NCBI RefSeq assembly: GCF_000023945.1
Contig: NC_013158.1
Span: 1,612,001 to 1,676,000 of the forward strand
Origin: Halorhabdus utahensis DSM 12940
GTDB lineage: Archaea > Halobacteriota > Halobacteria > Halobacteriales > Haloarculaceae
Reading direction: 5' to 3'
Length of the DNA: 64,000 nt
Shown here: in pieces, positions 1 to 64,000 of the stretch
Numbering within the stretch: the first letter of the stretch is position 1
Layout of the letters: every line of letters begins with the position of its first letter
Program-made: the position numbers and the translations under genes
Notes under the pieces: model-generated
What the model was told of the DNA's origin: nothing
Databases searched by the model: none
Seen by the model: only the letters and a program-made list of their open reading frames with translations

Positions 1-116
1 CATTAGGCCCTAGCCAAACGGGGACAATGCATGTGATCACACCGTCTGGCGGCGAAACTACGTGGACGCTCGTCGTGCCAGACTCACTGGAAGGCAAAGA
101 GAAGGTCGAGATCTGA
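1..116 (+). CDS. C-terminal end of an unidentified protein (5' end outside window)
   Basis: An open frame enters from the left edge and ends at the TGA at 114-116. The roughly 37 visible residues include GGETTWTLVVPDSL and end in EGKEKVEI. They contain no zinc, membrane or catalytic motif. The alternating hydrophobic/polar pattern would suit a beta-rich exported or pilin-like tail, but that is inference. An internal ATG at 27 could in principle start a 29-residue peptide; a truncated larger gene is more likely. The next gene, on the same strand, has its own TATA-like box. Confidence 0.45.
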   Translation, partial: LGPSQTGTMHVITPSGGETTWTLVVPDSLEGKEKVEI

Positions 117-281
117 ATGGGGAAACTCGAACTGGGTGTCAGCTCCGTCGGTGTGACCAGCGATCTTTCAGTATCTCACAGCGGTGAGAGGTTCAGATCC
201 AATCGGCTCTCAGGACACCCTCGACCCAGCCTGACCCGGACCCACTCGAGGTGCCAACAAGATGGCTGGGTGCCGTCTGAC

Positions 282-292
282 AAATAATTAAG
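282..292 (+). promoter_or_regulatory. TATA-like box of the RHH regulator gene
   Basis: The AT-rich run aaataattaag lies in GC-rich DNA about 30 nt before the ATG at 320. The spacing suits a leaderless or near-leaderless haloarchaeal transcript and supports ATG 320 over the in-frame TTG at 308. Confidence 0.5.
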
Positions 293-319
293 TAGGTGGG
301 CAAATGATTGTCGCCAACC

Positions 320-751
320 ATGAGTAACAAGAACAAGACTATCTCCTTTCGGGTCAGCGAGGAGAAGTTCGAGACCCTCCGGGAGATCGCCGAGGAGCGC
401 GATATCTCGCTGTCGGCCGTCTTCCGGGACTACGTCGACATGCTCGTCGACCACAGCGGGAAAGTCGAGGTCGTCCCGGAGCACGAACTCAGCGGTGAAG
501 CCGAGAGCGACGACGAGACGTTCCCGCCGCAAGTCGAGGTTCCCAAGTCGTTCATCCGAGAGCACGAACGCCTCGAACTCGAATCCGACCACCTCCGGGA
601 GCAACTCGAGGAGTACAAACGCTACGTGACGAAACTCCGCGAGGAGGTCAACGGCGACGACGAGGACATCATCCAGCTCGAAGACCTCGATGGGGAGCAA
701 GAGGACGAGGAATCCGCCTATCGGATCGGCGAGTTCGACGAGCCGGTCTGA
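320..751 (+). CDS. Ribbon-helix-helix (CopG/CdrL-like) DNA-binding protein
   Basis: A 143-residue acidic protein. Residues 1-45 look like a ribbon-helix-helix fold: a short strand (KTISFRVS) followed by two helices (EKFETLREIAEERD, LSAVFRDYVDML). The rest is acidic and includes a predicted coiled coil around residues 80-115 (heptads in the ERLELESDHLREQLEEYKR region), which could support oligomerisation. The family binds DNA as a dimer through the N-terminal strand. The layout of RHH plus acidic coiled tail resembles haloarchaeal CdrL-type regulators, but I cannot confirm orthology and no ftsZ gene is adjacent. Its convergent neighbour begins 9 nt past the stop. Confidence 0.8.
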   Translation: MSNKNKTISFRVSEEKFETLREIAEERDISLSAVFRDYVDMLVDHSGKVEVVPEHELSGEAESDDETFPPQVEVPKSFIREHERLELESDHLREQLEEYKRYVTKLREEVNGDDEDIIQLEDLDGEQEDEESAYRIGEFDEPV

Positions 752-759
752 CCGCTTCG

Positions 760-1326
760 CTACAGTAACTGCTCGCGTCTGTTCTGTGCTTCTCTGGCGA
801 CGTTCGTCTCTCCCTCGACGTCCGCCAACGATTCGACGGCTTCCAGCGTCCGGACCCCGCTATCCAGAAACGAGAGCACGTCGCCCGGGTAGGCATACAG
901 CATGTAGTCGTCGCCCATCACGTCGACGATGGCATCGGGGCCCAGGCCGTCAGCGCGCAACTCCAGCAGATAGCGAACGAACTTCTCCTCGGGGTGGCCA
1001 CAGTGGGGGGCCGACTGGCAGTCACAGTCCATGAAGTCCTCGGCGAAATCCAGCACCCGGTCCTGGGTCGCGTCGTTGAGTTTGCCCAGGTTCTCGCCGT
1101 GAAAGAGGACGTCCAGCGTCGCGCCGGCGAAGGCACTCTTCGGGAAGGAGGTCTCCAGTTGGGAGACGAGCTGGCGGTGGTTCTTGACGTAGATCTTGTC
1201 GGTGATCGCCACGACGACCGATATGAGGGGATAGCGAGCCAAAAGCGTCTCGGAATGCGCGCTGCCATGCGACCCCCAGCCCGAATCTCGATTATATTCC
1301 GAGGATCCCTTCGACGAGTTCGCCAA
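760..1326 (-). CDS. DUF5814-like C-terminal helicase-associated domain, probably a 5'-truncated gene
   Basis: From about residue 35 the frame encodes a compact conserved-looking domain: SVVVAITDKIYVKNHRQLV, then FPKSAFAGATLDVLFHGEN, a Cys/His cluster CDCQSAPHCGH, and DDYMLYAYPGDVLSFLD. I recall this as the C-terminal module (DUF5814) of a haloarchaeal DEAD/DEAH helicase; that is memory of the family, not a search. No helicase motif is present, the only upstream start is a TTG, and the first 35 codons overlap the 3' end of the upstream membrane-protein gene by 35 nt. There is no ATG or GTG before the domain. It is therefore probably a remnant or a poorly expressed orphan domain. No internal stop is present. 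Confidence 0.6.
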   Translation of the reverse strand: MANSSKGSSEYNRDSGWGSHGSAHSETLLARYPLISVVVAITDKIYVKNHRQLVSQLETSFPKSAFAGATLDVLFHGENLGKLNDATQDRVLDFAEDFMDCDCQSAPHCGHPEEKFVRYLLELRADGLGPDAIVDVMGDDYMLYAYPGDVLSFLDSGVRTLEAVESLADVEGETNVAREAQNRREQLL

Positions 1327-1576
1327 TCCACTCCAACAATTCCCCGGCGAAATCCTGGTATTCGGGAACGAATATTTCGAGCAAACCGACCGTGAGCAAC
1401 CCCGCGGGGATGCTCAATCCGAAAACAGCCAGCAATATCAGTCCGTAATTCGACTGGTCGAGCTGGATGGATACCCACCCAGTGCCGCCATGTTCGTCGA
1501 TGGCGTCAGTCGTTTTCTGTGCCGGTTCGAACTGGTGGTCAGTTTCTTCTTCTTCCGGTGGCGAATACGAACTCAT
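1292..1576 (-). CDS. Small single-span membrane protein, unknown function
   Basis: A 94-residue protein. An acidic N-terminal tail (SSYSPPEEEETDHQFEPAQ) is followed by one hydrophobic helix at about residues 48-70 (YGLILLAVFGLSIPAGLLTV) and an amphipathic C-terminus (GELLEWIGELVEGILGI). There is no signal-peptidase or lipobox motif, so the protein is probably membrane-anchored with a cytoplasmic acidic tail. Start is the ATG at 1576. Its 3' end overlaps the following truncated domain gene. I do not recognise the family. Confidence 0.65.
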   Translation of the reverse strand: MSSYSPPEEEETDHQFEPAQKTTDAIDEHGGTGWVSIQLDQSNYGLILLAVFGLSIPAGLLTVGLLEIFVPEYQDFAGELLEWIGELVEGILGI

Positions 1577-2024
1577 TGTCTCTGCCTCCGCCGTCCGTTC
1601 GTTTTCGTCTGCCCACCTGTCCAGGCCTTGTTGCCTGGTCTCATGAGTCTCGGTTTGGATGGAATTCTGAAAAGTGTTCGGCTGATTTTCACGTCGTCTT
1701 GGGTGTATGCGAGCCGGGGGACGGTCAGCGACGCTATCTCCACCGGTGCCAGCAAGAGTACTGTGTCACCATCGTAACAATTGATATGTCGCTTGGGACG
1801 TCACTCCCCCCGGTGACGACCGCTGCAATACCTCCATTCCGCCGTCACTGTGAGCAAGCATTGTCTGACAAGTGATGTAATCTCTGTATGTGTCTCTGAG
1901 TGTGATTTCAGACTGAACGATTTCAAAAACGCATCACGACACTCGATTTCAACATTTGAACAGGTCCATTGACGGCAATTAACGAACGTGAAAACACCTA
2001 TTCACCGGTGAACGATGCGCACTG
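1577..2024. other. Intergenic, no convincing gene
   Basis: About 450 bases between the divergent small membrane protein and pilin genes. Short ORFs here lack the acidic amino-acid composition of real genes in this genome. The right half becomes AT-rich towards the pilin promoter. I see no RNA gene or repeat. Confidence 0.5.
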
Positions 2025-2025
2025 G

Positions 2026-2034
2026 TTTTTATAC
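2026..2034 (+). promoter_or_regulatory. TATA box of the type IV pilin gene
   Basis: The run tttttatac is centred about 27 nt before the ATG at 2057, the expected spacing for a leaderless haloarchaeal transcript. Confidence 0.65.
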
Positions 2035-2056
2035 CTGGTATCATTCGTGATAGTGT

Positions 2057-2467
2057 ATGGATCCAAAAGGATTCCTGTTGGACGAAGATCGGGGCGTATC
2101 ACCAGTTATCGGCGTCATCCTGATGGTCGCTATCACGGTGATCCTCGCGGCCGTGATCGCGACGTTCGTGATGAACATGGGGCCGACCGAGACCACGATG
2201 CCCAACGCGCAGTGGAACTTTGACGAGGATAGTAGTGGTAATGTCGTTATCGAACACAACGGTGGCGGTGAAGTCGATCCGAGCAATATCCAGATTAAGC
2301 ATGATGGTGGTACCACCGCCGGTACCGCTAGTAGTGCCTTCGGATCAACGGAGATAACAGCAGGTACCAAGACCAGTGCTCTTTCCCATGGTGGAAATGA
2401 AGTCCAGATCATCTGGGAGAACCCCGATTCGGGCGAGACTCAGATCATGGCCTCCTGGGAACCATAA
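2057..2467 (+). CDS. Type IV pilin (archaeal PilA-like)
   Basis: A 136-residue prepilin. A short charged leader ends in EDRG and is followed by the class III pilin core VSPVIGVILMVAITVILAA. The prepilin peptidase (PibD) site is predicted between Gly13 and Val14. The hydrophobic helix forms the pilus core and membrane anchor; the remaining ~100 residues are a polar, Gly/Thr/Asn-rich beta domain on the pilus surface. Length and the leader-core motif match haloarchaeal adhesion pilins. It is a lone gene with no pilB/pilC assembly gene nearby, as is common for dispersed haloarchaeal pilin genes. Start chosen from the TATA spacing. Confidence 0.9.
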   Translation: MDPKGFLLDEDRGVSPVIGVILMVAITVILAAVIATFVMNMGPTETTMPNAQWNFDEDSSGNVVIEHNGGGEVDPSNIQIKHDGGTTAGTASSAFGSTEITAGTKTSALSHGGNEVQIIWENPDSGETQIMASWEP

Positions 2468-2488
2468 GGCTGTAGCCGCCTTCTTCCG

Positions 2489-2496
2489 TTTTTTTT
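2489..2496 (+). terminator. Oligo-T terminator after the pilin gene
   Basis: A run of eight T lies 22 nt after the pilin stop in GC-rich DNA, typical of archaeal intrinsic termination. Confidence 0.55.
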
Positions 2497-2619
2497 CGCC
2501 TGTCCGTGACCAACTGGTCTCTCGATCGCGAAAGCCGTCTGCGAGGAACTTCCGATCACGCTACTGGCTGTACTTGGCGATGAGTCCGTGACACACGCTC
2601 TTCGGCCACAAACCGGACG

Positions 2620-2818
2620 CCAACTAGCGATTCTGAAACTACCCCGCGGTGTTTACATACGCGCTGTTCGATGCTGAATCTGGGCCGGGACGTCCCCCCT
2701 GTCGCCGGCCCTGGATGGTCCTCGATTCTCATCGGGTTTCCATTCCACCACGGTGTCTCGAACGAGTTCCCCCCGAACTCGTCCACCATCAATTGCTGTC
2801 CGCCGGGCTCTGCCCGGT
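2620..2818 (-). ncRNA. Candidate structured non-coding RNA, unidentified
   Basis: This part of the 680-base gap between pilin and tRNA-His has no coding signal but dense potential structure on the minus strand. Visible there are CCGGGCAGAGCCCGG at the likely 5' end, an 8-bp stem (ACGAGTTC with GAACTCGT), a GNRA-type loop hairpin (CGAT-GAGA-ATCG), and GGGCCGG pairing with CCGGCCC. On that strand a TATA-like aaattag (around 2829-2836) lies about 25 nt upstream. I looked for RNase P and SRP RNA signatures and did not find them. The ends are guesses. Confidence 0.28.
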
Positions 2819-3151
2819 ACCCCCTTTCCTAATTTATCGATTCCGATGAGCGTGCCATCCTATCTCGGGCCCGCGCCCGAGCCATGACGAACGTCCCCGT
2901 TAGAAGTGGGTCGCCCGATGAATCCCAACGGAACGCCGACCAATGACGACTCAAATTCCCGCTTTGCCGTGACTGAGTCCCGTCCGAAGGAGCTGCATGT
3001 CTGCGATGTACCAACTCGTAGGGACACTGGATGTCCTACCGGACTGTGCCGAAGAACTATCGACGATTTCTATCGGGACCGGGGTACAGCAGTCCGGCTG
3101 AGTCGTAACGTATTTGAACGACAGCTAGGTAGTTAAGGTTGCTCTCAGCGT

Positions 3152-3224
3152 GTCCGGGTTGGGGTAGTGGTTATCCTTCAGCCTTGTGGAGGCTGAGAGG
3201 CGGGTTCGATTCTCGCACCCGGAC
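3152..3224 (+). tRNA. tRNA-His (GTG)
   Basis: A 73-base cloverleaf. The seven-pair acceptor stem is tccgggt (3153-3159) with acccgga (3217-3223). The extra encoded G at position -1 (3152) pairs with C73 (3224), the His identity element. The anticodon stem is cagcc/ggctg (3179-3183, 3191-3195) with loop ttgtgga; anticodon GTG is at 3186-3188. The T arm is gcggg-ttcgatt-ctcgc. There is no intron and no encoded CCA. Confidence 0.95.
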
Positions 3225-3234
3225 CTTTATTTCA

Positions 3235-3265
3235 AGCTCCAGAAAAATGAATTATATCTGGAGCT
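3235..3265. repeat. 9-bp inverted repeat with AT-rich loop downstream of tRNA-His
   Basis: agctccaga (3235-3243) and tctggagct (3257-3265) are perfect inverted arms separated by a 13-base AT-rich loop. The element lies 10 nt after tRNA-His and about 40 nt before the HNH gene start. It could terminate the tRNA transcript or act as an operator for the HNH gene. Confidence 0.6.
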
Positions 3266-3306
3266 GACGGCGCTCGTTTATCACACAATGCGGGGCCACA
3301 GTCCTC

Positions 3307-4140
3307 ATGCACGAATTTCAGTGTCCGAGTTGTACCCGTGTGTTTGAGACGAAGCGTGGTCTTGGTGTCCATCATAGCCGTAGTCATGGTGAACGACTGC
3401 CGAATCGGGACTGTGCTGAATGCGGTGAGCAGTTTTACTGTGAATACGAGAGAAAATACTGTTCGGAAGAGTGCCGATCAATGGCGGTATCATTCGCAGG
3501 CGAACAAAACCCGAACTACTCCGGCGGGAAAGAGACGACGACCTGCGACAATTGTGGCACGGAATTTGAGTACTATCCCTCGGAAAAGGAAGGGGTGGTA
3601 TGCAGCACTTGCGTCGAATCCGTTTCGTGGCGGGAATTACCCGATATCGACGGATCGGCCAATCCACGCTGGACCGGTGGGAAAGTGACGGTATCGTGTG
3701 ATGTCTGCGGGACGACTGTCGAACGGTATCCCAGCGAGATGCAGGGAGAAGTAACTCTCTGTAGTCGAGACTGCCACCACGAATGGCTCTCTGACGCTTT
3801 CAGCGGTGATGGTCATCCAAACTGGCGGGGCGGCGACACCGGAAACTACGGTCAGGGATGGAACGCAGTCCGACGTGAAGCGCTCGAACGCGATGAATAC
3901 GAGTGTGTCCACTGTGGAACGGGGTCCGACAGTCTCGGTCGGAATCCCGATGTCCACCATATCGTTCCGGTTCGAGCTTTTGTCACGTCAGATAGACATG
4001 AGAAAACAGACGCCCACACCATCGACAATGTGGTTTCCTTGTGCCCGTCCTGCCATCGCCGGGCGGAGTTCGGACATATCGACGCGGCTGTACTCCGAAC
4101 GGAAGCAAACATCGATAATTCGGACCGATCTTCCCGCTGA
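3307..4140 (+). CDS. HNH endonuclease with zinc fingers and NPNxxGG-type repeats
   Basis: A 277-residue protein. The N-terminus is a C2H2-like finger (FQCPSCTRVFETKRGLGVHH). Further CxxC pairs follow (CAECGEQF, CDNCGTEF, CDVCGTTV) alternating with three short motifs, NPNYSGGK, NPRWTGGK and HPNWRGGD, of the kind found between modules of phage and homing HNH nucleases (NUMOD3-like). The C-terminal HNH domain (about residues 185-265) has YECVHCG, the catalytic VHHIVPV, and the closing CPSCHRRAE zinc pair. These nucleases cut DNA using the HNH metal site. Position directly after tRNA-His suggests a mobile or defence role (inference). Start ATG 3307; a TATA-like gtttatca lies at about 3275-3282. 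Confidence 0.85.
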   Translation: MHEFQCPSCTRVFETKRGLGVHHSRSHGERLPNRDCAECGEQFYCEYERKYCSEECRSMAVSFAGEQNPNYSGGKETTTCDNCGTEFEYYPSEKEGVVCSTCVESVSWRELPDIDGSANPRWTGGKVTVSCDVCGTTVERYPSEMQGEVTLCSRDCHHEWLSDAFSGDGHPNWRGGDTGNYGQGWNAVRREALERDEYECVHCGTGSDSLGRNPDVHHIVPVRAFVTSDRHEKTDAHTIDNVVSLCPSCHRRAEFGHIDAAVLRTEANIDNSDRSSR

Positions 4141-4256
4141 TGTCCAGAGGGTGATGGTCGGAACTAGGTTTATCTATCCAATTGTTTGATAAATGGCCCC
4201 TCTCGAAGAATAGTGCTAACCGCAATCTCTCCCAGTTCTGGCTCCTCTCGCTCGCA

Positions 4257-4628
4257 TTAGTCGCTCATCGTTCCGAGCAGCCAGCCGACTGTAACGCCGA
4301 GGACAACCGCCCCGAGCAGTCGCTGCCGGTCGTCGACCCGGACGAATCGCGTGTTCTCGTCGGTGATCTCGAGGGCTCCAATCGGCTTCGCTACGACGCC
4401 GCCCCCACCGCCACCGCCCGAACCGTGCTCGGCCGGGGCGTCCTCGCTGTCCCCGTTCACCCCGCTACTGGACCCTTCGCCGAATCCGCCGCCGAAGCCG
4501 TAGGCGACGCGAGCGACGGGCACCACGGTCCGATCGTCGCGCTCGATCGGCTCGCCGTAGACACGTTCGACACCGGCACTGTCTCTGATCGTCTCGACCG
4601 CCGTCGTGACTGCGTCGGGGAGTTCCAT
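4257..4628 (-). CDS. GerW (YtfJ) family protein
   Basis: A 123-residue protein. The N-terminal half (VERVYGEPIERDDRTVVPVA followed by RVAYGFGGGFG) and the Gly-rich linker followed by VVAKPIGALEITDENTRFV match the GerW/YtfJ fold known from Bacillus sporulation and widespread in non-sporulating prokaryotes. A C-terminal hydrophobic helix (RLLGAVVLGVTVGWLLG) probably anchors it in the membrane. Start MELPDAV at 4628 was chosen over an upstream extension that lacks the family pattern. It is divergent from leuS. The archaeal function is unknown. Confidence 0.8.
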   Translation of the reverse strand: MELPDAVTTAVETIRDSAGVERVYGEPIERDDRTVVPVARVAYGFGGGFGEGSSSGVNGDSEDAPAEHGSGGGGGGGVVAKPIGALEITDENTRFVRVDDRQRLLGAVVLGVTVGWLLGTMSD

Positions 4629-4757
4629 GGTGGCGCGACGTACCGCGGTCGAATAACGATTGCCCAACCGCCGACACGTCAGTGGCCGTGCGGGGATCTG
4701 ATGGTCGACCCCGGAAGAGAAAGGTATAGCAGTATCCCCCTCTCAGATGGGGCCAAG

Positions 4758-7427
4758 ATGGCCACAGAGCACGATCAGCGCGAGCGCGGGTTCGATCACA
4801 CGGAGATCGAACCTGCCTGGCAGGACGAATGGGACGAGGCGGACGTCTTCCGCATCCCGGACGACGCCGAGGATCCGGCGTACGTCCTGGCGATGTTCCC
4901 CTACACGTCGGGGAACCTCCACATGGGTCACGTCCGCAATTACACGATCACGGACGCCTACGCCCGCTTCGAGCGACTGCGCGGCGAGGACGTTCTCCAC
5001 CCGATGGGGTGGGACTCATTCGGCCTGCCGGCCGAGAACGCCGCCGAGGAACGCGACACCAACCCCAGAGACTGGACGATGGACTGCATCGACTCGATGA
5101 CCGAACAGTTCAAATCCATGGGCTTTGGCTACGACTGGGAGCGGGAGATCACCACCTGCGATCCCGACTACTACCGCTGGAACCAGTGGCTGTTCAAACG
5201 GTTCCGCGAAGAGGGGCTGGTCGAGCGCCAGGCGTCCGAGTTGAACTGGTGTCCCTCCTGTGAGACCGTGCTGGCGGACGAACAGGTCGAAGGCGAAGAC
5301 GAGGTGTGCTGGCGGTGTGAGACGCCGATCGACACCCGCGAGATGGACCAGTGGTTCCTCACGATCACCGACTACGCCGAGGAGCTGTTCGAGGCCCTCG
5401 ACGAGCTGGATGGGTGGCCCAACAACGTCCGGGAGATGCAGCGCAACTGGATCGGTAAACAGGAGGGCGCGAGCGTGGCCTTCGAAATCCCTGGGTATGG
5501 TGAGGTGGACATCTTCACGACCCGTCTCGATACAATCTACGGCGCGACGTATTTCTCGCTCGCGCCGGGCCACCCCGTCGCCCGGGAGATCGCCGACGAC
5601 AACGACGAGGTCGCCGAGTACATCGAGATGGCCGAAGCGGCCGAGGAAGACGACCTCGACGTCACCTCGGGCGTGTTCACCGGCGAGTACGCGATCAACC
5701 CCGCGACGGGCGAGGAGATCCCGGTCTACGTCGCCGACTACGTGCTGACGGACATCGGAACCGGTGCGCTGTACGCGGTGCCTGCACACGACGACCGCGA
5801 CCACGAGTTCGCGACGGCCCACGACATCCCGATTCAGCAGGTCGTCGAACCCACGGAAGACGCCGGTGTCGATCCCGAAGACATCGACGTTCAGGAGGCT
5901 GCCTACACCGAGGACGGTGTGCTCGTCAACAGCGGCGAGTTCGACGGCCTGACGAGCGAAGAGGCCCGCGAGCGGTTCGTCGAGGAATTCGACGGCGAGG
6001 CCCGCACGGAGTACAACCTGCGCGACTGGGGTATCTCCCGGCAGCGTTACTGGGGCACCCCGATCCCGATGATCCACTGCGACGACTGTGGCTATGTCGA
6101 GGTGCCCGACGAGGACCTGCCGGTCGAGCTCCCGGAGTTCGTCCAGACGACGGGCAACCCGCTGGACGCCGCCGAGGAGTGGAAGTCCGTCGACTGTCCC
6201 GACTGCGGCGGCCCCGCACACCGGGAGACGGACACGATGGACACCTTCGTCGACTCCTCGTGGTACTTCCTGCGCTTCCTCTCGCCGGATCTGGACGACG
6301 CGCCGTTCGATACCGAGCGGGCCGACGACTGGATGCCGGTCGACCAGTACGTCGGTGGCATCGAGCACGCCGTGATGCACCTGCTGTACGCGCGGTTCTT
6401 CACGAAGGTGCTGGACGACGTAGACCTGCTCGATGGCGTCCGCGAGCCTTTCGAGAACCTCACCAACCAGGGGATGGTGCTCGGCGAAGACGGCAACAAG
6501 ATGTCTAAGTCCGGGGATAACGGCGTCTCACCGGCGCGCATCGTCGAGGAGTACGGCGCCGACACCGCCCGGCTGTTCATCATGGAGGCCGCCCAGCCGG
6601 AGAAGGAGTTCGCCTGGAGCGCCGAAGGTGTCCAGTCAGCCTCCGACTTTTTACAGAGTCTCTACACAGTCGCGTCCGAGTATGCAGCGGGTGACGTCTC
6701 AACTGGTGACGACGGGACTATCGCCGAGTATGTTGACCGCGAGATCGCGGCGACGGCCGCCAAGGCGACAGAGGAGTACGAAGACTTCCGGTTCAATCAC
6801 GCACTGCAGGCCGTCCGGGAACTCGTCTCGTTGCTGCGCCGGTACCGGGACGTGACGGCCGTCGATCCCGATACCTTCGAGGATGGGTTGGTGACGGCGA
6901 CGAAGCTGCTTGCGCCCGTCGCCCCCCACGTCGGCGAGGAGATTTGGGAGGAACTCGGTGGCGAGGGCCTGCTGGCCGAGGCCGGCTGGCCGGAGAGCGA
7001 GGCACCGACCGATTACGATCTCGAACGTCGCCTGATCGAGGACACCCGCGAGGACGTCCGGGACATCGTCGAGACGGTCGGCATCGAGGATCCCGATGCG
7101 ATCACGCTCGGGGTTGCCCCTGCCTGGAAACACACGGTCGCAGACGTCGCCCGCGACGCGGACAACGTCGTCCCGGCCGTCATGCAAAACGAGAATCTCC
7201 AGCAATATGGCGAAGATGCCGCCGACTTCGCGAAGGAACTCGCCGGCCGAGGCCACGTCGAGGAGTTCTTGGCTCCCCAAAGCGAGCAGGCGGCGCTCGA
7301 ACGAGCCGCCTGGTTGATCGAAGGTGAGTTCGACGCCGACGTCACGGTGCGTTCCGCCGCCGACGCGCCCGACGACCTGGCCGGCAACGCCGAACCCGGT
7401 CGCCCGGCGATCGACATCGCGGAGTGA
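4758..7427 (+). CDS. leuS: Leucyl-tRNA synthetase (bacterial type)
   Basis: An 889-residue class I synthetase charging tRNA-Leu. The HIGH-type signature is GNLHMGHVRNYTITDAYAR near residue 55, followed by GWDSFGLPAENAA. A zinc-like CPSCETVLADEQV region, the editing (CP1) domain in the middle third, the TMDTFVDSSWYFLRF segment, and the KMSKS loop NKMSKSGDN near residue 585 follow. The C-terminal anticodon-binding region is complete. The motif set is that of bacterial rather than archaeal/eukaryotic LeuRS, a known feature of Halobacteria. Start ATG 4758 (MATEHDQ) follows a TATA-like ggtatagc about 30 nt upstream, so the transcript is almost leaderless. Confidence 0.95.
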   Translation: MATEHDQRERGFDHTEIEPAWQDEWDEADVFRIPDDAEDPAYVLAMFPYTSGNLHMGHVRNYTITDAYARFERLRGEDVLHPMGWDSFGLPAENAAEERDTNPRDWTMDCIDSMTEQFKSMGFGYDWEREITTCDPDYYRWNQWLFKRFREEGLVERQASELNWCPSCETVLADEQVEGEDEVCWRCETPIDTREMDQWFLTITDYAEELFEALDELDGWPNNVREMQRNWIGKQEGASVAFEIPGYGEVDIFTTRLDTIYGATYFSLAPGHPVAREIADDNDEVAEYIEMAEAAEEDDLDVTSGVFTGEYAINPATGEEIPVYVADYVLTDIGTGALYAVPAHDDRDHEFATAHDIPIQQVVEPTEDAGVDPEDIDVQEAAYTEDGVLVNSGEFDGLTSEEARERFVEEFDGEARTEYNLRDWGISRQRYWGTPIPMIHCDDCGYVEVPDEDLPVELPEFVQTTGNPLDAAEEWKSVDCPDCGGPAHRETDTMDTFVDSSWYFLRFLSPDLDDAPFDTERADDWMPVDQYVGGIEHAVMHLLYARFFTKVLDDVDLLDGVREPFENLTNQGMVLGEDGNKMSKSGDNGVSPARIVEEYGADTARLFIMEAAQPEKEFAWSAEGVQSASDFLQSLYTVASEYAAGDVSTGDDGTIAEYVDREIAATAAKATEEYEDFRFNHALQAVRELVSLLRRYRDVTAVDPDTFEDGLVTATKLLAPVAPHVGEEIWEELGGEGLLAEAGWPESEAPTDYDLERRLIEDTREDVRDIVETVGIEDPDAITLGVAPAWKHTVADVARDADNVVPAVMQNENLQQYGEDAADFAKELAGRGHVEEFLAPQSEQAALERAAWLIEGEFDADVTVRSAADAPDDLAGNAEPGRPAIDIAE

Positions 7428-7462
7428 CGGAATCAGGATTCTGGAACCGAAGTGACCGCGGG

Positions 7463-8479
7463 TTACCGTCCCGGATCGGTATCGATCAGTTCGTAGCTGT
7501 CGCCGGCGGTTACTTCTCGCGCACGCTCGTAGACGACGTGAGCGGCCGCGACGTCCTGGATGGCGAGGCCGGTCGAATCGAAGAGTGTCACGCCGTCGCC
7601 GTCGGTTCGGCCCGCCACATTCCCGGCGACGACGTCACCCAGTTCAGCGTCGATATCGGCGTCCGTTAGGGTGCCGTCGCTGTAGGGGACGTTGATCTCG
7701 CCCGAGTGTGTGCACTGCGCGTAATCGTCGATGACGATCCGGGCGTCGGTCAGCACCTCGTCGCTGATCTCGTGTTTCCCGGTCGCGTCGGCACCGATCG
7801 CGTTGAGGTGCGTCCGGTCGCCGACGGCGTGGACGATCGGCTCCTCGACGGGTGTGGTCGTCGAAAGTATGTCACAGGTCGCTGCCTCTTCGATCGTCCC
7901 TTCCCGGACGTCGAATCGGTCCGCGAAGTGATCGACGAGTGCCTGGGCGGCCACACTCCGGCGGTCGCTGACGACGACGCGATCGATCTCCCGGACCGTC
8001 GCGATCGCTTCGAGCTGTGTGTATGCCTGTCGACCGGCTCCGACGAGTCCAAGTGAGGTTGCGTCCTCGCTTGCGAGGTACTTCGTCGCGACGGCGGCGG
8101 CCGCGCCCGTCCGCAATCGGGTGATCGTCGTCCCGTCCATGACTGACAGCGGAAATCCGGTTTCGGGGTCCGTGTAGATGATCGTGCCCATGACCGTCGG
8201 GAGGTCGTGATCAGCGGGGTTGTCGGGATGGACGTTGACCCACTTCACCGCCGCGGCATCCCAGGCGTCCTCGGCCGGTCCGTCCTCGGGGTGGATGTCG
8301 AGGTAGACGGGCATCGACCGGACGTCGCCGCTGTAGGCTGGCAACTCGACATAGGATTTCGCGGGCATGATCGACCGACCCCGCGCGTGGGCAGCGAAAG
8401 CGCTTTCGACTGTCCGGACCACGTCTTCGATGTCGGTGAGTCGCGTGACCGTGTCCGGACCGAGCAGGCTGGTATCCAT
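7463..8479 (-). CDS. Ornithine cyclodeaminase / mu-crystallin family dehydrogenase
   Basis: A 338-residue NAD(P)-binding enzyme. The N-terminal half has the family's substrate-binding residues (MPAKSYVELP, VKWVNVHPDNP, VMDGTTITRLRTGAA). The Rossmann nucleotide site is LGLVGAGRQAYTQLEAI near residue 130, followed by HLNAIGADATGKHEI and GDVVAGNVAGRT. The family includes ornithine cyclodeaminase, archaeal alanine dehydrogenase and ketimine reductases; sequence alone does not settle the substrate, though the archaeal Ala-dehydrogenase type is plausible. Start ATG 8479 (MDTSLLG) is preferred to the upstream non-ATG extension. It is convergent with leuS. Confidence 0.88.
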   Translation of the reverse strand: MDTSLLGPDTVTRLTDIEDVVRTVESAFAAHARGRSIMPAKSYVELPAYSGDVRSMPVYLDIHPEDGPAEDAWDAAAVKWVNVHPDNPADHDLPTVMGTIIYTDPETGFPLSVMDGTTITRLRTGAAAAVATKYLASEDATSLGLVGAGRQAYTQLEAIATVREIDRVVVSDRRSVAAQALVDHFADRFDVREGTIEEAATCDILSTTTPVEEPIVHAVGDRTHLNAIGADATGKHEISDEVLTDARIVIDDYAQCTHSGEINVPYSDGTLTDADIDAELGDVVAGNVAGRTDGDGVTLFDSTGLAIQDVAAAHVVYERAREVTAGDSYELIDTDPGR

Positions 8480-8719
8480 GTGGTGTGCTGGCACACCAAT
8501 CGGGTTAAGCGTTTGTGCCCGCCAGGCGAGAGACCGTGTGACCCGTACTCACGCATTCTCCCCGAATGCCTCTGAGCGAACTGACCAACGCGAGTGTCGT
8601 CCCGTTCTGTTGGCCTCCCGCCGCGTTCGTATCATCCGGTTTGCCTTCTGGGAGATAAATTATGCTTACTTGAGTGTTTCTAAGAGCCATTGCGGATCAA
8701 ACGGCCGTGAAACGTGTCG

Positions 8720-8731
8720 CATATTTATTTA
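8720..8731 (+). promoter_or_regulatory. TATA box of the DUF1508 repeat gene
   Basis: catatttattta is centred near 8726, predicting transcription from about 8753. This places the in-frame ATG at 8746 before the transcript start and supports ATG 8761. Confidence 0.55.
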
Positions 8732-8760
8732 GTCCTGTTCTAGATATGGGGTGTTCAATC

Positions 8761-11631
8761 ATGGCTATCGGCGACATTCGCGACCAAAAACTCGTCGAAC
8801 TGTACCACCGGTATATCGGAGAACCGGAGTCGAAACGTGACGTATACGGCTACTGGCTGTTGCTTCTCGGGAGTATCACGGGGTTGCTGGGCGTGTCCGT
8901 CTTCCAGATCGAACAGCTCTTCTTCCCGGGTAATTTCGAGATCCGGGAGATCGCCATCGTCCTGTCGGCGATCGGGCTTGCGATCGGGCTGTTTGCCGTT
9001 ATTGTGCTCTTGCCGGTGCGTCGACGTGGGATGCAAGCGAGCGTCGTCGGGCTCGCGATCGCCTTTCTCAGTATCTTCGCCTTCACGCAGGTCTATCCGG
9101 GATCCTGGACGGTCGGGCCAGCCTACAGCGCCGAGATCATCGCCCTCTACACGCTCGGGATCGGGATCCTCGTCGCCGTCGCGATCCTCGTCCCGATCGT
9201 CACCGGCGAGAAGGGGCTGCTGGTCGAACCGGAACTCGGACTCGGGACGGAGGAGGCACCGATCCTCGTCGGTGACGCCACGCGGGACGCATTTTTCACC
9301 GTCTACGAGACGCCGACGAACGACTGGACCTGGCGAACCATTCGGCGTGACGCGATCGGGCAAAGTGCCACGGCCGTCTCCACGGACACCGACGCCCGGA
9401 TGGAGGTCGAGACAGTCCGGGAGAAGATCGCGGGTGCCGGATTGCTGGACATCACGACAGCGGCGTTCCGACTGTATCAGACCGCGGACGAAGCCTGGGA
9501 GTGGTCGCTGGTTACCGCAGACGGCAGCATCATCGCCGCAAGCGACGATTCCTACGGGGACCGCGACGGTATCGAGTCCGCCGTCAATTTCCTCAAAGAG
9601 GAGACCCCGGCGGCCAGCCTCGTCGAGATCCAGGGGGCCGCCTTCGATATCACCCAGGACGAGGGCGACCGCTGGCACTGGCGACTCATCGACGAACGTC
9701 ACCGACCACTGGCCGCGGGACCGGACGATTACGCCCAGGAGTCGGCCGTCGAGTCGGGTATCGACCGCTTCGTCGACTGGGTCGAGGATCCGCGCGTCCT
9801 CGCCGTCGAGGCGGTCGCCATCGAACTGTTCGATGACGAGGACGGCTGGCGGTGGCGAGTCATCGATGCCACCGACACCCGGCTGCTCACCAGCGACGCG
9901 ACCTTCGACGCGCGAGGCGACGCCGAAGTCGCGGCGACGACCATCGCCGACCATCTCTCGGAGGCGGCCGTCATCGAACATGGATCGCCCGGCTTCGAGG
10001 TCCACGAAACGAACAGCTGGGCCGGGGGGGATTCCGACTTCGAGGGGGCGGGCTGGACCTGGCGGCTCCGGGACCAGGCCGACGAGATCGTCGCCACGAT
10101 GGACGGCCAGACCGCCACCGAGGGCGACGCCACCGACGCCGCCGAGCGCACCCGCTCGGCACTCGATCGGACGGAAACGATCGAGTTTGAGGGGGCTGAC
10201 TACGAGGTGTATCCCGCCGAGGGCGACTGGCACTGGCGACTGGTCTCGGCCGAGCGGGACGTCCTGGCCGACAGTACCGTCGCCTTCGATGGGAGGGAGG
10301 CGGCCGAGACGGCTGCCGATCGGGTTCGCGAGCAGGCCCTCGCCGCCGACCTCATCGAGTTCGAACAGGCCGCCTTCCAGCAGTACGAGTCCGACGGCGA
10401 GTGGCGCTGGCGGCTTATCGACGAGGATGGCAAGGTGATGGCCGACAGCGGCGAATCCTACGAGGACAAAAGCGAGGTCATGGAGGGGATGCGGACGCTG
10501 AAGGAAAACGCGCCCGACGCGGAGGTTCTGGAGATCGACACCGCTGCGTTCGAGATTCACCTGACGGCGGCCGGCGAGTACGCGTGGCGACTCATCGACG
10601 AGGGTGGGAAACTCATCGCCGAGAGCGCCAGATCCTATCCGTCGCGGACGATGGCCCGGGAGGCCGTGGACTTCCTGATCGAACACATCGATGACGCGGC
10701 CGTGCGGGCGATGGAACACGCCACCTTCCAGCTCCTCAGCGACGAGGAGACCTGGACCTTCCAGCTGATCGATACAGACGGGACGATCCTCGCCGAGTCC
10801 GTCGAGGACTATCCCACCTACGACGACGTGACGACGGCCATCGCGGACGTCCGCGAGGCCGGAGCGGGCGCACCGATCGACACGATGCGAGAGGTGACGG
10901 TGCAACTGCGACAGAATGCCGGGTATCACTGGCGACTCATCGACCGGGATCGGCGTCCCGTCGCCAGCGGCGAGCGAACCTACGAGACCCGGAGCGCCGC
11001 CGAGGCGGACGTCGACCGCCTCCTGGAACATGCGAGCCACGCACCGGTGTTCGACATCGGCCGTGGCGTCGTCTGGATCGACCGCCTCGAGGACGAGTGG
11101 CGGTGGCGACTCGTCGACGCTGACCGGACGGACCTCGCCGTGAGTCCCCAGGCGTACGATAGTTACGAGGCGCTCATCGACGACGTCGAGACGGTCCAGG
11201 CTCAGGCCGCCGACGCCGAACCGATGGACATCGAGACGCTTGCGTTCGAGCCATACCGTGAGGGTGACCTCGACGGCGAGGCGACGGCAGGGAGCGACGA
11301 CGGCGATGCGGGGGTCTGGCGGTGGCGACTCATCGACGAACGCGAGACGGTGCGGGCGGTGAGTGCGGCCAGCTACGAGAGCCGGGACGCGGTCGCCGAC
11401 GCGATCGATGACGCCAGAGCGACCACCGAGAAGGCAAGCATCCTCGAAATCGACGAGGTGTCCTTCGAGTTCGCCCAGCGCGACGACGGCTGGATCTGGC
11501 GGCTCATCGACGAGAACGGCTCGGCGATCGCCGAGAGCGTCGAACCACACGAGACTCGCCAGTCGGCCCGCGAGGAGATGCTCACCGTCAAAGAACACGC
11601 GCCCGAGGGGGAGACTGTCGTCGCCTGGTGA
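8761..11631 (+). CDS. Membrane-anchored protein with 13 tandem YegP/DUF1508 (UPF0339) modules
   Basis: A 956-residue acidic protein. Residues ~28-165 hold four hydrophobic helices (YGYWLLLLGSITGLLG, IAIVLSAIGLAIGLFAVIV, ASVVGLAIAFLSIFAF, IIALYTLGIGILVAVAI). The rest is 13 repeats of about 57 residues, each with the YegP pattern: aFeiy.dddg-WrWRLIDe.g..iA.S..sY.sr..a...i...k..a. The best-conserved units are 7, 8 and 13 (GEWRWRLIDEDGKVMADSG; GYAWRLIDE-like; WIWRLIDENGSAIAES). Units 1-6 are more divergent, and 5 and 12 carry acidic insertions. Ordinary family members have one or two modules, so this is a large expansion. The function of the module is unknown. The cytoplasmic or external side of the array cannot be told from sequence. 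Confidence 0.85.
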   Translation: MAIGDIRDQKLVELYHRYIGEPESKRDVYGYWLLLLGSITGLLGVSVFQIEQLFFPGNFEIREIAIVLSAIGLAIGLFAVIVLLPVRRRGMQASVVGLAIAFLSIFAFTQVYPGSWTVGPAYSAEIIALYTLGIGILVAVAILVPIVTGEKGLLVEPELGLGTEEAPILVGDATRDAFFTVYETPTNDWTWRTIRRDAIGQSATAVSTDTDARMEVETVREKIAGAGLLDITTAAFRLYQTADEAWEWSLVTADGSIIAASDDSYGDRDGIESAVNFLKEETPAASLVEIQGAAFDITQDEGDRWHWRLIDERHRPLAAGPDDYAQESAVESGIDRFVDWVEDPRVLAVEAVAIELFDDEDGWRWRVIDATDTRLLTSDATFDARGDAEVAATTIADHLSEAAVIEHGSPGFEVHETNSWAGGDSDFEGAGWTWRLRDQADEIVATMDGQTATEGDATDAAERTRSALDRTETIEFEGADYEVYPAEGDWHWRLVSAERDVLADSTVAFDGREAAETAADRVREQALAADLIEFEQAAFQQYESDGEWRWRLIDEDGKVMADSGESYEDKSEVMEGMRTLKENAPDAEVLEIDTAAFEIHLTAAGEYAWRLIDEGGKLIAESARSYPSRTMAREAVDFLIEHIDDAAVRAMEHATFQLLSDEETWTFQLIDTDGTILAESVEDYPTYDDVTTAIADVREAGAGAPIDTMREVTVQLRQNAGYHWRLIDRDRRPVASGERTYETRSAAEADVDRLLEHASHAPVFDIGRGVVWIDRLEDEWRWRLVDADRTDLAVSPQAYDSYEALIDDVETVQAQAADAEPMDIETLAFEPYREGDLDGEATAGSDDGDAGVWRWRLIDERETVRAVSAASYESRDAVADAIDDARATTEKASILEIDEVSFEFAQRDDGWIWRLIDENGSAIAESVEPHETRQSAREEMLTVKEHAPEGETVVAW

Positions 11632-11712
11632 CTTCCCGGTCGAAGCCGAGCCGGACGATCGCCGAGAACACACCTCCGGCCCGTAGCCGGCGCATCTTGT
11701 GGCAAGTGCGGG

Positions 11713-11721
11713 TCTTTTATA
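11713..11721 (+). promoter_or_regulatory. TATA box of the 66-residue membrane-protein gene
   Basis: tcttttata is about 28 nt upstream of the ATG at 11745, which selects this start over the longer reading frame opening at 11628. Confidence 0.6.
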
Positions 11722-11744
11722 GCCTGTCCGGCCTTACGAAGAGT

Positions 11745-11945
11745 ATGAGCACGTCAGAGGATAATGGGGCCATCGAAGAGGCGCTCCGGACGGTCACGCC
11801 GCTGTCGACGGAAGGCCCCAACCTGCAAATGAACGTCGTCGGGTATCTCGTCATGCTGCCGATCCTGTTTTTGCTGTTGCCCCTGCTGCCGTTCGCAGCG
11901 CTGTATATCGTCCTCTCGAAGGGTGCGAAAGCACTCCGCGGGTAG
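11745..11945 (+). CDS. Small haloarchaeal membrane protein
   Basis: A 66-residue protein. A polar N-terminus (MSTSEDNGAIEEALRTVTP) is followed by one strong hydrophobic segment (YLVMLPILFLLLPLLPFAAL) and a basic tail (SKGAKALRG). It resembles a family of very small, single-span haloarchaeal proteins (perhaps DUF7535), but that assignment is tentative. No function is known. Confidence 0.7.
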   Translation: MSTSEDNGAIEEALRTVTPLSTEGPNLQMNVVGYLVMLPILFLLLPLLPFAALYIVLSKGAKALRG

Positions 11946-11972
11946 TCAGTTCGTCGCGTCCGATTGCGCTCG

Positions 11973-12320
11973 TTAGTTCTTGCCGACGAACGTCGCGTCC
12001 GCCGAGGTTCGACCCTCGTTGAACGAGAGCACTCTCGCCCGGATAACGTCACCTTCGCTGACGTCAGCCGGGACATCCTCGGCAAACAGCACGAACCCCT
12101 CGACTTTCCCGACGGCGATCCGCTCGCCGGAGTGGTGATCGGTGAACTCGACGACGCCGAACTCGTAGACCTCGCCGAGTTCGACCGGCGGCTCCCGGCC
12201 CTGGGCCGCGTCGTGTGCCCGTTTGGACGCGGCTGTATCAGCCGATCGAGCCAACCACAGGACCACCACGATGGCGAGGACGAGGCCAACCCCGCCAGCA
12301 ATGAACCAGATTTCGTCCAT
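11973..12320 (-). CDS. Membrane-anchored TRAM-domain protein
   Basis: A 115-residue protein. An N-terminal transmembrane helix (IWFIAGGVGLVLAIVVVLWL) precedes a basic linker and a TRAM-like OB beta barrel at residues ~48-113 (VELGEVYEFGVVEFTDHHSG, VGKVEGFVLFAEDVP, GDVIRARVLSFNEGRTSADA). TRAM domains bind RNA, and free-standing haloarchaeal and methanogen versions can act as RNA chaperones. The membrane anchor in front is the less usual part. Start ATG 12320. It is convergent with the preceding small membrane-protein gene. Confidence 0.82.
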   Translation of the reverse strand: MDEIWFIAGGVGLVLAIVVVLWLARSADTAASKRAHDAAQGREPPVELGEVYEFGVVEFTDHHSGERIAVGKVEGFVLFAEDVPADVSEGDVIRARVLSFNEGRTSADATFVGKN

Positions 12321-12638
12321 GACTCGCCTAGCGTCGTGGTGATCAATGACAGTGGCGGTTGGTGGCTGGGAACTCTATTTCGTTTAGTGGGGGCTTGCAT
12401 CTCTGTTACGAGATCGTCTGCCGTATCAACGGGCATGGCTGCTCATCGCATGTGCTCCAACCAACTGAAAACTAATCATTTATAATCAGCGGATTCGCAG
12501 GGGCCGTTGCTATATTTTCGATAAATTGGCACTCACAGTAATATCCCGCGGTGTCATTTGAAACGGATTCGATGGCGATGCACTGGGCAACCCGTCGAAT
12601 TGCAGGCTTCCCTCTTCGATTGTCTCCCTGGAACTCGG
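12321..12638. other. Intergenic, no gene seen
   Basis: About 320 bases between the TRAM gene start and the 3' end of the PQQ operon. It has AT-rich patches (catttataatc near 12479; ctatattttcgataaa near 12512) but no coding pattern. Confidence 0.5.
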
Positions 12639-12655
12639 GGATTCTCCAAGAATCC
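12639..12655 (-). terminator. Hairpin downstream of the PQQ-propeller gene
   Basis: ggattct-cca-agaatcc is a perfect 7-bp hairpin 15 nt past the stop codon of the minus-strand operon. It is a candidate transcript end; there is no long T-run. Confidence 0.35.
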
Positions 12656-12669
12656 ATTCCGAGGAAATA

Positions 12670-14043
12670 CTATTTGATACATATATCGGGCAGAGAGATA
12701 AGTTCCCCCTCTTCGCTTCCTATATATCCTCTCCCAGTATTGTCGATGGTCGCTGCCCGAATTCGAGTGTCGAGTGAAATTGAGGCATACTGGTAGCTTG
12801 TCGTAGCATCGAACAGAGACACAGCACCGCTGTCAGTCGTGATTAGCGTAATTCCACCACTCACGACAGGCTTCACACCAATTGCGCCAGTGGTCGTCTC
12901 TGACCAGGAAACTGACCCATCATTGGCGTTTACGGCTGAAAGAGTTCCATCAGCGCCACCGACATACACACTATCATTGCTCACGGTGGGGGTTGAGCCA
13001 GGTGAGCCGCCATAAGCGACACTCCAGCGAACCGTTCCATCAGTCGTGTCAATTGCGTAGAGTTCGTCGCTTGCGACGTAGAGTGTGCCGTTCTCTTCGG
13101 TGGGTGAGGCGTGCCCGATAGTGGACGCGGTCGAAAAGCGCCACTCTCTCCCCCCAGTTGCCGCGTCGAGAGCGAGAATATTTCCTTGTCGAGTTGATGC
13201 GTACACCGTACTGTGCGCAACCTCGATCGTTGAGTAGATCGGTGATTCAGCAGTGTAGCGCCATCGAACCGTCCCATCGGATTTCGCCAGCGCGATTACT
13301 GTTCCGTCGTTTGATCCGACGTATACAGTATCGCTATCCACGTCCGGAGAGGAGACAATTGCGCTGTCCGTCTTCGTTTGCCACTCGAGTGTCCCTGTGT
13401 CTGTCGAAAGCGCATAGACAGCGCCACCGCCGCCACCGATGAAGACGCGGCTCCCCGAGATTGTCGGTGAGGAGTCTGAGAGCGAGCCTTGTCTATCGAA
13501 CTGCCATGATATCGAGCCGTCTGTTCGATCAAGCGCGTATACCGTCTGATCGAGACTCCCGACGAACACCTGCTGAGCGGTCACTGCAGGGACTGCATAT
13601 TGGATCCGGCTCGGGACAGTGAACGACCACGCGCGCGAAAGTTGTGGCTCTGGAACGCTGATCGTCTGTGAAACACTATCTTGAATGCCATCGGCGTCTT
13701 TCGCTTCGGCGAACACCTCATACGATCCGTCCGGAAGTCCTGATGAAGCTTGCAGTGTAATTGATGGTCCGACTGACATGTCCGGATTGATTGTCTGCCA
13801 GAGCCATTTGTTCTCCGTCGCGTTCCATATTCCACCGTCATCTGTTCGGCTGACAATTCTCCAGCCACTGGGAAGATTCAGGTCGAGGATGTACCCGCTC
13901 GCAGAAGCGCTCGTATTCGTTAGTCGAAATGTGACTGTGAGGCTGTCGCCTCCATTGACAGCGCTTCGCGCTTCAATGGAGAGTGTTGCCGTTTGACTAC
14001 CTGTTGCCCTGACTCCGTCAGCTACAGCGGTATTTTCATCCAT
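12670..14043 (-). CDS. PQQ-like beta-propeller protein with N-terminal NEW3/CARDB-like domain
   Basis: A 457-residue protein. Residues 1-135 form a beta-sandwich resembling CARDB/NEW3-type extracellular modules (TVTFRLTNTSASASGYILDL, SGLPDGSYEVFAEAKDADG). Residues ~140-450 contain PQQ/YWTD-like blades with repeated G.VYALD..DG...W patterns (QTVYALDRTDGSISWQF, GAVYALSTDTGTLEWQ, GTVIALAKSDGTVRWRY, GNILALDAATGGREWRF). Such propellers act as binding scaffolds, and the enzymatic PQQ site is not evident. No signal peptide is visible at the start, which lies 3 nt after the stop of the upstream surface protein. The two form an operon; this gene may have derived from splitting of one longer surface protein. 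Confidence 0.82.
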   Translation of the reverse strand: MDENTAVADGVRATGSQTATLSIEARSAVNGGDSLTVTFRLTNTSASASGYILDLNLPSGWRIVSRTDDGGIWNATENKWLWQTINPDMSVGPSITLQASSGLPDGSYEVFAEAKDADGIQDSVSQTISVPEPQLSRAWSFTVPSRIQYAVPAVTAQQVFVGSLDQTVYALDRTDGSISWQFDRQGSLSDSSPTISGSRVFIGGGGGAVYALSTDTGTLEWQTKTDSAIVSSPDVDSDTVYVGSNDGTVIALAKSDGTVRWRYTAESPIYSTIEVAHSTVYASTRQGNILALDAATGGREWRFSTASTIGHASPTEENGTLYVASDELYAIDTTDGTVRWSVAYGGSPGSTPTVSNDSVYVGGADGTLSAVNANDGSVSWSETTTGAIGVKPVVSGGITLITTDSGAVSLFDATTSYQYASISLDTRIRAATIDNTGRGYIGSEEGELISLPDICIK

Positions 14044-14046
14044 AGT

Positions 14047-16596
14047 TCACACCTCTGTCCCCGTGCGCCAGTGTTCGAGAAGAGCAGCGATCTTGCTGTC
14101 ACTGATCTTCTTTCCATTCGTGTTTGGCACAGTTTCGCCAGCGCGCCAATATTCGACCGCGGTGAGGACTTCAAAGTCGCCTATCTGGCCGTCACTATTC
14201 TTGTCGATCGCTTGCTCAATCGTCAAGAAAGACTGGTCCGCTTCGACGCTAAGTGGTTTGGTCGTCGAGTTCGTATTGCCGTCGCCGTCGGCGACAGTCA
14301 GCGACACATTGTAACTTCCAGCACTGCTGTAGGTATGTGTTGGATTGGTACTACTGGAACTGTTGCCGTCACCGAATTGCCAGTCGTAAGACTGGATCGA
14401 TCCATCCGGATCGGAAGCGCTCTCACTGAACGACACTGTTTCATCTGCTGTGGGATTCGATGGGGTATATGTGAAGTCAACCGACGGTGGACTATAATTT
14501 GGGTCAACAGTCACGTTGACCGTATCGTGTGTAGTGGCACCACTATCGTCGGTAACTGCCACGTCGAACGTCAACTCAGTCGCAGCCGGGACATCTGGCG
14601 CGGTGAACATCGCAACAGCTTCATCAGCATTTTCGATTGTGACTTCAGGATCCGGGAACGCCCCCATCACCTGGCTCCACTGGTAGGAGAGCGCGTCACC
14701 ATTCGGATCGAGCGCAGTGGCGTTAAGTCTAACCGTCTGCTCGTTAGCGACAAGATGTGGTGCTTTGGCCGTTACAATCGGTGGACTGTTTTCGGGCCCA
14801 TCGATGGTAAGCTGATACCTGAACGTATCCCGTAATCCCTTCCGAGTCGATCCGTACGTTGATGCATCGGGTTCCGTGGTCACTGCAAGGTAGTAACCGC
14901 CGGTCGTATCGGGCGAGAAATCCAGCGTCACGCCACCTCCATCGTTATTATAACTCCTGTCGACTATCGACCCGTCATTATCATAGACTGCGACTCGTGC
15001 TGCATGATCAGTTGGATTATCGACTATCACTGTTGCGGTGAGTTCCGAGCTGGAAGTCGCTGACACGTGATAGAGATCGAAGAAGCCGTCGGTCTTATCA
15101 AGGTAATTATCACGTACTGAGAGCGCACCCGTAAGCGACGTGCCGGTTGTCAGAACCGGCGCGTCGGCACCGAGCTCGTAGGCCCGGAGTTGATAGCGGA
15201 ACGTATCCGTCCGAGCAGCAGTCTCGTCATCGTAGACATCGTCAGAATAGGAACCAACCGCACCGATATCGTTCGTCGTCGCAATCAAGGTGTACTGCCC
15301 GGTAGCATCGAGTGAAACGGATTCTAGCTGTGCTGATCCTTGTACGTCATTATAGCTTCCGAAGACCTCGGTACCGTTCGGTGCGTATAGCCTCAACTGT
15401 GCGGCCTTTGTAGTCGGCTGATTGACCCGCATCTCGAAATTCAGGGTCTTTCCCCGCTCTCCCTCAAACGTATATGCGTCGTAATAGCCCGCTTGATCGT
15501 CGAGATAATTATCGGCTTCCGAGACTGAGTCTGTGATATTTTCACCGATATTTAACGCTCGATCGGGGCCCAGTCCCTCATACAGTCGAAGTTGATACTC
15601 GAACGTATCCGTCCGAGCAGCAGTCTCGTCATCGTAGACATCGTCAGAATAGGAACCAACCGCACCGATATCGTTCGTCGTCGCAATCAAGGTGTACTGC
15701 CCGGTAGCATCGAGTGAAACGGATTCTAGCTGTGCTGATCCTTGTACGTCATTATAGCTTCCGAAGACCTCGGTACCGTTCGGTGCGTATAGCCTCAACT
15801 GTGCGGCGTGTGCAGCGGTAGCGTGACCACTACTCCCGTTGGGCCGCAGTTCTGCTGAGATGGTTTGTCCAGTTTGTCCCTCAAACGTATATGCGTCGTA
15901 ATAGCCCGCTTGATCGTCGAGATAATTATCGGCTTCCGAGACTGAGTCTGTGATATTTTCACCGATATTTAACGCTCGATCGGGGCCCAGTCCCTCATAC
16001 AGTCGAAGTTGATACTCGAACGTATCCGTCCGAGCAGCAGTCTCGTCATCGTAGACATCGTCAGAATAGGAACCAACCGCACCGATATCGTTCGTCGTCG
16101 CAATCAAGGTGTACTGCCCGGTAGCATCGAGTGAAACGGATTCTAGCTGTGCTGATCCTTGTACGTCATTATAGCTTCCGAAGACCTCGGTACCGTTCGG
16201 TGCGTATAGCCTCAACTGTGCGGCGTGTGCATCGGTAGCGTGACCATTGCTTCCGTCAGGACGCATCTCCGCTGAAATCACGTCACCACTCTCCGCATAG
16301 AAGGTGTAGTTCTCGTGATGACCCGCCATCTCTTCATCAAATCGGTCACCGGCGTCGAGTTCGCTCTCGATCGTTTCGTTGAGAGCGATACCCTGGTCAA
16401 ACGTTCCATCTGTCGTGGTACTAGTATCGCTCGCCACTGCCCCGTCGACCAGTGCCCCGCCTGCACATAACCCAAGTAGTACGACCGCGACGAGTCCTGC
16501 CGTCCGCATAACGACTCTGTCGCGTTTCGAGATATGATTTCTCACTGTGGACAGTGCACTGATTAAGCTATTTTGGCCAATGACATATTTTCTCAT
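14047..16596 (-). CDS. Secreted repeat protein with PPC-like units, PKD domain and dockerin-like end
   Basis: An 849-residue protein. A hydrophobic signal segment (MRTAGLVAVVLLGLCAGG) begins at residue 30 of this frame. The start may be ATG 16596, supported by a TATA box about 40 nt upstream, or ATG 16509, which gives a standard signal peptide. Four units of ~135 residues follow, resembling bacterial pre-peptidase C-terminal (PPC) domains (YYDAYTFEGQTGQTISAEL, AAQLRLYAPNGTEVFGSYN, GQYTLIATTNDIGAVGSY). Next are a cadherin/Ig-like domain, a PKD domain (YDWQFGDGNSSSSTNPTHTY), and a C-terminal dockerin-like pair of helices with a calcium-loop motif (DKNSDGQIGDFEV). It is probably cell-surface or extracellular. 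Confidence 0.82.
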   Translation of the reverse strand: MRKYVIGQNSLISALSTVRNHISKRDRVVMRTAGLVAVVLLGLCAGGALVDGAVASDTSTTTDGTFDQGIALNETIESELDAGDRFDEEMAGHHENYTFYAESGDVISAEMRPDGSNGHATDAHAAQLRLYAPNGTEVFGSYNDVQGSAQLESVSLDATGQYTLIATTNDIGAVGSYSDDVYDDETAARTDTFEYQLRLYEGLGPDRALNIGENITDSVSEADNYLDDQAGYYDAYTFEGQTGQTISAELRPNGSSGHATAAHAAQLRLYAPNGTEVFGSYNDVQGSAQLESVSLDATGQYTLIATTNDIGAVGSYSDDVYDDETAARTDTFEYQLRLYEGLGPDRALNIGENITDSVSEADNYLDDQAGYYDAYTFEGERGKTLNFEMRVNQPTTKAAQLRLYAPNGTEVFGSYNDVQGSAQLESVSLDATGQYTLIATTNDIGAVGSYSDDVYDDETAARTDTFRYQLRAYELGADAPVLTTGTSLTGALSVRDNYLDKTDGFFDLYHVSATSSSELTATVIVDNPTDHAARVAVYDNDGSIVDRSYNNDGGGVTLDFSPDTTGGYYLAVTTEPDASTYGSTRKGLRDTFRYQLTIDGPENSPPIVTAKAPHLVANEQTVRLNATALDPNGDALSYQWSQVMGAFPDPEVTIENADEAVAMFTAPDVPAATELTFDVAVTDDSGATTHDTVNVTVDPNYSPPSVDFTYTPSNPTADETVSFSESASDPDGSIQSYDWQFGDGNSSSSTNPTHTYSSAGSYNVSLTVADGDGNTNSTTKPLSVEADQSFLTIEQAIDKNSDGQIGDFEVLTAVEYWRAGETVPNTNGKKISDSKIAALLEHWRTGTEV
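15199..16224. repeat. Three near-identical 207-bp direct repeats inside the surface-protein gene
   Basis: Copies at 15199-15405, 15601-15807 and 16018-16224 appear identical over 207 bp, including silent positions. A second shared block of about 140 bp precedes copies two and three. Unit spacing is 402 and 417 bp (134 and 139 codons), so the reading frame is kept. Confidence 0.85.
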
Positions 16597-16631
16597 GATT
16601 TCGTCTAATATATGAGTTCTTGAGTGGGGAT

Positions 16632-16640
16632 ATTATAAAA
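16632..16640 (-). promoter_or_regulatory. TATA box of the surface-protein operon
   Basis: On the minus strand ttttataat is centred near 16636, predicting transcription from about 16609, 12 nt before the ATG at 16596. A second AT-rich tract (ctaatatatg, about 16606-16615) could serve the alternative start at 16509. Confidence 0.45.
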
Positions 16641-16799
16641 GTGGTTATCGTGACGGAATTTTGGATAATGAGTCTTCTTTCAATTAATAAAAACACTGGG
16701 GAGACCGGCAACGCTGCATACCGAGGTATATTCATTGTCGCTGACTTGCAGTCTTGCGATGTCGGCCTGTCTCGGATCCCCCACGGCACAGAGCGACGC

Positions 16800-17801
16800 T
16801 CACTTGATAGTTCGTTCGAGAAACTCCAGGATCGCTTCGGGACCAGCGGGTGGGAGATCACCGAAGAGGCGATCGGGTGACCCGCCTTCCTCGACATGTG
16901 TGGCCTCATAGACCGACTGGGCGTGGGTCGGATCCGCCGCGAGCAGGTCCATCGCCACACGTTCGCCTTCGATCTCCTCGACACGCTCGACCCAGACGTG
17001 GTTCAAGTCGTGTAATTCGTAGAAGACTGCGTCCACCCCGGCGTTCTCCAGCGCGTCGAAAAACTGCCGGCTGTGTTCGACGGCGACCACTTCGTCCTTG
17101 CGGCCGTGCATCAACAGCGCTGGCGGGCTCTCGGGCGTGACGTGCGTGACGGGGCTGGCCTGTGCCCACCGCTCGGGGTGTTCAGACTGGGGGCCGCCCA
17201 GCAACAGCGGGATGAGTCCATCGTCGTCTTGTGCCTCGTCGCTCATGTCTTCGATGAGCCGGAAGTCGGTGGCACCGTACCAGCTGATGACCGCCTGGAC
17301 GGCACCGGATTCCGCGGGCGCGACGGTCTTCTCGACCTCGTCGGCGAAGGCGTCCCCGAGGTCGGTAACGTCGTCGACGACGCCCGCGAGCAGCGCGAGA
17401 TGCCCACCCGCGGAGGAGCCCCACGCGGCGATCTGGTCGGCGTCGTAGCCATAGTCCTCAGCGTGTGCGCGAAGCCATCGAATCGCGGCTTTCACGTCGA
17501 CGAAGTGGTCGGGGAAACTCCCCCGCGGGGTGGGGTTGTCCGGGTCGTACATCTCTTCGACGCCAGCACCGTCGGGCGCTTCCTGGAGGCGGTAGCTGAC
17601 GCTGGCGATGGCGCAGCCCCACTCGGCGGCGTACTTCGCGGGATCGGGGATGTTCGAGCGCGTCGCCGCGATCCAGCCACCACCGTGGACGTAGACGACG
17701 AGTGGCGGGTTCTCACGTTCCGGGACGTACAGATCGAGTTTCATCTCACCGCTTTCACGGTCAGCGTAGGGGATGCCCTGGTGGATAGTCGGGTCGCTCA
17801 T
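16800..17801 (-). CDS. Alpha/beta hydrolase, HSL-like esterase
   Basis: A 333-residue enzyme of the hormone-sensitive-lipase group. The oxyanion-hole motif is HGGGW at 39-43, the nucleophile elbow is GSSAG with Ser130, the acid is in the GRKDEVV region, and the catalytic His is in DLNHVW. This group hydrolyses short-chain acyl or aryl esters; the substrate is unknown. No signal peptide is seen, so it is cytoplasmic. Start ATG 17801 (MSDPTIHQG). The gene stands alone. Confidence 0.88.
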   Translation of the reverse strand: MSDPTIHQGIPYADRESGEMKLDLYVPERENPPLVVYVHGGGWIAATRSNIPDPAKYAAEWGCAIASVSYRLQEAPDGAGVEEMYDPDNPTPRGSFPDHFVDVKAAIRWLRAHAEDYGYDADQIAAWGSSAGGHLALLAGVVDDVTDLGDAFADEVEKTVAPAESGAVQAVISWYGATDFRLIEDMSDEAQDDDGLIPLLLGGPQSEHPERWAQASPVTHVTPESPPALLMHGRKDEVVAVEHSRQFFDALENAGVDAVFYELHDLNHVWVERVEEIEGERVAMDLLAADPTHAQSVYEATHVEEGGSPDRLFGDLPPAGPEAILEFLERTIK

Positions 17802-17918
17802 TCTATCCTAAACCAGCTAGTTTGAGACAATAAAAGTATAAAATTTGCATCCGGATGCGGCCGACAGTTCGAGGCAGTGCTGGCAGCCACACCAGGCGTG
17901 CTCCGAGACGACAATCCA

Positions 17919-19307
17919 TCAGGGATATTCCAGGTTCCGAAACTCGAACTGCGCGCCGCCCTGGGACGACGCCGTCACAGCGACACGCCAGTCGTGGCCG
18001 CGAGCGATCGTCCGAACGATGTCGAGACCGAGGCCAGTCCCGTCCGATTTCGATGAGTTGCCCGGTTCGAAAACGTCCTCGTGTTCATCCGCGGGGATGC
18101 CCGGGCCATCATCGGACACGAAAAATCCTTCCCCGTTGCCAAGATCGCCGACGGTGACCGTGATGTCGTTCCCAGCGTGTTCACGCGCGTTCCGGAAGAG
18201 ATTCTCGAACAGCTGTTGGAGCCGGTCTTCGTCCGCCAGTATCCTTACCTCAGTGTCTACAGTGAGTGTCATCTCCTCCGCGTCGACGGTATTCCACGCC
18301 TGCGTGGCCGCTGAACCGAGCGCAACCGGCTCCAGGTCGCCGACAGATTTGCCTTCTCGGGCGAGCGTGAGCAGATCGTCGATCAGGGTCTCGATCCGAT
18401 CGAGCGCAGTGGCGGTCCGTTCCAGATGCTGTTGGTCGCCCGGTGCGTCCACGAGTTCGAGGTTCCCGGCTGCGACATGCAGCGGGTTCCGGAGATCGTG
18501 ACTGACGACGCTTGCAAACTGTTCGAGTCGCTCGTTCTTCTCCGAGAGCTCGGCGACGGCAGTCTGGAGATCCTGTTGAGTCTTCTTGAGGCTGGTCCCG
18601 TCCGTGATGATCGCAAACGCACGTCGTGTCCCGTCGTACTGGTACGGAATCAGTCGGAGACGGTAGTATCGAGTGTCGCCGGACACCGATATGGAGAACT
18701 CGCTCGTGAGTGGCGTCCCTGCCTCGGCGGCGGTGTGAAGGTCCTCGTCGACGTCATCGAGGTCAACGACGGATCTGAATTGCTGTCCCTCGTAGTTTCC
18801 ATCGGTCGGGAAGCTCTTCTGAAACTCGTCGTTCACGGCAACAATGGAAAACGTGTTCTCGCTGAGAGACAGATCTGCGACCGCGGTTGGTGCCCGCTCG
18901 AACAGCGATTTCCACCGGTTTCGATCGCGGTCGGCGCTCCCCAGGGCCTGCCTGGTTCGGCTGTTCTTCGTGCCGGCAAGTCCGCCCGCTACTGCACCGC
19001 CGACCGCCGCCTGTAGGATTGCGACGAGCGAACCAGTCCCATCGCCCACGATCCATAACCCAAGCGCAACGCCTCCAAGCGCCCCGCCAGCGCTCCAGAC
19101 TGCCACTGTCGTCCAGTCTACCCACTCGATGCGGCGGTCGACATATCCAACTATCAGCAGTGACGCGCCGCCGAGCATGACCACGATCAGTGCTTGCAAT
19201 GATGCAGCCGGCACACCCGGTTGAACCAGCCATTGGCTCCCGGTTGCGAGCCCAGTCATCGGGACTCTTTGCGCTCCGCTTATGTGTAGCGCGAGAGATA
19301 AGTCCAT
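17919..19307 (-). CDS. Membrane histidine kinase with PAS domain
   Basis: A 462-residue sensor kinase. Residues ~20-110 contain three hydrophobic segments (LQALIVVMLGGASLLIVGY, TTVAVWSAGGALGGVALGLW, LVAILQAAVGGAVAGGLAG). A PAS domain follows (WKSLFERAPTAVADLSL ... RLRLIPYQYDG), then a short coiled helix, the HisKA phospho-acceptor box VVSHDLRNPLH, and an HATPase_c domain with N-box NLFRNAREHAG, G1 VSDDGPGIP and G2 GTGLGLDIV. No response regulator is adjacent, as is common in haloarchaea. Start chosen at 19307 (MDLSLALH); MTGLATG at 19259 is an alternative. Confidence 0.88.
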   Translation of the reverse strand: MDLSLALHISGAQRVPMTGLATGSQWLVQPGVPAASLQALIVVMLGGASLLIVGYVDRRIEWVDWTTVAVWSAGGALGGVALGLWIVGDGTGSLVAILQAAVGGAVAGGLAGTKNSRTRQALGSADRDRNRWKSLFERAPTAVADLSLSENTFSIVAVNDEFQKSFPTDGNYEGQQFRSVVDLDDVDEDLHTAAEAGTPLTSEFSISVSGDTRYYRLRLIPYQYDGTRRAFAIITDGTSLKKTQQDLQTAVAELSEKNERLEQFASVVSHDLRNPLHVAAGNLELVDAPGDQQHLERTATALDRIETLIDDLLTLAREGKSVGDLEPVALGSAATQAWNTVDAEEMTLTVDTEVRILADEDRLQQLFENLFRNAREHAGNDITVTVGDLGNGEGFFVSDDGPGIPADEHEDVFEPGNSSKSDGTGLGLDIVRTIARGHDWRVAVTASSQGGAQFEFRNLEYP

Positions 19308-19458
19308 TCCCTGATTGATTGTGATTGTCCCGCAACTATTGTTAGCGTTGCGCTGTGGTCGCCTGAGTTGATAATAACTCAATTCTGCCTGTTGACACGA
19401 GTACACGGGACATCGGATCGGTGATGCCAGAGCGAACGGGGCCGCTCGAATCGCGCCG

Positions 19459-20289
19459 TCACACCGTCTCGAGGAACGCCCGGAGCTCCTCGGTCGCACG
19501 CTCGCGTTCGTCCCAGAAGACGCAGTGTCCGGCGTTCTCGACGTGCACGATGCGCCCGTCCGGGAGGATGTCCGCGATCTCGCGTTCCCGCTCGCGTTCG
19601 GCCTCCTCGGCGTCGGCTTTCAGGATGAGCGTCGGTGCCTCGATGTCGCCGTAGGTCTCGGTGGGGTCGACAAATTCCCCCTCGGACACGCGGCCGATCT
19701 CGGGTCGGAGCCGTTGTCTGGCTTCGGCCACGCGGCGGGCGAGGTCGGGCTGTCCGCGCTCGGCGAGATCGCTGAACATGGGATCGGCTTCGAGGAGTTC
19801 TTCGACGCTGTGGTCGCGCCACCACGCGATCTGCTCAGCGATATCCGCACCCGGATCTTCCTCGATCACTTCGTTGACTCCCTCGAGCATCCAGACCGGA
19901 TCTTCGAGGATGACGGCTCGCGGTCGGGCCGGTTGATCAGATGCTGCCTTTGTGACCGTATCGGCACCCATGGAGTGGCCGAACAGGATCGGGTCTTCGA
20001 GATCGAGCGCATCGAGCACGCCCAGTAAGTCCGCTGCCCGCGCAAACGCGCCGTACTTATCGTCGGGGGCTGCCGAGCGGCCGTGCCCGCGGGCGTCGTA
20101 CAGCACGACGTCGAAGTCGTCGCCGAGTTCACGGGCGAGGTCGAGCCGACAGTACCCGTCGTCGGTGAAGCCGTGAGAGACGACGACTGGCGGCCCCGAT
20201 CCGTTCGTCCGGCAGTAGTGCAACTCGATGCCGTTGGCCTGGACGAAGCCACGCTCCCAGTGCGCCGGGATCTCCCCTTGTCCACTCAT
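19459..20289 (-). CDS. Alpha/beta-fold hydrolase
   Basis: A 276-residue enzyme with the oxyanion motif [11 protein letters not shown], the domain-typical [10 protein letters not shown], nucleophile elbow GHSMGA (Ser106), acid in the [12 protein letters not shown] region, and a terminal histidine in [11 protein letters not shown]. The layout matches the C-C hydrolase/haloperoxidase group, but the substrate cannot be inferred. It is cytoplasmic. Start ATG 20289 (MSGQGEIP) is chosen over the longer frame because the extra 31 residues lie in the divergent pcn promoter region. Confidence 0.85.
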
Positions 20290-20391
20290 CAGGGTGAATC
20301 TCACGGCCGGGGCAGAAAAATGATACTGCATTGCTCGGCCGGGACAGTCACCGATCGTCGTCGCGGACTGTCGCCGACCCAACGTGAAGTC

Positions 20392-20399
20392 TTTTTAAT
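20392..20399 (+). promoter_or_regulatory. TATA box of pcn
   Basis: tttttaat is centred 27-29 nt before the ATG at 20425, fixing the leaderless start and excluding the in-frame ATG at 20400. Confidence 0.65.
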
Positions 20400-20424
20400 G
20401 GATGCGGTCGTACCTCGCTGCAAG

Positions 20425-21168
20425 ATGTTCAACGCCATCGTGAGTGCGGACACGCTGCGGACGGCACTGGACTCCGTCAGCGTGCTGGTCGAGGAGTGTA
20501 AGCTGCGGCTCGAAGCAGACGGCCTCGAGATCCGGGCCGTCGACCCGGCCAACGTCGGCATGGTCGACCTGACGCTTTCGGCGTCGGCCTTCGAGTCCTA
20601 CGAGACCGACGGCGGCGTCATCGGGGTCAACCTCTCGCGGCTCGAAGACATCGCCGGGATGGCCGATTCGGATCAACTCATCCACCTCGAACTCGACGAG
20701 GAGACACGCAAGCTCGAGATCGCCATCGACGGCCTCGAATATACGCTCGCGCTGATCGACCCCGACTCCATCCGTCAGGAGCCCGACCTGCCCGACCTAG
20801 ACCTCGCCTCTGAGATCGTCCTCGAAGGCCGGGACGTCGATCGGGCAGTCACTGCCTCGGACATGGTCAGCGACCACGTCGCCCTCGGCGTCGACGAGAC
20901 AGACGAGCTGTTCTACGTCGACGCGGAGGGTGACACCGACGACGTCCACCTCGAACTGGGTCGCGAGGACCTCATCGACCTGACCGCTGGTCCGGCCCGG
21001 TCGCTGTTCTCGCTGGACTATCTCAAGGACATGAACAAGGCGATCCCGAACGACGCCGAGGTCACGATGGAACTCGGCGAGGAGTTCCCCGTCAAGATGC
21101 ACTTCGACATCGCCGAGGGACAGGGCTCGGTCACCTACATGCTCGCCCCCCGGGTCCAGAGCGACTAG
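20425..21168 (+). CDS. pcn: DNA polymerase sliding clamp (PCNA)
   Basis: A 247-residue protein, the usual haloarchaeal PCNA length. It starts [19 protein letters not shown] and has the classical [18 protein letters not shown] segment, the interdomain region ([20 protein letters not shown]), and the acidic face typical of halophilic clamps. It forms a homotrimeric ring that tethers polymerase, ligase and nucleases at the replication fork. The downstream membrane gene and priL are on the same strand, giving a replication-gene neighbourhood. Confidence 0.96.
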
Positions 21169-21248
21169 GCGGCGAGACCGGACAGACCACGCTTTCGGCC
21201 CGGAACAGCCCGTCGGGTCGACCGCGCGATGGCGGCTCTCCCGTTTTT

Positions 21249-21264
21249 GCGGCCGAACGGCCGC
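21249..21264. terminator. Palindrome downstream of pcn
   Basis: gcggccgaacggccgc is a 16-base palindrome preceded by a five-T run, about 80 nt after the pcn stop. It is possibly the pcn transcript end or a small repeat element. Confidence 0.35.
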
Positions 21265-21321
21265 TCCCGTCTTGCGTTCGTCTGACGTATCGTTTTGTGT
21301 GTGGGGATCGACGAGTTCGGT

Positions 21322-21927
21322 ATGCCAAGCCTCGGCGAAGCCTACGACGATGCCCGCTGGGGTGATCGTCGCCCGCGCCAGATTCACGCCGGGATCGCGG
21401 TCTTTCTCGCTGGCGCGCTCGCCGTTGTCGTGGCGATCACCCTCGTCACGACCCCGCTTTCGGATGCGCTGGGGCTGGACACAGTGGCGACCTATCGCGT
21501 CAGCGGGGTCATCGCCGGCGTGGGCGTACCGGGGACGTTCCTGGGCGTCGTCGCCGTCTTGCCCTCGAGTCGGCGTCAGCGACTCGGGGTCGCGATCGGT
21601 ACCGCGGTCGCCGCCGGCGGCGTCGCGCTGTTCTGGTACGCCTACCCCGCCCACTGGACGGCAACCCAGCACTCGCTGGCCTTCCATACCGCGGCCGTCT
21701 ACTTCTTCGGCGGTGCGCTCGCGCTGTGGTTCGTTTTCGCCACGCTCGCAAACTCCCACGTCCGTAACGATCCCCACGGAACGGTTCGACTCCGCCTGAC
21801 GCGGCAGGGTGAATCCCGGGTCGTCGAGGTGAGCCGGGACGACTATCAGCGATACGCGGCCGCCATCAGCGACGGCGGCGAGGATGCGCAGGTCATCCGC
21901 GAGATCGAGTCGAAATACGACGAGTGA
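21322..21927 (+). CDS. Polytopic membrane protein of the pcn-priL neighbourhood
   Basis: A 201-residue protein with about four hydrophobic helices at residues ~20-140 (AVFLAGALAVVVAITLVTT, VSGVIAGVGVPGTFLGVVAV, LGVAIGTAVAAGGVALFWY, HTAAVYFFGGALALWFVFA). A soluble C-terminal domain of ~55 residues follows (VRLRLTRQGESRVVEVSRDD). I recall this as a conserved haloarchaeal family found beside priL (perhaps DUF7139), role unknown. Start ATG 21322 (MPSLGEAYDD) precedes the first helix. Confidence 0.75.
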   Translation: MPSLGEAYDDARWGDRRPRQIHAGIAVFLAGALAVVVAITLVTTPLSDALGLDTVATYRVSGVIAGVGVPGTFLGVVAVLPSSRRQRLGVAIGTAVAAGGVALFWYAYPAHWTATQHSLAFHTAAVYFFGGALALWFVFATLANSHVRNDPHGTVRLRLTRQGESRVVEVSRDDYQRYAAAISDGGEDAQVIREIESKYDE

Positions 21928-21978
21928 TCGATCCCCAGTCCCGAGGCTTTATCTCCGGACAGTCCAATCGACGTGTCG

Positions 21979-23064
21979 ATGGAGTCGCTTCACGCTCGGT
22001 ATCCGTTTCTCGACGCGTCCAGGCAGGCCGTCGAGGCGGCCGACGTCGATCTCGCGACGGTCGTCGCCCAGCGCGGTCCGGCCGTCGACCGGGGGCGCGA
22101 GCGCGTGGAGTCGGCGTTGTTCGAGGGGACCGTCGGTGATACCCATCGCCGGACGCGCGTCGAGTTGCTCTCCTATCCGGTGGCCCGGGTCATCGTCTCG
22201 TTGATCGATCAGCCGGCGCTGACTCACCGCTACGCCCGAGCGGAGGCCGAAACGGCGCACGACCGATTCACCGCGGAACTCGCCGCGGGCGAGTTCCGGT
22301 CGACCGACCGACAGCAACTCGATCTACGGACGCTGCTCGCCGAGTTCGAGCTGACGGGAGACGTCGAAGCGCCCGGGCCCGGTGGACTGACGGACGCGGA
22401 TCGCTTCGCGGTCGACGTCGGCGCGTACCTCGCTCTCGCGGCCGGCGAGCGCGGCGAGTCCTGGCGACTCGTCAACCGCTCGTTGACTGACGGCCAGGTA
22501 CCCATCGACCGTGGGGAACTCCTGGACTTGCTCCGGGTGGCCGTCGAGGAACGGATCCTGGATGGGTTGCCACTCGCCGTGCCGGAACCGATCGCCGACG
22601 CGCTCGCCGAGGACGTCGCGGCCGTTGAGGAGCGACTGGACGAACTCGATCTGACCCGCGAGATCGACACGGTCGTTCCCGAATTGTTCCCGCCGTGTAT
22701 GACTGCACTGCTCGATCAGGTCCAGAAGGGCGAACACCTCCCCCACCATTCGCGGTTCGCGATCACCTCGTTCCTGGCGTCGATCGGGATGGCGACCGAC
22801 GACATCGTCGATCTCTACGAGGTCAATCCGGGCTTTGGGGAGGAAATGACCCGCTACCAGACCGATCACATCCGAGGGGACACGTCACCGACTGAGTACT
22901 CCCCGCCGTCGTGTGCGACCATGCAGTCCTACGGTGACTGTGTCAACATGGACGACCTCTGTGAGGCGATCTCTCACCCGTTGAGTTATTACGAGGCGAA
23001 ACTCGAAGACGCCGACGAGGAAGAGATGATCGACTGGCGTGAGCGTGAGGAAGCCGACGAGTAA
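21979..23064 (+). CDS. priL: DNA primase large subunit PriL (iron-sulfur)
   Basis: A 361-residue protein starting MESLHARYPFL, the usual archaeal PriL opening. The C-terminal iron-sulfur domain carries four cysteines: one in FPPCMTALL and three in PPSCATMQSYGDCVNMDDLC. PriL regulates primer initiation and length by the catalytic subunit PriS; the cluster domain contacts template and primer. A TATA-like ggctttatc about 29 nt upstream supports ATG 21979 over GTG 21973. Confidence 0.95.
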   Translation: MESLHARYPFLDASRQAVEAADVDLATVVAQRGPAVDRGRERVESALFEGTVGDTHRRTRVELLSYPVARVIVSLIDQPALTHRYARAEAETAHDRFTAELAAGEFRSTDRQQLDLRTLLAEFELTGDVEAPGPGGLTDADRFAVDVGAYLALAAGERGESWRLVNRSLTDGQVPIDRGELLDLLRVAVEERILDGLPLAVPEPIADALAEDVAAVEERLDELDLTREIDTVVPELFPPCMTALLDQVQKGEHLPHHSRFAITSFLASIGMATDDIVDLYEVNPGFGEEMTRYQTDHIRGDTSPTEYSPPSCATMQSYGDCVNMDDLCEAISHPLSYYEAKLEDADEEEMIDWREREEADE

Positions 23065-23090
23065 CTCTTGGACGGTTCTGTCCGCGTCGA

Positions 23091-23357
23091 TCAGGCCGAG
23101 GGGTCGCTGGACCCCTCGTCACTGCCGTCCGTATCGTCCTCGGACGTGACGTCTTCTGTGTCCATGCGCGTGAGCGTGAGTCCCGCCCCGGACATGACGA
23201 TGATGAACCCGACCAGTGAGGCGACCAGTGCGTATCCCCCAGCCGGTCCGATACCGCCGTCGGTCGAATACGTCGTCGTGAGCACTGCCAGTACGCCGAT
23301 GAATCCCACGACGATGATGATGGACACGGCGGCCTCCAGGACGGTTTGGCGCTCCAT
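23091..23357 (-). CDS. Small two-helix membrane protein
   Basis: An 88-residue protein with two hydrophobic helices (VSIIIVVGFIGVLAVLTTTY and YALVASLVGFIIVMSGAGL) and a highly acidic C-terminal tail (Asp/Glu/Ser-rich). Start MERQTVLEAA at 23357; the longer frame adds residues without membrane or coding character. It is convergent with priL, 26 nt between stops. Function unknown. Confidence 0.68.
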   Translation of the reverse strand: MERQTVLEAAVSIIIVVGFIGVLAVLTTTYSTDGGIGPAGGYALVASLVGFIIVMSGAGLTLTRMDTEDVTSEDDTDGSDEGSSDPSA

Positions 23358-23514
23358 TGTCTCGCCCGTTCGTTCCACAGGCCACTCCAAAAGCGCTTCG
23401 AAGCGTGGCTGTCCTCGCCCGCCCGCCTGGCTGATCTGACCGTGTGATTTAGGGGCATGGAACACCTACGTTTCAAGTGGACGCAGACAAGAAACCAGCC
23501 GCGTCCGATCCCCT

Positions 23515-24282
23515 ATGACCGAAATAGGCCTTCAGGTCCGGGGTCAAAAGCGTCCACTTGCACCGGACCCACGGACGATGGACGACCGCGCCGCCCGGGC
23601 GTGGACCGAACCGATGGCGGTCCGACCGCTCGGCGACGGAACCTACGCCGTCGACAGCGCGAGCGGCGCGACGTACGTCGTGGAGCTGTCCACCAGCTCG
23701 TGTACATGCCTCGATCACGAGATCCGCGAGGAGCGTTGCAAACACCTCCGGCGTGTTGCACTCGAAATCACGCTCGGTCGCGTCCCGCCGCCGGGAAATC
23801 GACGGGCACTGTGTCACTCCTGTGGTGTCGAGACGTTCGTCCCCGAGGACGAACCGAACCCCGCGTTCTGTGATTCCTGTCGACTCGAGCCCGGTGATCG
23901 CGTCGTCGACCGGGAGTCCGGTGACTGGCTCGTCGTCGCCGAGATCACGGACCGCCGCGCCAGCGAGGTCTGGCTCCCGGCGGCTGGCTGCACTGTCGCC
24001 GAGTACCCGACCAACAAGGCCTACCCGGACGATGACCCCGTCGTCGAGGTGGTTTACGTCGATGATGTGGCCGGCGACCGCAAGCCAAGAGGCTACGCGT
24101 TTCCGTTCTCCCGACTCCGGCGCCGTTCGACAGACGGACTCACCGGAGGCGACGATCACTCCAGCATTTTGGCGGCTTCCTCCCGGGAGAGGTCGCCGCG
24201 CTCGAAGGCGTCGAGGATGTCGAGGGTCGCCGAATCCGGGCCGCCGTCGCCGACTTCGTCGAGGCGGACCTTCTCGGAGTGA
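23515..24282 (+). CDS. SWIM zinc-finger protein with zinc ribbon
   Basis: A 255-residue frame. Residues ~35-90 hold the SWIM pattern ([15 protein letters not shown]), which chelates zinc and binds DNA or protein. A CxxC...CxxC ribbon follows ([18 protein letters not shown]), then a small beta domain ending [16 protein letters not shown] proteins act with RecA-family or transposase/helicase partners. The last ~43 codons lie antisense to hjc and have a basic/Ser-rich composition unlike the rest, suggesting loss of an original stop near 24150. Start could be ATG 23515 or ATG 23578 (MDDRAARAW). Confidence 0.75.
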
Positions 24283-24674
24283 CCGACGAGTTCTTCGAAG
24301 TCAGTTCCCTCGGCGAGTGCCGTCTCGTGTTTGACGCGGTAGTTACCGCCGTCGGTCGTATAGAGGTCGGCCGGGTGGAAGAAGTACCACGCCTCGCGGT
24401 CGAACCGGACGCCGATCCGTGGGCGCGCGCCGAAGTTCCGCGAGAAGAACAGCAGTGCCTCGACCTCCTCACCGTCGAGATAGATCGGGTCGCCGGCGCT
24501 GGACTTGGCTTCGATCGCGTAGAAGTCCTCACCGTCGCCAGCCAGCACGTCCGGGAGTTCGCGCTCGGTGGCCGACCCGCTCGCGGGCGCACGCATCACG
24601 GCGAAGCCCGCCTCGTCGAGTTCGTTGACGAGTTCGCGCTCCCGGCGGTCGCCTTTCGCGTTCGATCCTACCAT
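24156..24674 (-). CDS. hjc: Holliday-junction resolvase Hjc
   Basis: A 172-residue nuclease of the archaeal Hjc family. N-terminal [19 protein letters not shown] supplies the first acidic residue, then PDVLAG (Asp42) and YAIEAKSS (Glu55, Lys57) complete the PD-(D/E)XK active site. Hjc cuts four-way junctions symmetrically in recombination and fork repair. A C-terminal extension after ~residue 125 ([13 protein letters not shown]...EEAAKMLE) is helical and acidic. Start MVGSNAKG at 24674 is preferred. Its 3' end overlaps the SWIM gene by 127 bp. Confidence 0.92.
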
Positions 24675-24752
24675 TGTCAGACCCTTGCCGTGGCTCCTCT
24701 TGAACGCGTCGCCTACAGAACCGACGTGTCCGACCGCCCCAACCACCGCCGA

Positions 24753-25430
24753 TTAGGTCTCGTCGGTCCTGATCGAGTCACGATACAGTTCCGTGATCTC
24801 CCCGTCGTGAGCGGGTGCCGTCGCTGGATCGCCCGTCCACTGGACGCGTCCATCGGCCAGAATCGTCACCGTGTCCGCAATCTCGATGAACCGGTCGTGG
24901 TGGTGGGTCGCGACGACGAACAGCCGGTCCGGTCCGGCATACTCGAGGAAGAACTCCCGGAGTCGACCGACGTACTCGTCGTCGACGTCCGCGAGCGGTT
25001 CGTCGAGCAGGACGATATCCGGTCGATTCACGAACGCCAGGGCGACGTCGAGTCGGGACCGAAATCCCGCGGAGAGGGCCCCGGCGGGTCGATGGGCCAT
25101 CCGGGTCAATCCACACCGCTCGAGTAGCGTTTCGAGCCAGTCCGTCGACGCCCCGGCGATCTCCCCGAAGGTTTCGAGGTTCTCCCGGACCGTGAGCCCC
25201 TCGTACACCTGCGGTTCCTGGAAGCTACAGCCGACGGAGCCGTCGGGGATCGACAGCTGTCCGGCATCGGGGTCCGTCAACCCGAGCAGGAGACGAAACA
25301 GGGTCGTCTTGCCCGCGCCGTTGGGTCCGAGGACGATGTGCCATCCCGGCTCGAACGACAGCGAGATCGCTTCGAGGGACGTTGCCTCGCCGTAGGACTT
25401 CTCGACGTCCGTGAGTTCGATCGGCTTCAT
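24753..25430 (-). CDS. ABC transporter ATP-binding protein
   Basis: A 225-residue ATPase: Walker A GPNGAGKTT (residues 35-43), Q-loop CSFQEPQ, signature LSAGFRSRLDVA, Walker B IVLLDEPLAD, and H-loop VVATHHHDR. The signature has Ala for the usual Gly in LSGG (LSAG), which is tolerated in several ABC-2 type exporters. It starts at 25430 with a one-base overlap with the permease stop (TGATG), so it is the third gene of a lipoprotein-permease-ATPase operon. Confidence 0.92.
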   Translation of the reverse strand: MKPIELTDVEKSYGEATSLEAISLSFEPGWHIVLGPNGAGKTTLFRLLLGLTDPDAGQLSIPDGSVGCSFQEPQVYEGLTVRENLETFGEIAGASTDWLETLLERCGLTRMAHRPAGALSAGFRSRLDVALAFVNRPDIVLLDEPLADVDDEYVGRLREFFLEYAGPDRLFVVATHHHDRFIEIADTVTILADGRVQWTGDPATAPAHDGEITELYRDSIRTDET

Positions 25431-26500
25431 CAGTGTCCTCGTTTGTATGTCTCGATCGTGAGCCACATTCCCGACAGTGACAGTCCCGCGACGACCGCAA
25501 CGGCGGCGATCCAGGGGGCGTACACTCTGGCCGGAACCGCCCGCAGGAGTTCGCTCCGGACGACGATCATCGCGTAGTGGAGTGGGTTGTGCCGTGCGAC
25601 GAACTTGCTCAGCGGGGAGAAAAACCCGGCCGGATACGCGAGGTTCGACAGCACGACCAACACGAAAAAGCAGACGACGTTCAGGACGCGCCCGGCGTCG
25701 CTGAAGTCAGTCGCGAACGAGATCGAGATACTCAGCCCCGAGAGGCCCATAAACGACAGCACCAATACGCCGACGGCAACGACCGATGGCGGCTGGAGGC
25801 CGTAGCCCAGGAGTCGGCCGACGAGGTAGATAACGCCCAGACTCACGAGGACCAGCCCCGTGACGAAGACGAGTTTCGCGACCACCAGCCGATGGAGTGA
25901 ACTGTCCAGCCGGAGGCGATCGAACACCTGGGCCTCTCTGGCGAGCACGGCAGGGACGTACGCGAACGCCACCAGCATGACCACGAGCATGGCCATCGTC
26001 GGCAGGAGATACTCCGAGAGACTCTTCCGGTCGCCGATGACGTGTCGCTCGCCCGTGATATCCGCCGGGAGCATTTCGTCGAGCGAATCCGATAGCATGG
26101 TTCCGAGCACCTGGGACGGCATGCGATAGATGGTGACGCTTCCGTGGACGGAGATGTCGATCGTCGCCGAACCGTCGGTGTCGGTGATCCCAGGGGGAAC
26201 CTCGATGACGGCATAGACCTGCTCACGACGGAGCTGGGAAAAGGCCGCGTCGCGTGAGTCGACGATTTTCGGATCGGAGACGAACGCGACGCCGCCCCGG
26301 ACCACGTCGAGGTCCGCCTCGGTCACGTCCTCGTCCGTCGGCGTGATCGCAACCGGGGAGTTCTCTGGCAGGGTGTGCTCGAAGAACAGCGTCCCGCCGG
26401 CCACGACGGCCGGGACGAGGACGAACAGCACCACGAGCGCGAGGAGGCGGTGTTTTCCCCAGGCGATGTCCTTCCGGAGCAGCGGACCGATGCCCCTCAT
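25430..26500 (-). CDS. ABC-2 type transporter permease
   Basis: A 356-residue protein with one N-terminal helix (LLALVVLFVLVPAVVAGGTL), a large external loop of about 130 residues, and five C-terminal helices (for example LPTMAMLVVMLVAFAYVPAV, LVFVTGLVLVSLGVIYLV, VVCFFVLVVLSNLAYPAGF). This is the ABC-2/NatB-like topology typical of exporters of lipids, drugs or Na+. It overlaps the upstream lipoprotein gene by 4 nt (ATGA) and the ATPase by 1 nt. The substrate is unknown. Confidence 0.88.
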   Translation of the reverse strand: MRGIGPLLRKDIAWGKHRLLALVVLFVLVPAVVAGGTLFFEHTLPENSPVAITPTDEDVTEADLDVVRGGVAFVSDPKIVDSRDAAFSQLRREQVYAVIEVPPGITDTDGSATIDISVHGSVTIYRMPSQVLGTMLSDSLDEMLPADITGERHVIGDRKSLSEYLLPTMAMLVVMLVAFAYVPAVLAREAQVFDRLRLDSSLHRLVVAKLVFVTGLVLVSLGVIYLVGRLLGYGLQPPSVVAVGVLVLSFMGLSGLSISISFATDFSDAGRVLNVVCFFVLVVLSNLAYPAGFFSPLSKFVARHNPLHYAMIVVRSELLRAVPARVYAPWIAAVAVVAGLSLSGMWLTIETYKRGH

Positions 26501-27543
26501 GGCTCGCCGGCGTTCCTGGTTGTGTCTGTGAGGTCCACGCCAGTCACCTCCGCGAGGAACTCGGCAGCGCCCTCAACGACAGTCACCGCGACATCGGCAG
26601 GCCCGGACACCTCGACCACGACCGTCGAGGCACTCCTGTCGACGGTCACCGCCCCCAGCGCCTCGCGTGTGTCCCCGTCGGCCGTGAGACTTCGCGCCCC
26701 CGCGAGTGCGCCGTCGACGGTGGCTTTGACGTCCTCGGCGTCGGCAGCACTTTCGGCGTGCAGCCGAACGACGGCACCGACGCCGTCGTCGTCCCGATAC
26801 GCCTTGCCGGTGACCGACGTGAGCGCGACGAACTGACCCGGATCGACCATCCCGCCGATCCCGGCTGTCCCGAACGGCAACTCGTCGGGCACGCGCGCGG
26901 CGGCACCGAACGGCAGCGACCGTGTCGCCGCCAGCCGACGCCGGAGGTCGCCGTCGACGGGGTCGAGAATGCCTGCATCGACGTCCATCGCCGCCCGAAC
27001 TGCCGGCGGCGTTCCGATCGCATAGCTCCCGTCATCGATGACCCCGAGAGACGGGCCGGCGTCGCCGGATTCGTACAGCGGTCGGTCGCGGTACGTGTGG
27101 CGAGTGAGCGGGAAATCGGCCTGCTCGAGGGCGTCGACGAACGACTTCGCCGACCAGTTCGAATCGATACGGAGGCCGACGTATCGACGGTCGGTGTCCG
27201 GCCGGTATTTCGCGAAGCCGACCGCCGTCTCTGCGTCTGCCGGGTCGAGGTCAGTTCGCGTCGAAAGCGCAGCGAGCGCTGACTGGCTCTCGGCATCCGA
27301 ACCGCCATCTTCCCAGGGCAATAGCGGAGCCAGCCCCGCGTCGACGACGCGCCGCACTGCATCGTCGTCCAGAAGGGTTGCCACGTCGGCGTGGGCCACG
27401 GCCGAGACACCTGCCGGGACCGTCTCGACATCGTCCGTGGGATCCGTCCCGGACTCGCCGCCAAGCGACGTACACCCGGCCGTGAGAACCCCCAGCGTCG
27501 ACGTGCCACCGAGTCGGAGGGCCTCACGCCGACTGATTTCCAT
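26497..27543 (-). CDS. Tat-exported lipoprotein of the ABC operon
   Basis: A 348-residue protein. The twin-arginine signal SRREALRLGG is followed by a short hydrophobic stretch and lipobox LTAGC (Cys at ~24), so it is probably a lipid-anchored protein on the outer face of the membrane. The body is acidic with an alpha/beta pattern and no recognised catalytic motif. It is the first gene of an operon with the ABC-2 permease and ATPase. A role in export or sensing at the transporter is inferred from context only. Confidence 0.8.
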   Translation of the reverse strand: MEISRREALRLGGTSTLGVLTAGCTSLGGESGTDPTDDVETVPAGVSAVAHADVATLLDDDAVRRVVDAGLAPLLPWEDGGSDAESQSALAALSTRTDLDPADAETAVGFAKYRPDTDRRYVGLRIDSNWSAKSFVDALEQADFPLTRHTYRDRPLYESGDAGPSLGVIDDGSYAIGTPPAVRAAMDVDAGILDPVDGDLRRRLAATRSLPFGAAARVPDELPFGTAGIGGMVDPGQFVALTSVTGKAYRDDDGVGAVVRLHAESAADAEDVKATVDGALAGARSLTADGDTREALGAVTVDRSASTVVVEVSGPADVAVTVVEGAAEFLAEVTGVDLTDTTRNAGEP

Positions 27544-27678
27544 GCCCAGAATCTCGGGAAGATACGGTAAAAATGTACCTCACTCGGTCGATCTAAATTT
27601 ATTTTTGGATGTCATGAATGGGGTCGACGTGGTTCTGCGTATCTGCCTGTTTGGGCCTGCCATCGAGTGACGGCTTGG

Positions 27679-28197
27679 TCACTCGGTGGTGGCCCCGGTC
27701 GACTGATCTCTATTGGCTGGTTTGACTTCTTCGACGAACCCCTTCGCTTGCGCTAACGATCCGAATTCGTGTGCGCGGGTCCCGGCGACTCCCGAGTCAC
27801 CATATATATCGACTGTTGCATGGATGTTGGTGGCTTCAACATGGTCGAAGGATTGACTCACCCACTTGTCCCGGTCGGACCTGCGACTTTCGACGGTAAA
27901 CACTGCCGGATCGGTATTCCATCCGTAGAGTAATCGACTGTTCACGTCGACCCAATACAGCGGCTCCTCGTCCCCCCTCGGACTTGCGTCCATCCCTGGG
28001 ATTTCGTAACTATCTTCGTGGACAACTGTGCCATTACGTTTCACTCGCGCATCGACTTCGGCTTCTCCAAACCACGTATTATTGAGACGAACGCACCAGA
28101 GCCGGTGTTCCCGCCTGAATGGATCCAGGGCGATATAGCCCGCGCCACCGATCGCGGCTGTCCCGCCCAGCGTTGCGAGAAACGTCCGTCGGTTCAT
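27679..28197 (-). CDS. Tat-exported protein, unknown function
   Basis: A 172-residue protein with a classical Tat leader (NRRTFLATLGGTAAIGGAGY). There is no lipobox, and cleavage or an uncleaved anchor are both possible. The mature part is beta-rich (RLWCVRLNNTWFGEAEVDAR, VESRRSDRDKWVSQSF) and resembles small immunoglobulin-like exported haloarchaeal proteins. A TATA-like ataaatat about 40 nt upstream supports ATG 28197. Confidence 0.75.
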   Translation of the reverse strand: MNRRTFLATLGGTAAIGGAGYIALDPFRREHRLWCVRLNNTWFGEAEVDARVKRNGTVVHEDSYEIPGMDASPRGDEEPLYWVDVNSRLLYGWNTDPAVFTVESRRSDRDKWVSQSFDHVEATNIHATVDIYGDSGVAGTRAHEFGSLAQAKGFVEEVKPANRDQSTGATTE

Positions 28198-28353
28198 GTC
28201 GAGATCATCTTCGACCTGATTTCGAATCTTGCAGTAAATCTAATAAATATGTTCTGATCCGGAGTCGTCACCGGTCACGACGAAAGCGAGCGGGAGAAGC
28301 TGTACTCACGGGGAACGCAAAATCCATTGCCGATAGCGGTCTCGTCTGCGTGC

Positions 28354-29217
28354 TCACTCCTCACGCACGGTCACGACCGGCACCGGCGCGGACCGGACGG
28401 TCTTCTCGGCGACGCTGCCCAGCAGGATCCGATCGACGCCGCGGCGGCCGGTCGTGCCCATCACGACGGCCTGGCAGTCGTACTCGTCGACGGCCGAGAG
28501 GATCTCCTCGTCGGGCGACCCGGTCTCGACGTGTGTGCTCGCCTCGACGCCCCGCTTTTCGGCCATGGCGGCCACGTCCGAGACCGCCTCGTGGGCACCC
28601 TGGTCGAAGTCGCCGCTGGTGACGTTCGAACGCACGTCCGGCCCGAGTGCGGCGGTCTCGACCACCGAGAGCACGTCGACCGTCGCGTCCATGGCCGCCG
28701 CGAGGTCGAGGCCGTGCTCGGCGGCGCGACGCGACGCCTCGCTGCTGTCGGTCGGGAGCAGGATGCGCTCGTAGGGGAACGCGAACGTGTCCTCCTCGGT
28801 CATCCGGGCGGTGAGCACCGGGACGTCTGAGAGTCGCACCACTTTCTCGGTGACGCTGCCGAGCAGGAAGTGCGACAGCCCCTCGCGGGCGTGGGTCGGC
28901 ATCACGAGCAGGTCGTAGTCGTATTCGCTCGCGTACTCGACGATCGTCGCGGCCGGCGTTCCCTGAACGACGTCGGTACTGTACTCGACGCCGAGGGTCT
29001 CGAAGGTCTCGCCCAGGTCGGCGACGAGTTCCTCGCCACGGCGGACGAGGCCGTCGACGACCCCCTCGTCGGTGAGCGTCACGCTATATTCGTCAGTGTC
29101 GGCGACGTGCAACAGCCGGATCTCGGCGTCGAAGCGGTGGGCGATCTCGCCCGCGTGGTGGAGTACCTCGGCGTTCCCTGTCCCTTCGTCGACCGGGAGG
29201 AGGATCTGGTCGTACAT
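28354..29217 (-). CDS. Tandem universal stress protein (UspA x2)
   Basis: A 287-residue protein with two Usp domains. The first spans residues 1-140 (MYDQILLPVDEGTGNAE ... DYDLLVMPTHAREGLSHFLLG) and the second ~148-287 (YERILLPTDSSEASRRAAE ... CQAVVMGTTGRRGVDRILLG). Both end in the G-2x-G-9x-G(S/T)-type nucleotide loop (GSVTEKVVR; GSVAEKTVR), so both could bind ATP. Such proteins act in stress tolerance. It is divergent from the helicase gene. Confidence 0.92.
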   Translation of the reverse strand: MYDQILLPVDEGTGNAEVLHHAGEIAHRFDAEIRLLHVADTDEYSVTLTDEGVVDGLVRRGEELVADLGETFETLGVEYSTDVVQGTPAATIVEYASEYDYDLLVMPTHAREGLSHFLLGSVTEKVVRLSDVPVLTARMTEEDTFAFPYERILLPTDSSEASRRAAEHGLDLAAAMDATVDVLSVVETAALGPDVRSNVTSGDFDQGAHEAVSDVAAMAEKRGVEASTHVETGSPDEEILSAVDEYDCQAVVMGTTGRRGVDRILLGSVAEKTVRSAPVPVVTVREE

Positions 29218-29382
29218 AGGGTCGCATTCACTCGTTGGCAGGATAAAACAGGGGGACTGTCCGGGGTGGTTGTCCGGTCGCCGCCAGTGTCGACCGGTTG
29301 GCCAGGTATCTCGATCGGCCGATCGGGCTGGGACCCGCGACAGAAACGCCTATGCCCGGCCCGCCCCGTCTCTGACCTACGC

Positions 29383-31785
29383 GTGGCAGAGCCAGTCGAG
29401 AGCCCAAAAGCGGTGCCCGTCGCCGACGTATTGCCCGACTTCGCGCCGGCGTTTCCCTTCGAGTCGTTCAACGCGATGCAGGCCGAGACCTTGCCGGCGC
29501 TGCTCGAGCGCGACGAGAACGTCGTCGTGAGCGCGCCGACCGCCAGCGGCAAGACCGCGGTCGCGGAGGTCGCCATCGCGAAGACCATCGATCGGGGTGG
29601 GACGGCCCTCTTCCTCGCGCCGCTTCGGGCACTCACCAACGAGAAGGAGAGCGAGTGGGATCGCTTCGAGGAACTGGGCTACTCGGTGTACGTCGTCACC
29701 GGCGAGCGCGACCTCAACCCACGGCGCGCCGAGCGCGCGGACGTCCTCGTCATGACGCCCGAGAAGGCCGACTCGGCGACCCGAAAGCACGACTCCAGCC
29801 GCTACAGCTTCGTCACCGACGTCGACTGCGTGGTCATCGACGAGGTCCACTTACTCGACGCCGACCGTCGCGGGAGCGTGCTGGAGGTCACCATTTCCAG
29901 ACTTCGACGCCTCTGTGACCCCCGGATCGTCGCCCTCTCGGCGACGATGACCAACATCGGGGACGTCGCCGAGTGGCTTGAGGCCCCCGCCGAGACGACC
30001 TTCGCCTTCGGCGACGACTATCGACCGGTCCCCCTCAACGCCGACGTCAAGACCTACAGCCACGGCGAGAACGCCTTCGCCGACAAATACCGCCGGCTGT
30101 ATCGAGCCCTCGATCTCGTCGAACCCCACCTCCGGGAGGACGGGCAGTCACTCGTGTTCGTCTCCTCCCGGCAGGACACGGTCCAGGCGGCCAAGAAGAC
30201 CCGCGACGAACTCGCCGAACGGGACATTCCGATCGGTGCCCGGGGCGACTACGACTTTCACAACGACGCTTCCGAACTGAACAACAACACTCTCCGGCAG
30301 TCGGTCCTCGACGGCGTCGGGTTCCACCACGCCGGCCTCTCTCGGGAGGACAAAAATCTGGTCGAGCAGTGGTTCCGCGAGGGCAAACTTGCGATCCTCT
30401 TCTCGACGTCGACGCTCGCCTGGGGCGTCAACCTGCCCGCCCGGTGTGTCGTGATCCGTGATACCAAACTCCACGATCCGCTGGAGGGCGAGGTCGACAT
30501 GAGCCCCCTCGACGTGCTTCAGATGCTCGGGCGGGCGGGCCGGCCGGGCTACGACGAACACGGGTACGCCTGGGTGATCACCGACCGTAGCGAGGCCGAC
30601 AAGTATCGGCGACTCCTCCGGGACGGCAAGGAGATCGAGTCCCGGCTGGCCGAGAGTCTGGATGCCCACCTCAACGCCGAGATCGCGATGGGGACGATCC
30701 GCGATCTCGACGACGTCCTCGACTGGCTGGAGACGACGTTCTACTACGTGCGCGCGAACAATGCCCCAGATCGCTACGACGCCGCGGGATCGCTTCGGGA
30801 GCAGGCCAGTTCCACGATGCGCGGGCTCGTCGACCGTGGCTTCGTCGAGATGGACGACGACCTCCGGGTCTCGGCGACCGCCCTCGGCCGCCTCGCCTCG
30901 CGTTTCTATCTCCGGCTGGACACCGCCCGACACTTCGGCGATCTCGCCGACGCAGCGGGCGAGCGTGAATTGAGCGAGCGAGACATACTCTCGGCCGTCG
31001 CGGGGGCCGGCGAGTTCGACAGCGTCAGCGCCCGGACCGACGAACGCGACGCCGTCCGGGCGGTCCTGGGCGACGACCGGACCGATCAGGAGACCGTCGT
31101 CGACGTCGATCTCGATTCGGGTCAGCGGAAGGTCCTGGCGATTCTGGAGGCCAGCATGCGGGGAACGACGCCGAGCGAACTCCAGAGCGACGCCTGGGTG
31201 ATCCGCCAGAACGCGAATCGCCTCCTGGCTGCACTCCAGGCCTTTCTCGCCGAGTTCGACGGCGCACGCGCGGCGAATCTCGCCCGCCGGATCGAGGCCC
31301 GCGTCGAACACGGTATCAGCGACGACGCGGTTGGACTGACCGCGATCGACGGCATCGGGTCCGGTCGGGCGAGCAAACTCGCCGCCGAGGGACTGGCGAC
31401 GCCAGCCGACGTGGTCGCGGCGGGCGTCGAGGGCCTGGTCGACGCGGGGCTGAGCGAGGGCGTCGCCGAGCGCGTCCTCGAGAGTGCACGCGACTTGCCA
31501 GTCGTCGAGATCGACTGGGGTGACTTCCCCGAGTCGATCCCCCACGGCGAGAACGAGATGTGCGAGGTGACGGTCCGGAACACGGTCGGCGGCGGGCAGG
31601 CTGGCATCCGCGTGACCGTCAACAGCGTCGAGATGACTGCGAGCGAGACCTACCTTGGCGAGGCGACGCTTCCGGTCGGCGTCTTCGGGGGTGACGCCGA
31701 CGAACTGACTTTCCGGGTCGAAGTGTCGTTCCCGGAACTCCCGATTCAGCCGGTCGTCGAGACGCGGACTGTCGAAGTTGTCTGA
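29383..31785 (+). CDS. Superfamily 2 DNA helicase, Hel308/Ski2-like
   Basis: An 800-residue helicase. Q-like N-terminal segment FESFNAMQAETLPALL; Walker A APTASGKT (51-58); motif Ia PLRALTNEK; TPEKAD; Walker B VIDEVHLLD; motif III SATMTN; motif IV FVSSRQ; motif V STLAWGVNLPA; motif VI LGRAGRPG. A winged-helix and ratchet region follows, a helix-hairpin-helix (IDGIGSGRASKLAAEGLATP), and a C-terminal beta-sandwich of about 85 residues (VRNTVGGGQAGIRVTVNSVE), an order seen in Ski2/Brr2-type enzymes. It probably remodels stalled forks or recombination intermediates. Start is GTG 29383, supported by cctatgcc about 30 nt upstream. Confidence 0.9.
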   Translation: MAEPVESPKAVPVADVLPDFAPAFPFESFNAMQAETLPALLERDENVVVSAPTASGKTAVAEVAIAKTIDRGGTALFLAPLRALTNEKESEWDRFEELGYSVYVVTGERDLNPRRAERADVLVMTPEKADSATRKHDSSRYSFVTDVDCVVIDEVHLLDADRRGSVLEVTISRLRRLCDPRIVALSATMTNIGDVAEWLEAPAETTFAFGDDYRPVPLNADVKTYSHGENAFADKYRRLYRALDLVEPHLREDGQSLVFVSSRQDTVQAAKKTRDELAERDIPIGARGDYDFHNDASELNNNTLRQSVLDGVGFHHAGLSREDKNLVEQWFREGKLAILFSTSTLAWGVNLPARCVVIRDTKLHDPLEGEVDMSPLDVLQMLGRAGRPGYDEHGYAWVITDRSEADKYRRLLRDGKEIESRLAESLDAHLNAEIAMGTIRDLDDVLDWLETTFYYVRANNAPDRYDAAGSLREQASSTMRGLVDRGFVEMDDDLRVSATALGRLASRFYLRLDTARHFGDLADAAGERELSERDILSAVAGAGEFDSVSARTDERDAVRAVLGDDRTDQETVVDVDLDSGQRKVLAILEASMRGTTPSELQSDAWVIRQNANRLLAALQAFLAEFDGARAANLARRIEARVEHGISDDAVGLTAIDGIGSGRASKLAAEGLATPADVVAAGVEGLVDAGLSEGVAERVLESARDLPVVEIDWGDFPESIPHGENEMCEVTVRNTVGGGQAGIRVTVNSVEMTASETYLGEATLPVGVFGGDADELTFRVEVSFPELPIQPVVETRTVEVV

Positions 31786-31958
31786 GCGACGACCCTGTCG
31801 AAACTCCGGGTGGTATATGGGTACAAATCATATCGCCAGTTCCATAGCAGTCCAGCAGTATGGGACCGGGGAACGTAGTACGAGGCGATCGTTTGTCACT
31901 GTGTCCTCCTAAATCAGGTGGAATGCTCCGTTCAGATCATTCGGCCCACACCACTCAT

Positions 31959-33179
31959 CTACGAACTCTCTCCTTCTCCCACATAATATTCCACGGCGGT
32001 CAAAAGTGACCCGTGGTTCCCTGGTAACGGCAAATACCACGGTGTTGGATCTATCACGTCCATTTCTGCTTCGGTGCGGAGCACTTTCTCCCCGTCCGCA
32101 AACTCGTCTGCGACTCTGGCTGCGCTCGCCGCGAACACCGTCGGTGTTGCTTGTGTCTTCGCCCACGTGTGTTCCCATCTGATAGCATCAGCAGGATGGC
32201 CGTGCTTGATCAGCTGAATTTCGTCGGGCTCGTTGCTCCAACTCAGATCAATACTGACTGGCGTGACACCGGCATCCATCGAGAACCCCGTAATGTCCGA
32301 AGGGGCTTCGTTTTTGTAGGTTGGTGCCCCCTCGATCTGGCGAACTTCGTTTCTGGTGGCCACACCGTAGTCATGGGTGGGCTCAAACGCCTCGAGCTTG
32401 TAGTGCTTGAAACCGTCCTCATTTATGGCTTCACCTGGCCGCAGTTCGTACTCGCTCAGCGTGCTGATGAGTTGCTTGCCGTCTCGTTTCTGCCGGAAGA
32501 CATATTCATCGACGAACAGTTGTCCGTACGCCCGTTCCACATCCTTGTTGGTAAACTGATCTCTGCCGGCGGCCTCCCCGATCGTGACTCTGCGCCCACT
32601 CGTATCAGGACACCCCCACTGGTCGGTCCACGCTTCGAGATTCGTGGCATCCGAGAACAGGCCGCTTGGCTCGAAGCACCCACCCGATCGTGCTGAAACC
32701 GTTCGATCAGTTGCGCCTTTCATTCCTTCGTGTACCCTTTCGACGGCGCTTTGAGCGGTCCTTTCGTCACTGGCCGCGCCGGTTGTGGCCTCGCTGTCAC
32801 GGCGTTGGCGTCCCCCCGTCGTGTCGTGGGATCGTCGTCGTTCGTCGCCACGGCCGGTACTGACACTCCCGAGTAGGTAATCGACATGCCCGCTACTATC
32901 GACTGCAACTCGATAGCCGACGACGGCTTCGTTCTCACCGGTCACCGGCGACGGCATCATCGCAGCAGCATCCCCACCGTTCGACTGGGCCGAGATCTCG
33001 TCTGTATTCTTCAGCGCCCGTCGATTGGCCGTTTTGATGTCCGCCTCTGAGAGGGGAGATTCACTCGCGCCGAAGACGGTCTCGCTGACGGTTCTCGGTC
33101 CCATCACACTGCTTAACGCAGGAACGCTTGCCAGTGCGAACGACGTAGACGCCAGCGAGAGGAACTTTCGTCGACGCAT
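31959..33179 (-). CDS. Tat-exported protein, unknown function
   Basis: A 406-residue protein with leader RRRKFLSLASTSFALASVPA, a Tat-type signal (RRxFL). The N-terminal third is low in structure and rich in Ser, Arg and Asp. Residues ~165-400 look folded, with paired cysteines (GGCFEPSG, WGCPDTSG) and aromatic beta segments (HGHPADAIRWEHTWAKTQAT, IDPTPWYLPLPGNHGSLL). No enzyme motif is recognised. It may be an archaeal surface or halocin-like secreted protein, but that is a guess. The gene stands alone. Confidence 0.7.
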   Translation of the reverse strand: MRRRKFLSLASTSFALASVPALSSVMGPRTVSETVFGASESPLSEADIKTANRRALKNTDEISAQSNGGDAAAMMPSPVTGENEAVVGYRVAVDSSGHVDYLLGSVSTGRGDERRRSHDTTGGRQRRDSEATTGAASDERTAQSAVERVHEGMKGATDRTVSARSGGCFEPSGLFSDATNLEAWTDQWGCPDTSGRRVTIGEAAGRDQFTNKDVERAYGQLFVDEYVFRQKRDGKQLISTLSEYELRPGEAINEDGFKHYKLEAFEPTHDYGVATRNEVRQIEGAPTYKNEAPSDITGFSMDAGVTPVSIDLSWSNEPDEIQLIKHGHPADAIRWEHTWAKTQATPTVFAASAARVADEFADGEKVLRTEAEMDVIDPTPWYLPLPGNHGSLLTAVEYYVGEGESS

Positions 33180-33421
33180 ATTATAAAGTCTCCAATCCGA
33201 TTATCATATCAGTCTTTCTATCCTGCTATCACATTCGCATGTTCGTGTCGGCTGAGTGGCCCCATGCTCGGGACAACCCGTTTTCGCCAAGCCGCCGCAG
33301 TGGTGTGGGTCTTCTCTTGATTAACGACGGATGCAAGTGCACATTTCGCGTGGGCATTTTCGACCGGTGGTGTGTCCAGGCAGGTGGCGTTCTCGTCGCC
33401 GATGGTATCCGTAGAACGGAA

Positions 33422-33430
33422 GCTTTTATT
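33422..33430 (+). promoter_or_regulatory. TATA box of the small membrane protein at 33455
   Basis: gcttttatt is centred about 28 nt before the ATG at 33455, which therefore beats the in-frame ATG at 33434 as the start. Confidence 0.5.
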
Positions 33431-33454
33431 TCTATGTCTACAACCAATTCACAC

Positions 33455-33661
33455 ATGTCGCTGTCAAGAGACGCGCTCCTATTCAGTATCCTTCTTATGG
33501 TGGGAGCAGTACAAGCCGAAATTGCAAGTGGTGGTTCCTCAACTACCGCAACAGACTCCGCCAACATCGCGTTTTTTCTGGGCCTAACCGCACTGTTCGG
33601 AAGCGCTATTTCGTCACTATACTCCCCCAGCCAGGATGTTGAGCCTGAGTCCGCCGAGTGA
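33455..33661 (+). CDS. Small two-helix membrane protein
   Basis: A 68-residue protein starting MSLSRDALL with two hydrophobic helices (FSILLMVGAVQAEIASGG; ANIAFFLGLTALFGSAISSL) and a short acidic tail. It is a lone gene with its own TATA box. I do not recognise the family. AT content is slightly higher than that of its neighbours, which could reflect recent acquisition. Confidence 0.55.
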   Translation: MSLSRDALLFSILLMVGAVQAEIASGGSSTTATDSANIAFFLGLTALFGSAISSLYSPSQDVEPESAE

Positions 33662-33726
33662 AACAGGCTGCTACTGCGCTGATCTGCCCCTTCTGATGTT
33701 CGCACGCGATACCTCGCCCGTCCGAA

Positions 33727-34101
33727 TCACTCCACGGGCTCGATCTGTACCGTCGCCCCGTCGTCGAGATCCGCCAGCGGACGCACGTCTTCGATCCGCG
33801 CGAGTGGCGCGACCGGGGCCGCCGCTTTCGGCGTCCCGTCGGCACTCGCCGGCGTCGGGCCCCAAAACAGTGCGATCGCCTCGCCACTCGCCCAGTAGGC
33901 GATCGTGCCGATCGGCACTTCCTCGCTCGTCCTCTCGGGTTGGCCGTCCAGACTCGCGTCGAAGTACAGTTCGTCACCCCACCGGGCCGCCTGCCCTTCG
34001 ACTGGAAGCGCGTCGACGAGCGCTCCCCGGAGGTCGGGATTGTCCTCGAGCCATTCGGCTTCGAGCGTCCGATCGTCGACGGTGAGTTCGAGGTCCGACA
34101 T
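33727..34101 (-). CDS. Cyclophilin-like (TM1367-type) protein
   Basis: A 124-residue beta-barrel protein. Segments WGDELYFDASL, VPIGTIAYWASGEAIALFWGP and the ending LADLDDGATVQIEPVE match the cyclophilin-like fold family (PF04126 type), which lacks the peptidyl-prolyl isomerase active site. Function unknown. Start MSDLELTVDD at 34101; the preceding 21 codons of the frame do not fit the fold. Confidence 0.75.
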   Translation of the reverse strand: MSDLELTVDDRTLEAEWLEDNPDLRGALVDALPVEGQAARWGDELYFDASLDGQPERTSEEVPIGTIAYWASGEAIALFWGPTPASADGTPKAAAPVAPLARIEDVRPLADLDDGATVQIEPVE

Positions 34102-34300
34102 CAGTTCCGGGTAGGCCTCCGTCTCCCTTGTAGCTGTACGGTCGTAGCGGGCATCTTGCCCCACTCACGCCTGATCAGCCCGGCATTCGATGTCGACGGA
34201 CCCGTCGCTGGATCGAACCGCCGGTACGGCATCCGTCGCCGAGGCAGCGACCGCCGTGTCGAACCGATACTTTTCTCCAATGACCGGTTGGTGGTGGAAT

Positions 34301-35584
34301 ATGGTGGTGACGGACTCGATCCTGTCGGTGGGGGGTAGCGAGCGGTCTAACGGTCGGTGGTGGGTTCGCCTTTCGCTCTTCGGTGGCCTGATCGCCGGTA
34401 TCGTGACGGTCATCTCGATCGTCTCGTTTCGGCCGGAGCAGTTCTCGGTCGCCACCGATGTCTACGCCCGGGCGGGCCGGGCAATGCTGGATGGCGAGGC
34501 GGTCTACGCCGTGAGTCCGGCCGACAATCCCGGATACACGTTCAGGTACCCACCTGTCATCGCCGCGCTCGCGATCGGGTACGGCCTCATCGGCTCGTCC
34601 GCCGCCTACCTCACGCAGGTCGGCGTCAACCTGCTCGCACTCGGTGGCCTCGCGTGGCTCGTCCTGGATCGACTCCCATCGCTGGATCGGCTCGACCGGC
34701 GGCTCGCCGCCCTCACGATCATTGCCGCGGGGCCAGTCACCAGTACGTTCGTGATGGGACAGATTTCACCGGTGATTGCTCTCTGTGTGGGTGGTGGATT
34801 TCTCATCGCCCTCGCGGACCGCGTTCGGGCCGCCGGGGTCGGATTCGGAGTTGCGGCGCTCACCAAAGTCTATCCCGGCGGGACGTGGGCCTGGCTGTTT
34901 GCCCGGCGTTCCTGGCGAGCGCTCGCCGTCGCGAGCGGGGTCCTGGCTGTCGGGTGGCTGGCGAATCTCGCGGTCGGCATCGAGTTGACCCACTCCTACG
35001 TCACGACGGTCTTACTCGAAGAGTCCTCGACAGCCGTCTTCGCGGGTGGGCCGCCGCTTCGACCGGCCTATGTGACCGTGATGCGTCCGCTGTCGGCACT
35101 GGGCGTCTCGGGTCCGTGGCTCTGGATCGGGGCTGGTGCTATCGTCGGCCCGCCAGTGCTCGCGTGCTACCGTCGACTCGACGAACCGGCCGGTGCCGAA
35201 ACGGCCTTTCTCGCGACGGTTATCGGTCTGCTGGCGGTCGTCCCGTTGGAATGGTTTTACTTCACGATCGCTGTCGCGCCGCTCGTTCTGGTCGCCTACC
35301 GGATCGAGACCCATCCGGCAGTGGTCGTCCTCGCGATCGGCACACTCTTGCTCTGGGTCGTCGTCCCACCTGCGTCCCTGGCCATGCTGGCGAGCGATCT
35401 GCCGGCCGGCCTCAGTGGGGCCATCGAATGGCTGGCTGTGGACGTCTTCCGACGGGTTCAGCCCCCGCTGATCGGCGCGTTCCTCGTGCTCGGTGCCTGT
35501 GTCTGGGTCCAGCACGACCTGGCGCGCGGCCGGGCCGTCTGTCGCGGGACGGCCGACGAGGAGACGTCGTTCACTCCGGACTGA
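34301..35584 (+). CDS. GT87/DUF2029-type membrane mannosyltransferase
   Basis: A 427-residue protein with about 10 transmembrane helices. Characteristic features are an early loop with D-V-Y-A-R (FSVATDVYARAG), the YTFRYPPVIAALAIGYGL motif (YPP), and the GQISPVIALCVGGGFLIAL segment. This is the pattern of polyprenol-phosphate-mannose dependent glycosyltransferases acting on the external side of the membrane. It probably functions in glycolipid or S-layer glycan synthesis. Start ATG 34301 (MVVTDSILS) is preferred from a TATA-like gatactttt; ATG 34280 is an alternative. Confidence 0.82.
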   Translation: MVVTDSILSVGGSERSNGRWWVRLSLFGGLIAGIVTVISIVSFRPEQFSVATDVYARAGRAMLDGEAVYAVSPADNPGYTFRYPPVIAALAIGYGLIGSSAAYLTQVGVNLLALGGLAWLVLDRLPSLDRLDRRLAALTIIAAGPVTSTFVMGQISPVIALCVGGGFLIALADRVRAAGVGFGVAALTKVYPGGTWAWLFARRSWRALAVASGVLAVGWLANLAVGIELTHSYVTTVLLEESSTAVFAGGPPLRPAYVTVMRPLSALGVSGPWLWIGAGAIVGPPVLACYRRLDEPAGAETAFLATVIGLLAVVPLEWFYFTIAVAPLVLVAYRIETHPAVVVLAIGTLLLWVVVPPASLAMLASDLPAGLSGAIEWLAVDVFRRVQPPLIGAFLVLGACVWVQHDLARGRAVCRGTADEETSFTPD

Positions 35585-35596
35585 GACGGTCGGTGC

Positions 35597-36238
35597 TTAC
35601 AATCGTTCGAGCAGGCGCTCCCGCAACTCCGCGACATCCTCGGCGACGACATCCGGGATCGAGCGGTCGATGTCGTTGTGGACGCCGGTGAAGCCGATCG
35701 TAAACGCACCGGCCGCTTTCGCCGCGCTCGCGCCGTTCGTCGAGTCCTCGATCGCAATACAGTCAGTGGGATCCTCGCCGGCAAGCTCGGCGGCCCGCTC
35801 GTAGACGTCGGCCGCCGGCTTGCCGCGTTCGACATCGGCCGCGCTGACGATCGCGTCGAAATCGTCTTCGAGATCGAACCGGTCGAGCACGACGTCGATC
35901 CAGTGGTGTGGCGAGGAGGTCACCAGCGAGACGCTGTTGCCCTCGGCGCGAACGTCCCGGAGGAGTTCGGGAACGCCCGCGACGATCTCGGCCTCCTCGC
36001 CGTAGATCTGTCGGCCCGCTTCCTCGAAGAGTTCGAGAAATTCCTCGCGAGAGATCGCCGCGCCGTAGTTGTCGTCGAGGTAGTCGTAGATCTCGCGGTA
36101 GTACATGCCCGTGGTCTCCTCTGGCGGGACCTCCTGATCGGGGACCGTCGCCGGGTAGATGTCCTCGCTCTCGTGGCGCTTCCAGTGGGCCTCGGAACTG
36201 ACGATCACGCCGTCCATGTCACAGAGGACTGCAGTCAT
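35597..36238 (-). CDS. HAD-superfamily phosphatase (beta-phosphoglucomutase-like)
   Basis: A 213-residue enzyme with motif I CDMDGVIV (nucleophile Asp7, acid/base Asp9), a helical cap of about residues 15-85, motif II VTSS, motif III Lys in ERGKPAADVYERAAE, and motif IV IEDSTNGASAAKAAG. It resembles the PGM-B/phosphatase subfamily. The substrate is unknown. It is convergent with the mannosyltransferase gene, 12 nt apart, with no evidence of a functional link. Confidence 0.88.
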   Translation of the reverse strand: MTAVLCDMDGVIVSSEAHWKRHESEDIYPATVPDQEVPPEETTGMYYREIYDYLDDNYGAAISREEFLELFEEAGRQIYGEEAEIVAGVPELLRDVRAEGNSVSLVTSSPHHWIDVVLDRFDLEDDFDAIVSAADVERGKPAADVYERAAELAGEDPTDCIAIEDSTNGASAAKAAGAFTIGFTGVHNDIDRSIPDVVAEDVAELRERLLERL

Positions 36239-36314
36239 ACTTCAACGTTCGCCAGGCGAGACAAAGCCGTGGCGGTTCGTGGGTGGCCGAGCAACGGTGT
36301 CGCTGTGAGTCTCG

Positions 36315-36890
36315 TCAGTGTCCCTGGATCGCGTCGACGACCATCGCGGCGGCCACGATCGGCTCCCGGGGGACGTCGCTCGTATCGTCGATGACGATGT
36401 CGTAGCGGTCTTTCAGCGAGAGTTCGCCGTCGATCCGTCCGACGTGGTCGCCGTCGAGGTCCGTGATCTCGTATTTGTGTGGAATCCAGCCACCGAAGGG
36501 GACGTAGGCCCGCGCCAGCGTGACCAGCGCGCCCCGGGAGTTGATCTCCGCGAGTTTGGCCTCCGTCCGGGCGTCCCGAATCTTCCACGTGTCCTGGAAG
36601 ATCGAGTAGTCGTTGTCGAGGATCACGATGTCCTCGCCGGTCCGGGCGTCGCTGAGGACGTAGTCGCCGGCCACATCGAGGATTCCGCCCGCCGTGACGG
36701 TGAAAACCTCCTCGCCGTCGGCGTCGACGAACGGGAACTTCTCCTTCAGCTTGAACATCTTTTGCTTGCCCCGAAGCACGACGTTCCCCTGCTCGTCCTC
36801 GGCCCGGTACTTGTTGCGAATCAGCGACTGGACGACGGTGTATCGGTCGTCGGTCAACTCGATGCCCTCGATGTCGTAACTCTCGGCCAT
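36315..36890 (-). CDS. LURP-one-related (Tubby-like fold) protein
   Basis: A 191-residue protein with the family pattern: IRNKYRAEDEQGNVVLRGKQ, FPFVDADGEEVFTVTAGGIL, YSIFQDTWKIRDARTEAKLA, YDIVIDDTSDVPREPIVAAA. The fold is related to scramblases and LURP-one. Archaeal members have no known function. Start MAESYDIEG at 36890 is fixed by a TATA box 28 nt upstream. Cytoplasmic, no membrane helix. Confidence 0.85.
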   Translation of the reverse strand: MAESYDIEGIELTDDRYTVVQSLIRNKYRAEDEQGNVVLRGKQKMFKLKEKFPFVDADGEEVFTVTAGGILDVAGDYVLSDARTGEDIVILDNDYSIFQDTWKIRDARTEAKLAEINSRGALVTLARAYVPFGGWIPHKYEITDLDGDHVGRIDGELSLKDRYDIVIDDTSDVPREPIVAAAMVVDAIQGH

Positions 36891-36911
36891 GTGCGGAAGT
36901 GACCTCGCTCT

Positions 36912-36923
36912 CGTATATATACG
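36912..36923 (-). promoter_or_regulatory. Palindromic TATA box of the LURP-one gene
   Basis: cgtatatatacg, a perfect 12-bp palindrome, is centred 28 nt from the ATG at 36890. Confidence 0.65.
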
Positions 36924-36985
36924 CACGTTTCCGTGTCAGTTGCTCGCACCCGCTGTGTCGCGTCTCGGCCAACCGGAACGGGTGC

Positions 36986-37052
36986 GATACGATTCGGATG
37001 GCGTCGATGCGATCAGGATGGCGTTGATACGATCAGGATGGCGCCGATGCGA
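36986..37052. repeat. 20-bp tandem repeat, 3.3 copies
   Basis: Units start at 36986, 37006, 37026 and (partial) 37046, with consensus gatRcgatYMggatggcgYY and little divergence. The third unit includes the stop codon and last codons of the secreted nuclease gene, so the array probably formed by slippage from that gene end. Confidence 0.75.
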
Positions 37053-37644
37053 ACCCCCAGACGCCCCGGTCGGCCGCCTGGGCCCGCGACTCCGCCGCGG
37101 CGAAGCGATCGTACAGCTGGAATTCCGTCTCGTAGAGCCGCGCGTACCCGTCCTCGAGTAACTGCTCGCCGAACACCTCGCCGTCGACCACCACGTAGAC
37201 GAGCAGTCGGCCGTAGTAGCCCCGCCGATCCGCCCGCTCGTCGGTGACGATCCGGACCGTCTCACCGGCCAGTCGCCGCTGGGCGAACGTGCTCGCGTTC
37301 TCGCCCCACCCGCGGAGCCAGGTTCGCCCCGCCTCAGTGTCCGGGACGCCATCGAACTCGCCGGGCGAGACCTCGGCATACGGTTCCGGTGCGTCGACGC
37401 CCAGCAGCCGAACCGTCTCGCGGGTGCCGTTCGCGTATTCGATGTCCATCGTGTCGCCGTCGACCACCTCGACGACCGTGACGGTCCAGCGATCGCCGGT
37501 CGAGGGTACCTGTGGCGCGTCCGTCGTCTGGGTCCCCGCGCCAGTCGGCGTGCTGGCCGTCCCCGCGTCCGTGCCGACGCCGGGCAGTCCCCCACACCCG
37601 GCGAGCAGGACGACGATCACGATGACCACACCACGTCCGCGCAT
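37033..37644 (-). CDS. Secreted thermonuclease (SNase-like) lipoprotein
   Basis: A 203-residue protein. The leader RGRGVVIVIVVLLAGCGG has a lipobox (LAGC, Cys at ~17), followed by a Thr/Gly-rich linker. The staphylococcal-nuclease domain spans ~55-200: TVVEVVDGDTMDIEYANG, VRLLGVDAPEPYAEV, a glutamate-rich loop, and RRGYYGRLLVYVVVDGE. These positions carry the Asp, Arg and Glu typical of the Ca2+-dependent phosphodiesterase active site. It probably degrades extracellular DNA or RNA. Start at 37644 gives the best signal peptide. Confidence 0.88.
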   Translation of the reverse strand: MRGRGVVIVIVVLLAGCGGLPGVGTDAGTASTPTGAGTQTTDAPQVPSTGDRWTVTVVEVVDGDTMDIEYANGTRETVRLLGVDAPEPYAEVSPGEFDGVPDTEAGRTWLRGWGENASTFAQRRLAGETVRIVTDERADRRGYYGRLLVYVVVDGEVFGEQLLEDGYARLYETEFQLYDRFAAAESRAQAADRGVWGFASAPS

Positions 37645-37715
37645 ACGGGTTCCAGGCGCGGGGGACACACGAATCTTCGGGCGAAATCTTCGTGGGGTCT
37701 GTGAGTACGTCTATC

Positions 37716-37773
37716 GTCCGGACTCGGCCGCGCGTTTATACCGGAGGGGGCGGCCAACGAGCGTATGCACGAC
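37716..37773 (+). repeat. Promoter/start duplication, copy A (HTH gene)
   Basis: A 58-bp segment aligns without gaps (49/58) to 39041-39098. It contains the TATA box gcgtttatacc, the same spacer length, and the same first codons (ATG CAC GAC). The two copies flank the HTH-PIN gene pair. Confidence 0.75.
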
Positions 37774-38442
37774 ACCAGCCGAAGTTTGAAGTTCACGGAT
37801 TTCGTAATACAGGTGATGACGCCGAGTCCAGCCACGGAAACACCATCGCAGGATTATGCAGCCGGGGTCGATCAGCTCGCGACCGTCGGTCGCCTACTGG
37901 ACCGGCCGGAACTCGCACGCGTGTACGTCTACGTCTGCTATTACGGGCCAGTCACCCGACCGGAGATCGTCGAGACCCTCGACGTCCCGAAGACGACTGT
38001 CTACGACCACGTCGGGACGTTGGAGGCGCTGGGTGCTGTTGCACTCGTCGGTGATCGTCCCGTTGCGGTGTCGGCGGCCCCCGTCTTGATCGACGCCGAC
38101 GGGATCACCGTCACGCCGACGCTTCTCCATGCCGTCGCCATGCAAGTGATCGACAAGGACATCGCCCATTTCACAGAGCGCCACGGGGTCGGCAAACTGG
38201 CCGCCGCTGTCCGGCAGGCCGGGCTGCATTACGCGGGGCGGATCACCCAGCGGATGGTAGCCGAGCCTCTCGGCATTTCAACCGGCGAGGCGATCCAAAT
38301 CGTGCTCGCGCTTGAACCCGTCCTCGCAGCGGGAAAACAGCACGATCCGCACTTCAAGAACCTCTTTCCGGATGTCGCCGACGATATCGCATTCGACGCC
38401 GATATTGACGTGACTGCCCCACTCTCGGATACAGAGTCATAG
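37765..38442 (+). CDS. HTH transcriptional regulator, partner of a PIN protein
   Basis: A 225-residue protein. Residues ~35-100 form a winged helix (LLDRPELARVYVYVCYYGPV, RPEIVETLDVPKTTVYDHVG recognition helix). The C-terminal part (LHAVAMQVIDKDIAHFTERH...) is helical, typical of haloarchaeal HTH regulators of the ArsR/TrmB-like group. The stop is 14 nt before the PIN gene, so the two are probably co-transcribed and may work as antitoxin/regulator and toxin. Start ATG 37765 is supported by the TATA spacing and by the promoter duplicate at 39041. Confidence 0.78.
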   Translation: MHDTSRSLKFTDFVIQVMTPSPATETPSQDYAAGVDQLATVGRLLDRPELARVYVYVCYYGPVTRPEIVETLDVPKTTVYDHVGTLEALGAVALVGDRPVAVSAAPVLIDADGITVTPTLLHAVAMQVIDKDIAHFTERHGVGKLAAAVRQAGLHYAGRITQRMVAEPLGISTGEAIQIVLALEPVLAAGKQHDPHFKNLFPDVADDIAFDADIDVTAPLSDTES

Positions 38443-38456
38443 AGGCGGACTCTCTC

Positions 38457-38993
38457 ATGTCTGATTCGTCTTCGCTCTCCTCGGCTACGGTCACACTTGT
38501 CGATACGAACGTCTTCATCAGCGTGGGCAATCCAGGCACGTCGAAGTATCGTCGGTTTCGCCGGGCGATTCGACGTGCGGGCGTGACGTTGCGGATACCA
38601 GCACGGGTCGCAGACGAGATCGAGGACGGGGGCGTCACGCCGGCGCTGGACCGCGCTCGCGAGGAGGGATGGGCTCGTATCGCGGATGCCCCATCAGTGA
38701 CCCACAGCGAAGCCACCCGTGCCCGGGACGTGGCCCGCCGGACGATCGCCGCGAAGTCGCCGGGGAAAGACGAACACGATGTCGAGAAAGCCGATCCAGT
38801 GTTCGCCGGACTCGCTGTCGAATATCTGCTGGACGGGACGACGAGTGACGACGTGACTGTCCTCACCGCTGATCGAGTTGCCCGTGAGGCGATCGCGACG
38901 GCGATGGCCTCCCTCGATTACGCCGATCAGATCACGATCCTGGCAGTGTGGGACGTCATCGACGACGGAGACGATGATCTCACCTTCAGCTGA
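38457..38993 (+). CDS. PIN-domain ribonuclease (putative toxin)
   Basis: A 178-residue protein with the PIN core: N-terminal TLVDTNVFIS (acidic Asp16), an acidic residue in ADEIEDGGVTPALD, and a C-terminal LTADRVAREAIATAM that supplies the third Asp. PIN proteins cleave RNA in a Mg2+-dependent way and are often toxins. It follows the HTH gene by 14 nt, suggesting an HTH-PIN pair. The pair as a toxin-antitoxin system is inferred; the antitoxin role is not shown by sequence. Confidence 0.8.
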   Translation: MSDSSSLSSATVTLVDTNVFISVGNPGTSKYRRFRRAIRRAGVTLRIPARVADEIEDGGVTPALDRAREEGWARIADAPSVTHSEATRARDVARRTIAAKSPGKDEHDVEKADPVFAGLAVEYLLDGTTSDDVTVLTADRVAREAIATAMASLDYADQITILAVWDVIDDGDDDLTFS

Positions 38994-39040
38994 GAGGGTT
39001 CGTGGTGTTCCGAAATGGTCCTCGACTTCGGTGTACCGCG

Positions 39041-39098
39041 GTCTGGATCCGACCGCGCGTTTATACCGGAGGAAGGGGCCAACGGGCGTATGCACGAT
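39041..39098 (+). repeat. Promoter/start duplication, copy B (NucS-N gene)
   Basis: Partner of 37716-37773. It contains gcgtttatacc 27-28 nt before the ATG at 39090 and the codons ATG CAC GAT. Its existence fixes the start of the downstream gene. Confidence 0.75.
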
Positions 39099-39845
39099 GG
39101 CATCCACGTCGTCGCCGGGGAGTGTACGACCACATTCGACGGCTCGCGCGTCCGCGAGCACGAACAGCGCGGGCAGGTTCTGGTCGTCGTTAAGCCGGAC
39201 AACACCGTGCTCGTCCACGACGCCGAGGGCTATCAGCCGGTCGCGTGGCTCACGCGCGCCGAGACGGTGACCATCGACGGCACCCACCTTGCAGCGACCG
39301 ACGGCGACCAGCGACTCACCGTCGAAATCCACGACGAAACGGCGAGTGGCCGGTATCCGGCCAGCGCCGCGGGGTCGCCCGTCGGCGAGTGTCCGGACTG
39401 CGGGGCCGCACTCGTTCGCGTCACCGACGCCGTCGCTTGCACGGGCTGTGACGAACGATACGGCCTGCCCGGCGATGCCGAAGTCATCGACGATCACTGC
39501 GAGTGTGGCCTCCCGAAAATGCGGGTCGAACGCGGTCGAGCATTCGAAGTCTGTGTCGATCGCGAGTGTGAGTCGATGGACGACGCCGTCGCCGAGGTCT
39601 TCGACCGCGAGTGGGACTGTCCCAACTGCGAGGGGGACCTTCGGATCCTCCGGCGGGGCGGCCTCCTGGCGGGCTGTGAGCACTATCCCGAGTGTGACAC
39701 CGGCTTTGCGTTCCCTGCCGGCGTCGTCGTGGGCGAGTGTGCCTGTGGCCTCCCGCTGTTCGAGACCGCCGGTGGGCGGCGGTGTCTCGACGCGACCTGT
39801 GAGGCCTGGCGGGACGGCACGGGCGGCGTTCCGGCGGAGTCGTGA
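39090..39845 (+). CDS. NucS N-terminal-like domain fused to four zinc ribbons
   Basis: A 251-residue protein. Residues ~5-80 resemble the NucS/EndoMS N-terminal DNA-binding barrel (VLVVVKPDNTVLVHDAEGYQ, PVAWLTRAETVTIDG). Four C4 zinc ribbons follow: CPDCGAALVRV with CTGC; CECGLPKM with CVDREC; CPNCEGDL with CEHYPEC; CACGLPLF with CLDATC. The third looks like a topoisomerase I zinc finger. The NucS nuclease domain is absent, so mismatch cleavage is unlikely; a DNA or RNA adaptor role is inferred. Start ATG 39090. Confidence 0.78.
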   Translation: MHDGIHVVAGECTTTFDGSRVREHEQRGQVLVVVKPDNTVLVHDAEGYQPVAWLTRAETVTIDGTHLAATDGDQRLTVEIHDETASGRYPASAAGSPVGECPDCGAALVRVTDAVACTGCDERYGLPGDAEVIDDHCECGLPKMRVERGRAFEVCVDRECESMDDAVAEVFDREWDCPNCEGDLRILRRGGLLAGCEHYPECDTGFAFPAGVVVGECACGLPLFETAGGRRCLDATCEAWRDGTGGVPAES

Positions 39846-39932
39846 CGAGCCGTTTCCCGGCGCGGTCGATCAGTGTGCTCGCGGCCGTGAGTCGATCGTA
39901 GCGCCTTTGCCCGCCCGCCGGCAGGTCAGACC

Positions 39933-40979
39933 ATGGAACTGGTCCTGGAGGGAGACGTGGTTCGCGGCGGCAGCGAGGCTCGCGAGCGCTTCTACGATTC
40001 GCGGGGCTACGGCCACGTCGACGGCGGCGGGCTGGCGCTTTCGCCTGTCGAAGCAGCCCATCTTCTCTACCGGGGCGATGTCGAGCACATCCGGGACGGG
40101 AGAAGCGACGAGGCTCTGGATTTCCAGGCACTGCTCTCCTCGGCTGCTGTCTCGGAGATCGACGTTCTCGTCTACAAGGACCTTCGGGACCGGGGATTCT
40201 ACCTCTCGCCCGCCCGCGAGGGCTGGGTCGACGGTCCGTCCGGGACCGACTTCGTGGTTTACCCCCGCGGACAGGGCCCCTGGGACGACGATGTCGCCTA
40301 TCGGATCCGGGCGATAAGTGAGCGGACGGCCGTCTCCGCGGCCACGCTGGGCGATAGCGTCCTGGCAGTCGTCGACGAGGAGTCGGCGATCACCTACCTC
40401 GAGACCAGTCACCCCGACATCGCGGGCTCGTCGACCACGGATCTGCCGAGCGGTGTCGCGGCCGACCTGCTGGGCGATCGCGTCCTGGCCCCGGACCCGC
40501 CCGAAGCACTCTATTTCGAGGGGTTCTACGGCCAACCGCTCGACGACGAGGCGGGCGAGCCCCTCCAGCTCTCGCTGATCGAGGCCGCCGCGCTGGCCAG
40601 CCAAGGCGTGCTCGACGTCGAGGGTGGCGCGGACGCGATCGTCGAGTGCGGTCGCGAGGTCGAAGGCGAGCGCTTCGACCGGCGGCTGGCGGTGTATCGT
40701 GCCCTCCGCGAGCGTGGGGTCGTCCCCAAGACGGGCTACAAATTCGGCGCGGACTTTCGGACGTACGCCGACGTCGAAAGTGTCGACTCGCTGGGCCACT
40801 CCGAGTTGCTCGTGCGGGTGTTACCGGCGGATCACGCTTTCACGCCGCGCGATCTCGCGCTTGACGTCCGACTGGCCCACGGCGTTCGCAAGCGGATGGT
40901 GTTCGCGCTGGTGGCGGAGGCTGACGCGGACGGCGACCCCCGAATCGAGTGGCTCGAAGTCGGGCGACTGACGCCGTGA
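39933..40979 (+). CDS. endA: tRNA-splicing endonuclease (fused alpha2 form)
   Basis: A 348-residue protein with two tandem endonuclease modules. The N-terminal repeat (residues 1-165) is non-catalytic. The C-terminal repeat carries the active-site tyrosine in TGYKFGADFRTY, the histidine in GHSELLVRV and the lysine in GVRKRMVFAL. This long form assembles as a homodimer and cleaves bulge-helix-bulge motifs in tRNA and rRNA precursors, such as the processing stems of the rRNA operon in this window. It lies just upstream of the trpS leader. Confidence 0.94.
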   Translation: MELVLEGDVVRGGSEARERFYDSRGYGHVDGGGLALSPVEAAHLLYRGDVEHIRDGRSDEALDFQALLSSAAVSEIDVLVYKDLRDRGFYLSPAREGWVDGPSGTDFVVYPRGQGPWDDDVAYRIRAISERTAVSAATLGDSVLAVVDEESAITYLETSHPDIAGSSTTDLPSGVAADLLGDRVLAPDPPEALYFEGFYGQPLDDEAGEPLQLSLIEAAALASQGVLDVEGGADAIVECGREVEGERFDRRLAVYRALRERGVVPKTGYKFGADFRTYADVESVDSLGHSELLVRVLPADHAFTPRDLALDVRLAHGVRKRMVFALVAEADADGDPRIEWLEVGRLTP

Positions 40980-40990
40980 CGGATAGAAAA

Positions 40991-40999
40991 CAATTAAAC
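40991..40999 (+). promoter_or_regulatory. TATA box of the trpS leader
   Basis: caattaaac is centred near 40995, predicting a transcript start around 41021-41024. That is 160 nt upstream of trpS but exactly at the ATG of a 26-codon ORF. Confidence 0.6.
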
Positions 41000-41023
41000 C
41001 CCTGCTGGTGGAGACGTACGCAC

Positions 41024-41104
41024 ATGGCGTCCACTTCCCCCGACGTCCGTCGCTGGCACCCCCGGGAAGTGGACAGTGTCGCCGTCGCCGGCCGGCGGGC
41101 GTAA
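41024..41104 (+). CDS. Candidate leader peptide 1 of trpS (26 codons, one Trp codon)
   Basis: ATG at 41024 coincides with the predicted transcript start, so the ORF would be leaderless. It reads MASTSPDVRRWHPREVDSVA and ends VAGRRA at a TAA (41102-41104). Its single Trp codon (41054-41056) lies in the loop of an 11-bp hairpin formed within the ORF. The composition is Arg-rich, unlike the acidic host proteins. The ORF is proposed from position, structure and the Trp codon; no conservation data were available. Confidence 0.42.
   Translation: MASTSPDVRRWHPREVDSVAVAGRRA
41029..41074 (+). promoter_or_regulatory. trpS: Hairpin in the trpS leader
   Basis: gtccacttccc (41029-41039) pairs perfectly with gggaagtggac (41064-41074). 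The 24-base loop holds the Trp codon. A second stem cgggcg/cgcccg (41096-41101 and 41110-41115) encloses the leader-peptide stop codon. A translating or stalled ribosome would open the first stem. Confidence 0.6.
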
Positions 41105-41122
41105 CTCGTCGCCCGGCGGGCG

Positions 41123-41188
41123 ATGCTCCCTCCGCTTTCTCGGCCCGGTGGCTTCGAGCACCAACCACACGAGACACGACACCAATGA
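41123..41188 (+). CDS. Candidate leader ORF 2, overlapping the trpS start (ATGA)
   Basis: A 21-codon ORF (MLPPLSRPGGFEHQPHETRH plus Gln) whose TGA (41186-41188) overlaps the trpS ATG (41185-41187). This arrangement is typical of translational coupling or re-initiation. It has no Trp codon and no obvious Shine-Dalgarno sequence. Confidence 0.35.
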   Translation: MLPPLSRPGGFEHQPHETRHQ

Positions 41189-42798
41189 CGCGAGACTCAC
41201 ACACCGACGACGAACCGACAGACGACCGACGGCGTGAACAGGCTTTCCCCCGACTCCGCACTGACGGCGGCGCAGCCGCCGGTGCCGACGACACGACGCT
41301 TGATCCGTGGGGCTCCTCGACGGTCGCCGACTACCGCAACCTCTTCGAGGAGTTCGGCATCGAGGAGTTCGACGAAATCCTGCCCGATGTCCCTGCGCCC
41401 CACTATCTGATGCGCCGCGGGGTCATCTTCGGGCACCGCGATTACCGGCCGGTCGCCCGCGCCATGCGCGACGGTGACCCATTCGCCGTCCTCTCGGGAT
41501 TCATGCCCACCGGCGACCCCCACATCGGCCACAAACTCGTCTTCGACGAGATCATCTGGCATCAACGCCAGGGCGGGGACGCCTACGGCCTGATCGCCGA
41601 CCTTGAGGCCCACGCCGCCCGCGGGCTGACGTGGGACGAGATCGACGAGCATGCCCGGGACTACATCCTCTCGCTGCTCGCGCTGGGCTTCGACCCGGAG
41701 GAAGGGACGCTCTATCGACAGTCCGAGAACCGCGAGTTGCAGGATCTGGCGTTCGAACTCGGCGCGGAGGCCCGCTTTGCGGAGTTCGAGGGGATCTACG
41801 GCTTCGACGGCGAGACCGACGTCAGTCACATGCAGAGCGTCGTGACCCAGATCGCCGACATCCTCTACCCGCAACTCGAGGAACCCAAGCCGACCGTCAT
41901 CCCGGTGGGTCCCGACCAGGACCCCCACATGCGCCTGGCGAGAGACGTCGCCGCCCGGATGCGCTATTTCGGCGTCACGAAGGCCTACGCCTCCTTCGAG
42001 ACCGACGACGAGGAGCGAGCGCTGCTTGCGGAGGCCTACGAGACGCTTGCCGGCGACCATCCGGGAGAGACGATCCGGTGTGGCGACGCCGCGACCTACC
42101 TCGACAACGAGCGTGATCGCGACGCGACTGACGGTGGCGCGATGACCAAAGATCGTCTCATCACGATGCTCCGGGAGGCCGGCAAGGAACCGCTCCGTCC
42201 CCGCGTCCGGTTCCTCGACCGCAACGCCACCGAGGAGGCCTTCGAGGCCCTGATCGAGGCCATCGACGGCGAGAAGCGCGTCTACGACGAGCACATCGAC
42301 GCCTTCGAACTGGATCACGAGGCCGCCGCGGCACTCGCCCGCGAGGTCGAACTCGCCAACGGCGGGTACGGCTTCCTGGCCCCCTCCTCGATCTATCATC
42401 GCTTCATGACCGGTCTGACCGGCGGGAAGATGTCCTCGTCCGTCCCGGAGAGTCACATCAGCCTGCTCGACGATCCCGAAGACGGCTACGACAAGGTCCG
42501 GGCGGCGACGACCGGCGGCCGCGAGACCGCCGAGGAACAGCGCGAACTCGGGGGCAAGCCCGACGAGTGCCCGGTCTACGAACTCTACGCCTACTTGCTC
42601 GCGGATGACGACGACGAGTTCGCCACCGAGGTCTACGAGGAGTGTGCCGGCGGCGAGCGCCTCTGTGGCGGCTGTAAGGAACAGGCTGCCGAACTGATGG
42701 AGTCTTTCCTCGAAGATCACCAGGAAAAACGCGAGGAGTGGGCTGATCGACTCGACGAACTCGATATCGACTTCGATTCGAGCCGTAAACGAACTTGA
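41185..42798 (+). CDS. trpS: Tryptophanyl-tRNA synthetase
   Basis: A 537-residue class I synthetase of archaeal type. HIGH-like motif PTGDPHIGH near residue 110, KMSKS-like GGKMSSS near 415, and VIPVGPDQDPHMRLARD in the nucleotide fold. An acidic N-terminal extension precedes the catalytic core. A CxxC-like CGGCKEQAAELM lies near the C-terminus. It charges tRNA-Trp. The start at ATG 41185 is the first in-frame ATG after the leader and overlaps leader ORF 2. Confidence 0.95.
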   Translation: MTRDSHTDDEPTDDRRREQAFPRLRTDGGAAAGADDTTLDPWGSSTVADYRNLFEEFGIEEFDEILPDVPAPHYLMRRGVIFGHRDYRPVARAMRDGDPFAVLSGFMPTGDPHIGHKLVFDEIIWHQRQGGDAYGLIADLEAHAARGLTWDEIDEHARDYILSLLALGFDPEEGTLYRQSENRELQDLAFELGAEARFAEFEGIYGFDGETDVSHMQSVVTQIADILYPQLEEPKPTVIPVGPDQDPHMRLARDVAARMRYFGVTKAYASFETDDEERALLAEAYETLAGDHPGETIRCGDAATYLDNERDRDATDGGAMTKDRLITMLREAGKEPLRPRVRFLDRNATEEAFEALIEAIDGEKRVYDEHIDAFELDHEAAAALAREVELANGGYGFLAPSSIYHRFMTGLTGGKMSSSVPESHISLLDDPEDGYDKVRAATTGGRETAEEQRELGGKPDECPVYELYAYLLADDDDEFATEVYEECAGGERLCGGCKEQAAELMESFLEDHQEKREEWADRLDELDIDFDSSRKRT

Positions 42799-42912
42799 TC
42801 GACCGTCCTCGATTCGCTACTTCTGACACCAGGGAAGTCCGCCTCCCCTGCCGATCCGAATCCCTCGTCTCGTTTTTCGCTCACACCTCATTCGCTAGAA
42901 TTCCCTTCGGCA

Positions 42913-44838
42913 TCAGCTGGTCGCGGGACGCTCGACGCTGGCGATCCGAACGCTTGTCGTCCCCGAAACGGCCCTGATCGTCCGGGTTTCGTTCTCCTCG
43001 GACGCGACGAACCGGAGCGACCCGACCGACGTGGACGCGTTGGCAGCCGGGAGCGGGCGCGACCCGACGACTGTCCCGTTCCGGCGCACCCGGAGTTCGA
43101 AGCCGTCCGCCGTCGGTGCAACCGCGACCCGGCGACCGTCGATGCGGGCGCCGGCAGTCGCGGGGGCCGATCTGAACGACCGCGTCGTCGAGCCCTCCGT
43201 GCGCAGGTCGACGGCGTAGACGCTGTCGTTCCCCACGACGCTGACTGCCTGCCGTTCAACATCGACTGTCTGCTCCCAGTCGAGGCCACCGACGCGGACG
43301 GTCGCCGACCCGTCGTGGGCCAGTCGATCCGGGCTGACTGCCTCGATCCAGACCGCCCGGCGCTCGCTGGCGACGATCACGCCGCTCGACGTTCCGTCGA
43401 AGATTTCGCTGTCCCAGGTGAGTGCTCGCCCTTCGCTGACGTTCTCGGCGTAGGTGATCGTGTAGTCCTGTATCTCGACCTCGCCGGTGTCCGCCAGCGA
43501 GGCCGTGCTCACGGTGGCCGGGCTGAACAGGAGGCCGAGCAGTGCGACCACGGCGAGTGCGCCAAGGAGCGTCCCGGTTGCCTTGCCCGGACGGGGGATC
43601 GACGGCACTGGGACGCGGCCGAGCCAGCCGCCCGTCGGCACCGCGGCGATGAGGTGGCCGAGGGCCCATTTCAGGAGTTTGAGCACCAGATAGCCACTGC
43701 CGGCGACGACGCCGAGCGCTAACGCTTTGGCGGCCAGTTCCGAGGTCGGCTCGACGAGGACGTACGCCACGAACGCGAGTCCGACGATCAGTACCTCCCG
43801 GACCCACGTCGGCATCGAAACGGCAGCGACCCGACGGCGGAGTGCTCCCGGAATCACCCCGGTGTCGATATCCGGTTGCCAGGACAGCGCCGGAAGCGCG
43901 CGTGGGGCCGAGATCTCCGGCCGCGCGCCGGTCGCTGCAAGCGTCACCAGGAGCGTCCCGAGCAGTACCATCACGACGCCCGCACCACGATACAACACGT
44001 AGACGCCCTCGCCCCCGGAGCTGACCACCAACCACAGCGACTTCGTGAGGGCGAAGGCGATCACCGCGCCGAACAGCCTGACCGGTTCCGGCGTCCAATC
44101 GTACCGACGGAGGAGCCCGATTCCCAGCAGGATGCCGATGAGGAAGCCAAGCAGGTGGCCCTGGAAGGCGATCCCGGCCCAGGCGGGTGGCGTCGGCGGG
44201 CCGACCGACCGCGTCGCCTCGACGACCGGCTGTTCGGCGGCGTCGACGAGGACTCCCAGCGCGTCGTGGGCGACGATGGCGAGGACGGCAGCGAGCGGCC
44301 GCGTCACCAGAGCGAACCCAGCGAGGGCGTAGACCGCCCCCGAGTAGCCAAGGACCCACCCGAGGACGAACGGCGAGGGGACCACGGCCAGGCCAATCAT
44401 GCCGAGCGAAATCAGGAGGATTCGGACTCCCGGGTGACGCAGTCTGTTCCACCGTCGGGAGGCAGTGTCGTCCCTGTCCCCTGGGTAGTGGCCGATTGCG
44501 TGCTCGACGATCGCGCCGAACACCACCAGCCCCGTCACGTTCCCGAGCAGGTGAGCGGGACCGGCATGTGCCAGTCCCGACGTGAGGAGTCCGACCGGTT
44601 CGAAGAGGCTCCAGGAACGGAAGGGGATCGTCAGTGGCTGGCTCCAGTGTCCGAGGCCGCCCTGGACGAACAGGTAGAAGCCGACGACCAGCGCCGCCGT
44701 CACCAACGTCGCCCAGGGCACTCCCCGGACGAACCGATCCCGGGTCAGAGACACCCAGCGCCCGCGACCGCCGACGAACCACCAGTAGCCACCCGAGAAC
44801 ACGACGACTGCGGCCAGGAGGACCATCCAGGGTATCAT
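42913..44838 (-). CDS. Rhomboid intramembrane protease with large C-terminal domain
   Basis: A 641-residue protein. The rhomboid core has HAGPAHLLGN (His96, Asn100), nucleophile GYSGAVYA (Ser166) and catalytic His in FQGHLLG (His228), in six helices. Four more hydrophobic segments follow. From about residue 420 there is a beta-rich, probably extracellular domain of ~215 residues (VEIQDYTITYAENVSEG, SEIFDGTSSGVIVASERRAV). The extension is much larger than bacterial GlpG. The substrate is unknown. Start ATG 44838. Confidence 0.88.
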   Translation of the reverse strand: MIPWMVLLAAVVVFSGGYWWFVGGRGRWVSLTRDRFVRGVPWATLVTAALVVGFYLFVQGGLGHWSQPLTIPFRSWSLFEPVGLLTSGLAHAGPAHLLGNVTGLVVFGAIVEHAIGHYPGDRDDTASRRWNRLRHPGVRILLISLGMIGLAVVPSPFVLGWVLGYSGAVYALAGFALVTRPLAAVLAIVAHDALGVLVDAAEQPVVEATRSVGPPTPPAWAGIAFQGHLLGFLIGILLGIGLLRRYDWTPEPVRLFGAVIAFALTKSLWLVVSSGGEGVYVLYRGAGVVMVLLGTLLVTLAATGARPEISAPRALPALSWQPDIDTGVIPGALRRRVAAVSMPTWVREVLIVGLAFVAYVLVEPTSELAAKALALGVVAGSGYLVLKLLKWALGHLIAAVPTGGWLGRVPVPSIPRPGKATGTLLGALAVVALLGLLFSPATVSTASLADTGEVEIQDYTITYAENVSEGRALTWDSEIFDGTSSGVIVASERRAVWIEAVSPDRLAHDGSATVRVGGLDWEQTVDVERQAVSVVGNDSVYAVDLRTEGSTTRSFRSAPATAGARIDGRRVAVAPTADGFELRVRRNGTVVGSRPLPAANASTSVGSLRFVASEENETRTIRAVSGTTSVRIASVERPATS

Positions 44839-45038
44839 CCGATTGGCCCTGTCGGACAGTGCGTGCTTGAATCGTTCGATTCTCCAGATCTTCGCCAGTG
44901 TTGCCTACGATGGAACCATCCATGAACCCGCAGCCGGCCGGACAATCCGAGCTGCCATCCGCGAATGGGTACCTCGCGGTGGTATTCGTGGAAGATGGGA
45001 AGACCTTTTCCCGCCGACGTTGAACGAACAATCACTTC

Positions 45039-46535
45039 GTGTCTCGTCCAGAGTCCTCGATCGACAGCGCCGTCCAGTCGATCAAGCGTACCGGTTCCCG
45101 CGCAAACCCTGTCCGAGGCGTTATCCTTCTCATCGGCCTGGGGCTTGCCCGCCTCGGGTTGATCGACGCCGAGCGGGCACGCAAAGCGACGGATCTCTCC
45201 TGGCCGCGCGTGGTCACCGGGATCGCCCGGATGTCGAAAAACGCGGCCGACGTGGCGATGGTCGGGGCGGCCTCGGGGATCGCCACCAAGCCGGCGATCT
45301 CGGGTGTCGGTCTGGCCGGCCCGTTCTGGGGGCTGGCGTTTGCTTTGGGCGGCGGCTTTGCCGCCGGGACGATCGCCCTCGTCTCCCAGCGATTCGGGGC
45401 CGAGGAGTTCGGCCAGCTCGGCCAGGCCGTCCGTTCGAGTTTCGTCGTCGTCGTCGCGGTGACACTCCCCGTCGGCGCGGCCTTTTGGTTGTTCCCCGAG
45501 TGGCTCATCAGCCTGCTCAACAGCGATCAACAGGTCATCACCTACGGCGCAACCTACCTCCAGATCCTCGGCCTCGGCGTCCCGTTCGCGGGGCTCAACC
45601 TCGTGGGCAGTCGCGTCCTCATCGGGGCCGACGACGCCCAGATCCCGATGATACTCCGTGGCGGCGGTGCAGTACTCAACATCGTCCTCAACGGCGTGTT
45701 CATCTTCGGGATGGGAATGGGCGTGGCCGGTGCCGCCTGGGGGACCGTTGCGGCCAACGTCCTCGTCACGTCGCTGTTCATAGTCGGGCTTATCGCCGGC
45801 TGGCTCCCCGGTATCGGCCAGTTCCCGGTCTCGGTCTCACCGCGTGGGACGTATTTCCATTGGGACGATATCACCGATGTGGTCTCCATCGGCACGCCCG
45901 TCGTCGGGCGGAACATGACCTGGACCGTCGCCCGCTTTCCCATGCTGTTCATCGTCGGGATGTTCGGGACGACCGTCCTGACGGCGTACACCGTCGCCCG
46001 GCGCATCTGGGGGCTGATGAACGTTCCCGGATGGGGCTTTGGCCTCGCGGCGTCCAGTCTGGTCGGCCAGCATCTCGGCGAGGACGACGAGGAGACAGCC
46101 GGGGTCTACGGCCGGGAGATCGTCCTCATGGCGGTCGCGACCTACGGCGTCTCGGCGGCAGTCGTCGCCCTGGTTGCTCGGCCAGGTGTCGTCCTGCTCG
46201 GGGCCGAGGGCGAGGTCATTCCGATCGCCGTCGGCATGGTCTTTGCCGGATGCCTCGCGATCATTCCCCAGGGCGTCAACAGCACCATCGCCGGGGCCTT
46301 GGACGCCAGCGGCGACACGAACTGGCCGTTCATTTATCAGACGCTGGGCGTCTTCGCCGTCTCTATCCCCGCCGCGTATCTCGGTGCGAAGACCTCGATC
46401 GGCGTCTGGGGCATCTACGTCGCCTTCCTCGGCGAGACGCTCGTCCCCGCGGTGGGGAACTACTATCGCTTCTCGACGGGCAAGTGGAAGGCCATCAGCC
46501 GGGAGTACCGCCCTGAGACGGCGCTAGACGACTGA
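45039..46535 (+). CDS. MATE-family multidrug efflux transporter
   Basis: A 498-residue protein with about 12 helices in two six-helix halves (for example SGVGLAGPFWGLAFALGGGF, FFVVVVAVTLPVG-like, ILRGGGAVLNIVLNGVFIFG). The internal symmetry and the GAAWGTVAANVLVTSLFI segment are typical of Na+- or H+-driven MATE antiporters. Start is GTG 45039, preceded by a TATA-like accttttcc. The last 17 codons and stop are duplicated about 355 bp downstream. Confidence 0.9.
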   Translation: MSRPESSIDSAVQSIKRTGSRANPVRGVILLIGLGLARLGLIDAERARKATDLSWPRVVTGIARMSKNAADVAMVGAASGIATKPAISGVGLAGPFWGLAFALGGGFAAGTIALVSQRFGAEEFGQLGQAVRSSFVVVVAVTLPVGAAFWLFPEWLISLLNSDQQVITYGATYLQILGLGVPFAGLNLVGSRVLIGADDAQIPMILRGGGAVLNIVLNGVFIFGMGMGVAGAAWGTVAANVLVTSLFIVGLIAGWLPGIGQFPVSVSPRGTYFHWDDITDVVSIGTPVVGRNMTWTVARFPMLFIVGMFGTTVLTAYTVARRIWGLMNVPGWGFGLAASSLVGQHLGEDDEETAGVYGREIVLMAVATYGVSAAVVALVARPGVVLLGAEGEVIPIAVGMVFAGCLAIIPQGVNSTIAGALDASGDTNWPFIYQTLGVFAVSIPAAYLGAKTSIGVWGIYVAFLGETLVPAVGNYYRFSTGKWKAISREYRPETALDD

Positions 46536-46621
46536 TCGTTGCCGACGCTACCTTGCGTTGCTGGGACCGAGCAAACCACAACGGAAAAACTATAGCGGAA
46601 AAATACAATAGCCACGAAAAT

Positions 46622-46777
46622 ATGATCGAAGATAATGAACACGATGTGAGAATAACTCGGATCATCTATGTCCTTTTCGCGATTCAACTCACGATCATTG
46701 GTGTGGCCTTCGATCCATTCTGGCCACTCATTCCTGTTGGTGTCGCGATAAGCCTCATCGCGATAATCCGTCCGTAG
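46622..46777 (+). CDS. Small membrane protein
   Basis: A 51-residue protein MIEDNEHDVRITRI followed by hydrophobic segments (IYVLFAIQLTIIGVAF; PLIPVGVAISLIAI). A TATA-like aactatagc about 30 nt upstream supports ATG 46622. The gene lies inside the segment flanked by the two copies of the MATE 3' end, and the surrounding DNA is more AT-rich than the chromosome average. Confidence 0.5.
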   Translation: MIEDNEHDVRITRIIYVLFAIQLTIIGVAFDPFWPLIPVGVAISLIAIIRP

Positions 46778-46839
46778 CTGCTGAAGTTGATCCCGGAGAC
46801 GTTCGTCTTTTGGGGGGTTTACCCCTTTCGACTGGGAAC

Positions 46840-46890
46840 TGGAAAGCCATCAGCCGGGAGTACCGCCCGGAGACGGCGCTGGACGACTGA
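46840..46890 (+). repeat. Duplicated 3' end of the MATE gene
   Basis: 51 bases match 46485-46535 at 48/51. All three differences are synonymous (aag/aaa, cct/ccg, cta/ctg), and the TGA is kept. Similarity decays gradually over the preceding 19 bases. The reading frame upstream is not open, so this is a remnant. Confidence 0.85.
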
Positions 46891-46922
46891 ACTGAATTCG
46901 TTCGCAGCCGTATCCGTGCCCC

Positions 46923-47108
46923 TTAGATCCACTCGTAGCCACGTTGATAGCTGAGATGATACGAGAGCACGAGGACGACTGGCACCAGTGCACCCACTGT
47001 ATACAGCTGGGTGAGTGGGTCGGGTGGAGTCATGATTGCAACGGTAGCGTGCCAAACTAATCCGAGGACCAACACAGACATCAGGAACTGAGAACCTTTC
47101 GACGCCAT
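46923..47108 (-). CDS. Small two-helix membrane protein
   Basis: A 61-residue protein starting MASKGSQFLMSVLVLGLVW, with a second helix TVGALVPVVLVLSYHLSY. On the minus strand a TATA-like ctttaaga is centred near 47143, 35 nt upstream, which supports ATG 47108 over the longer frame. Unknown function. Confidence 0.6.
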   Translation of the reverse strand: MASKGSQFLMSVLVLGLVWHATVAIMTPPDPLTQLYTVGALVPVVLVLSYHLSYQRGYEWI

Positions 47109-47340
47109 CTCTTGTTGTTCAATATTCCACTCGAACTGTCTTAAAGGCATCCGTGAGTCAGCCTGGACCTGGATCGGGTGCTCTCGCAACGTTTTTCTGT
47201 GATGACTTACCAACCCATGGATATGGCACCGAACGCCCACGCTCGGTGGATCGCCAGCCAGTCGCGAGTCGGTCGGGCGTTCGGCTTTTTTGACGCAGCC
47301 TGACTGTCGGTGGACTCGGGGGTCAGATTGCCCCCTTGAC

Positions 47341-47379
47341 GAAACCGACGTCGCAGGTTTCGCTCCGCTATGAGCGAAA
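47341..47379 (+). promoter_or_regulatory. Structured leader of pheST with competing hairpins
   Basis: gaaacc (47341-47346) can pair with ggtttc (47356-47361), while tttcgctc (47358-47365) can pair with gagcgaaa (47372-47379). The two stems share bases and exclude each other. The second places the ATG of a mini-ORF (47370) at its loop edge. A ggggg/ccccc stem lies just upstream (about 47318-47336). Confidence 0.45.
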
Positions 47380-47426
47380 TTGAGAACCGTTATCCGAACA
47401 ACACACGGTACTCCGACAACAACTGA
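47370..47426 (+). CDS. Candidate leader ORF overlapping the pheS start (TGATG)
   Basis: An 18-codon ORF, MSEIENRYPNNTRYSDNN, whose TGA (47424-47426) overlaps the pheS ATG (47426-47428) by one base. It contains no Phe codon but is unusually rich in Asn (5) with two Tyr. No Shine-Dalgarno is seen. Confidence 0.33.
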   Translation: MSEIENRYPNNTRYSDNN

Positions 47427-48931
47427 TGGAACTCCCGAGCGACCAACTCGCGGTGGTCGAAGCCGCGAGCGCAGACGACCGACGCACCGTCGAACAGCTG
47501 AGCGAGGAAACCGGCTTGGCCACCGCGGCCGTCACGCGAGCCGCCTTCGAGCTTGAGGACGAGGGGCTGGTGGCCGTCACCGAAACGACCGACGAATCGG
47601 TCTCGCTGACCGAGGAGGGCGAGTCCTATCTCGACGCCGGTCTGCCCGAACACCGCCTCTACTCCGCTGCCGTCGAGGCCGGTGCCGACGAGGGGGGCGT
47701 CTCGATGGGGCAGGTCATCGGGGCCGCCGATCTCGATGGCGCGGCCGTCGACATCGCGCTGTCGAACTTCGCCCGGAAGGGCTACGGCGAGATCGAGTCG
47801 GGCGAGATCACCGCCGAACCTGACGTCGATCCGAACGACGACGCGGAAGCCGCCGCCCTGGCGGCTATCGATGCAGGCGACGCTGTCGATGACAACGACG
47901 TCCTCGATCAACTGGATCGACGCGGGCTGATCGAGCGCGACGAGCGCACCGTCCGGTCGGTCGAACTCACTGACGCGGCCGTAACGGAACTCATGGCTGG
48001 GATCGAGGAGGCCCAGGAAGTGGATCGCCTGACGCCCGATCTCCTTACCAGCGGCGACTGGGAGGACGTCGAATTCGCCGACTACAACGTCGAGGCCGAC
48101 GCCGAGGCCATCGACGGCGGGAAGATGCACCCGCTTCGCGGCATGGCCGAGCGCGTCAAGGAAGTCCTCGTCGGCATGGGCTTCGAGGAGATGAACGGTC
48201 CCCACGCCGACGCGGAGTTCTGGATCAACGACGCGCTGTTCATGCCCCAGGATCACCCCGCGCGCACGCACTGGGACCAGTTCGCGCTGGACGTGCCGCC
48301 GATGGACGACCTGCCCGACGGGGTCCGCGAGGACGTCGAGCGCGCCCATCGGGAGGGCGCTGGCCCCGATGGCGAGGGGTATCACTCGCCGTGGGGCGAG
48401 GAGATGGCCCGCCAGGTCGACCTTCGTGGCCACACCACGTCACTCTCTGCCCGTCACCTCGCGGGCGTCGCGCAGGGCGACCTCGAACCGCCACAGCGCT
48501 TTTTCTCCGTCGAGAAGGCCTACCGCAACGACGAGATCGACGCGACTCACCTCCTCGAGTTCTTCCAGATCGAGGGGTGGGTGATGGCCGAGGACCTCTC
48601 GGTGCGGGACCTGATGGGCACGTTCACGGAGTTCTACGAACAGTTCGGGATCACCGACCTGGAGTTCAAGCCGACGTACAACCCCTACACGGAGCCGAGT
48701 TTCGAGCTGTTCGGCGAGCACCCGGTCACGGGCGAGGTCGTCGAGATCGGCAACTCCGGCATTTTCCGGCCCGAGATGCTCGATCCCCTCAGCGTCGAGT
48801 GTGACGTGATGGCCTGGGGACTCGCCCTTGAGCGACTCATGATGCTCGTCACCGGTGCCGAGGACATTCGGGACGTCCACGGGACGCTGGCGGATCTTGA
48901 GTACCTGCGAACTGAGGAGGTGCGTTACTGA
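47426..48931 (+). CDS. pheS: Phenylalanyl-tRNA synthetase alpha subunit
   Basis: A 501-residue class II synthetase alpha chain, archaeal type. Residues 1-200 form winged-helix DNA/tRNA-binding domains. The catalytic core has motif 1 (HPLRGMAERVKEVLVGMGFEEM), motif 2 (FFSVEKAYRNDEIDATHLLE) and motif 3 (VMAWGLALERLMML). With PheT it forms an (alpha-beta)2 enzyme that charges tRNA-Phe. The stop overlaps the pheT start (TGATG). Confidence 0.95.
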   Translation: MELPSDQLAVVEAASADDRRTVEQLSEETGLATAAVTRAAFELEDEGLVAVTETTDESVSLTEEGESYLDAGLPEHRLYSAAVEAGADEGGVSMGQVIGAADLDGAAVDIALSNFARKGYGEIESGEITAEPDVDPNDDAEAAALAAIDAGDAVDDNDVLDQLDRRGLIERDERTVRSVELTDAAVTELMAGIEEAQEVDRLTPDLLTSGDWEDVEFADYNVEADAEAIDGGKMHPLRGMAERVKEVLVGMGFEEMNGPHADAEFWINDALFMPQDHPARTHWDQFALDVPPMDDLPDGVREDVERAHREGAGPDGEGYHSPWGEEMARQVDLRGHTTSLSARHLAGVAQGDLEPPQRFFSVEKAYRNDEIDATHLLEFFQIEGWVMAEDLSVRDLMGTFTEFYEQFGITDLEFKPTYNPYTEPSFELFGEHPVTGEVVEIGNSGIFRPEMLDPLSVECDVMAWGLALERLMMLVTGAEDIRDVHGTLADLEYLRTEEVRY

Positions 48932-50661
48932 TGCCCACTGTCGACATTGACACTGACGAACTGCGGGAACTGACCGGCCACGGCGAGAAGAGCGACGACG
49001 ACCTGCGCGATGATCTCTTCGAACTCGGCCTGGAGTACGAGGGCGAAACCGAGGAGGGCGAACTCCGATTCGAGTTCGAGCCCGACCGCCTCGATCGCCT
49101 TTCCGTCGAGGGGGTCGCCCGGTCGCTGCGCTACCAGTACGGCGATGACTGGGGCGTCTACGTCCCGAAGACCAACGGCGCCGACTGGACGATTCACGTC
49201 GAGGACGTGCCCGAGGAACGACCCTACGTCACGGGCGCGGTCGTCCGCGGGCTGGATCTTGACGACGCCTCGCTGGATTCGCTGATCCAGCTTCAGGAAA
49301 AACTCCACGCGACGATGGGTCGCAAGCGCGCGAAGGGCGCGATCGGGGTGCACGACCTGACAATGCTGAAAGGCGGCGAGGCTGCCGACGATGGCGAGGG
49401 CAAGTCCGTCCGCTACACCGGGATCGACCGCGACGGCGACACCTTCGTGCCGCTGGAGGGCGACGCCGAGATGACGCCCGGCGAGGTCCTCGCCGAGCAC
49501 CATATCGGCGAGGAGTACGCCGACCTCGTCGCCGAGTACGATCGTGTCCCGGCGATCTACGACTCGATCGGGCTGTTCTCGTTCCCGCCGGTGGTCAACG
49601 GCCGCCGGACGGAGGTCTCGACCGACTCGCGTGATCTGTTCATCGAGATGACCGGCACCGACCAGTGGACGATCGATCACATGCTGTCGATTGTCTGCTA
49701 CGCCCTGGACGCCCGCGGCGGCACGATCGAGGACGTCCGCGTCGAGTACGAGGACGCCCCCGAGGAGTACCGCGACTCGCTCCTCCGCCCCGATTTCTCG
49801 ACGAAAACCAAGACCGTCGCCCACGACCGGATCGAGCGCACACTCGGGATCGACCTGCAAGGCGAGGACGTGATCGACCTCCTCGAACGATCCGGACTGG
49901 ACGGGGAGTCTACCGAGACGGACGGGTCGCCAGCCTACGACGTCACGATCCCCCCGTATCGCGTCGACGTCCTCCACCCCGTCGACGTGATCGACGACGT
50001 CGGGCGGGCCTACGGCTTCAACAACCTCGACCCGCGCTATCCCGCGGTCGGGACGATCGGCGGGCGACACGAGCGCGCACGACTCGAGGAGGCCGTCCGG
50101 ACCGTGCTGGTCGGACTCGGCTTTCAGGACCTGCTGAACTTCCATCTGACGAGCGCCGAGGAACTGCATGACCGCATGGGGATAGAGCCAGGCGTGGACG
50201 CCCTGGGTGGCGGCGACCCTGTCGAGATCCGCAATCCCTACAGCGAGGATTACACGGTCGTCCGGACGTGGCTGCTCCCGTCGATCATGCAGGTCCTCGA
50301 GAACAACACCCACCGACGATATCCCCAGGACCTCGCGGAGGTCGGGTTCGTCGCCCAGCGTGACGACGGCGCAAACACTGGCGTCGCCGAAGCCCGTCAC
50401 GTCGCGGGCGCGCTCGCGCGTCACGACGTGTCCTACGAGGACGCCAAGGCCCGCCTCCAGGCACTGGTGGCGGACTTCGATGCCGAACTGGAGACGCCAC
50501 CCACGGCGCATCCCTCGTTCATCGACGGCCGGGCCGCTGCCGTCGAGATCGATGGCGACGCGGTCGGCGTGATCGGCGAAGTTCACCCCGCTGTGCTCGT
50601 GGAACACGATCTGGAACTGCCGGTAGTGGCCTTCGAGTTTGATCTGGCGGCGCTGCAGTAA
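48931..50661 (+). CDS. pheT: Phenylalanyl-tRNA synthetase beta subunit
   Basis: A 576-residue beta chain of archaeal/eukaryotic length, lacking the bacterial N-terminal OB (EMAP-like) domain. It opens MPTVDIDTDELREL. The B3/B4 editing region (GAIGVHDLTMLKGG, FSFPPVVNGRRTEVS) is followed by B5 (YDVTIPPYRVDVLHPVDVID) and a pseudo-catalytic module ending in VVAFEFDLAALQ. It edits mischarged Tyr-tRNA-Phe. The last ~17 codons are duplicated downstream. Confidence 0.95.
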   Translation: MPTVDIDTDELRELTGHGEKSDDDLRDDLFELGLEYEGETEEGELRFEFEPDRLDRLSVEGVARSLRYQYGDDWGVYVPKTNGADWTIHVEDVPEERPYVTGAVVRGLDLDDASLDSLIQLQEKLHATMGRKRAKGAIGVHDLTMLKGGEAADDGEGKSVRYTGIDRDGDTFVPLEGDAEMTPGEVLAEHHIGEEYADLVAEYDRVPAIYDSIGLFSFPPVVNGRRTEVSTDSRDLFIEMTGTDQWTIDHMLSIVCYALDARGGTIEDVRVEYEDAPEEYRDSLLRPDFSTKTKTVAHDRIERTLGIDLQGEDVIDLLERSGLDGESTETDGSPAYDVTIPPYRVDVLHPVDVIDDVGRAYGFNNLDPRYPAVGTIGGRHERARLEEAVRTVLVGLGFQDLLNFHLTSAEELHDRMGIEPGVDALGGGDPVEIRNPYSEDYTVVRTWLLPSIMQVLENNTHRRYPQDLAEVGFVAQRDDGANTGVAEARHVAGALARHDVSYEDAKARLQALVADFDAELETPPTAHPSFIDGRAAAVEIDGDAVGVIGEVHPAVLVEHDLELPVVAFEFDLAALQ

Positions 50662-50678
50662 GCAAGCGGTTTTTCGCC

Positions 50679-50723
50679 CACGTTTTTGCGCGAGAAGCTT
50701 TGCTTCGAGCGGAAAAAGGTGGT
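50679..50723. repeat. Imperfect palindromic element between pheT 3'-end copies
   Basis: The sequence ccacgtttttgcgcgagaag ctttgcttcgagcggaaaaaggtgg folds as ccac/gtgg, ttttt/aaaaa, cgc/gcg and aagc/gctt with G-G mismatches. It resembles intergenic palindromic mini-repeats that I recall from other haloarchaea, though copy number cannot be checked here. Confidence 0.55.
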
Positions 50724-50724
50724 T

Positions 50725-50784
50725 GAACACGATCTGGAACTGCCGGTAGTGGCCTTCGAGTTTGATCTGGCGGCGTTACAATAG
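50725..50784 (+). repeat. Duplicated 3' end of pheT
   Basis: 50725-50775 is identical to 50602-50652 (51/51). The final codons differ only synonymously: ctg-cag-taa versus tta-caa-tag. The offset is 123 bases, and a stop codon is kept. Confidence 0.88.
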
Positions 50785-51011
50785 TCGATACGTTCGCCGG
50801 CCCCACGGTACCGGTCGACCCCTGGTTCGGCAAGGCACTCTGTCTCCCCGAGAAGTGTTGAAGTCGAGGGAAAACCCGGCGGTCAGTGGTGGGATACTCA
50901 TTGACACGGGTGTTAGGTTTGTCATTTCATCATTTAGCATAAATTTCGTTCGGATTGTACCACTTTGTCCGGAAATTCTGTGAGATGACGTCAGTCTTTC
51001 CGGTACGATCC

Positions 51012-51021
51012 GATATATAAG
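51012..51021 (+). promoter_or_regulatory. TATA box of the 67-residue gene
   Basis: gatatataag is about 35 nt before the ATG at 51052. Confidence 0.6.
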
Positions 51022-51051
51022 GAAACAACTGTTATGTAGAGTTGAGCAACG

Positions 51052-51255
51052 ATGTCGACTACCGACGACACCGCGACGCCCGCATTGCCAGCCAGCTCTC
51101 GCGAGTCGAATCGCGACCTGGATCGGGCCTATGACGACCACGAGGACCCGTCGATCCTCACGGTGTTTCCGACCGACGCCGAGTGGCCGGAAATCGGAAC
51201 GATGTGGATCTCGGTCGACGTAGAGCACGCGGTGTCGGCGGCCGACTGGCGGTAA
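51052..51255 (+). CDS. Small conserved haloarchaeal protein (DUF7511-like)
   Basis: A 67-residue acidic protein. The conserved-looking part is ILTVFPTDAEWPEIGTMWIS, ending VDVEHAVSAADWR. I recall this pattern in a small haloarchaeal family (perhaps DUF7511) of unknown role. It is soluble, with a disordered N-terminus. It is convergent with pyrD. Confidence 0.7.
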   Translation: MSTTDDTATPALPASSRESNRDLDRAYDDHEDPSILTVFPTDAEWPEIGTMWISVDVEHAVSAADWR

Positions 51256-51299
51256 GGCCGCATTCTCGAAGAACTTCGCAGTCCCAGTAGAGTGTCTGC

Positions 51300-52352
51300 T
51301 TAGAGGTCAGCACCGACTGCGTCCTCGACGCTGTCGAAGCCGTCGCGTTCGAGTAGCGTCGCGAGCCCACGATTGACGTTCCGGGCGATCGTCGGCCCGC
51401 GGTAAATGAAACCGGTGTAGATCTGGACCAGGCTCGCCCCGGCGCGGATCTTCCGATAGGCGTCAGCCGCGGTGAAGACGCCGCCGACGCCGACGACCGG
51501 GACGTCCGTCCGGCTGGCGACGAACCGCACCATTTCGGTCGCCTGTTCCTCGATGGGTCTGCCCGAAAGCCCCCCTTCTTCGACACGATCCGGGCTGGTG
51601 AGCGCTTCAGGGCGGTCAGTGGTCGTATTGGTCGCGATCACGCCGTCGAGATCGTACTCCTCGACCAGCTCCAGGGTTTCCTCGACGGCTGGCTCCGGCA
51701 GGTCGGGCGACAGTTTCACCAGGAGCGGGGCTGCGCCGGCGTTTTTCACCGTGCTGAAGATGTCTTCCAGCGACTCGCGGTTCTGTAACTCTCTGAACCC
51801 CGGCGAGTTGGGACAGGAGACGTTGATCACGAAGAAATCGCCTCCCTCGGCAACCTGCTCGTAGGTCTCGCGATAGTCCGCGGCCGCCTCGTCCATTGGC
51901 ACGTCCTCGGTCTTCGCGAGGTTCACACCGACCGGCATCGAGACGTCGGTGTTGTCGAGCCGCTCGCCGATCACCTTCGCGCCCGGATTGTTGAGACCCA
52001 TCCGGTTGATGATGGCCTCGTCCTCGACGAGTCTGAACACGCGCGGGCGTGGATTGCCTTCCTGGGGCTCGGCAGTGACGCCGCCGACCTCGACGTGCCC
52101 GAAGCCGAGTGCACCCAGTGTGCCCGGAGCCTCGGCTGTCTTGTCGAAGCCCGCCGCGACGCCGATCGGATTCGGGAACTCACACCCGAACGCGGACATC
52201 GAGAGACGATCATCGTCAACTTTGAACGCTCGTGCGAGTGCCGACTCGATCGGCGTCCCGTCGACGAGTTTCATTCCTTCGTGTGCGAGCGCGTGCGCAG
52301 TCTCGGGTGATAGCTGGAACAACAGCGGCTTGGTGAGGTTATAGGGGTTCAT
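51300..52352 (-). CDS. pyrD: Dihydroorotate dehydrogenase, class 2 type
   Basis: A 350-residue FMN enzyme of pyrimidine synthesis. The N-terminal helix and GVAAGFDKTAEAP, FGHVEVGGVTAEPQEGNPR, INRMGLNNPG and the phosphate-binding VGVGGVFTAADAYRKIRAGA all follow the membrane-associated class 2 (quinone) pattern. At the catalytic-base position the sequence is VSCPNSPG, that is, Cys where class 2 enzymes have Ser. Start MNPYNLTKP at 52352. Confidence 0.92.
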   Translation of the reverse strand: MNPYNLTKPLLFQLSPETAHALAHEGMKLVDGTPIESALARAFKVDDDRLSMSAFGCEFPNPIGVAAGFDKTAEAPGTLGALGFGHVEVGGVTAEPQEGNPRPRVFRLVEDEAIINRMGLNNPGAKVIGERLDNTDVSMPVGVNLAKTEDVPMDEAAADYRETYEQVAEGGDFFVINVSCPNSPGFRELQNRESLEDIFSTVKNAGAAPLLVKLSPDLPEPAVEETLELVEEYDLDGVIATNTTTDRPEALTSPDRVEEGGLSGRPIEEQATEMVRFVASRTDVPVVGVGGVFTAADAYRKIRAGASLVQIYTGFIYRGPTIARNVNRGLATLLERDGFDSVEDAVGADL

Positions 52353-52397
52353 TGTGTGTCGATCCCGGGCCATCGGCACTCGGCCCGCGATGGCGAG

Positions 52398-52595
52398 TTA
52401 GAAGTCGTGCTCGACGTCCTCCGGATTCGCCTTCTGGATGATGATCTTGTTGTCCCGGACTCTGACGAACACTTCGTCGCCGATCTCCATCCCGGCGACA
52501 GCCAACTCGTCCTCGTGAAGGTTGATGTGGACGTTGTGGTACTCCCCGTCCTCGTCCTTCGCGCCACTCGGGCTGAGCTTCTTCTTTCGCACCAT
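52398..52595 (-). CDS. AbrB/SpoVT-like swapped-hairpin protein
   Basis: A 65-residue protein. After a basic start (MVRKKKLSPSG) comes the swapped-hairpin pattern NVHINLHEDELAVAGMEIGD with VFVRVRDNKIIIQKA. Such proteins bind DNA as dimers and often act as antitoxins or transition regulators; no toxin gene is adjacent. On the minus strand a TATA-like ttaagata lies close upstream. Confidence 0.72.
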   Translation of the reverse strand: MVRKKKLSPSGAKDEDGEYHNVHINLHEDELAVAGMEIGDEVFVRVRDNKIIIQKANPEDVEHDF

Positions 52596-52790
52596 CGCGG
52601 TATCTTAACCTGTGGTTGGCTGGAGCACGTACTTAAGCCTACCGTGCCAGTCCCGTCGTCGCCGCTGGCTCGCACTGTTGGCCCATCGCGTACCCCGGCG
52701 CGCGCGAACCGCGCGCCGTCAGTCGACCGCCCGGATTTCGGCCGAATATCGCCACCCGCCGGATTTTCACATAAATATTTTGTGGCAACC

Positions 52791-52809
52791 ACCCCCCGAA
52801 TCGGGGGGT
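52791..52809. promoter_or_regulatory. 19-bp palindrome at the MC1 promoter
   Basis: accccccga-a-tcggggggt is a perfect palindrome ending one base before the TATA box tttttata (52811-52818). It therefore covers the BRE position and is a likely operator. Confidence 0.6.
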
Positions 52810-52857
52810 ATTTTTATAGTGTGTCATGTTCTGGGTTGACATGGAGTCTCGAAAACC

Positions 52858-53169
52858 ATGGCACGTGATACGGACAAACGAAACTTTGCACTGCGCGAAT
52901 CGGACGGGAACGAGTCGAGCGTCTTCTCCGGGGGGACACCTCGTCAGGCGGCACTGAAAGCTGCACGACGGCTGGACCCCGCTCCGAGCGAGGACGCGGC
53001 CGATCCCGAGACAATTCGCCTCCGTGAGAAGGGGACGGAGAAAGTCCACGTCTACGAAGGATGGGCCTGGGAAGAGGACGCGCCCGACGACAAGCCCGAC
53101 TGGATGCCCGGCGAAATCACCAAGGGCAACGTGTCCAAGCAGGGTGTCGAACATCTCGAGGAGATCTGA
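52858..53169 (+). CDS. Non-histone chromosomal protein MC1
   Basis: A 103-residue DNA-bending protein. The MC1 signature is clear: KRNFALRESDGNESSVFSGG, TPRQAALKAARRLDP, IRLREKGTEKVHVYEGWAW and DDKPDWMPGEITKGNVSKQG. MC1 binds and sharply bends DNA, acting as an abundant chromatin protein. This copy has an acidic insert (PAPSEDAADPET) between the helix and the following strand. ATG 52858 is about 18 nt from the predicted transcript start. Confidence 0.92.
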   Translation: MARDTDKRNFALRESDGNESSVFSGGTPRQAALKAARRLDPAPSEDAADPETIRLREKGTEKVHVYEGWAWEEDAPDDKPDWMPGEITKGNVSKQGVEHLEEI

Positions 53170-53552
53170 CGCGGCGACACACTGCGGGATTACTTTTCGA
53201 CGGGCTACCCGGAGTCGATAGTCACTACTGTCCCGACGGCCAACCCTCGGTGCGCGGCTTTCACTCGGGATGACCGGACGCACGACGCGCGGGATGACTA
53301 CTCGACCTCCGGCCGCGCGCCATTCTTCGTCCTCTGGGAGCCACACAACCGCGGAAGTGAACGCGCTTGTTCTGGGCAGCCTTCCCAGTTGGCCAGTCGT
53401 GTAACCGTATTGGCCCCCTTTACTCACGTCTCATATACTGGCTCCACGTGTTGGCGGGTGTGTGGGCCTGCTGGCGTGGCTGGGCCCCATGTCACGGTAC
53501 GACATCCCGACCCGCTTGTAATCGCATGACGTGGCGGGTCTCCTTCGACGGG
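53170..53552. other. Gene-free stretch upstream of rRNA promoters
   Basis: About 380 bases with no convincing coding frame. AT content rises towards the first rRNA promoter. Confidence 0.5.
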
Positions 53553-53560
53553 TTTAAGTA
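53553..53560 (+). promoter_or_regulatory. rRNA operon promoter P1 (candidate)
   Basis: tttaagta preceded by cgacggg, the haloarchaeal rRNA promoter pattern. Confidence 0.55.
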
Positions 53561-53657
53561 ATTACCTCCCATCTGAGTAAATACGCAGCGGCGAAGGGCG
53601 AACGACGCCCCTCCGGCCGCGTCGCGCCACTCGCGTGGTGCGATTCGATCCGATGCC

Positions 53658-53665
53658 CTTAAGTG
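53658..53665 (+). promoter_or_regulatory. rRNA operon promoter P2
   Basis: cttaagtg within tccgatgcccttaagtgt, the characteristic haloarchaeal rRNA promoter core. A near copy occurs in the 16S-23S spacer. Confidence 0.65.
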
Positions 53666-53759
53666 TAACAGGGCACTTCGGATTGAATACGAACGTGGTT
53701 CGGACGGGGCACGGATCGCCCCGGCCGCACTCGGGTCCGATCGACGCCGGTTCGAAGGG

Positions 53760-53765
53760 TTTATA
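53760..53765 (+). promoter_or_regulatory. rRNA operon promoter P3 (candidate)
   Basis: tttata in ttcgaagggtttatacc, same flanking pattern as P1 (cgaaggg versus cgacggg), about 190 nt before 16S. Confidence 0.55.
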
Positions 53766-53842
53766 CCCTTACTCGGTGTATGTTCGGGTCCGGAAGAACA
53801 TGAGGATTCCACCCCTGCGGTCCGCCGTATAGATGGGATCTG

Positions 53843-53861
53843 ATGTTAGCCCTGGTAGTTC
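53843..53861 (+). other. 5' arm of the 16S rRNA processing stem
   Basis: 19 bases pair perfectly with 55498-55516 on the other side of 16S; pairing continues inwards with interruptions (to about 53885 and 55470). Such stems carry the bulge-helix-bulge cut by the tRNA endonuclease encoded in this window. Confidence 0.85.
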
Positions 53862-53957
53862 GGTGACACCCGACTGGGGTGTCAGCGAACGTGCTTACGA
53901 TAGCGACGACACCCCTTGGGGGTGTCATCCGCCTAACCCTCCCCATTATGGGGAGAC

Positions 53958-55429
<1,472 letters not shown>

Positions 55430-55497
55430 AACGATCGGGATCGGGGCGTTGCCCCGACCCACCTGCACGTTCGCCGACGCCCCAGTTGGGCACCTAT

Positions 55498-55516
55498 GAA
55501 CTACCAGGGCTAACAT
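55498..55516 (+). other. 3' arm of the 16S rRNA processing stem
   Basis: Perfect complement of 53843-53861, located just upstream of tRNA-Ala. Confidence 0.85.
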
Positions 55517-55528
55517 TGTACGGCGGAA

Positions 55529-55600
55529 GGGCCCATAGCTCAGCGGTAGAGTGCCTCCTTTGCAAGGAGGATGCCCTGGGTTCGAATCCCAGTGGGTCCA
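55529..55600 (+). tRNA. tRNA-Ala (TGC) in the 16S-23S spacer
   Basis: 72 bases. Acceptor gggccca pairs with tgggtcc, including the G3-U70 Ala identity pair, with A73. The anticodon stem is cctcc/ggagg with loop tttgcaa (anticodon TGC). The T arm is ctggg-ttcgaat-cccag. No encoded CCA. Confidence 0.97.
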
Positions 55601-55628
55601 TAGCTCGTATCCGATCGAATCCGATCCC

Positions 55629-55636
55629 CTTAAGTG
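55629..55636 (+). promoter_or_regulatory. Promoter-like site in the 16S-23S spacer
   Basis: cttaagtg within tccgatccccttaagtgt, nearly the same as rRNA promoter P2. It lies 29 nt after tRNA-Ala and about 170 nt before 23S. Confidence 0.5.
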
Positions 55637-55746
55637 TGGGACGGCGTTCGATTCGGGTACGGACGACCGATGCACCATCCCGTGTGAACGTGGATGGGAA
55701 GGGTTGATGCACGCACCGCCACCGACGGGCGTGTGTATGATACCGT

Positions 55747-55784
55747 GTGTACGTGCGATCCAGGCGTCCACTGGACGCGTTTAC
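55747..55784 (+). other. 5' arm of the 23S rRNA processing stem
   Basis: gtgtacgtgcgatccag (55747-55763) pairs perfectly with 58757-58773, and gcgtttac (55777-55784) pairs with gtaaacgc (58725-58732). The loops between them fit a bulge-helix-bulge. Confidence 0.8.
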
Positions 55785-55802
55785 GTCGAGTTTACACTCG
55801 AC

Positions 55803-58720
<2,918 letters not shown>

Positions 58721-58724
58721 GCAT

Positions 58725-58773
58725 GTAAACGCGACGTAGTCGCGTCCAGGCGCAAACTGGATCGCACGTACAC
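58725..58773 (+). other. 3' arm of the 23S rRNA processing stem
   Basis: Contains gtaaacgc (58725-58732) and ctggatcgcacgtacac (58757-58773), complementary to the arm before 23S. Confidence 0.8.
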
Positions 58774-58828
58774 TGGTTTTGCATCGACCGATCGCTGGCC
58801 TCGCGTGGTTCGATTCCACGGATCGGCG

Positions 58829-58950
58829 TTAAGGCGGCCATAGCGGCGGGGCAACACCCGTACCCATTCCGAACACGGAAGTTAAGCCCGCCTGCGTTCC
58901 GGCGAGTACTGGAGTACGAGAGTCTCTGGGAAAACCGGTTCGCCGCCTCC
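58829..58950 (+). rRNA. 5S ribosomal RNA
   Basis: 122 bases from ttaaggcggcc to cgccgcctcc, with the conserved ccgaacacggaagttaagcc core. It aligns end to end with the known Haloarcula 5S length. Confidence 0.96.
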
Positions 58951-58961
58951 ATTCATACTTC

Positions 58962-59001
58962 AGCCCATCCGAGAGTGACAACACTCTCGGGTGGGCTTTT
59001 T
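58962..59001 (+). terminator. rRNA operon terminator
   Basis: A 16-bp stem (agcccatccgagagtg with cactctcgggtgggct, one G-T pair) and loop acaa are followed by ttttt, 11 nt after 5S. It looks like a bacterial-type intrinsic terminator. Confidence 0.8.
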
Positions 59002-59082
59002 GTATTTATGCAAGGAGCTGTTGCCGAGAGTGGCAACGCTACACGGGGCTCCAGTACAATACAGAGAGAATCCAGCCGACGG

Positions 59083-59298
59083 TCAGGCGCTCGGTCGGGA
59101 GGATTCCGACGTGCCGATCGCGACAAACAGCGCGCCCGAGACAGTCAACAACAGTGTAGCGAGCCCGCCGGGGAGGTCGCCACTGGTCAGGAACCAGCCG
59201 GCCGCTAGTAGACTCGCGACGACGAGTCCTGTGCCGAGAGTGATCAGTCGCCAGTCCCCCGCGTCGAGCAGTTCGAACGGTCGATTGTGCCGTGTCAT
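59083..59298 (-). CDS. Small two-helix membrane protein
   Basis: A 71-residue protein starting MTRHNRPFELLDAGDWRL, with helices ITLGTGLVVASLLAAGWFL and ATLLLTVSGALFVAI. Minus-strand TATA atataaaa lies near 59335, 37 nt upstream, and supports ATG 59298. Unknown function. Confidence 0.62.
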   Translation of the reverse strand: MTRHNRPFELLDAGDWRLITLGTGLVVASLLAAGWFLTSGDLPGGLATLLLTVSGALFVAIGTSESSRPSA

Positions 59299-59451
59299 TA
59301 CGAGCAGCAACGATACAAACGGCCAAGAATGTTTTTATATTCTGAACAATTCTTGTGGTTTATTATAATTCGTAATGGATTTGTGAGGCGTCATACTGTG
59401 TGGCGACCAGACCGCTATGTTTATTGGATCGCTGGAACTAGACGAAGTTGC

Positions 59452-59527
59452 GCCAAGGTGGCAGAGTCCGGCCTAACGCAGCGGCCTGCAGAGCCGCCCA
59501 TCGCCGGTTCAAATCCGGCCCTTGGCT
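59452..59527 (+). tRNA. tRNA-Cys (GCA)
   Basis: 76 bases. Acceptor gccaagg pairs with ccttggc, with U73, the Cys discriminator. The anticodon stem is gcggc/gccgc with loop ctgcaga (anticodon GCA). The T arm is gccgg-ttcaaat-ccggc. No intron, no CCA. Confidence 0.97.
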
Positions 59528-59540
59528 TGTAACAAATATT

Positions 59541-59570
59541 ACACAATCCCACTATAAGAGGGGTTGTGTT
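59541..59570. repeat. Inverted repeat enclosing a TATA box after tRNA-Cys
   Basis: acacaatccc (59541-59550) pairs with ggggttgtgt (59560-59569), one G-T pair; the loop holds actataaga. It could be a tRNA terminator and/or an operator for the zinc-finger gene. Confidence 0.5.
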
Positions 59571-59608
59571 TACTTGAAATCGACGCCCGTGAGCGGGAGG
59601 TGTCGGGT

Positions 59609-59731
59609 GTGACGGCCCACTGTCCTCACTGTGGGGAACCCGTCACGTTGGTTTCGATCAGCATGCTCGTCGCGTGCGAAGTACAGGCGTGTGAGTGTGG
59701 CGTGGATCCGGAGTTGATCAGACCTGTGTAA
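59609..59731 (+). CDS. Zinc-finger micro-protein
   Basis: A 40-residue protein with a CPHCG knuckle near the N-terminus and a CxC-G second half (ACEVQACECG), typical of haloarchaeal CPxCG micro-proteins. GTG 59609 is preceded at 8 nt by ggaggtg, a full match to the 16S anti-Shine-Dalgarno, which decides this start over the in-frame GTG at 59600. Unknown function; adaptor or regulator roles are known for such proteins. Confidence 0.6.
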   Translation: MTAHCPHCGEPVTLVSISMLVACEVQACECGVDPELIRPV

Positions 59732-59805
59732 GGCTGGATAGGCCATTCAGTAGTGATCACGCCCGATTATCGAATCCTCATGGCCGGAATGGCGAACTAG
59801 CGAAA

Positions 59806-59822
59806 TTCATATAATGTATGAA
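59806..59822. promoter_or_regulatory. Palindromic TATA/operator of the toxin-antitoxin pair
   Basis: ttcata-taatg-tatgaa surrounds the TATA centre, 27-30 nt before the ATG at 59843. A repressor bound here would block TBP, in line with autoregulation by the RHH antitoxin. Confidence 0.5.
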
Positions 59823-59842
59823 CACCAATCTCAGGTACACCG

Positions 59843-60169
59843 ATGTCCCGGACGACTGCCACGATCCCCGACGACCTCACCGACCTGATGGAGGGGGCCG
59901 TCGACGCCGGCGTCTTCGAGAACAAGAGCGACGCGATCCGGCACGTCCTTCGGGAATACTTCGAAGAACATCCGAACGAGCGCGTCGCGGCGGCGATCGC
60001 GCTGTACGAACGCGGTGACGTCACGCTCGGAACGGCGGCGCGGTTGGCCGATTGCAACCGCTTCGAAATGCGTGATCGCTTGCGGGAGGAGGGTGTCGAA
60101 CTCCGCCTCGGCCCGGAAGACATGGCCGATGCACGCGACGAAATCGAGACCGCCCGCAATCTCGAATGA
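59843..60169 (+). CDS. RHH-UPF0175 fusion, putative antitoxin
   Basis: A 108-residue protein. N-terminal RHH (RTTATIPDDLTDLMEGAV and NKSDAIRHVLREYF) is joined to a UPF0175-type domain (ALYERGDVTLGTAARLADCN, FEMRDRLREEGVEL). UPF0175 is known as the partner of DUF3368/PIN toxins. The RHH part suggests DNA-binding autoregulation. The stop overlaps the next gene (ATGA). Confidence 0.85.
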   Translation: MSRTTATIPDDLTDLMEGAVDAGVFENKSDAIRHVLREYFEEHPNERVAAAIALYERGDVTLGTAARLADCNRFEMRDRLREEGVELRLGPEDMADARDEIETARNLE

Positions 60170-60672
60170 CGGGGTCGCCCGATCGACCGACAGTCCTCGA
60201 CACGTCCGTGTTATCGAACTTCGCGCACGTCGACCGGATCGAGCTCTTGGATGATCTGCCCCGGCTGGCAACCGTCGAAGCCGTCCGGACGGAACTCGAC
60301 GCCGGTATCGAGACCCATTCGTATCTCGAGCGTGCCGTCGTCGCCCTCGATGACGACATTCCAGTGATCTCGCCGTCACCCGCCGCCCAAGAGGTAGAAC
60401 AACATCTCCTGAAACGGCTCGATCCCGGAGAGGCGCAAGCGCTGGCCGTCGCTGACGTCCGAAACGGTACGATCGTGACCGACGACGGCGATGCCCGATC
60501 GATCGCTCGCAATCGAGACGTCCCGCTGACCGGGTCGATCGGAGTGCTCGTCCGGTTCGTCGAGGACGACGTCATGTCGGTCGAAGACGCCGACAGGTAC
60601 CTGAAGCGGTGGATCGACGAGGCGGGGTTTCGATCGCCCGCCCGGGACATCGAGACATTTCTGGACGAGTGA
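60166..60672 (+). CDS. DUF3368/PIN-like toxin
   Basis: A 168-residue protein with the start motif VLDTSVLSNFAHVDRIELL (Asp12), a central acidic residue region (VRTELDAGIE), LDPGEAQALAVADVRNG and DDGDARSIARNRDV, the order of metal-binding residues in PIN-like nucleases of the DUF3368 family. It overlaps the antitoxin by 4 nt. The pair lies between the rRNA operon and the conjugation-like genes. Confidence 0.85.
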   Translation: MTGSPDRPTVLDTSVLSNFAHVDRIELLDDLPRLATVEAVRTELDAGIETHSYLERAVVALDDDIPVISPSPAAQEVEQHLLKRLDPGEAQALAVADVRNGTIVTDDGDARSIARNRDVPLTGSIGVLVRFVEDDVMSVEDADRYLKRWIDEAGFRSPARDIETFLDE

Positions 60673-60842
60673 GGATCGACGCCGAGACCCTTCGACGCAA
60701 GCAGTCGCTTCCTCAGCGGGCCGCTTCGTGAACTTCCGGAACCACCACGCGCTCGCTTACGGTCATCCCGTCCTCAGTCACGATTGCACCGGTCGGCGGG
60801 CGACTCCGCCTGCCGACACACAAGGAGACGACTGATCCACCG

Positions 60843-61253
60843 ATGACCGAAAACACGCACTCTTCGACAGAGGCATCGCTCTCGATCACCAACCGAATCG
60901 TCCGCCATCTCCCGCTGCGGCACCTGGCGATTGCCGCCATCGCGCTGTTCGTGCTGGCCGAGCCAGCGGCCGCTCAGGGGTCCGGCCAGGCCTTTTGCAA
61001 CACGCCGATGGCGGACACGATCCAGAACGTCTTCACGCTGATCCAGTTCGGCGGGCCGATGCTCGGTGGCGTCCTCGCGCTCGGCGCGACGGTCGCCCTG
61101 CCCTTTGTCCGCCGGTCGGACTGGAAAAAGGAGATGAAGGGCATCCGGAATCAGGGCCTGCTCTGGGGTGTCATCGTCGCCCCGCTCGGGACCGAGATCA
61201 TCACGTTCATCCTGAACAACGTCGTCGCCGGAGGGAGCGCGTGTGCGTTCTGA
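60843..61253 (+). CDS. VirB2/TrbC-like small membrane protein
   Basis: A 136-residue protein with a signal peptide (LAIAAIALFVLAEPAAA) followed by two hydrophobic helices (GPMLGGVLALGATVALPFV; LLWGVIVAPLGTEIITFIL) separated by a basic loop (RRSDWKKEMKG). This is the topology of a VirB2-type pilin or T4SS core subunit. One Cys near the mature N-terminus (FCNTP) and one at the C-terminus (ACAF) would both be outside and could pair. It overlaps the next gene by 11 nt. Confidence 0.65.
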   Translation: MTENTHSSTEASLSITNRIVRHLPLRHLAIAAIALFVLAEPAAAQGSGQAFCNTPMADTIQNVFTLIQFGGPMLGGVLALGATVALPFVRRSDWKKEMKGIRNQGLLWGVIVAPLGTEIITFILNNVVAGGSACAF

Positions 61254-62934
61254 GCGTCGAGCAGGACTCCTCGCGATGGTCGCCCTCGTTGCGCTGACTG
61301 CGCTAGCGGGGTCGGCGCTGGCCGATCCACCCTCTGAGCCCGACCACGGCGTCAACGAGACGCGCTTTCCGGTCCTATGGTCCGGCGACGAGGACGGCAC
61401 TGTCAACACCTACGACGAGGGCGGGCAGGACGTTGCGCTCCGGCAACTCGCCAACGGGACCGACCTGCCGCTGAACGCGCCGCCCCGTGATGTCGAGCGC
61501 TGGAATGCGGGTGATTTCGGGGAGTTCCCCGAGACGAACCGGAGCGTCTCGATCCAGCCGAGCTACGCCGATACGAGCGACGGTGAGTTCGTGAAAGGTG
61601 CTCACGCCACGCTGTTCGCCATCCAGCCCTCGACGACGCTCCGGCTGTCGGATTCCCGGCAACCGCTGTACGTCGGGCGATCGGGCGAGGTGCTCGTGAC
61701 CACCGACTACCGCGTGCGCGTTCCCGAGGACGACACCACTGGCGACCGGCAGGTCTACTGGTCGCTGGAGACCCACCGGATCGAGGAGACCCGGCTGACC
61801 ATCGACGGCGAGACCGTCGCGAGTGACGGCGGGAGCCACACGCCGCGCTTCGCGTTCGACGCCCTCGCTGCAGGGTCCCATCGTATTGCGGTCGAGACGG
61901 AAGTGTTCGTCCGCCTCGAAAAGCACGTCCGGACCGAGGAGACCGACTGCTGGGAGAACGGCACTACGACGCGCTGTCAGACCGACGTCGATCACAACTA
62001 CACCCACCCGACGGAGACGGTCACGGTCGAGGACGACCGCCGCGTCGTCGTGGAGGACCTCCAGGTCACCGGGAAGCGCGCCGAATACCCGGACGGGAGC
62101 GGTGCGCTCGCGGTGACGGCGAACCGGCCCTGGCTGGGATACAGCACGAGCCAGGGGAACGTAACGGGGACCTGGCGACTCTACTCGGCCCGCGATCCGT
62201 CGTGGGACACCCTCGTTTACGCACAGCAGAACAACACCACGCAACGGCACTCGCCGCTGCACCCACTGCAGGTCAACGCGTTCCCGATGGCGATGGGCGC
62301 GTCGGCCGCGGAGCCGACGACTCGCGTTCTCGCCACGGACGGCCAGCGTTACGAGGCGCCGACGCTTCCCGAGAACGTCGAGTTGGGTGTCCCGAACGGC
62401 ACCTACACGGGCAGCCGAACCATCGTCACACGCTTTCCCGAACAGGTATCGGCGATCCGCGCCCGGGGATTCGTTCGCGGGCGTTCGACCACGGTCGATA
62501 CCGGGGACTTCGACACCGTCCCGATTCACCGGAGCAATCTGACGCTCGCGGTCCGCAACGACTCCGACTCGACGACCAGGATCGAGGTCCGCCTGCGTGA
62601 CGCGGCGACGGGCGACCCCATCGACACCGTCGATCGTGACGGCTTCGTCGTGATCGACGGCGAACGGGTCAACACCACCGACGACGGCACCGCGCTGGTC
62701 ACGCTCGACGATGCTGGAACGTTCGTCTCGGCACGATACGAACCCGGCGACTGGTGGCACCACGACCGGGGCTACGTCGAGGATAGCGTGACGGTCAGCC
62801 TCGACGGGCCATCCCTGCAGGTGCTCGCGGCCGTCTTCCGGTTCGCGGTCCCGGTGGGCCTGCTCCTGCTGGCGGCATACCTGATCGACCGGATCACGAC
62901 CTGGCAACTCTGGCCGCCGTGGAGGGGACTGTGA
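61243..62934 (+). CDS. Large surface protein of the T4SS-like operon
   Basis: A 563-residue protein with a signal peptide (GLLAMVALVALTALAGSALA), an extracellular beta-rich body of ~470 residues (TVNTYDEGGQDVALRQLANG, YWSLETHRIEETRLTIDGE, CWENGTTTRCQT) and a C-terminal transmembrane helix (AVFRFAVPVGLLLLAAYLI) with a short cytoplasmic tail. No enzymatic motif is seen. It is probably a surface-exposed component of the secretion or conjugation apparatus. The stop overlaps the next start by 4 nt (GTGA). Confidence 0.7.
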   Translation: MRSERRAGLLAMVALVALTALAGSALADPPSEPDHGVNETRFPVLWSGDEDGTVNTYDEGGQDVALRQLANGTDLPLNAPPRDVERWNAGDFGEFPETNRSVSIQPSYADTSDGEFVKGAHATLFAIQPSTTLRLSDSRQPLYVGRSGEVLVTTDYRVRVPEDDTTGDRQVYWSLETHRIEETRLTIDGETVASDGGSHTPRFAFDALAAGSHRIAVETEVFVRLEKHVRTEETDCWENGTTTRCQTDVDHNYTHPTETVTVEDDRRVVVEDLQVTGKRAEYPDGSGALAVTANRPWLGYSTSQGNVTGTWRLYSARDPSWDTLVYAQQNNTTQRHSPLHPLQVNAFPMAMGASAAEPTTRVLATDGQRYEAPTLPENVELGVPNGTYTGSRTIVTRFPEQVSAIRARGFVRGRSTTVDTGDFDTVPIHRSNLTLAVRNDSDSTTRIEVRLRDAATGDPIDTVDRDGFVVIDGERVNTTDDGTALVTLDDAGTFVSARYEPGDWWHHDRGYVEDSVTVSLDGPSLQVLAAVFRFAVPVGLLLLAAYLIDRITTWQLWPPWRGL

Positions 62935-64000
62935 CCCGGACGCGTACCGACGCCAGTGGTCGCGACCGAACGGTGGACCTGCGGCCCGCCCTCGGTATCC
63001 TGGCGCTGATCGCCACCCTCGGCGGGTCCGGTCGCCAGGCTGGCGTCCGTCGCATGGGCCTGCTCGACGGTCTCGGCGACATCATCGTCGGCGCGCTCCA
63101 AGAACTCCTGCGAATCCTGTTCAGCCCGATCGAGGCCGCGATCCAGAGCCACGGCGACGCGCTGCTGGAGGTCGTGGTGCAGACGCCCCATCCCGACGCG
63201 GTGTTCGCTGCCCCGACGAACGGTCCGTGGCCGGCGGTCCATGGCTACTACTGGGAGACCATCGTGCCGCTCTCGCTGTCGCTGTGGGGCCTCGCGATCG
63301 GCGTGGTGATCCTGCTGGAATCGACGAGCCACCTGTTCAGCAACTACCACCGCTCGAAGCTCAAGAAGCGGGCCTTCTCGGGACTGATCGGCATTCTCTC
63401 GTGGTGGTGGCTCGCCGCGTTTTCCCTGCGGTTCATGGACGCACTGGCGAAGTTCCTGCTGCCCTCGCTGGAGGAGATCGCGCTGTTCGAGACCATGTCC
63501 TTCGCGGCCATCGGTGTGATCGGCCTGGTCATCTCGCTGACGGTCGATCTCGCCCTCTTCGTCATCATCGGGCTGATCTACCTGATTCGCCAGTTGGTGC
63601 TGTACCTGTTCGTCCTGCTGATGCCGATCCTGATCGTGCTCTGGATCCCCGGCGTCGGGCCGTTCACGCTGGTCTCGCGGTTCATGAAGAAACTCGCCGG
63701 GTTCTACGTGCCGTTCCTGTTCATGTCGGTCCCGGTCGCGCTGCTCTTTCGCGTCGGGGGCCTGCTCGGCCAGAGCGCGGGTCTCTCGGCCGGCGGGATC
63801 GGCACCTGGCTGACCGCACTGGTCGTCCCGTTTGCGGCGGTGCTCTCGCCGTTCGTGCTGTTCTGGCAGGCCGGCGCGATCATGTTCATGGCCGATCGGG
63901 CGGCCCGCCACGTCTCGGCACAGCGGGCCCGTCGGCGGACGACGACCGGCAAGGAGCAGGTCCAGCGCGCGGGCCACGCCGGCCGTAACTTCGCCCGTGG
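62931..64000 (+). CDS. VirB6/TrbL-like polytopic membrane protein (3' end outside window)
   Basis: At least 356 residues from GTG 62931. It has many hydrophobic helices (TIVPLSLSLWGLAIGVVIL, FAAIGVIGLVISLTVDLALF, LVLYLFVLLMPILIVLWIP, FYVPFLFMSVPVALLF, LTALVVPFAAVLSPFVLFW) and ends in the window with a basic region (RAARHVSAQRARRRTTTGKE). Polytopic layout, position after a small pilin-like gene, and the P-x-L-F-F-P-type helices fit VirB6/TrbL inner-membrane channel proteins (inference). A VirB4-like ATPase would be expected just beyond the edge. Confidence 0.7.
   Translation, partial: MTRTRTDASGRDRTVDLRPALGILALIATLGGSGRQAGVRRMGLLDGLGDIIVGALQELLRILFSPIEAAIQSHGDALLEVVVQTPHPDAVFAAPTNGPWPAVHGYYWETIVPLSLSLWGLAIGVVILLESTSHLFSNYHRSKLKKRAFSGLIGILSWWWLAAFSLRFMDALAKFLLPSLEEIALFETMSFAAIGVIGLVISLTVDLALFVIIGLIYLIRQLVLYLFVLLMPILIVLWIPGVGPFTLVSRFMKKLAGFYVPFLFMSVPVALLFRVGGLLGQSAGLSAGGIGTWLTALVVPFAAVLSPFVLFWQAGAIMFMADRAARHVSAQRARRRTTTGKEQVQRAGHAGRNFAR

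What the first reader, a model, noticed from the sequence alone, without database searches (positions are those of the whole stretch)
40991..41188. trpS leader with a leaderless Trp-codon ORF, an internal hairpin and an ATGA-coupled second ORF
Most genes in this window are leaderless. Here the TATA box predicts transcription starting exactly at an ATG (41024) that opens a 26-codon ORF 161 nt before trpS. The one Trp codon (41054-41056) lies in the loop of a perfect 11-bp hairpin inside the ORF, a second short stem covers the stop, and a second 21-codon ORF ends on the trpS start (ATGA). A ribosome slowed at the Trp codon would keep the first hairpin open and could change re-initiation at ORF 2 and trpS. 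This is the layout of a leader-peptide sensor of Trp or charged tRNA-Trp. I know of no described archaeal example, but that is my recollection, not a search.
Basis: partly seen in the sequence, partly recalled or inferred. Interest (0 to 1): 0.85.

Follow-up and report, generated by a model that had tools for sequence, protein, structure and literature searches.

The report
Archaeal tryptophan-sensing leader before trpS
Salt-loving archaea carry, in front of a gene for charging tRNA with tryptophan, a tiny gene rich in tryptophan codons inside a conserved folding RNA, which looks like the ribosome-stalling switch known from the bacterial trp operon and for which I found no description from archaea.

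Summary
The 26-codon leaderless ORF (41024-41104) before trpS lies in all 7 Halorhabdus genomes searched. A covariance model built from 15 copies finds it in 178 of 392 sampled Halobacteriales genomes (57 of 95 genera). Of 128 leaders segmented, 122 precede a TrpS gene. Elsewhere the leader reads WRWRW: 2.2 Trp per 24 residues, with 280 of 289 TGG triplets in frame. The window copy is a reduced member with one Trp codon.

The hairpin around the Trp codons (A:B) has strong compensatory changes. A second stem (P) spans the stop region, and a conserved pyrimidine tract (C) can pair with B. TATA placement, and a mapped 23-aa uORF before H. volcanii tryptophan--tRNA ligase, support a start at the leader ATG.

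Best reading: a ribosome-mediated attenuator that senses charged tRNA-Trp. The coding and the A:B hairpin are well supported. The output (termination at C, relieved by B:C) is inferred; T-runs in C are mostly short. ORF2/ATGA re-initiation is not conserved and is rejected as the general mechanism. No archaeal example turned up in the literature searched. A separate Phe-codon leader before pheS lies in the same window.

The parts
40985..40998 (+). BRE/TATA promoter element (GAAAACAATTAAA region), TATA centre about -28 from the leader ATG
   Evidence: Across 133 leaders A+T peaks at -36..-34 and -30..-26 relative to the leader start codon; kept in 7 Halorhabdus
41024..41104 (+). Leaderless leader-peptide ORF, 26 codons, one Trp codon (41054-41056); relatives mostly have 2 or more Trp (WRWRW)
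   Evidence: TGG by frame 280/2/7 and loop length kept modulo 3 in 116 of 128
41029..41039 (+). Arm A (GTCCACTTCCC), 5' side of the Trp-loop hairpin
   Evidence: A:B covariation: 94.8% of cells paired against 87.8% shuffled and at most 48.5% slid; 71 cells changed on both sides; pair table
41064..41074 (+). Arm B (GGGAAGTGGAC), pairs with A or, alternatively, with C
   Evidence: kept even where the ORF stops before B or reads it in another frame
41075..41127 (+). P hairpin: outer stem AGTGTCGCC 41075-41083 / GGCGATGCT 41119-41127, inner GC stem with a GG-CNTMA-CC type loop around the leader stop
   Evidence: 128 leaders: 963 of 1152 cells paired against shuffled mean 897, maximum 925; slid versions 26-53%
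41125..41141 (+). Element C (GCTCCCTCCGCTTTCTC), conserved pyrimidine tract; TCCGCTTTC 41131-41139 is complementary to B
   Evidence: 81% pyrimidine, 40% T in loci of mean 65% GC; longest T-run 2-3 in most; modest B:C covariation; B pairs C when nt 1-45 are masked
41123..41188 (+).
41185..42798 (+). trpS (TrpS-A type, NF008928), the only TrpS found in this genome; no SD-like motif in front

Best explanation
A ribosome-mediated attenuator of trpS that reads charged tRNA-Trp through Trp codons in a leaderless leader peptide. Transcription starts at or near the leader ATG. With enough Trp-tRNA, or with no ribosome, arm A pairs with arm B around the Trp codons, the P hairpin forms behind it, and tract C stays single-stranded. 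With too little Trp-tRNA, the ribosome stalls on UGG and covers A, so B is freed and can pair with C, extending P. I infer that the P hairpin plus free C causes termination or 3'-end cleavage of the nascent RNA before trpS and that B:C prevents it, so trpS is made when charged tRNA-Trp is short. Supported by comparison: the coding of the ORF, Trp enrichment, A:B and P, and linkage to trpS. Inferred: stalling, B:C, the termination step and the sign of regulation.
For: Distribution and linkage: 7/7 Halorhabdus, 72/146 genomes of the family, 178/392 of the order in 57/95 genera, hits only in this order in a phylum sample. 122 of 128 leaders precede a TrpS gene of either paralogue; of 145 genomes with TrpS-B, 137 have the leader. 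Coding: mean 2.25 Trp per 24.4 aa, 119 of 133 leaders with at least 2 Trp, TGG in frame 280 against 9, loop length conserved modulo 3. RNA: A:B covariation, P stem, masked folding switches A:B to B:C when the first 45 nt are covered. B and ACAGT stay largely conserved where the ORF stops before B (9 cases, mostly ...WRWR*) or reads B in another frame (5 cases), so B acts as RNA while the Trp codons remain. Start site: TATA profile; PMC4983044 lists a 23-aa uORF (mass 2743) in the long 5'-UTR of H. volcanii tryptophan--tRNA ligase HVO_A0127 with no second TSS marked, matching the 23-aa leaders of H. mediterranei and H. larsenii trpS-B (2703 and 2728 Da). H. volcanii terminators include T-stretches and hairpins (PMC7237163), and RNA polymerase co-purifies with ribosomal proteins (PMC8576121).
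Against: No expression data under Trp limitation were found. T-runs in C are mostly 2-3, below the U4 tract bound by aCPSF1 in Methanococcus (PMC8716108), so the terminator is weak or of another kind. B:C covariation is modest and partly phylogenetic; B:C duplex energies barely beat shuffled C. In the masked fold for a ribosome parked on the stop codon, B also paired with C, so the simple picture needs ribosome release. The window copy has a single Trp codon. The Trp biosynthesis gene trpD generally lacks the leader (0 of 30).
Confidence: 0.78

Rival explanations
1. Same Trp-codon leader and A:B switch, but the output is translation or RNA stability of trpS rather than transcription termination (for example, P/B:C changes ribosome loading or nuclease access).
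For: C has no strong U-tract; trpS lacks an SD in 110 of 112 cases, so non-canonical loading is possible; the leader-to-trpS distance is bounded (126-208 nt, median 162).
Against: The trpS start lies well downstream of C; in the masked folds of H. utahensis the last stretch before it is mostly unpaired; the region between C and trpS is poorly conserved.
Confidence: 0.3
2. One reading: ribosomes re-initiate at ORF2 and reach trpS by ATGA coupling; the Trp codon tunes this.
For: ORF2 with ATGA overlap exists in Halorhabdus, Halapricum and Haloarcula copies; translational coupling is known in Haloferax (PMC12548453).
Against: Overlap in 16 of 34 TrpS-A leaders (chance about 1/3) and 9 of 78 TrpS-B leaders; ORF2 start is ACG in G002, early stop in H. 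salina.
Confidence: 0.05
3. A stand-alone small protein rich in Trp, with the RNA structure incidental.
For: TGG in frame and loop length kept modulo 3.
Against: C-terminal half varies, stops before B in 9 leaders and changes frame in 5 while the RNA arms stay; compensatory changes in A:B; bounded position before TrpS.
Confidence: 0.04
4. A protein- or tRNA-binding RNA element (T-box-like or regulator site) in which the ORF is a by-product.
For: Conserved P loop and ACAGT/GCTC blocks, the latter largely explained by the P stem.
Against: No Rfam match to any family; TGG lies in one frame from a start codon at fixed TATA distance.
Confidence: 0.07

Closest known systems
Predicted Trp-leader attenuators before trp operons and trpS in Streptomyces/Corynebacterium (PMC1262725)
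   Same: Short ORF with repeated UGG before trp genes, including a trpS; alternative RNA pairings proposed
   Different: Bacterial, with GC-rich terminator plus poly-U; here archaeal, leaderless, with the Trp codons inside the A:B loop and a weak pyrimidine tract instead of poly-U
E. coli trp operon attenuator (trpL), from general knowledge
   Same: Stall on Trp codons frees the second arm to pair with a third
   Different: Four-segment 1:2/2:3/3:4 design, SD-started leader, controls biosynthesis; here no separate 3:4 terminator pair, an added P hairpin between B and C, and trpS as target
uORFs in long 5'-UTRs of Haloferax volcanii (PMC4983044, Table 2)
   Same: Lists a 23-aa uORF before tryptophan--tRNA ligase and a 26-aa uORF before pheS in transcripts with mapped starts
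   Different: Passages read give no Trp/Phe-codon, hairpin or attenuation interpretation; 'attenuat' does not occur in the text
T-box riboswitch (tRNA-sensing leader of bacterial aaRS genes), from general knowledge
   Same: Leader of an aaRS gene sensing tRNA charging
   Different: No T-box family match in Rfam; sensing here is proposed to be by a translated ORF

Membership tests
Ribosome-mediated leader-peptide attenuator | Short ORF at the 5' end enriched in codons of the cognate amino acid | tested here: met
   the window copy itself has one Trp codon
Ribosome-mediated leader-peptide attenuator | Cognate downstream gene | tested here: met
   122 of 128 before TrpS; one before trpD
Ribosome-mediated leader-peptide attenuator | Leader codons placed so that a stalled ribosome disrupts one of two exclusive RNA structures | tested here: inconclusive
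   A:B strongly supported, the exclusive B:C partner only modestly
Ribosome-mediated leader-peptide attenuator | Transcription terminator (or sequestered start) before the structural gene | tested here: inconclusive
   P hairpin plus pyrimidine tract; T-runs of 4 or more in 30 of 128 only
Ribosome-mediated leader-peptide attenuator | Expression responds to the level of charged cognate tRNA | not testable with these tools
   needs reporter or RNA-seq under Trp limitation
Translational coupling by ORF2/ATGA | Conserved upstream ORF overlapping the trpS start | tested here: not met
T-box riboswitch | Match to the T-box RNA family | tested here: not met
   no Rfam match up to E = 1 at 40800-41400

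The most novel reading that the evidence does not exclude
Probability: 0.5. Interest if true: 0.93.

Novelty: new variant of a known kind. Interest (0 to 1): 0.87.

Why it matters
Attenuation by a stalled ribosome needs translation to follow RNA polymerase closely. A 2021 Haloferax study says nearly nothing is known about such coupling in archaea (PMC8576121). A conserved Trp-codon switch in a genetically tractable group would make that question directly testable, would show that a leaderless mRNA can host an attenuator, and would give uORFs already mapped in H. volcanii a function.

Tried and rejected
ORF2 re-initiation as the general mechanism. N-terminal extension of TrpS from GTG 41008: the frame is closed in H. 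salina. Known RNA family: none. A general Trp regulon: 0 of 30 trpD upstream regions carried the leader. A second TrpS in the own genome: the only other hits are short and weak (25-37% identity) and no TrpS-B is found. B:C as a strongly covarying helix: only modest. First plasmid search used a poorly chosen peptide and found nothing; repeated with the real sequence. Antisense hits of the model reflect the near-palindromic A:B. Literature: ten searches, no archaeal leader-peptide attenuation found; the library lacks most subscription journals, so absence is weak evidence.

Full report
Observation. The ORF at 41024-41104 encodes MASTSPDVRRWHPREVDSVAVAGRRA. The inverted repeat 41029-41039/41064-41074 is perfect over 11 bp, which arose in 10 of 20,000 shuffles of the segment.

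Conservation in the genus. All seven Halorhabdus genomes carry the leader. The alignment shows CGG/TGG exchanges: sisters read ...AGWRA*...PGWRA* and, in H. salina, RRWHPWEVDSVAVAGWRA*. The window copy is therefore a reduced form.

Conservation in the order. Upstream regions of 80 named trpS loci gave further leaders such as MASTSTDRWRWCWQAPEVDSLAAVTRRA (Halapricum) and MAASDGWRWRWQNPPEADSLVTPAAR (Halorientalis). A covariance model from 15 of them, with only the A:B helix as structure, matched 72 of 146 family genomes and 178 of 392 order genomes; in a phylum-wide sample all hits were in the same order. Fetched copies were re-searched and read. Of 128 leaders segmented, 87 precede TrpS-B, 35 TrpS-A and 6 neither. 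TrpS-A is the window type, an equivalog match to NF008928; TrpS-B is about 31% identical and matches NF008927. TrpS-B is on large plasmids in several genera. Of 145 genomes with TrpS-B, 137 have the leader.

Is it translated? In 133 leaders the mean is 2.25 Trp in 24.4 residues; 119 have two or more; TGG triplets in the loop fall 280/2/7 in frames 0/1/2; loop length is kept modulo 3 in 116 of 128. Nine leaders stop before arm B and five read B in another frame, yet B and the following ACAGT block are largely kept. The constraint is thus on Trp codons for the ORF and on RNA for B.

RNA structure. A:B: 94.8% of cells pair, against 87.8% when partners are shuffled and at most 48.5% when slid; 71 cells are changed on both sides. 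These counts come from an alignment fitted to that helix; a separate segmentation, which picked A as the best complement of B near the start, gave the same picture, for example A5-B6 GC 81 / AT 41 with 127 of 128 paired against 101 expected. The P stem joining the ACAGT block to GCTC pairs in 963 of 1152 cells against a shuffled maximum of 925. B:C pairing is possible in most leaders but only positions 3-5 and 2-6 clearly exceed expectation, and duplex energies barely exceed shuffles. Folding the H. utahensis leader alone gives A:B plus P; covering nt 1-45 gives B:C. Covering nt 61-95 (ribosome on the stop codon) also gave B:C in that fold, so the off state presumably needs ribosome release and re-formation of A:B. 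Shuffle controls do not remove relatedness of the sequences.

Start of the transcript. A+T peaks at -36..-34 and -30..-26 before the leader start codon fit a start at the leader. PMC4983044 lists a 23-aa uORF (mass 2743) in the long 5'-UTR of H. volcanii tryptophan--tRNA ligase HVO_A0127, with no second start marked at the gene. The H. mediterranei and H. larsenii leaders are also 23 aa (2703 and 2728 Da). I did not retrieve the H. volcanii sequence itself.

Mechanism. The best-supported reading is a ribosome-mediated attenuator sensing charged tRNA-Trp. The output step is open: C is 81% pyrimidine, but T-runs of four or more occur in only 30 of 128. H. volcanii termination sites include T-stretches with a TC dinucleotide and hairpins, so termination is plausible but not shown. 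ORF2 re-initiation is rejected as the general mechanism.

Related devices. Before pheS, 23 of 30 genomes and the window (ORF 47223-47303) carry a leader with clustered Phe codons (GFGFF in many); PMC4983044 lists a 26-aa uORF before H. volcanii pheS. One Trp leader (L210) lies before trpD, but 30 other trpD upstream regions had none.

Known or new. Trp-leader attenuators before trpS are predicted in Streptomyces (PMC1262725). I found no archaeal case in the held library; the library is incomplete.

Noticed in passing
window 47223-47303 (+), before pheS start 47426: A Phe-codon leader ORF MAPNAHARWIASQSRVGRAFGFFDAA*; leaders with clustered Phe codons (GFGFF in many) precede pheS in 23 of 30 other Halobacteriales genomes. 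H. volcanii has a listed 26-aa uORF before pheS (PMC4983044).
   Followed up: partly
L165, L167 (G089, G091): The same A/B/P/C module with a leader MMSAT(E/G)LGPVLWHGS.. before a gene that looks like an ABC transporter, judged by eye.
   Followed up: partly
L201 and L214: The module before a gene that looks like a SAM methyltransferase (L201) and one that looks like a GNAT acetyltransferase (L214), judged by eye from the sequence, no family search run.
   Followed up: no
L210 (G159): A Trp leader MLSAFRSWSWRWYRSGKRTVS* before trpD, the only biosynthesis gene found with it.
   Followed up: partly
L248, L249, L251 and plasmid hits: TrpS-B with the leader sits on megaplasmids of Haloferax and Natrinema, next to an integrase and a transposase in H. 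mediterranei; Halobaculum lipolyticum L250 has TrpS-B without a model hit.
   Followed up: no
loop of the P hairpin, window about 41095-41108: A GG-C[N]T[AC]A-CC loop is conserved in most leaders even where it is not the stop codon; reason unknown.
   Followed up: no

Follow-up and report, generated by a model that had tools for sequence, protein, structure and literature searches.

Which part of the sequence before pheS could regulate the pheST operon of Halorhabdus utahensis DSM 12940? The operon lies in a 64,000-nucleotide stretch of the genome (contig NC_013158.1, positions 1,612,001 to 1,676,000 of the forward strand), which is called the window here and to which all coordinates refer. 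An initial annotation of this DNA had proposed that two competing stems form an on/off switch together with a TGATG-coupled mini-ORF ending on the pheS start, and had pointed to a similar short ORF before trpS but not before leuS. The idea that pheST and trpS have a regulatory leader containing a short ORF, and that leuS has none, is supported by our analysis, whereas the parts that had been named for it are not.

Stems and mini-ORF adjacent to pheS

The following features were considered in the region next to the operon, whose two genes were named from their context and the initial annotation and not from a family search.

47426..48931, plus strand: pheS
48931-50661, after pheS: pheT
47370..47426, plus strand: 18-codon mini-ORF of the initial annotation, overlapping P2 and kept in three of seven Halorhabdus genomes
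47382..47395, plus strand: P2, proximal pheS promoter box GAGAACCGTTATCC, a conserved GGAACCGYTAACTGAC before pheS

The named sequences are present in the window. The strands gaaacc (47341-47346) and ggtttc (47356-47361) are perfect complements, as are tttcgctc (47358-47365) and gagcgaaa (47372-47379), and because the ggtttc and tttcgctc strands overlap, the two stems have bases in common. The ATG at 47370 starts the 18-codon ORF, the TGA of which (47424-47426) overlaps the pheS ATG at 47426. The 119-nt stretch folds with −36.6 kcal/mol compared with −29.8 kcal/mol after shuffling, which is a modest excess (z = −1.9; 11 of 200 shuffles did as well).

Covariation of the stems across relatives, as the switch had been expected to display, was not found, and both stems contain an uncompensated mismatch in the two closest species (GGTTGC and GGTTAC; TTGCGCTC and TTACGCTC). 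The mini-ORF was detected in three of the seven Halorhabdus genomes, starting with ATG in two of them and with GTG in one, and at its site the other four lack a start and are open for only 10 codons; judged by these sequences, the mini-ORF with its TGATG coupling is genus-local. The conserved sequence at this site, GAACCGTTA.C (in relatives, GGAACCGYTAACTGAC), resembles a BRE/TATA box and precedes the pheS ATG by about 40 nt. A P2-like box lies between leader and pheS in most species and also occurs in species free of the leader described below, for example at loci L154, L173, and L214. The initial annotation had regarded a transcription start after about 47400 as speaking against its switch. 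At the usual spacing, the position of P2 fits a haloarchaeal BRE/TATA element with a predicted pheS start near 47418, so that both stems and the start of the mini-ORF are probably located upstream of the start site of the proximal promoter. Furthermore, the gaaacc strand is part of another hairpin (47306-47349), which displays covariation.

Neither the pair of stems nor the 18-codon ORF is the functional element. Despite the presence of the named sequences in the window, a switch composed of the competing stems at 47341-47379 and the coupled mini-ORF is highly improbable in view of the uncompensated changes in both close relatives, the occurrence of the mini-ORF in only three of seven congeners, and its overlap with the conserved promoter box, and we dropped this model because conservation is absent. 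The mini-ORFs that had been reported to end on synthetase starts (window positions 41123-41188 and 47370-47426) look incidental, with conservation compared for the one before pheS.

A Phe-codon leader ORF upstream of pheS

The real element is located 120-200 nt upstream and consists of the following parts.

47185..47197, plus strand: P1, BRE/TATA-like leader promoter (CGCAACGTTTTTC), at a distance that fits a start on the leader ATG or beside it
47223..47303, plus strand: Phe leader peptide ORF, 26 codons, MAPNAHARWIASQSRVGRAFGFFDAA-stop; a Phe-rich ATG ORF upstream of pheS
47229..47238, plus strand: stem A strand 1, CCGAACGCCC, pairing with 47275-47284; covariation
47275..47284, plus strand: stem A strand 2, GGGCGTTCGG, coding for ...F20-G; covariation
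47285..47291, plus strand: terminator-like T-tract CTTTTTT from Phe codons F22-F23; TTT bias
47306..47349, plus strand: post-stop hairpin with GTCGGT/ACCGAC, internal loop GGAC/CGAA, and upper hairpin; covarying stem, predicted fold

A divergent ORF with a DUF7534 match (46923-47240, minus strand) has its start in the same intergenic region as P1.

Relatives of the leader occur across the haloarchaea and follow the scheme M(A/P)SE(P/S)...GFGFFFA-stop, with lengths of 23-40 and usually 25-28 codons. We compared 157 pheS upstream regions, of which 90 came from loci in a set of 97 genomes and 67 were additional nonredundant named loci, left after removal of 13 duplicates from 80. A Phe leader was present in 114 of the 157 regions, a count from which two spurious ORFs (L050 and L167) had been removed beforehand, and was not found in the other 43, including two of the seven Halorhabdus. 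In the Halorhabdus loci L004 and L005, the Phe leader has been lost and the P2 box retained. ATG ORFs with at least three Phe among the last 12 codons were found in 109 of the 157 pheS upstream regions, compared with 0 of 29 for leuS and 0 of 50 for trpS, and when Phe was replaced in this test by Leu, Trp, Tyr, His, Ile, Val, or Met, the pheS regions gave 0 to 4 of 157. A frame-blind scan for an ATG, a helix of at least 8 bp, and a T-tract was positive for 96 of the 157 regions (3 of 157 after shuffling). The ATG frame closes 10-24 nt past strand 2 in 93 of these 96, and the other frames do so in 3 and 5. The one clear exception is the MAG locus L158, where stem and tract are kept and the frame is broken.

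In general, strand 1 of stem A (CCGAACCCC) covers codons 2/3-6, and strand 2 (GGGGTTCGG) consists of the codons of the GFG motif and passes directly into the Phe codons. A hairpin follows within about 10 nt past the leader stop; its stem covaries, and its internal loop has the conserved strands YGGAC and CGAAA. The pairing of stem A within each species scored 22.35, compared with 18.79 (sd 0.42) for between-species permutations, and exceeded all 5000 of them. In an alignment of 37 leaders, 88.9% of the cells of stem A and the post-stop stem were paired (22-59% when the strands were slid), and 41 changes on both sides were counted compared with 14.9 after shuffling (0 of 500 shuffles). This alignment favours clean cases, as its 37 sequences stem from 44 references that were taken from the 53 of 114 leaders whose post-stop element matched a regular expression. 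Among the other 61 leaders, many have a shorter or longer post-stop element by eye, with L057, L059, L078, and L085 among those that do not clearly have one. Taken alone, the first 81 nt of the window leader do not fold better than shuffled sequences (z = 0.14), and stem A appears in the predicted fold of a longer piece of the window (131 nt). Two further pairings were considered by eye, one joining the Phe tract to the post-stop GGCGGA and the other joining strand 2 to GAAACC, and both were rejected as they are not kept between species. We also considered and dropped the interpretation of the post-stop internal loop as a k-turn; this loop (5'-GGA/3'-AAG) may be read as three sheared G-A pairs.

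TTT accounts for 107 of 408 Phe codons in the leaders (26%) and for 71 of 1451 in the pheS genes (5%), and a run of at least four T occurs within the last 36 nt of 79 of the 114 leaders. This bias and the order of hairpin and T-tract would also be expected if the Phe element were a terminator or pause hairpin for upstream transcripts, with the ORF as a by-product of TTY encoding Phe. Archaeal terminators are T-tracts according to the available text of PMC8716108. As a T-tract by nature reads as Phe, selection for a terminator could explain part of the Phe signal, and this speaks against an attenuator. Still, we regard a plain terminator as unlikely: the ATG frame is kept in 93 of 96 cases, the TATA-ATG spacing is rigid, the stops fall within 10-24 nt, and the TGG codons of the Trp counterpart (see below) form no T-tract. 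In addition, the upstream neighbour in the window is the minus-strand ORF at 46923-47240, and there is thus no directly upstream plus-strand gene that needs an end there.

The rigid spacing became apparent in an ungapped profile of leaders aligned on the ATG, which included 113 of the 114, one leader having too little upstream sequence or not being relocated. Conserved positions were C-37 (84%), A-34 (89%), A-33 (88%), T-29 (96%), T-28 (96%), T-27 (88%), and T-26 (81%). P1 is hence a predicted TATA box whose distance fits a transcript beginning on, or a few bases from, the leader ATG. In Haloferax, 72% of the coding transcripts are leaderless according to the available text of PMC4983044. As P2 is located between leader and pheS, part of pheS expression may be independent of the leader. 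In L057 and L059 (genus g33), which have a minimal version of the arrangement, the leader stop lies 35-37 nt before pheS, and neither a P2 box nor a post-stop hairpin was seen between leader and pheS; this arrangement suggests co-transcription of leader and pheS, as does the organisation at trpS for its own leader.

The reach of the Phe element was assessed with the strict pattern CCGAAYCC..GGRTTCGNYTTYTTY, which matched 52 of 146 genomes of the family and 148 of 392 Halobacteriales genomes in 48 of 95 genera, with at most one match per genome and none for the reversed pattern. The Halorhabdus utahensis genome was missed because its stem reads CCGAACGCCC. Of the loci that were opened, 53 of 54 (30 of 30 and 23 of 24) were situated before pheS within 400 nt.

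A Trp-codon leader before trpS

The remark on trpS and leuS in the initial annotation was right in its direction, as leuS has a plain promoter, and wrong in the ORF that it named, since the trpS element is the leader at 41024-41104. In the leuS loci of 30 relatives, no leader was found and only a plain promoter box was seen (GGAAAGGTATAG in Halorhabdus). The trpS region contains the following features.

40991..41000, plus strand: TATA-like box of the Trp leader (CAATTAAACC), with the AT peak and A-34 in relatives
41024..41104, plus strand: Trp leader ORF, MASTSPDVRRWHPREVDSVAVAGRRA-stop, with a Trp codon at 41054
41029..41038, plus strand: Trp stem I strand 1, GTCCACTTCC; covariation
41065..41074, plus strand: Trp stem I strand 2, GGAAGTGGAC; covariation
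41075..41127, plus strand: Trp stem II, AGTGTCGC (41075-41082)/GCGATGCT (41120-41127), surrounding the leader stop; pairs mostly invariant
41131..41141, plus strand: strand 3, the pyrimidine-rich tract TCCGCTTTCTC, complementary to strand 2
41185..42798, plus strand: trpS (NCBIfam NF008928, 1030.7 bits)

The window leader has a single Trp codon (41054), and many relatives have two or three (...WRWR...), for example MPSTSRTDAWRWRWHETEVDSVAFPGR and MQSAPIGWRWRAPGADSLAAAA. The pattern TGGCGNTGGCR..GNRGYGGAYAGT matched 30 of 146 family genomes (reversed control, 0) and 59 of 392 genomes of the order in 23 of 95 genera (control, 1 match); Halorhabdus was missed because its Trp leaders are degenerate. 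Among the 69 opened loci, 67 were located before a TrpRS gene, namely all 30 in the family and 37 of 39 outside it, the latter being 39 of 40 places, with one of the two in genome G205 left out. In these 37, the TrpRS gene follows within 400 nt and is mostly a paralogue with about 30% identity, one of which was assigned to tryptophan--tRNA ligase (NF008927, 560 bits at a cut-off of 478). The remaining two are chance matches in other contexts.

The 67 ungapped Trp leaders have an AT peak at −30 to −26 and A-34 in 79%. With a start next to strand 1, 52 of the 53 leaders that could be measured have their Trp codons in frame; 12 of the 67 have no uninterrupted helix of at least 7 and two have no adjoining start. 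In an alignment of 26 sequences (36 were tried and 28 placed, and L259 and L263 were omitted), A-U is replaced by G-C in 12 and U-A by C-G in 6 sequences of stem I, and stems I and II together have 22 cells with changes on both sides compared with 7.7 after shuffling (0 of 500). The own pairing of strands 1 and 2 was above all 5000 permutations. Stem II (AGUNUCGC/GCGRYGCU) surrounds the stop in most leaders, and its support is weaker because its pairs are nearly invariant. The RNA helices in the Phe and the Trp leaders are thus supported by covariation. In L280, L386, and L387, the stop follows directly after the Trp codons and before strand 2, and a complement of strand 1 is still seen by eye, with L280 and L387 not passing the contiguous-helix test. 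That this complement is kept in L386 and L387 suggests a helix that does not simply result from coding.

Pairing of strands 2 and 3 as a classical antiterminator was also considered. These strands are complementary, with −12.1 kcal/mol compared with −9.6 kcal/mol for letter-shuffled strands, but covariation was not found (own pairing −12.13, permuted −12.10). When the ORF start and the Trp codons were masked, the 2:3 pairing formed in 25 of 26 folds and in a mean of 22.65 after shuffling of strand 3, so that the masking test was not specific and is not counted here; a classical antiterminator is at most a candidate.

Proposed mechanism, known systems and other genes

We consider it likely that haloarchaeal pheST and trpS (or the TrpRS paralogue) are controlled by ribosome-mediated leader-peptide attenuators. 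The computed features are the ORF with its frame and cognate codons, the spacing of the promoter, the covariation of the helices, the bias in the T-tract, and the almost exclusive location before cognate synthetases; clusters of cognate codons in a short leader ORF occur in 109 of 157 Phe regions compared with 0 of 79 controls, and 67 of 69 Trp loci lie before TrpRS. From this arrangement we infer that the leader is translated, that ribosomes stall on it and that transcription terminates, as well as which factor takes part and in which direction control runs. Transcription from P1 would begin on or beside the AUG of a leader ORF of about 25 codons, the start of which would pair with its end (stem A or stem I) near the run of Phe or Trp codons. 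With plentiful charged tRNA, the ribosome would complete the leader and depart, and the stem would re-form and expose a U-rich tract, which would be the Phe codons themselves before pheS and the tract after stem II before trpS; transcription might then end early, probably with aCPSF1/FttA. With scarce charged tRNA, the ribosome would stall on the cognate codons and open the stem, in the Phe case also covering the U-tract, and RNA polymerase would read through to the synthetase gene. P2 would supply a basal pheST transcript.

The leaders could instead act on translation or mRNA stability, with a stalled ribosome altering access to the downstream start or protecting the mRNA without termination. 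The trpS leaders, for which no obvious second promoter was seen by eye, would be compatible with this mode of action, and the post-stop hairpin with its conserved purine internal loop could be a site for a protein or nuclease. As pheS mostly has its own downstream promoter box, the P1 mRNA would not be its sole template, and the T-tract bias points to termination; we therefore rate action on translation or stability as rather unlikely, only slightly less so than a plain terminator, and favour attenuation of transcription.

Leader-peptide attenuation is a textbook mechanism of bacteria. The E. coli pheST operon is reportedly attenuated through the leader peptide pheM. A gamma-proteobacterial pheST attenuator is named in the available text of PMC1262725. 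The haloarchaeal element resembles that of E. coli in its organisation, with a Phe-rich short ORF upstream of pheST and a hairpin and a U-rich tract nearby. It differs in its archaeal promoter and predicted leaderless start, in the pairing of the ORF start with the ORF end, in the Phe codons themselves being the T-tract, in the intervening proximal promoter, and in that no classical set of four strands was shown. Vecchione and Sello are said to have studied Streptomyces trpS attenuators experimentally. Such attenuators were predicted for Streptomyces in the available text of PMC1262725, and like the Trp leaders found here they place a Trp-codon leader before a TrpRS gene, often a second TrpRS copy. 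The haloarchaeal leaders differ from them in belonging to another domain of life, in their leaderless-type start, and in a stem I that encloses the Trp codons and the ORF start.

In archaea, the use of a U-tract as an end signal is shared with aCPSF1 (FttA) termination. According to the available text of PMC8716108, aCPSF1 binds U-tracts and two U4 tracts are the minimum for efficient binding, and in that of PMC11616081 it is hypothesised that FttA and a coupled ribosome exclude each other; as far as their available text goes, both are gene-end or factor studies without a leader-peptide switch. The available text of a tool paper (PMC10219788) states broadly that attenuation by uORFs is found in archaea. 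An open-access search, with subscription papers mostly outside its range, retrieved no title or abstract start describing leader-peptide attenuation in archaea. More tentatively, we suggest that archaea, at least the haloarchaea, may possess a separate form of attenuation, in which a leaderless ORF folds on itself, its Phe codons serve as the U-tract for aCPSF1/FttA, and a starved ribosome sitting on the terminator means "on", with the same plan using Trp codons for a second TrpRS across the order.

Bacterial-type attenuation in archaea would be a surprise, and the interest of the system lies in the domain of life and in Phe codons that double as a U-tract. If the switch works, archaeal transcription-translation coupling would be tight enough to sense a stalled ribosome, the leaders would offer a natural reporter for this coupling and for aCPSF1/FttA, and they would account for how haloarchaea set their synthetase levels. 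The elements are short and conserved and could be tested in strains that can be cultured, and those with an unannotated leader ORF would presumably escape an annotation-based count.

Rfam models applied to positions 46500-47600 gave two sub-threshold chance matches and no T-box. In Halorhabdus, flanks of about 1500 nt at the genes for prephenate dehydratase, trpE, trpD, hisS, and tyrS contained no conserved cognate-codon ORF, a range at which a leader before a more distant first operon gene would escape detection. At the trpD promoter of Halorhabdus (L333, L335, L337, and L338; at about 1440-1500 of the locus, not of the window), a GTAC-rich dyad (TTGTACGGA.TTGTACA.TACAA) is located beside a TATA-like TTAAG, and this conserved dyad looks like a repressor operator.
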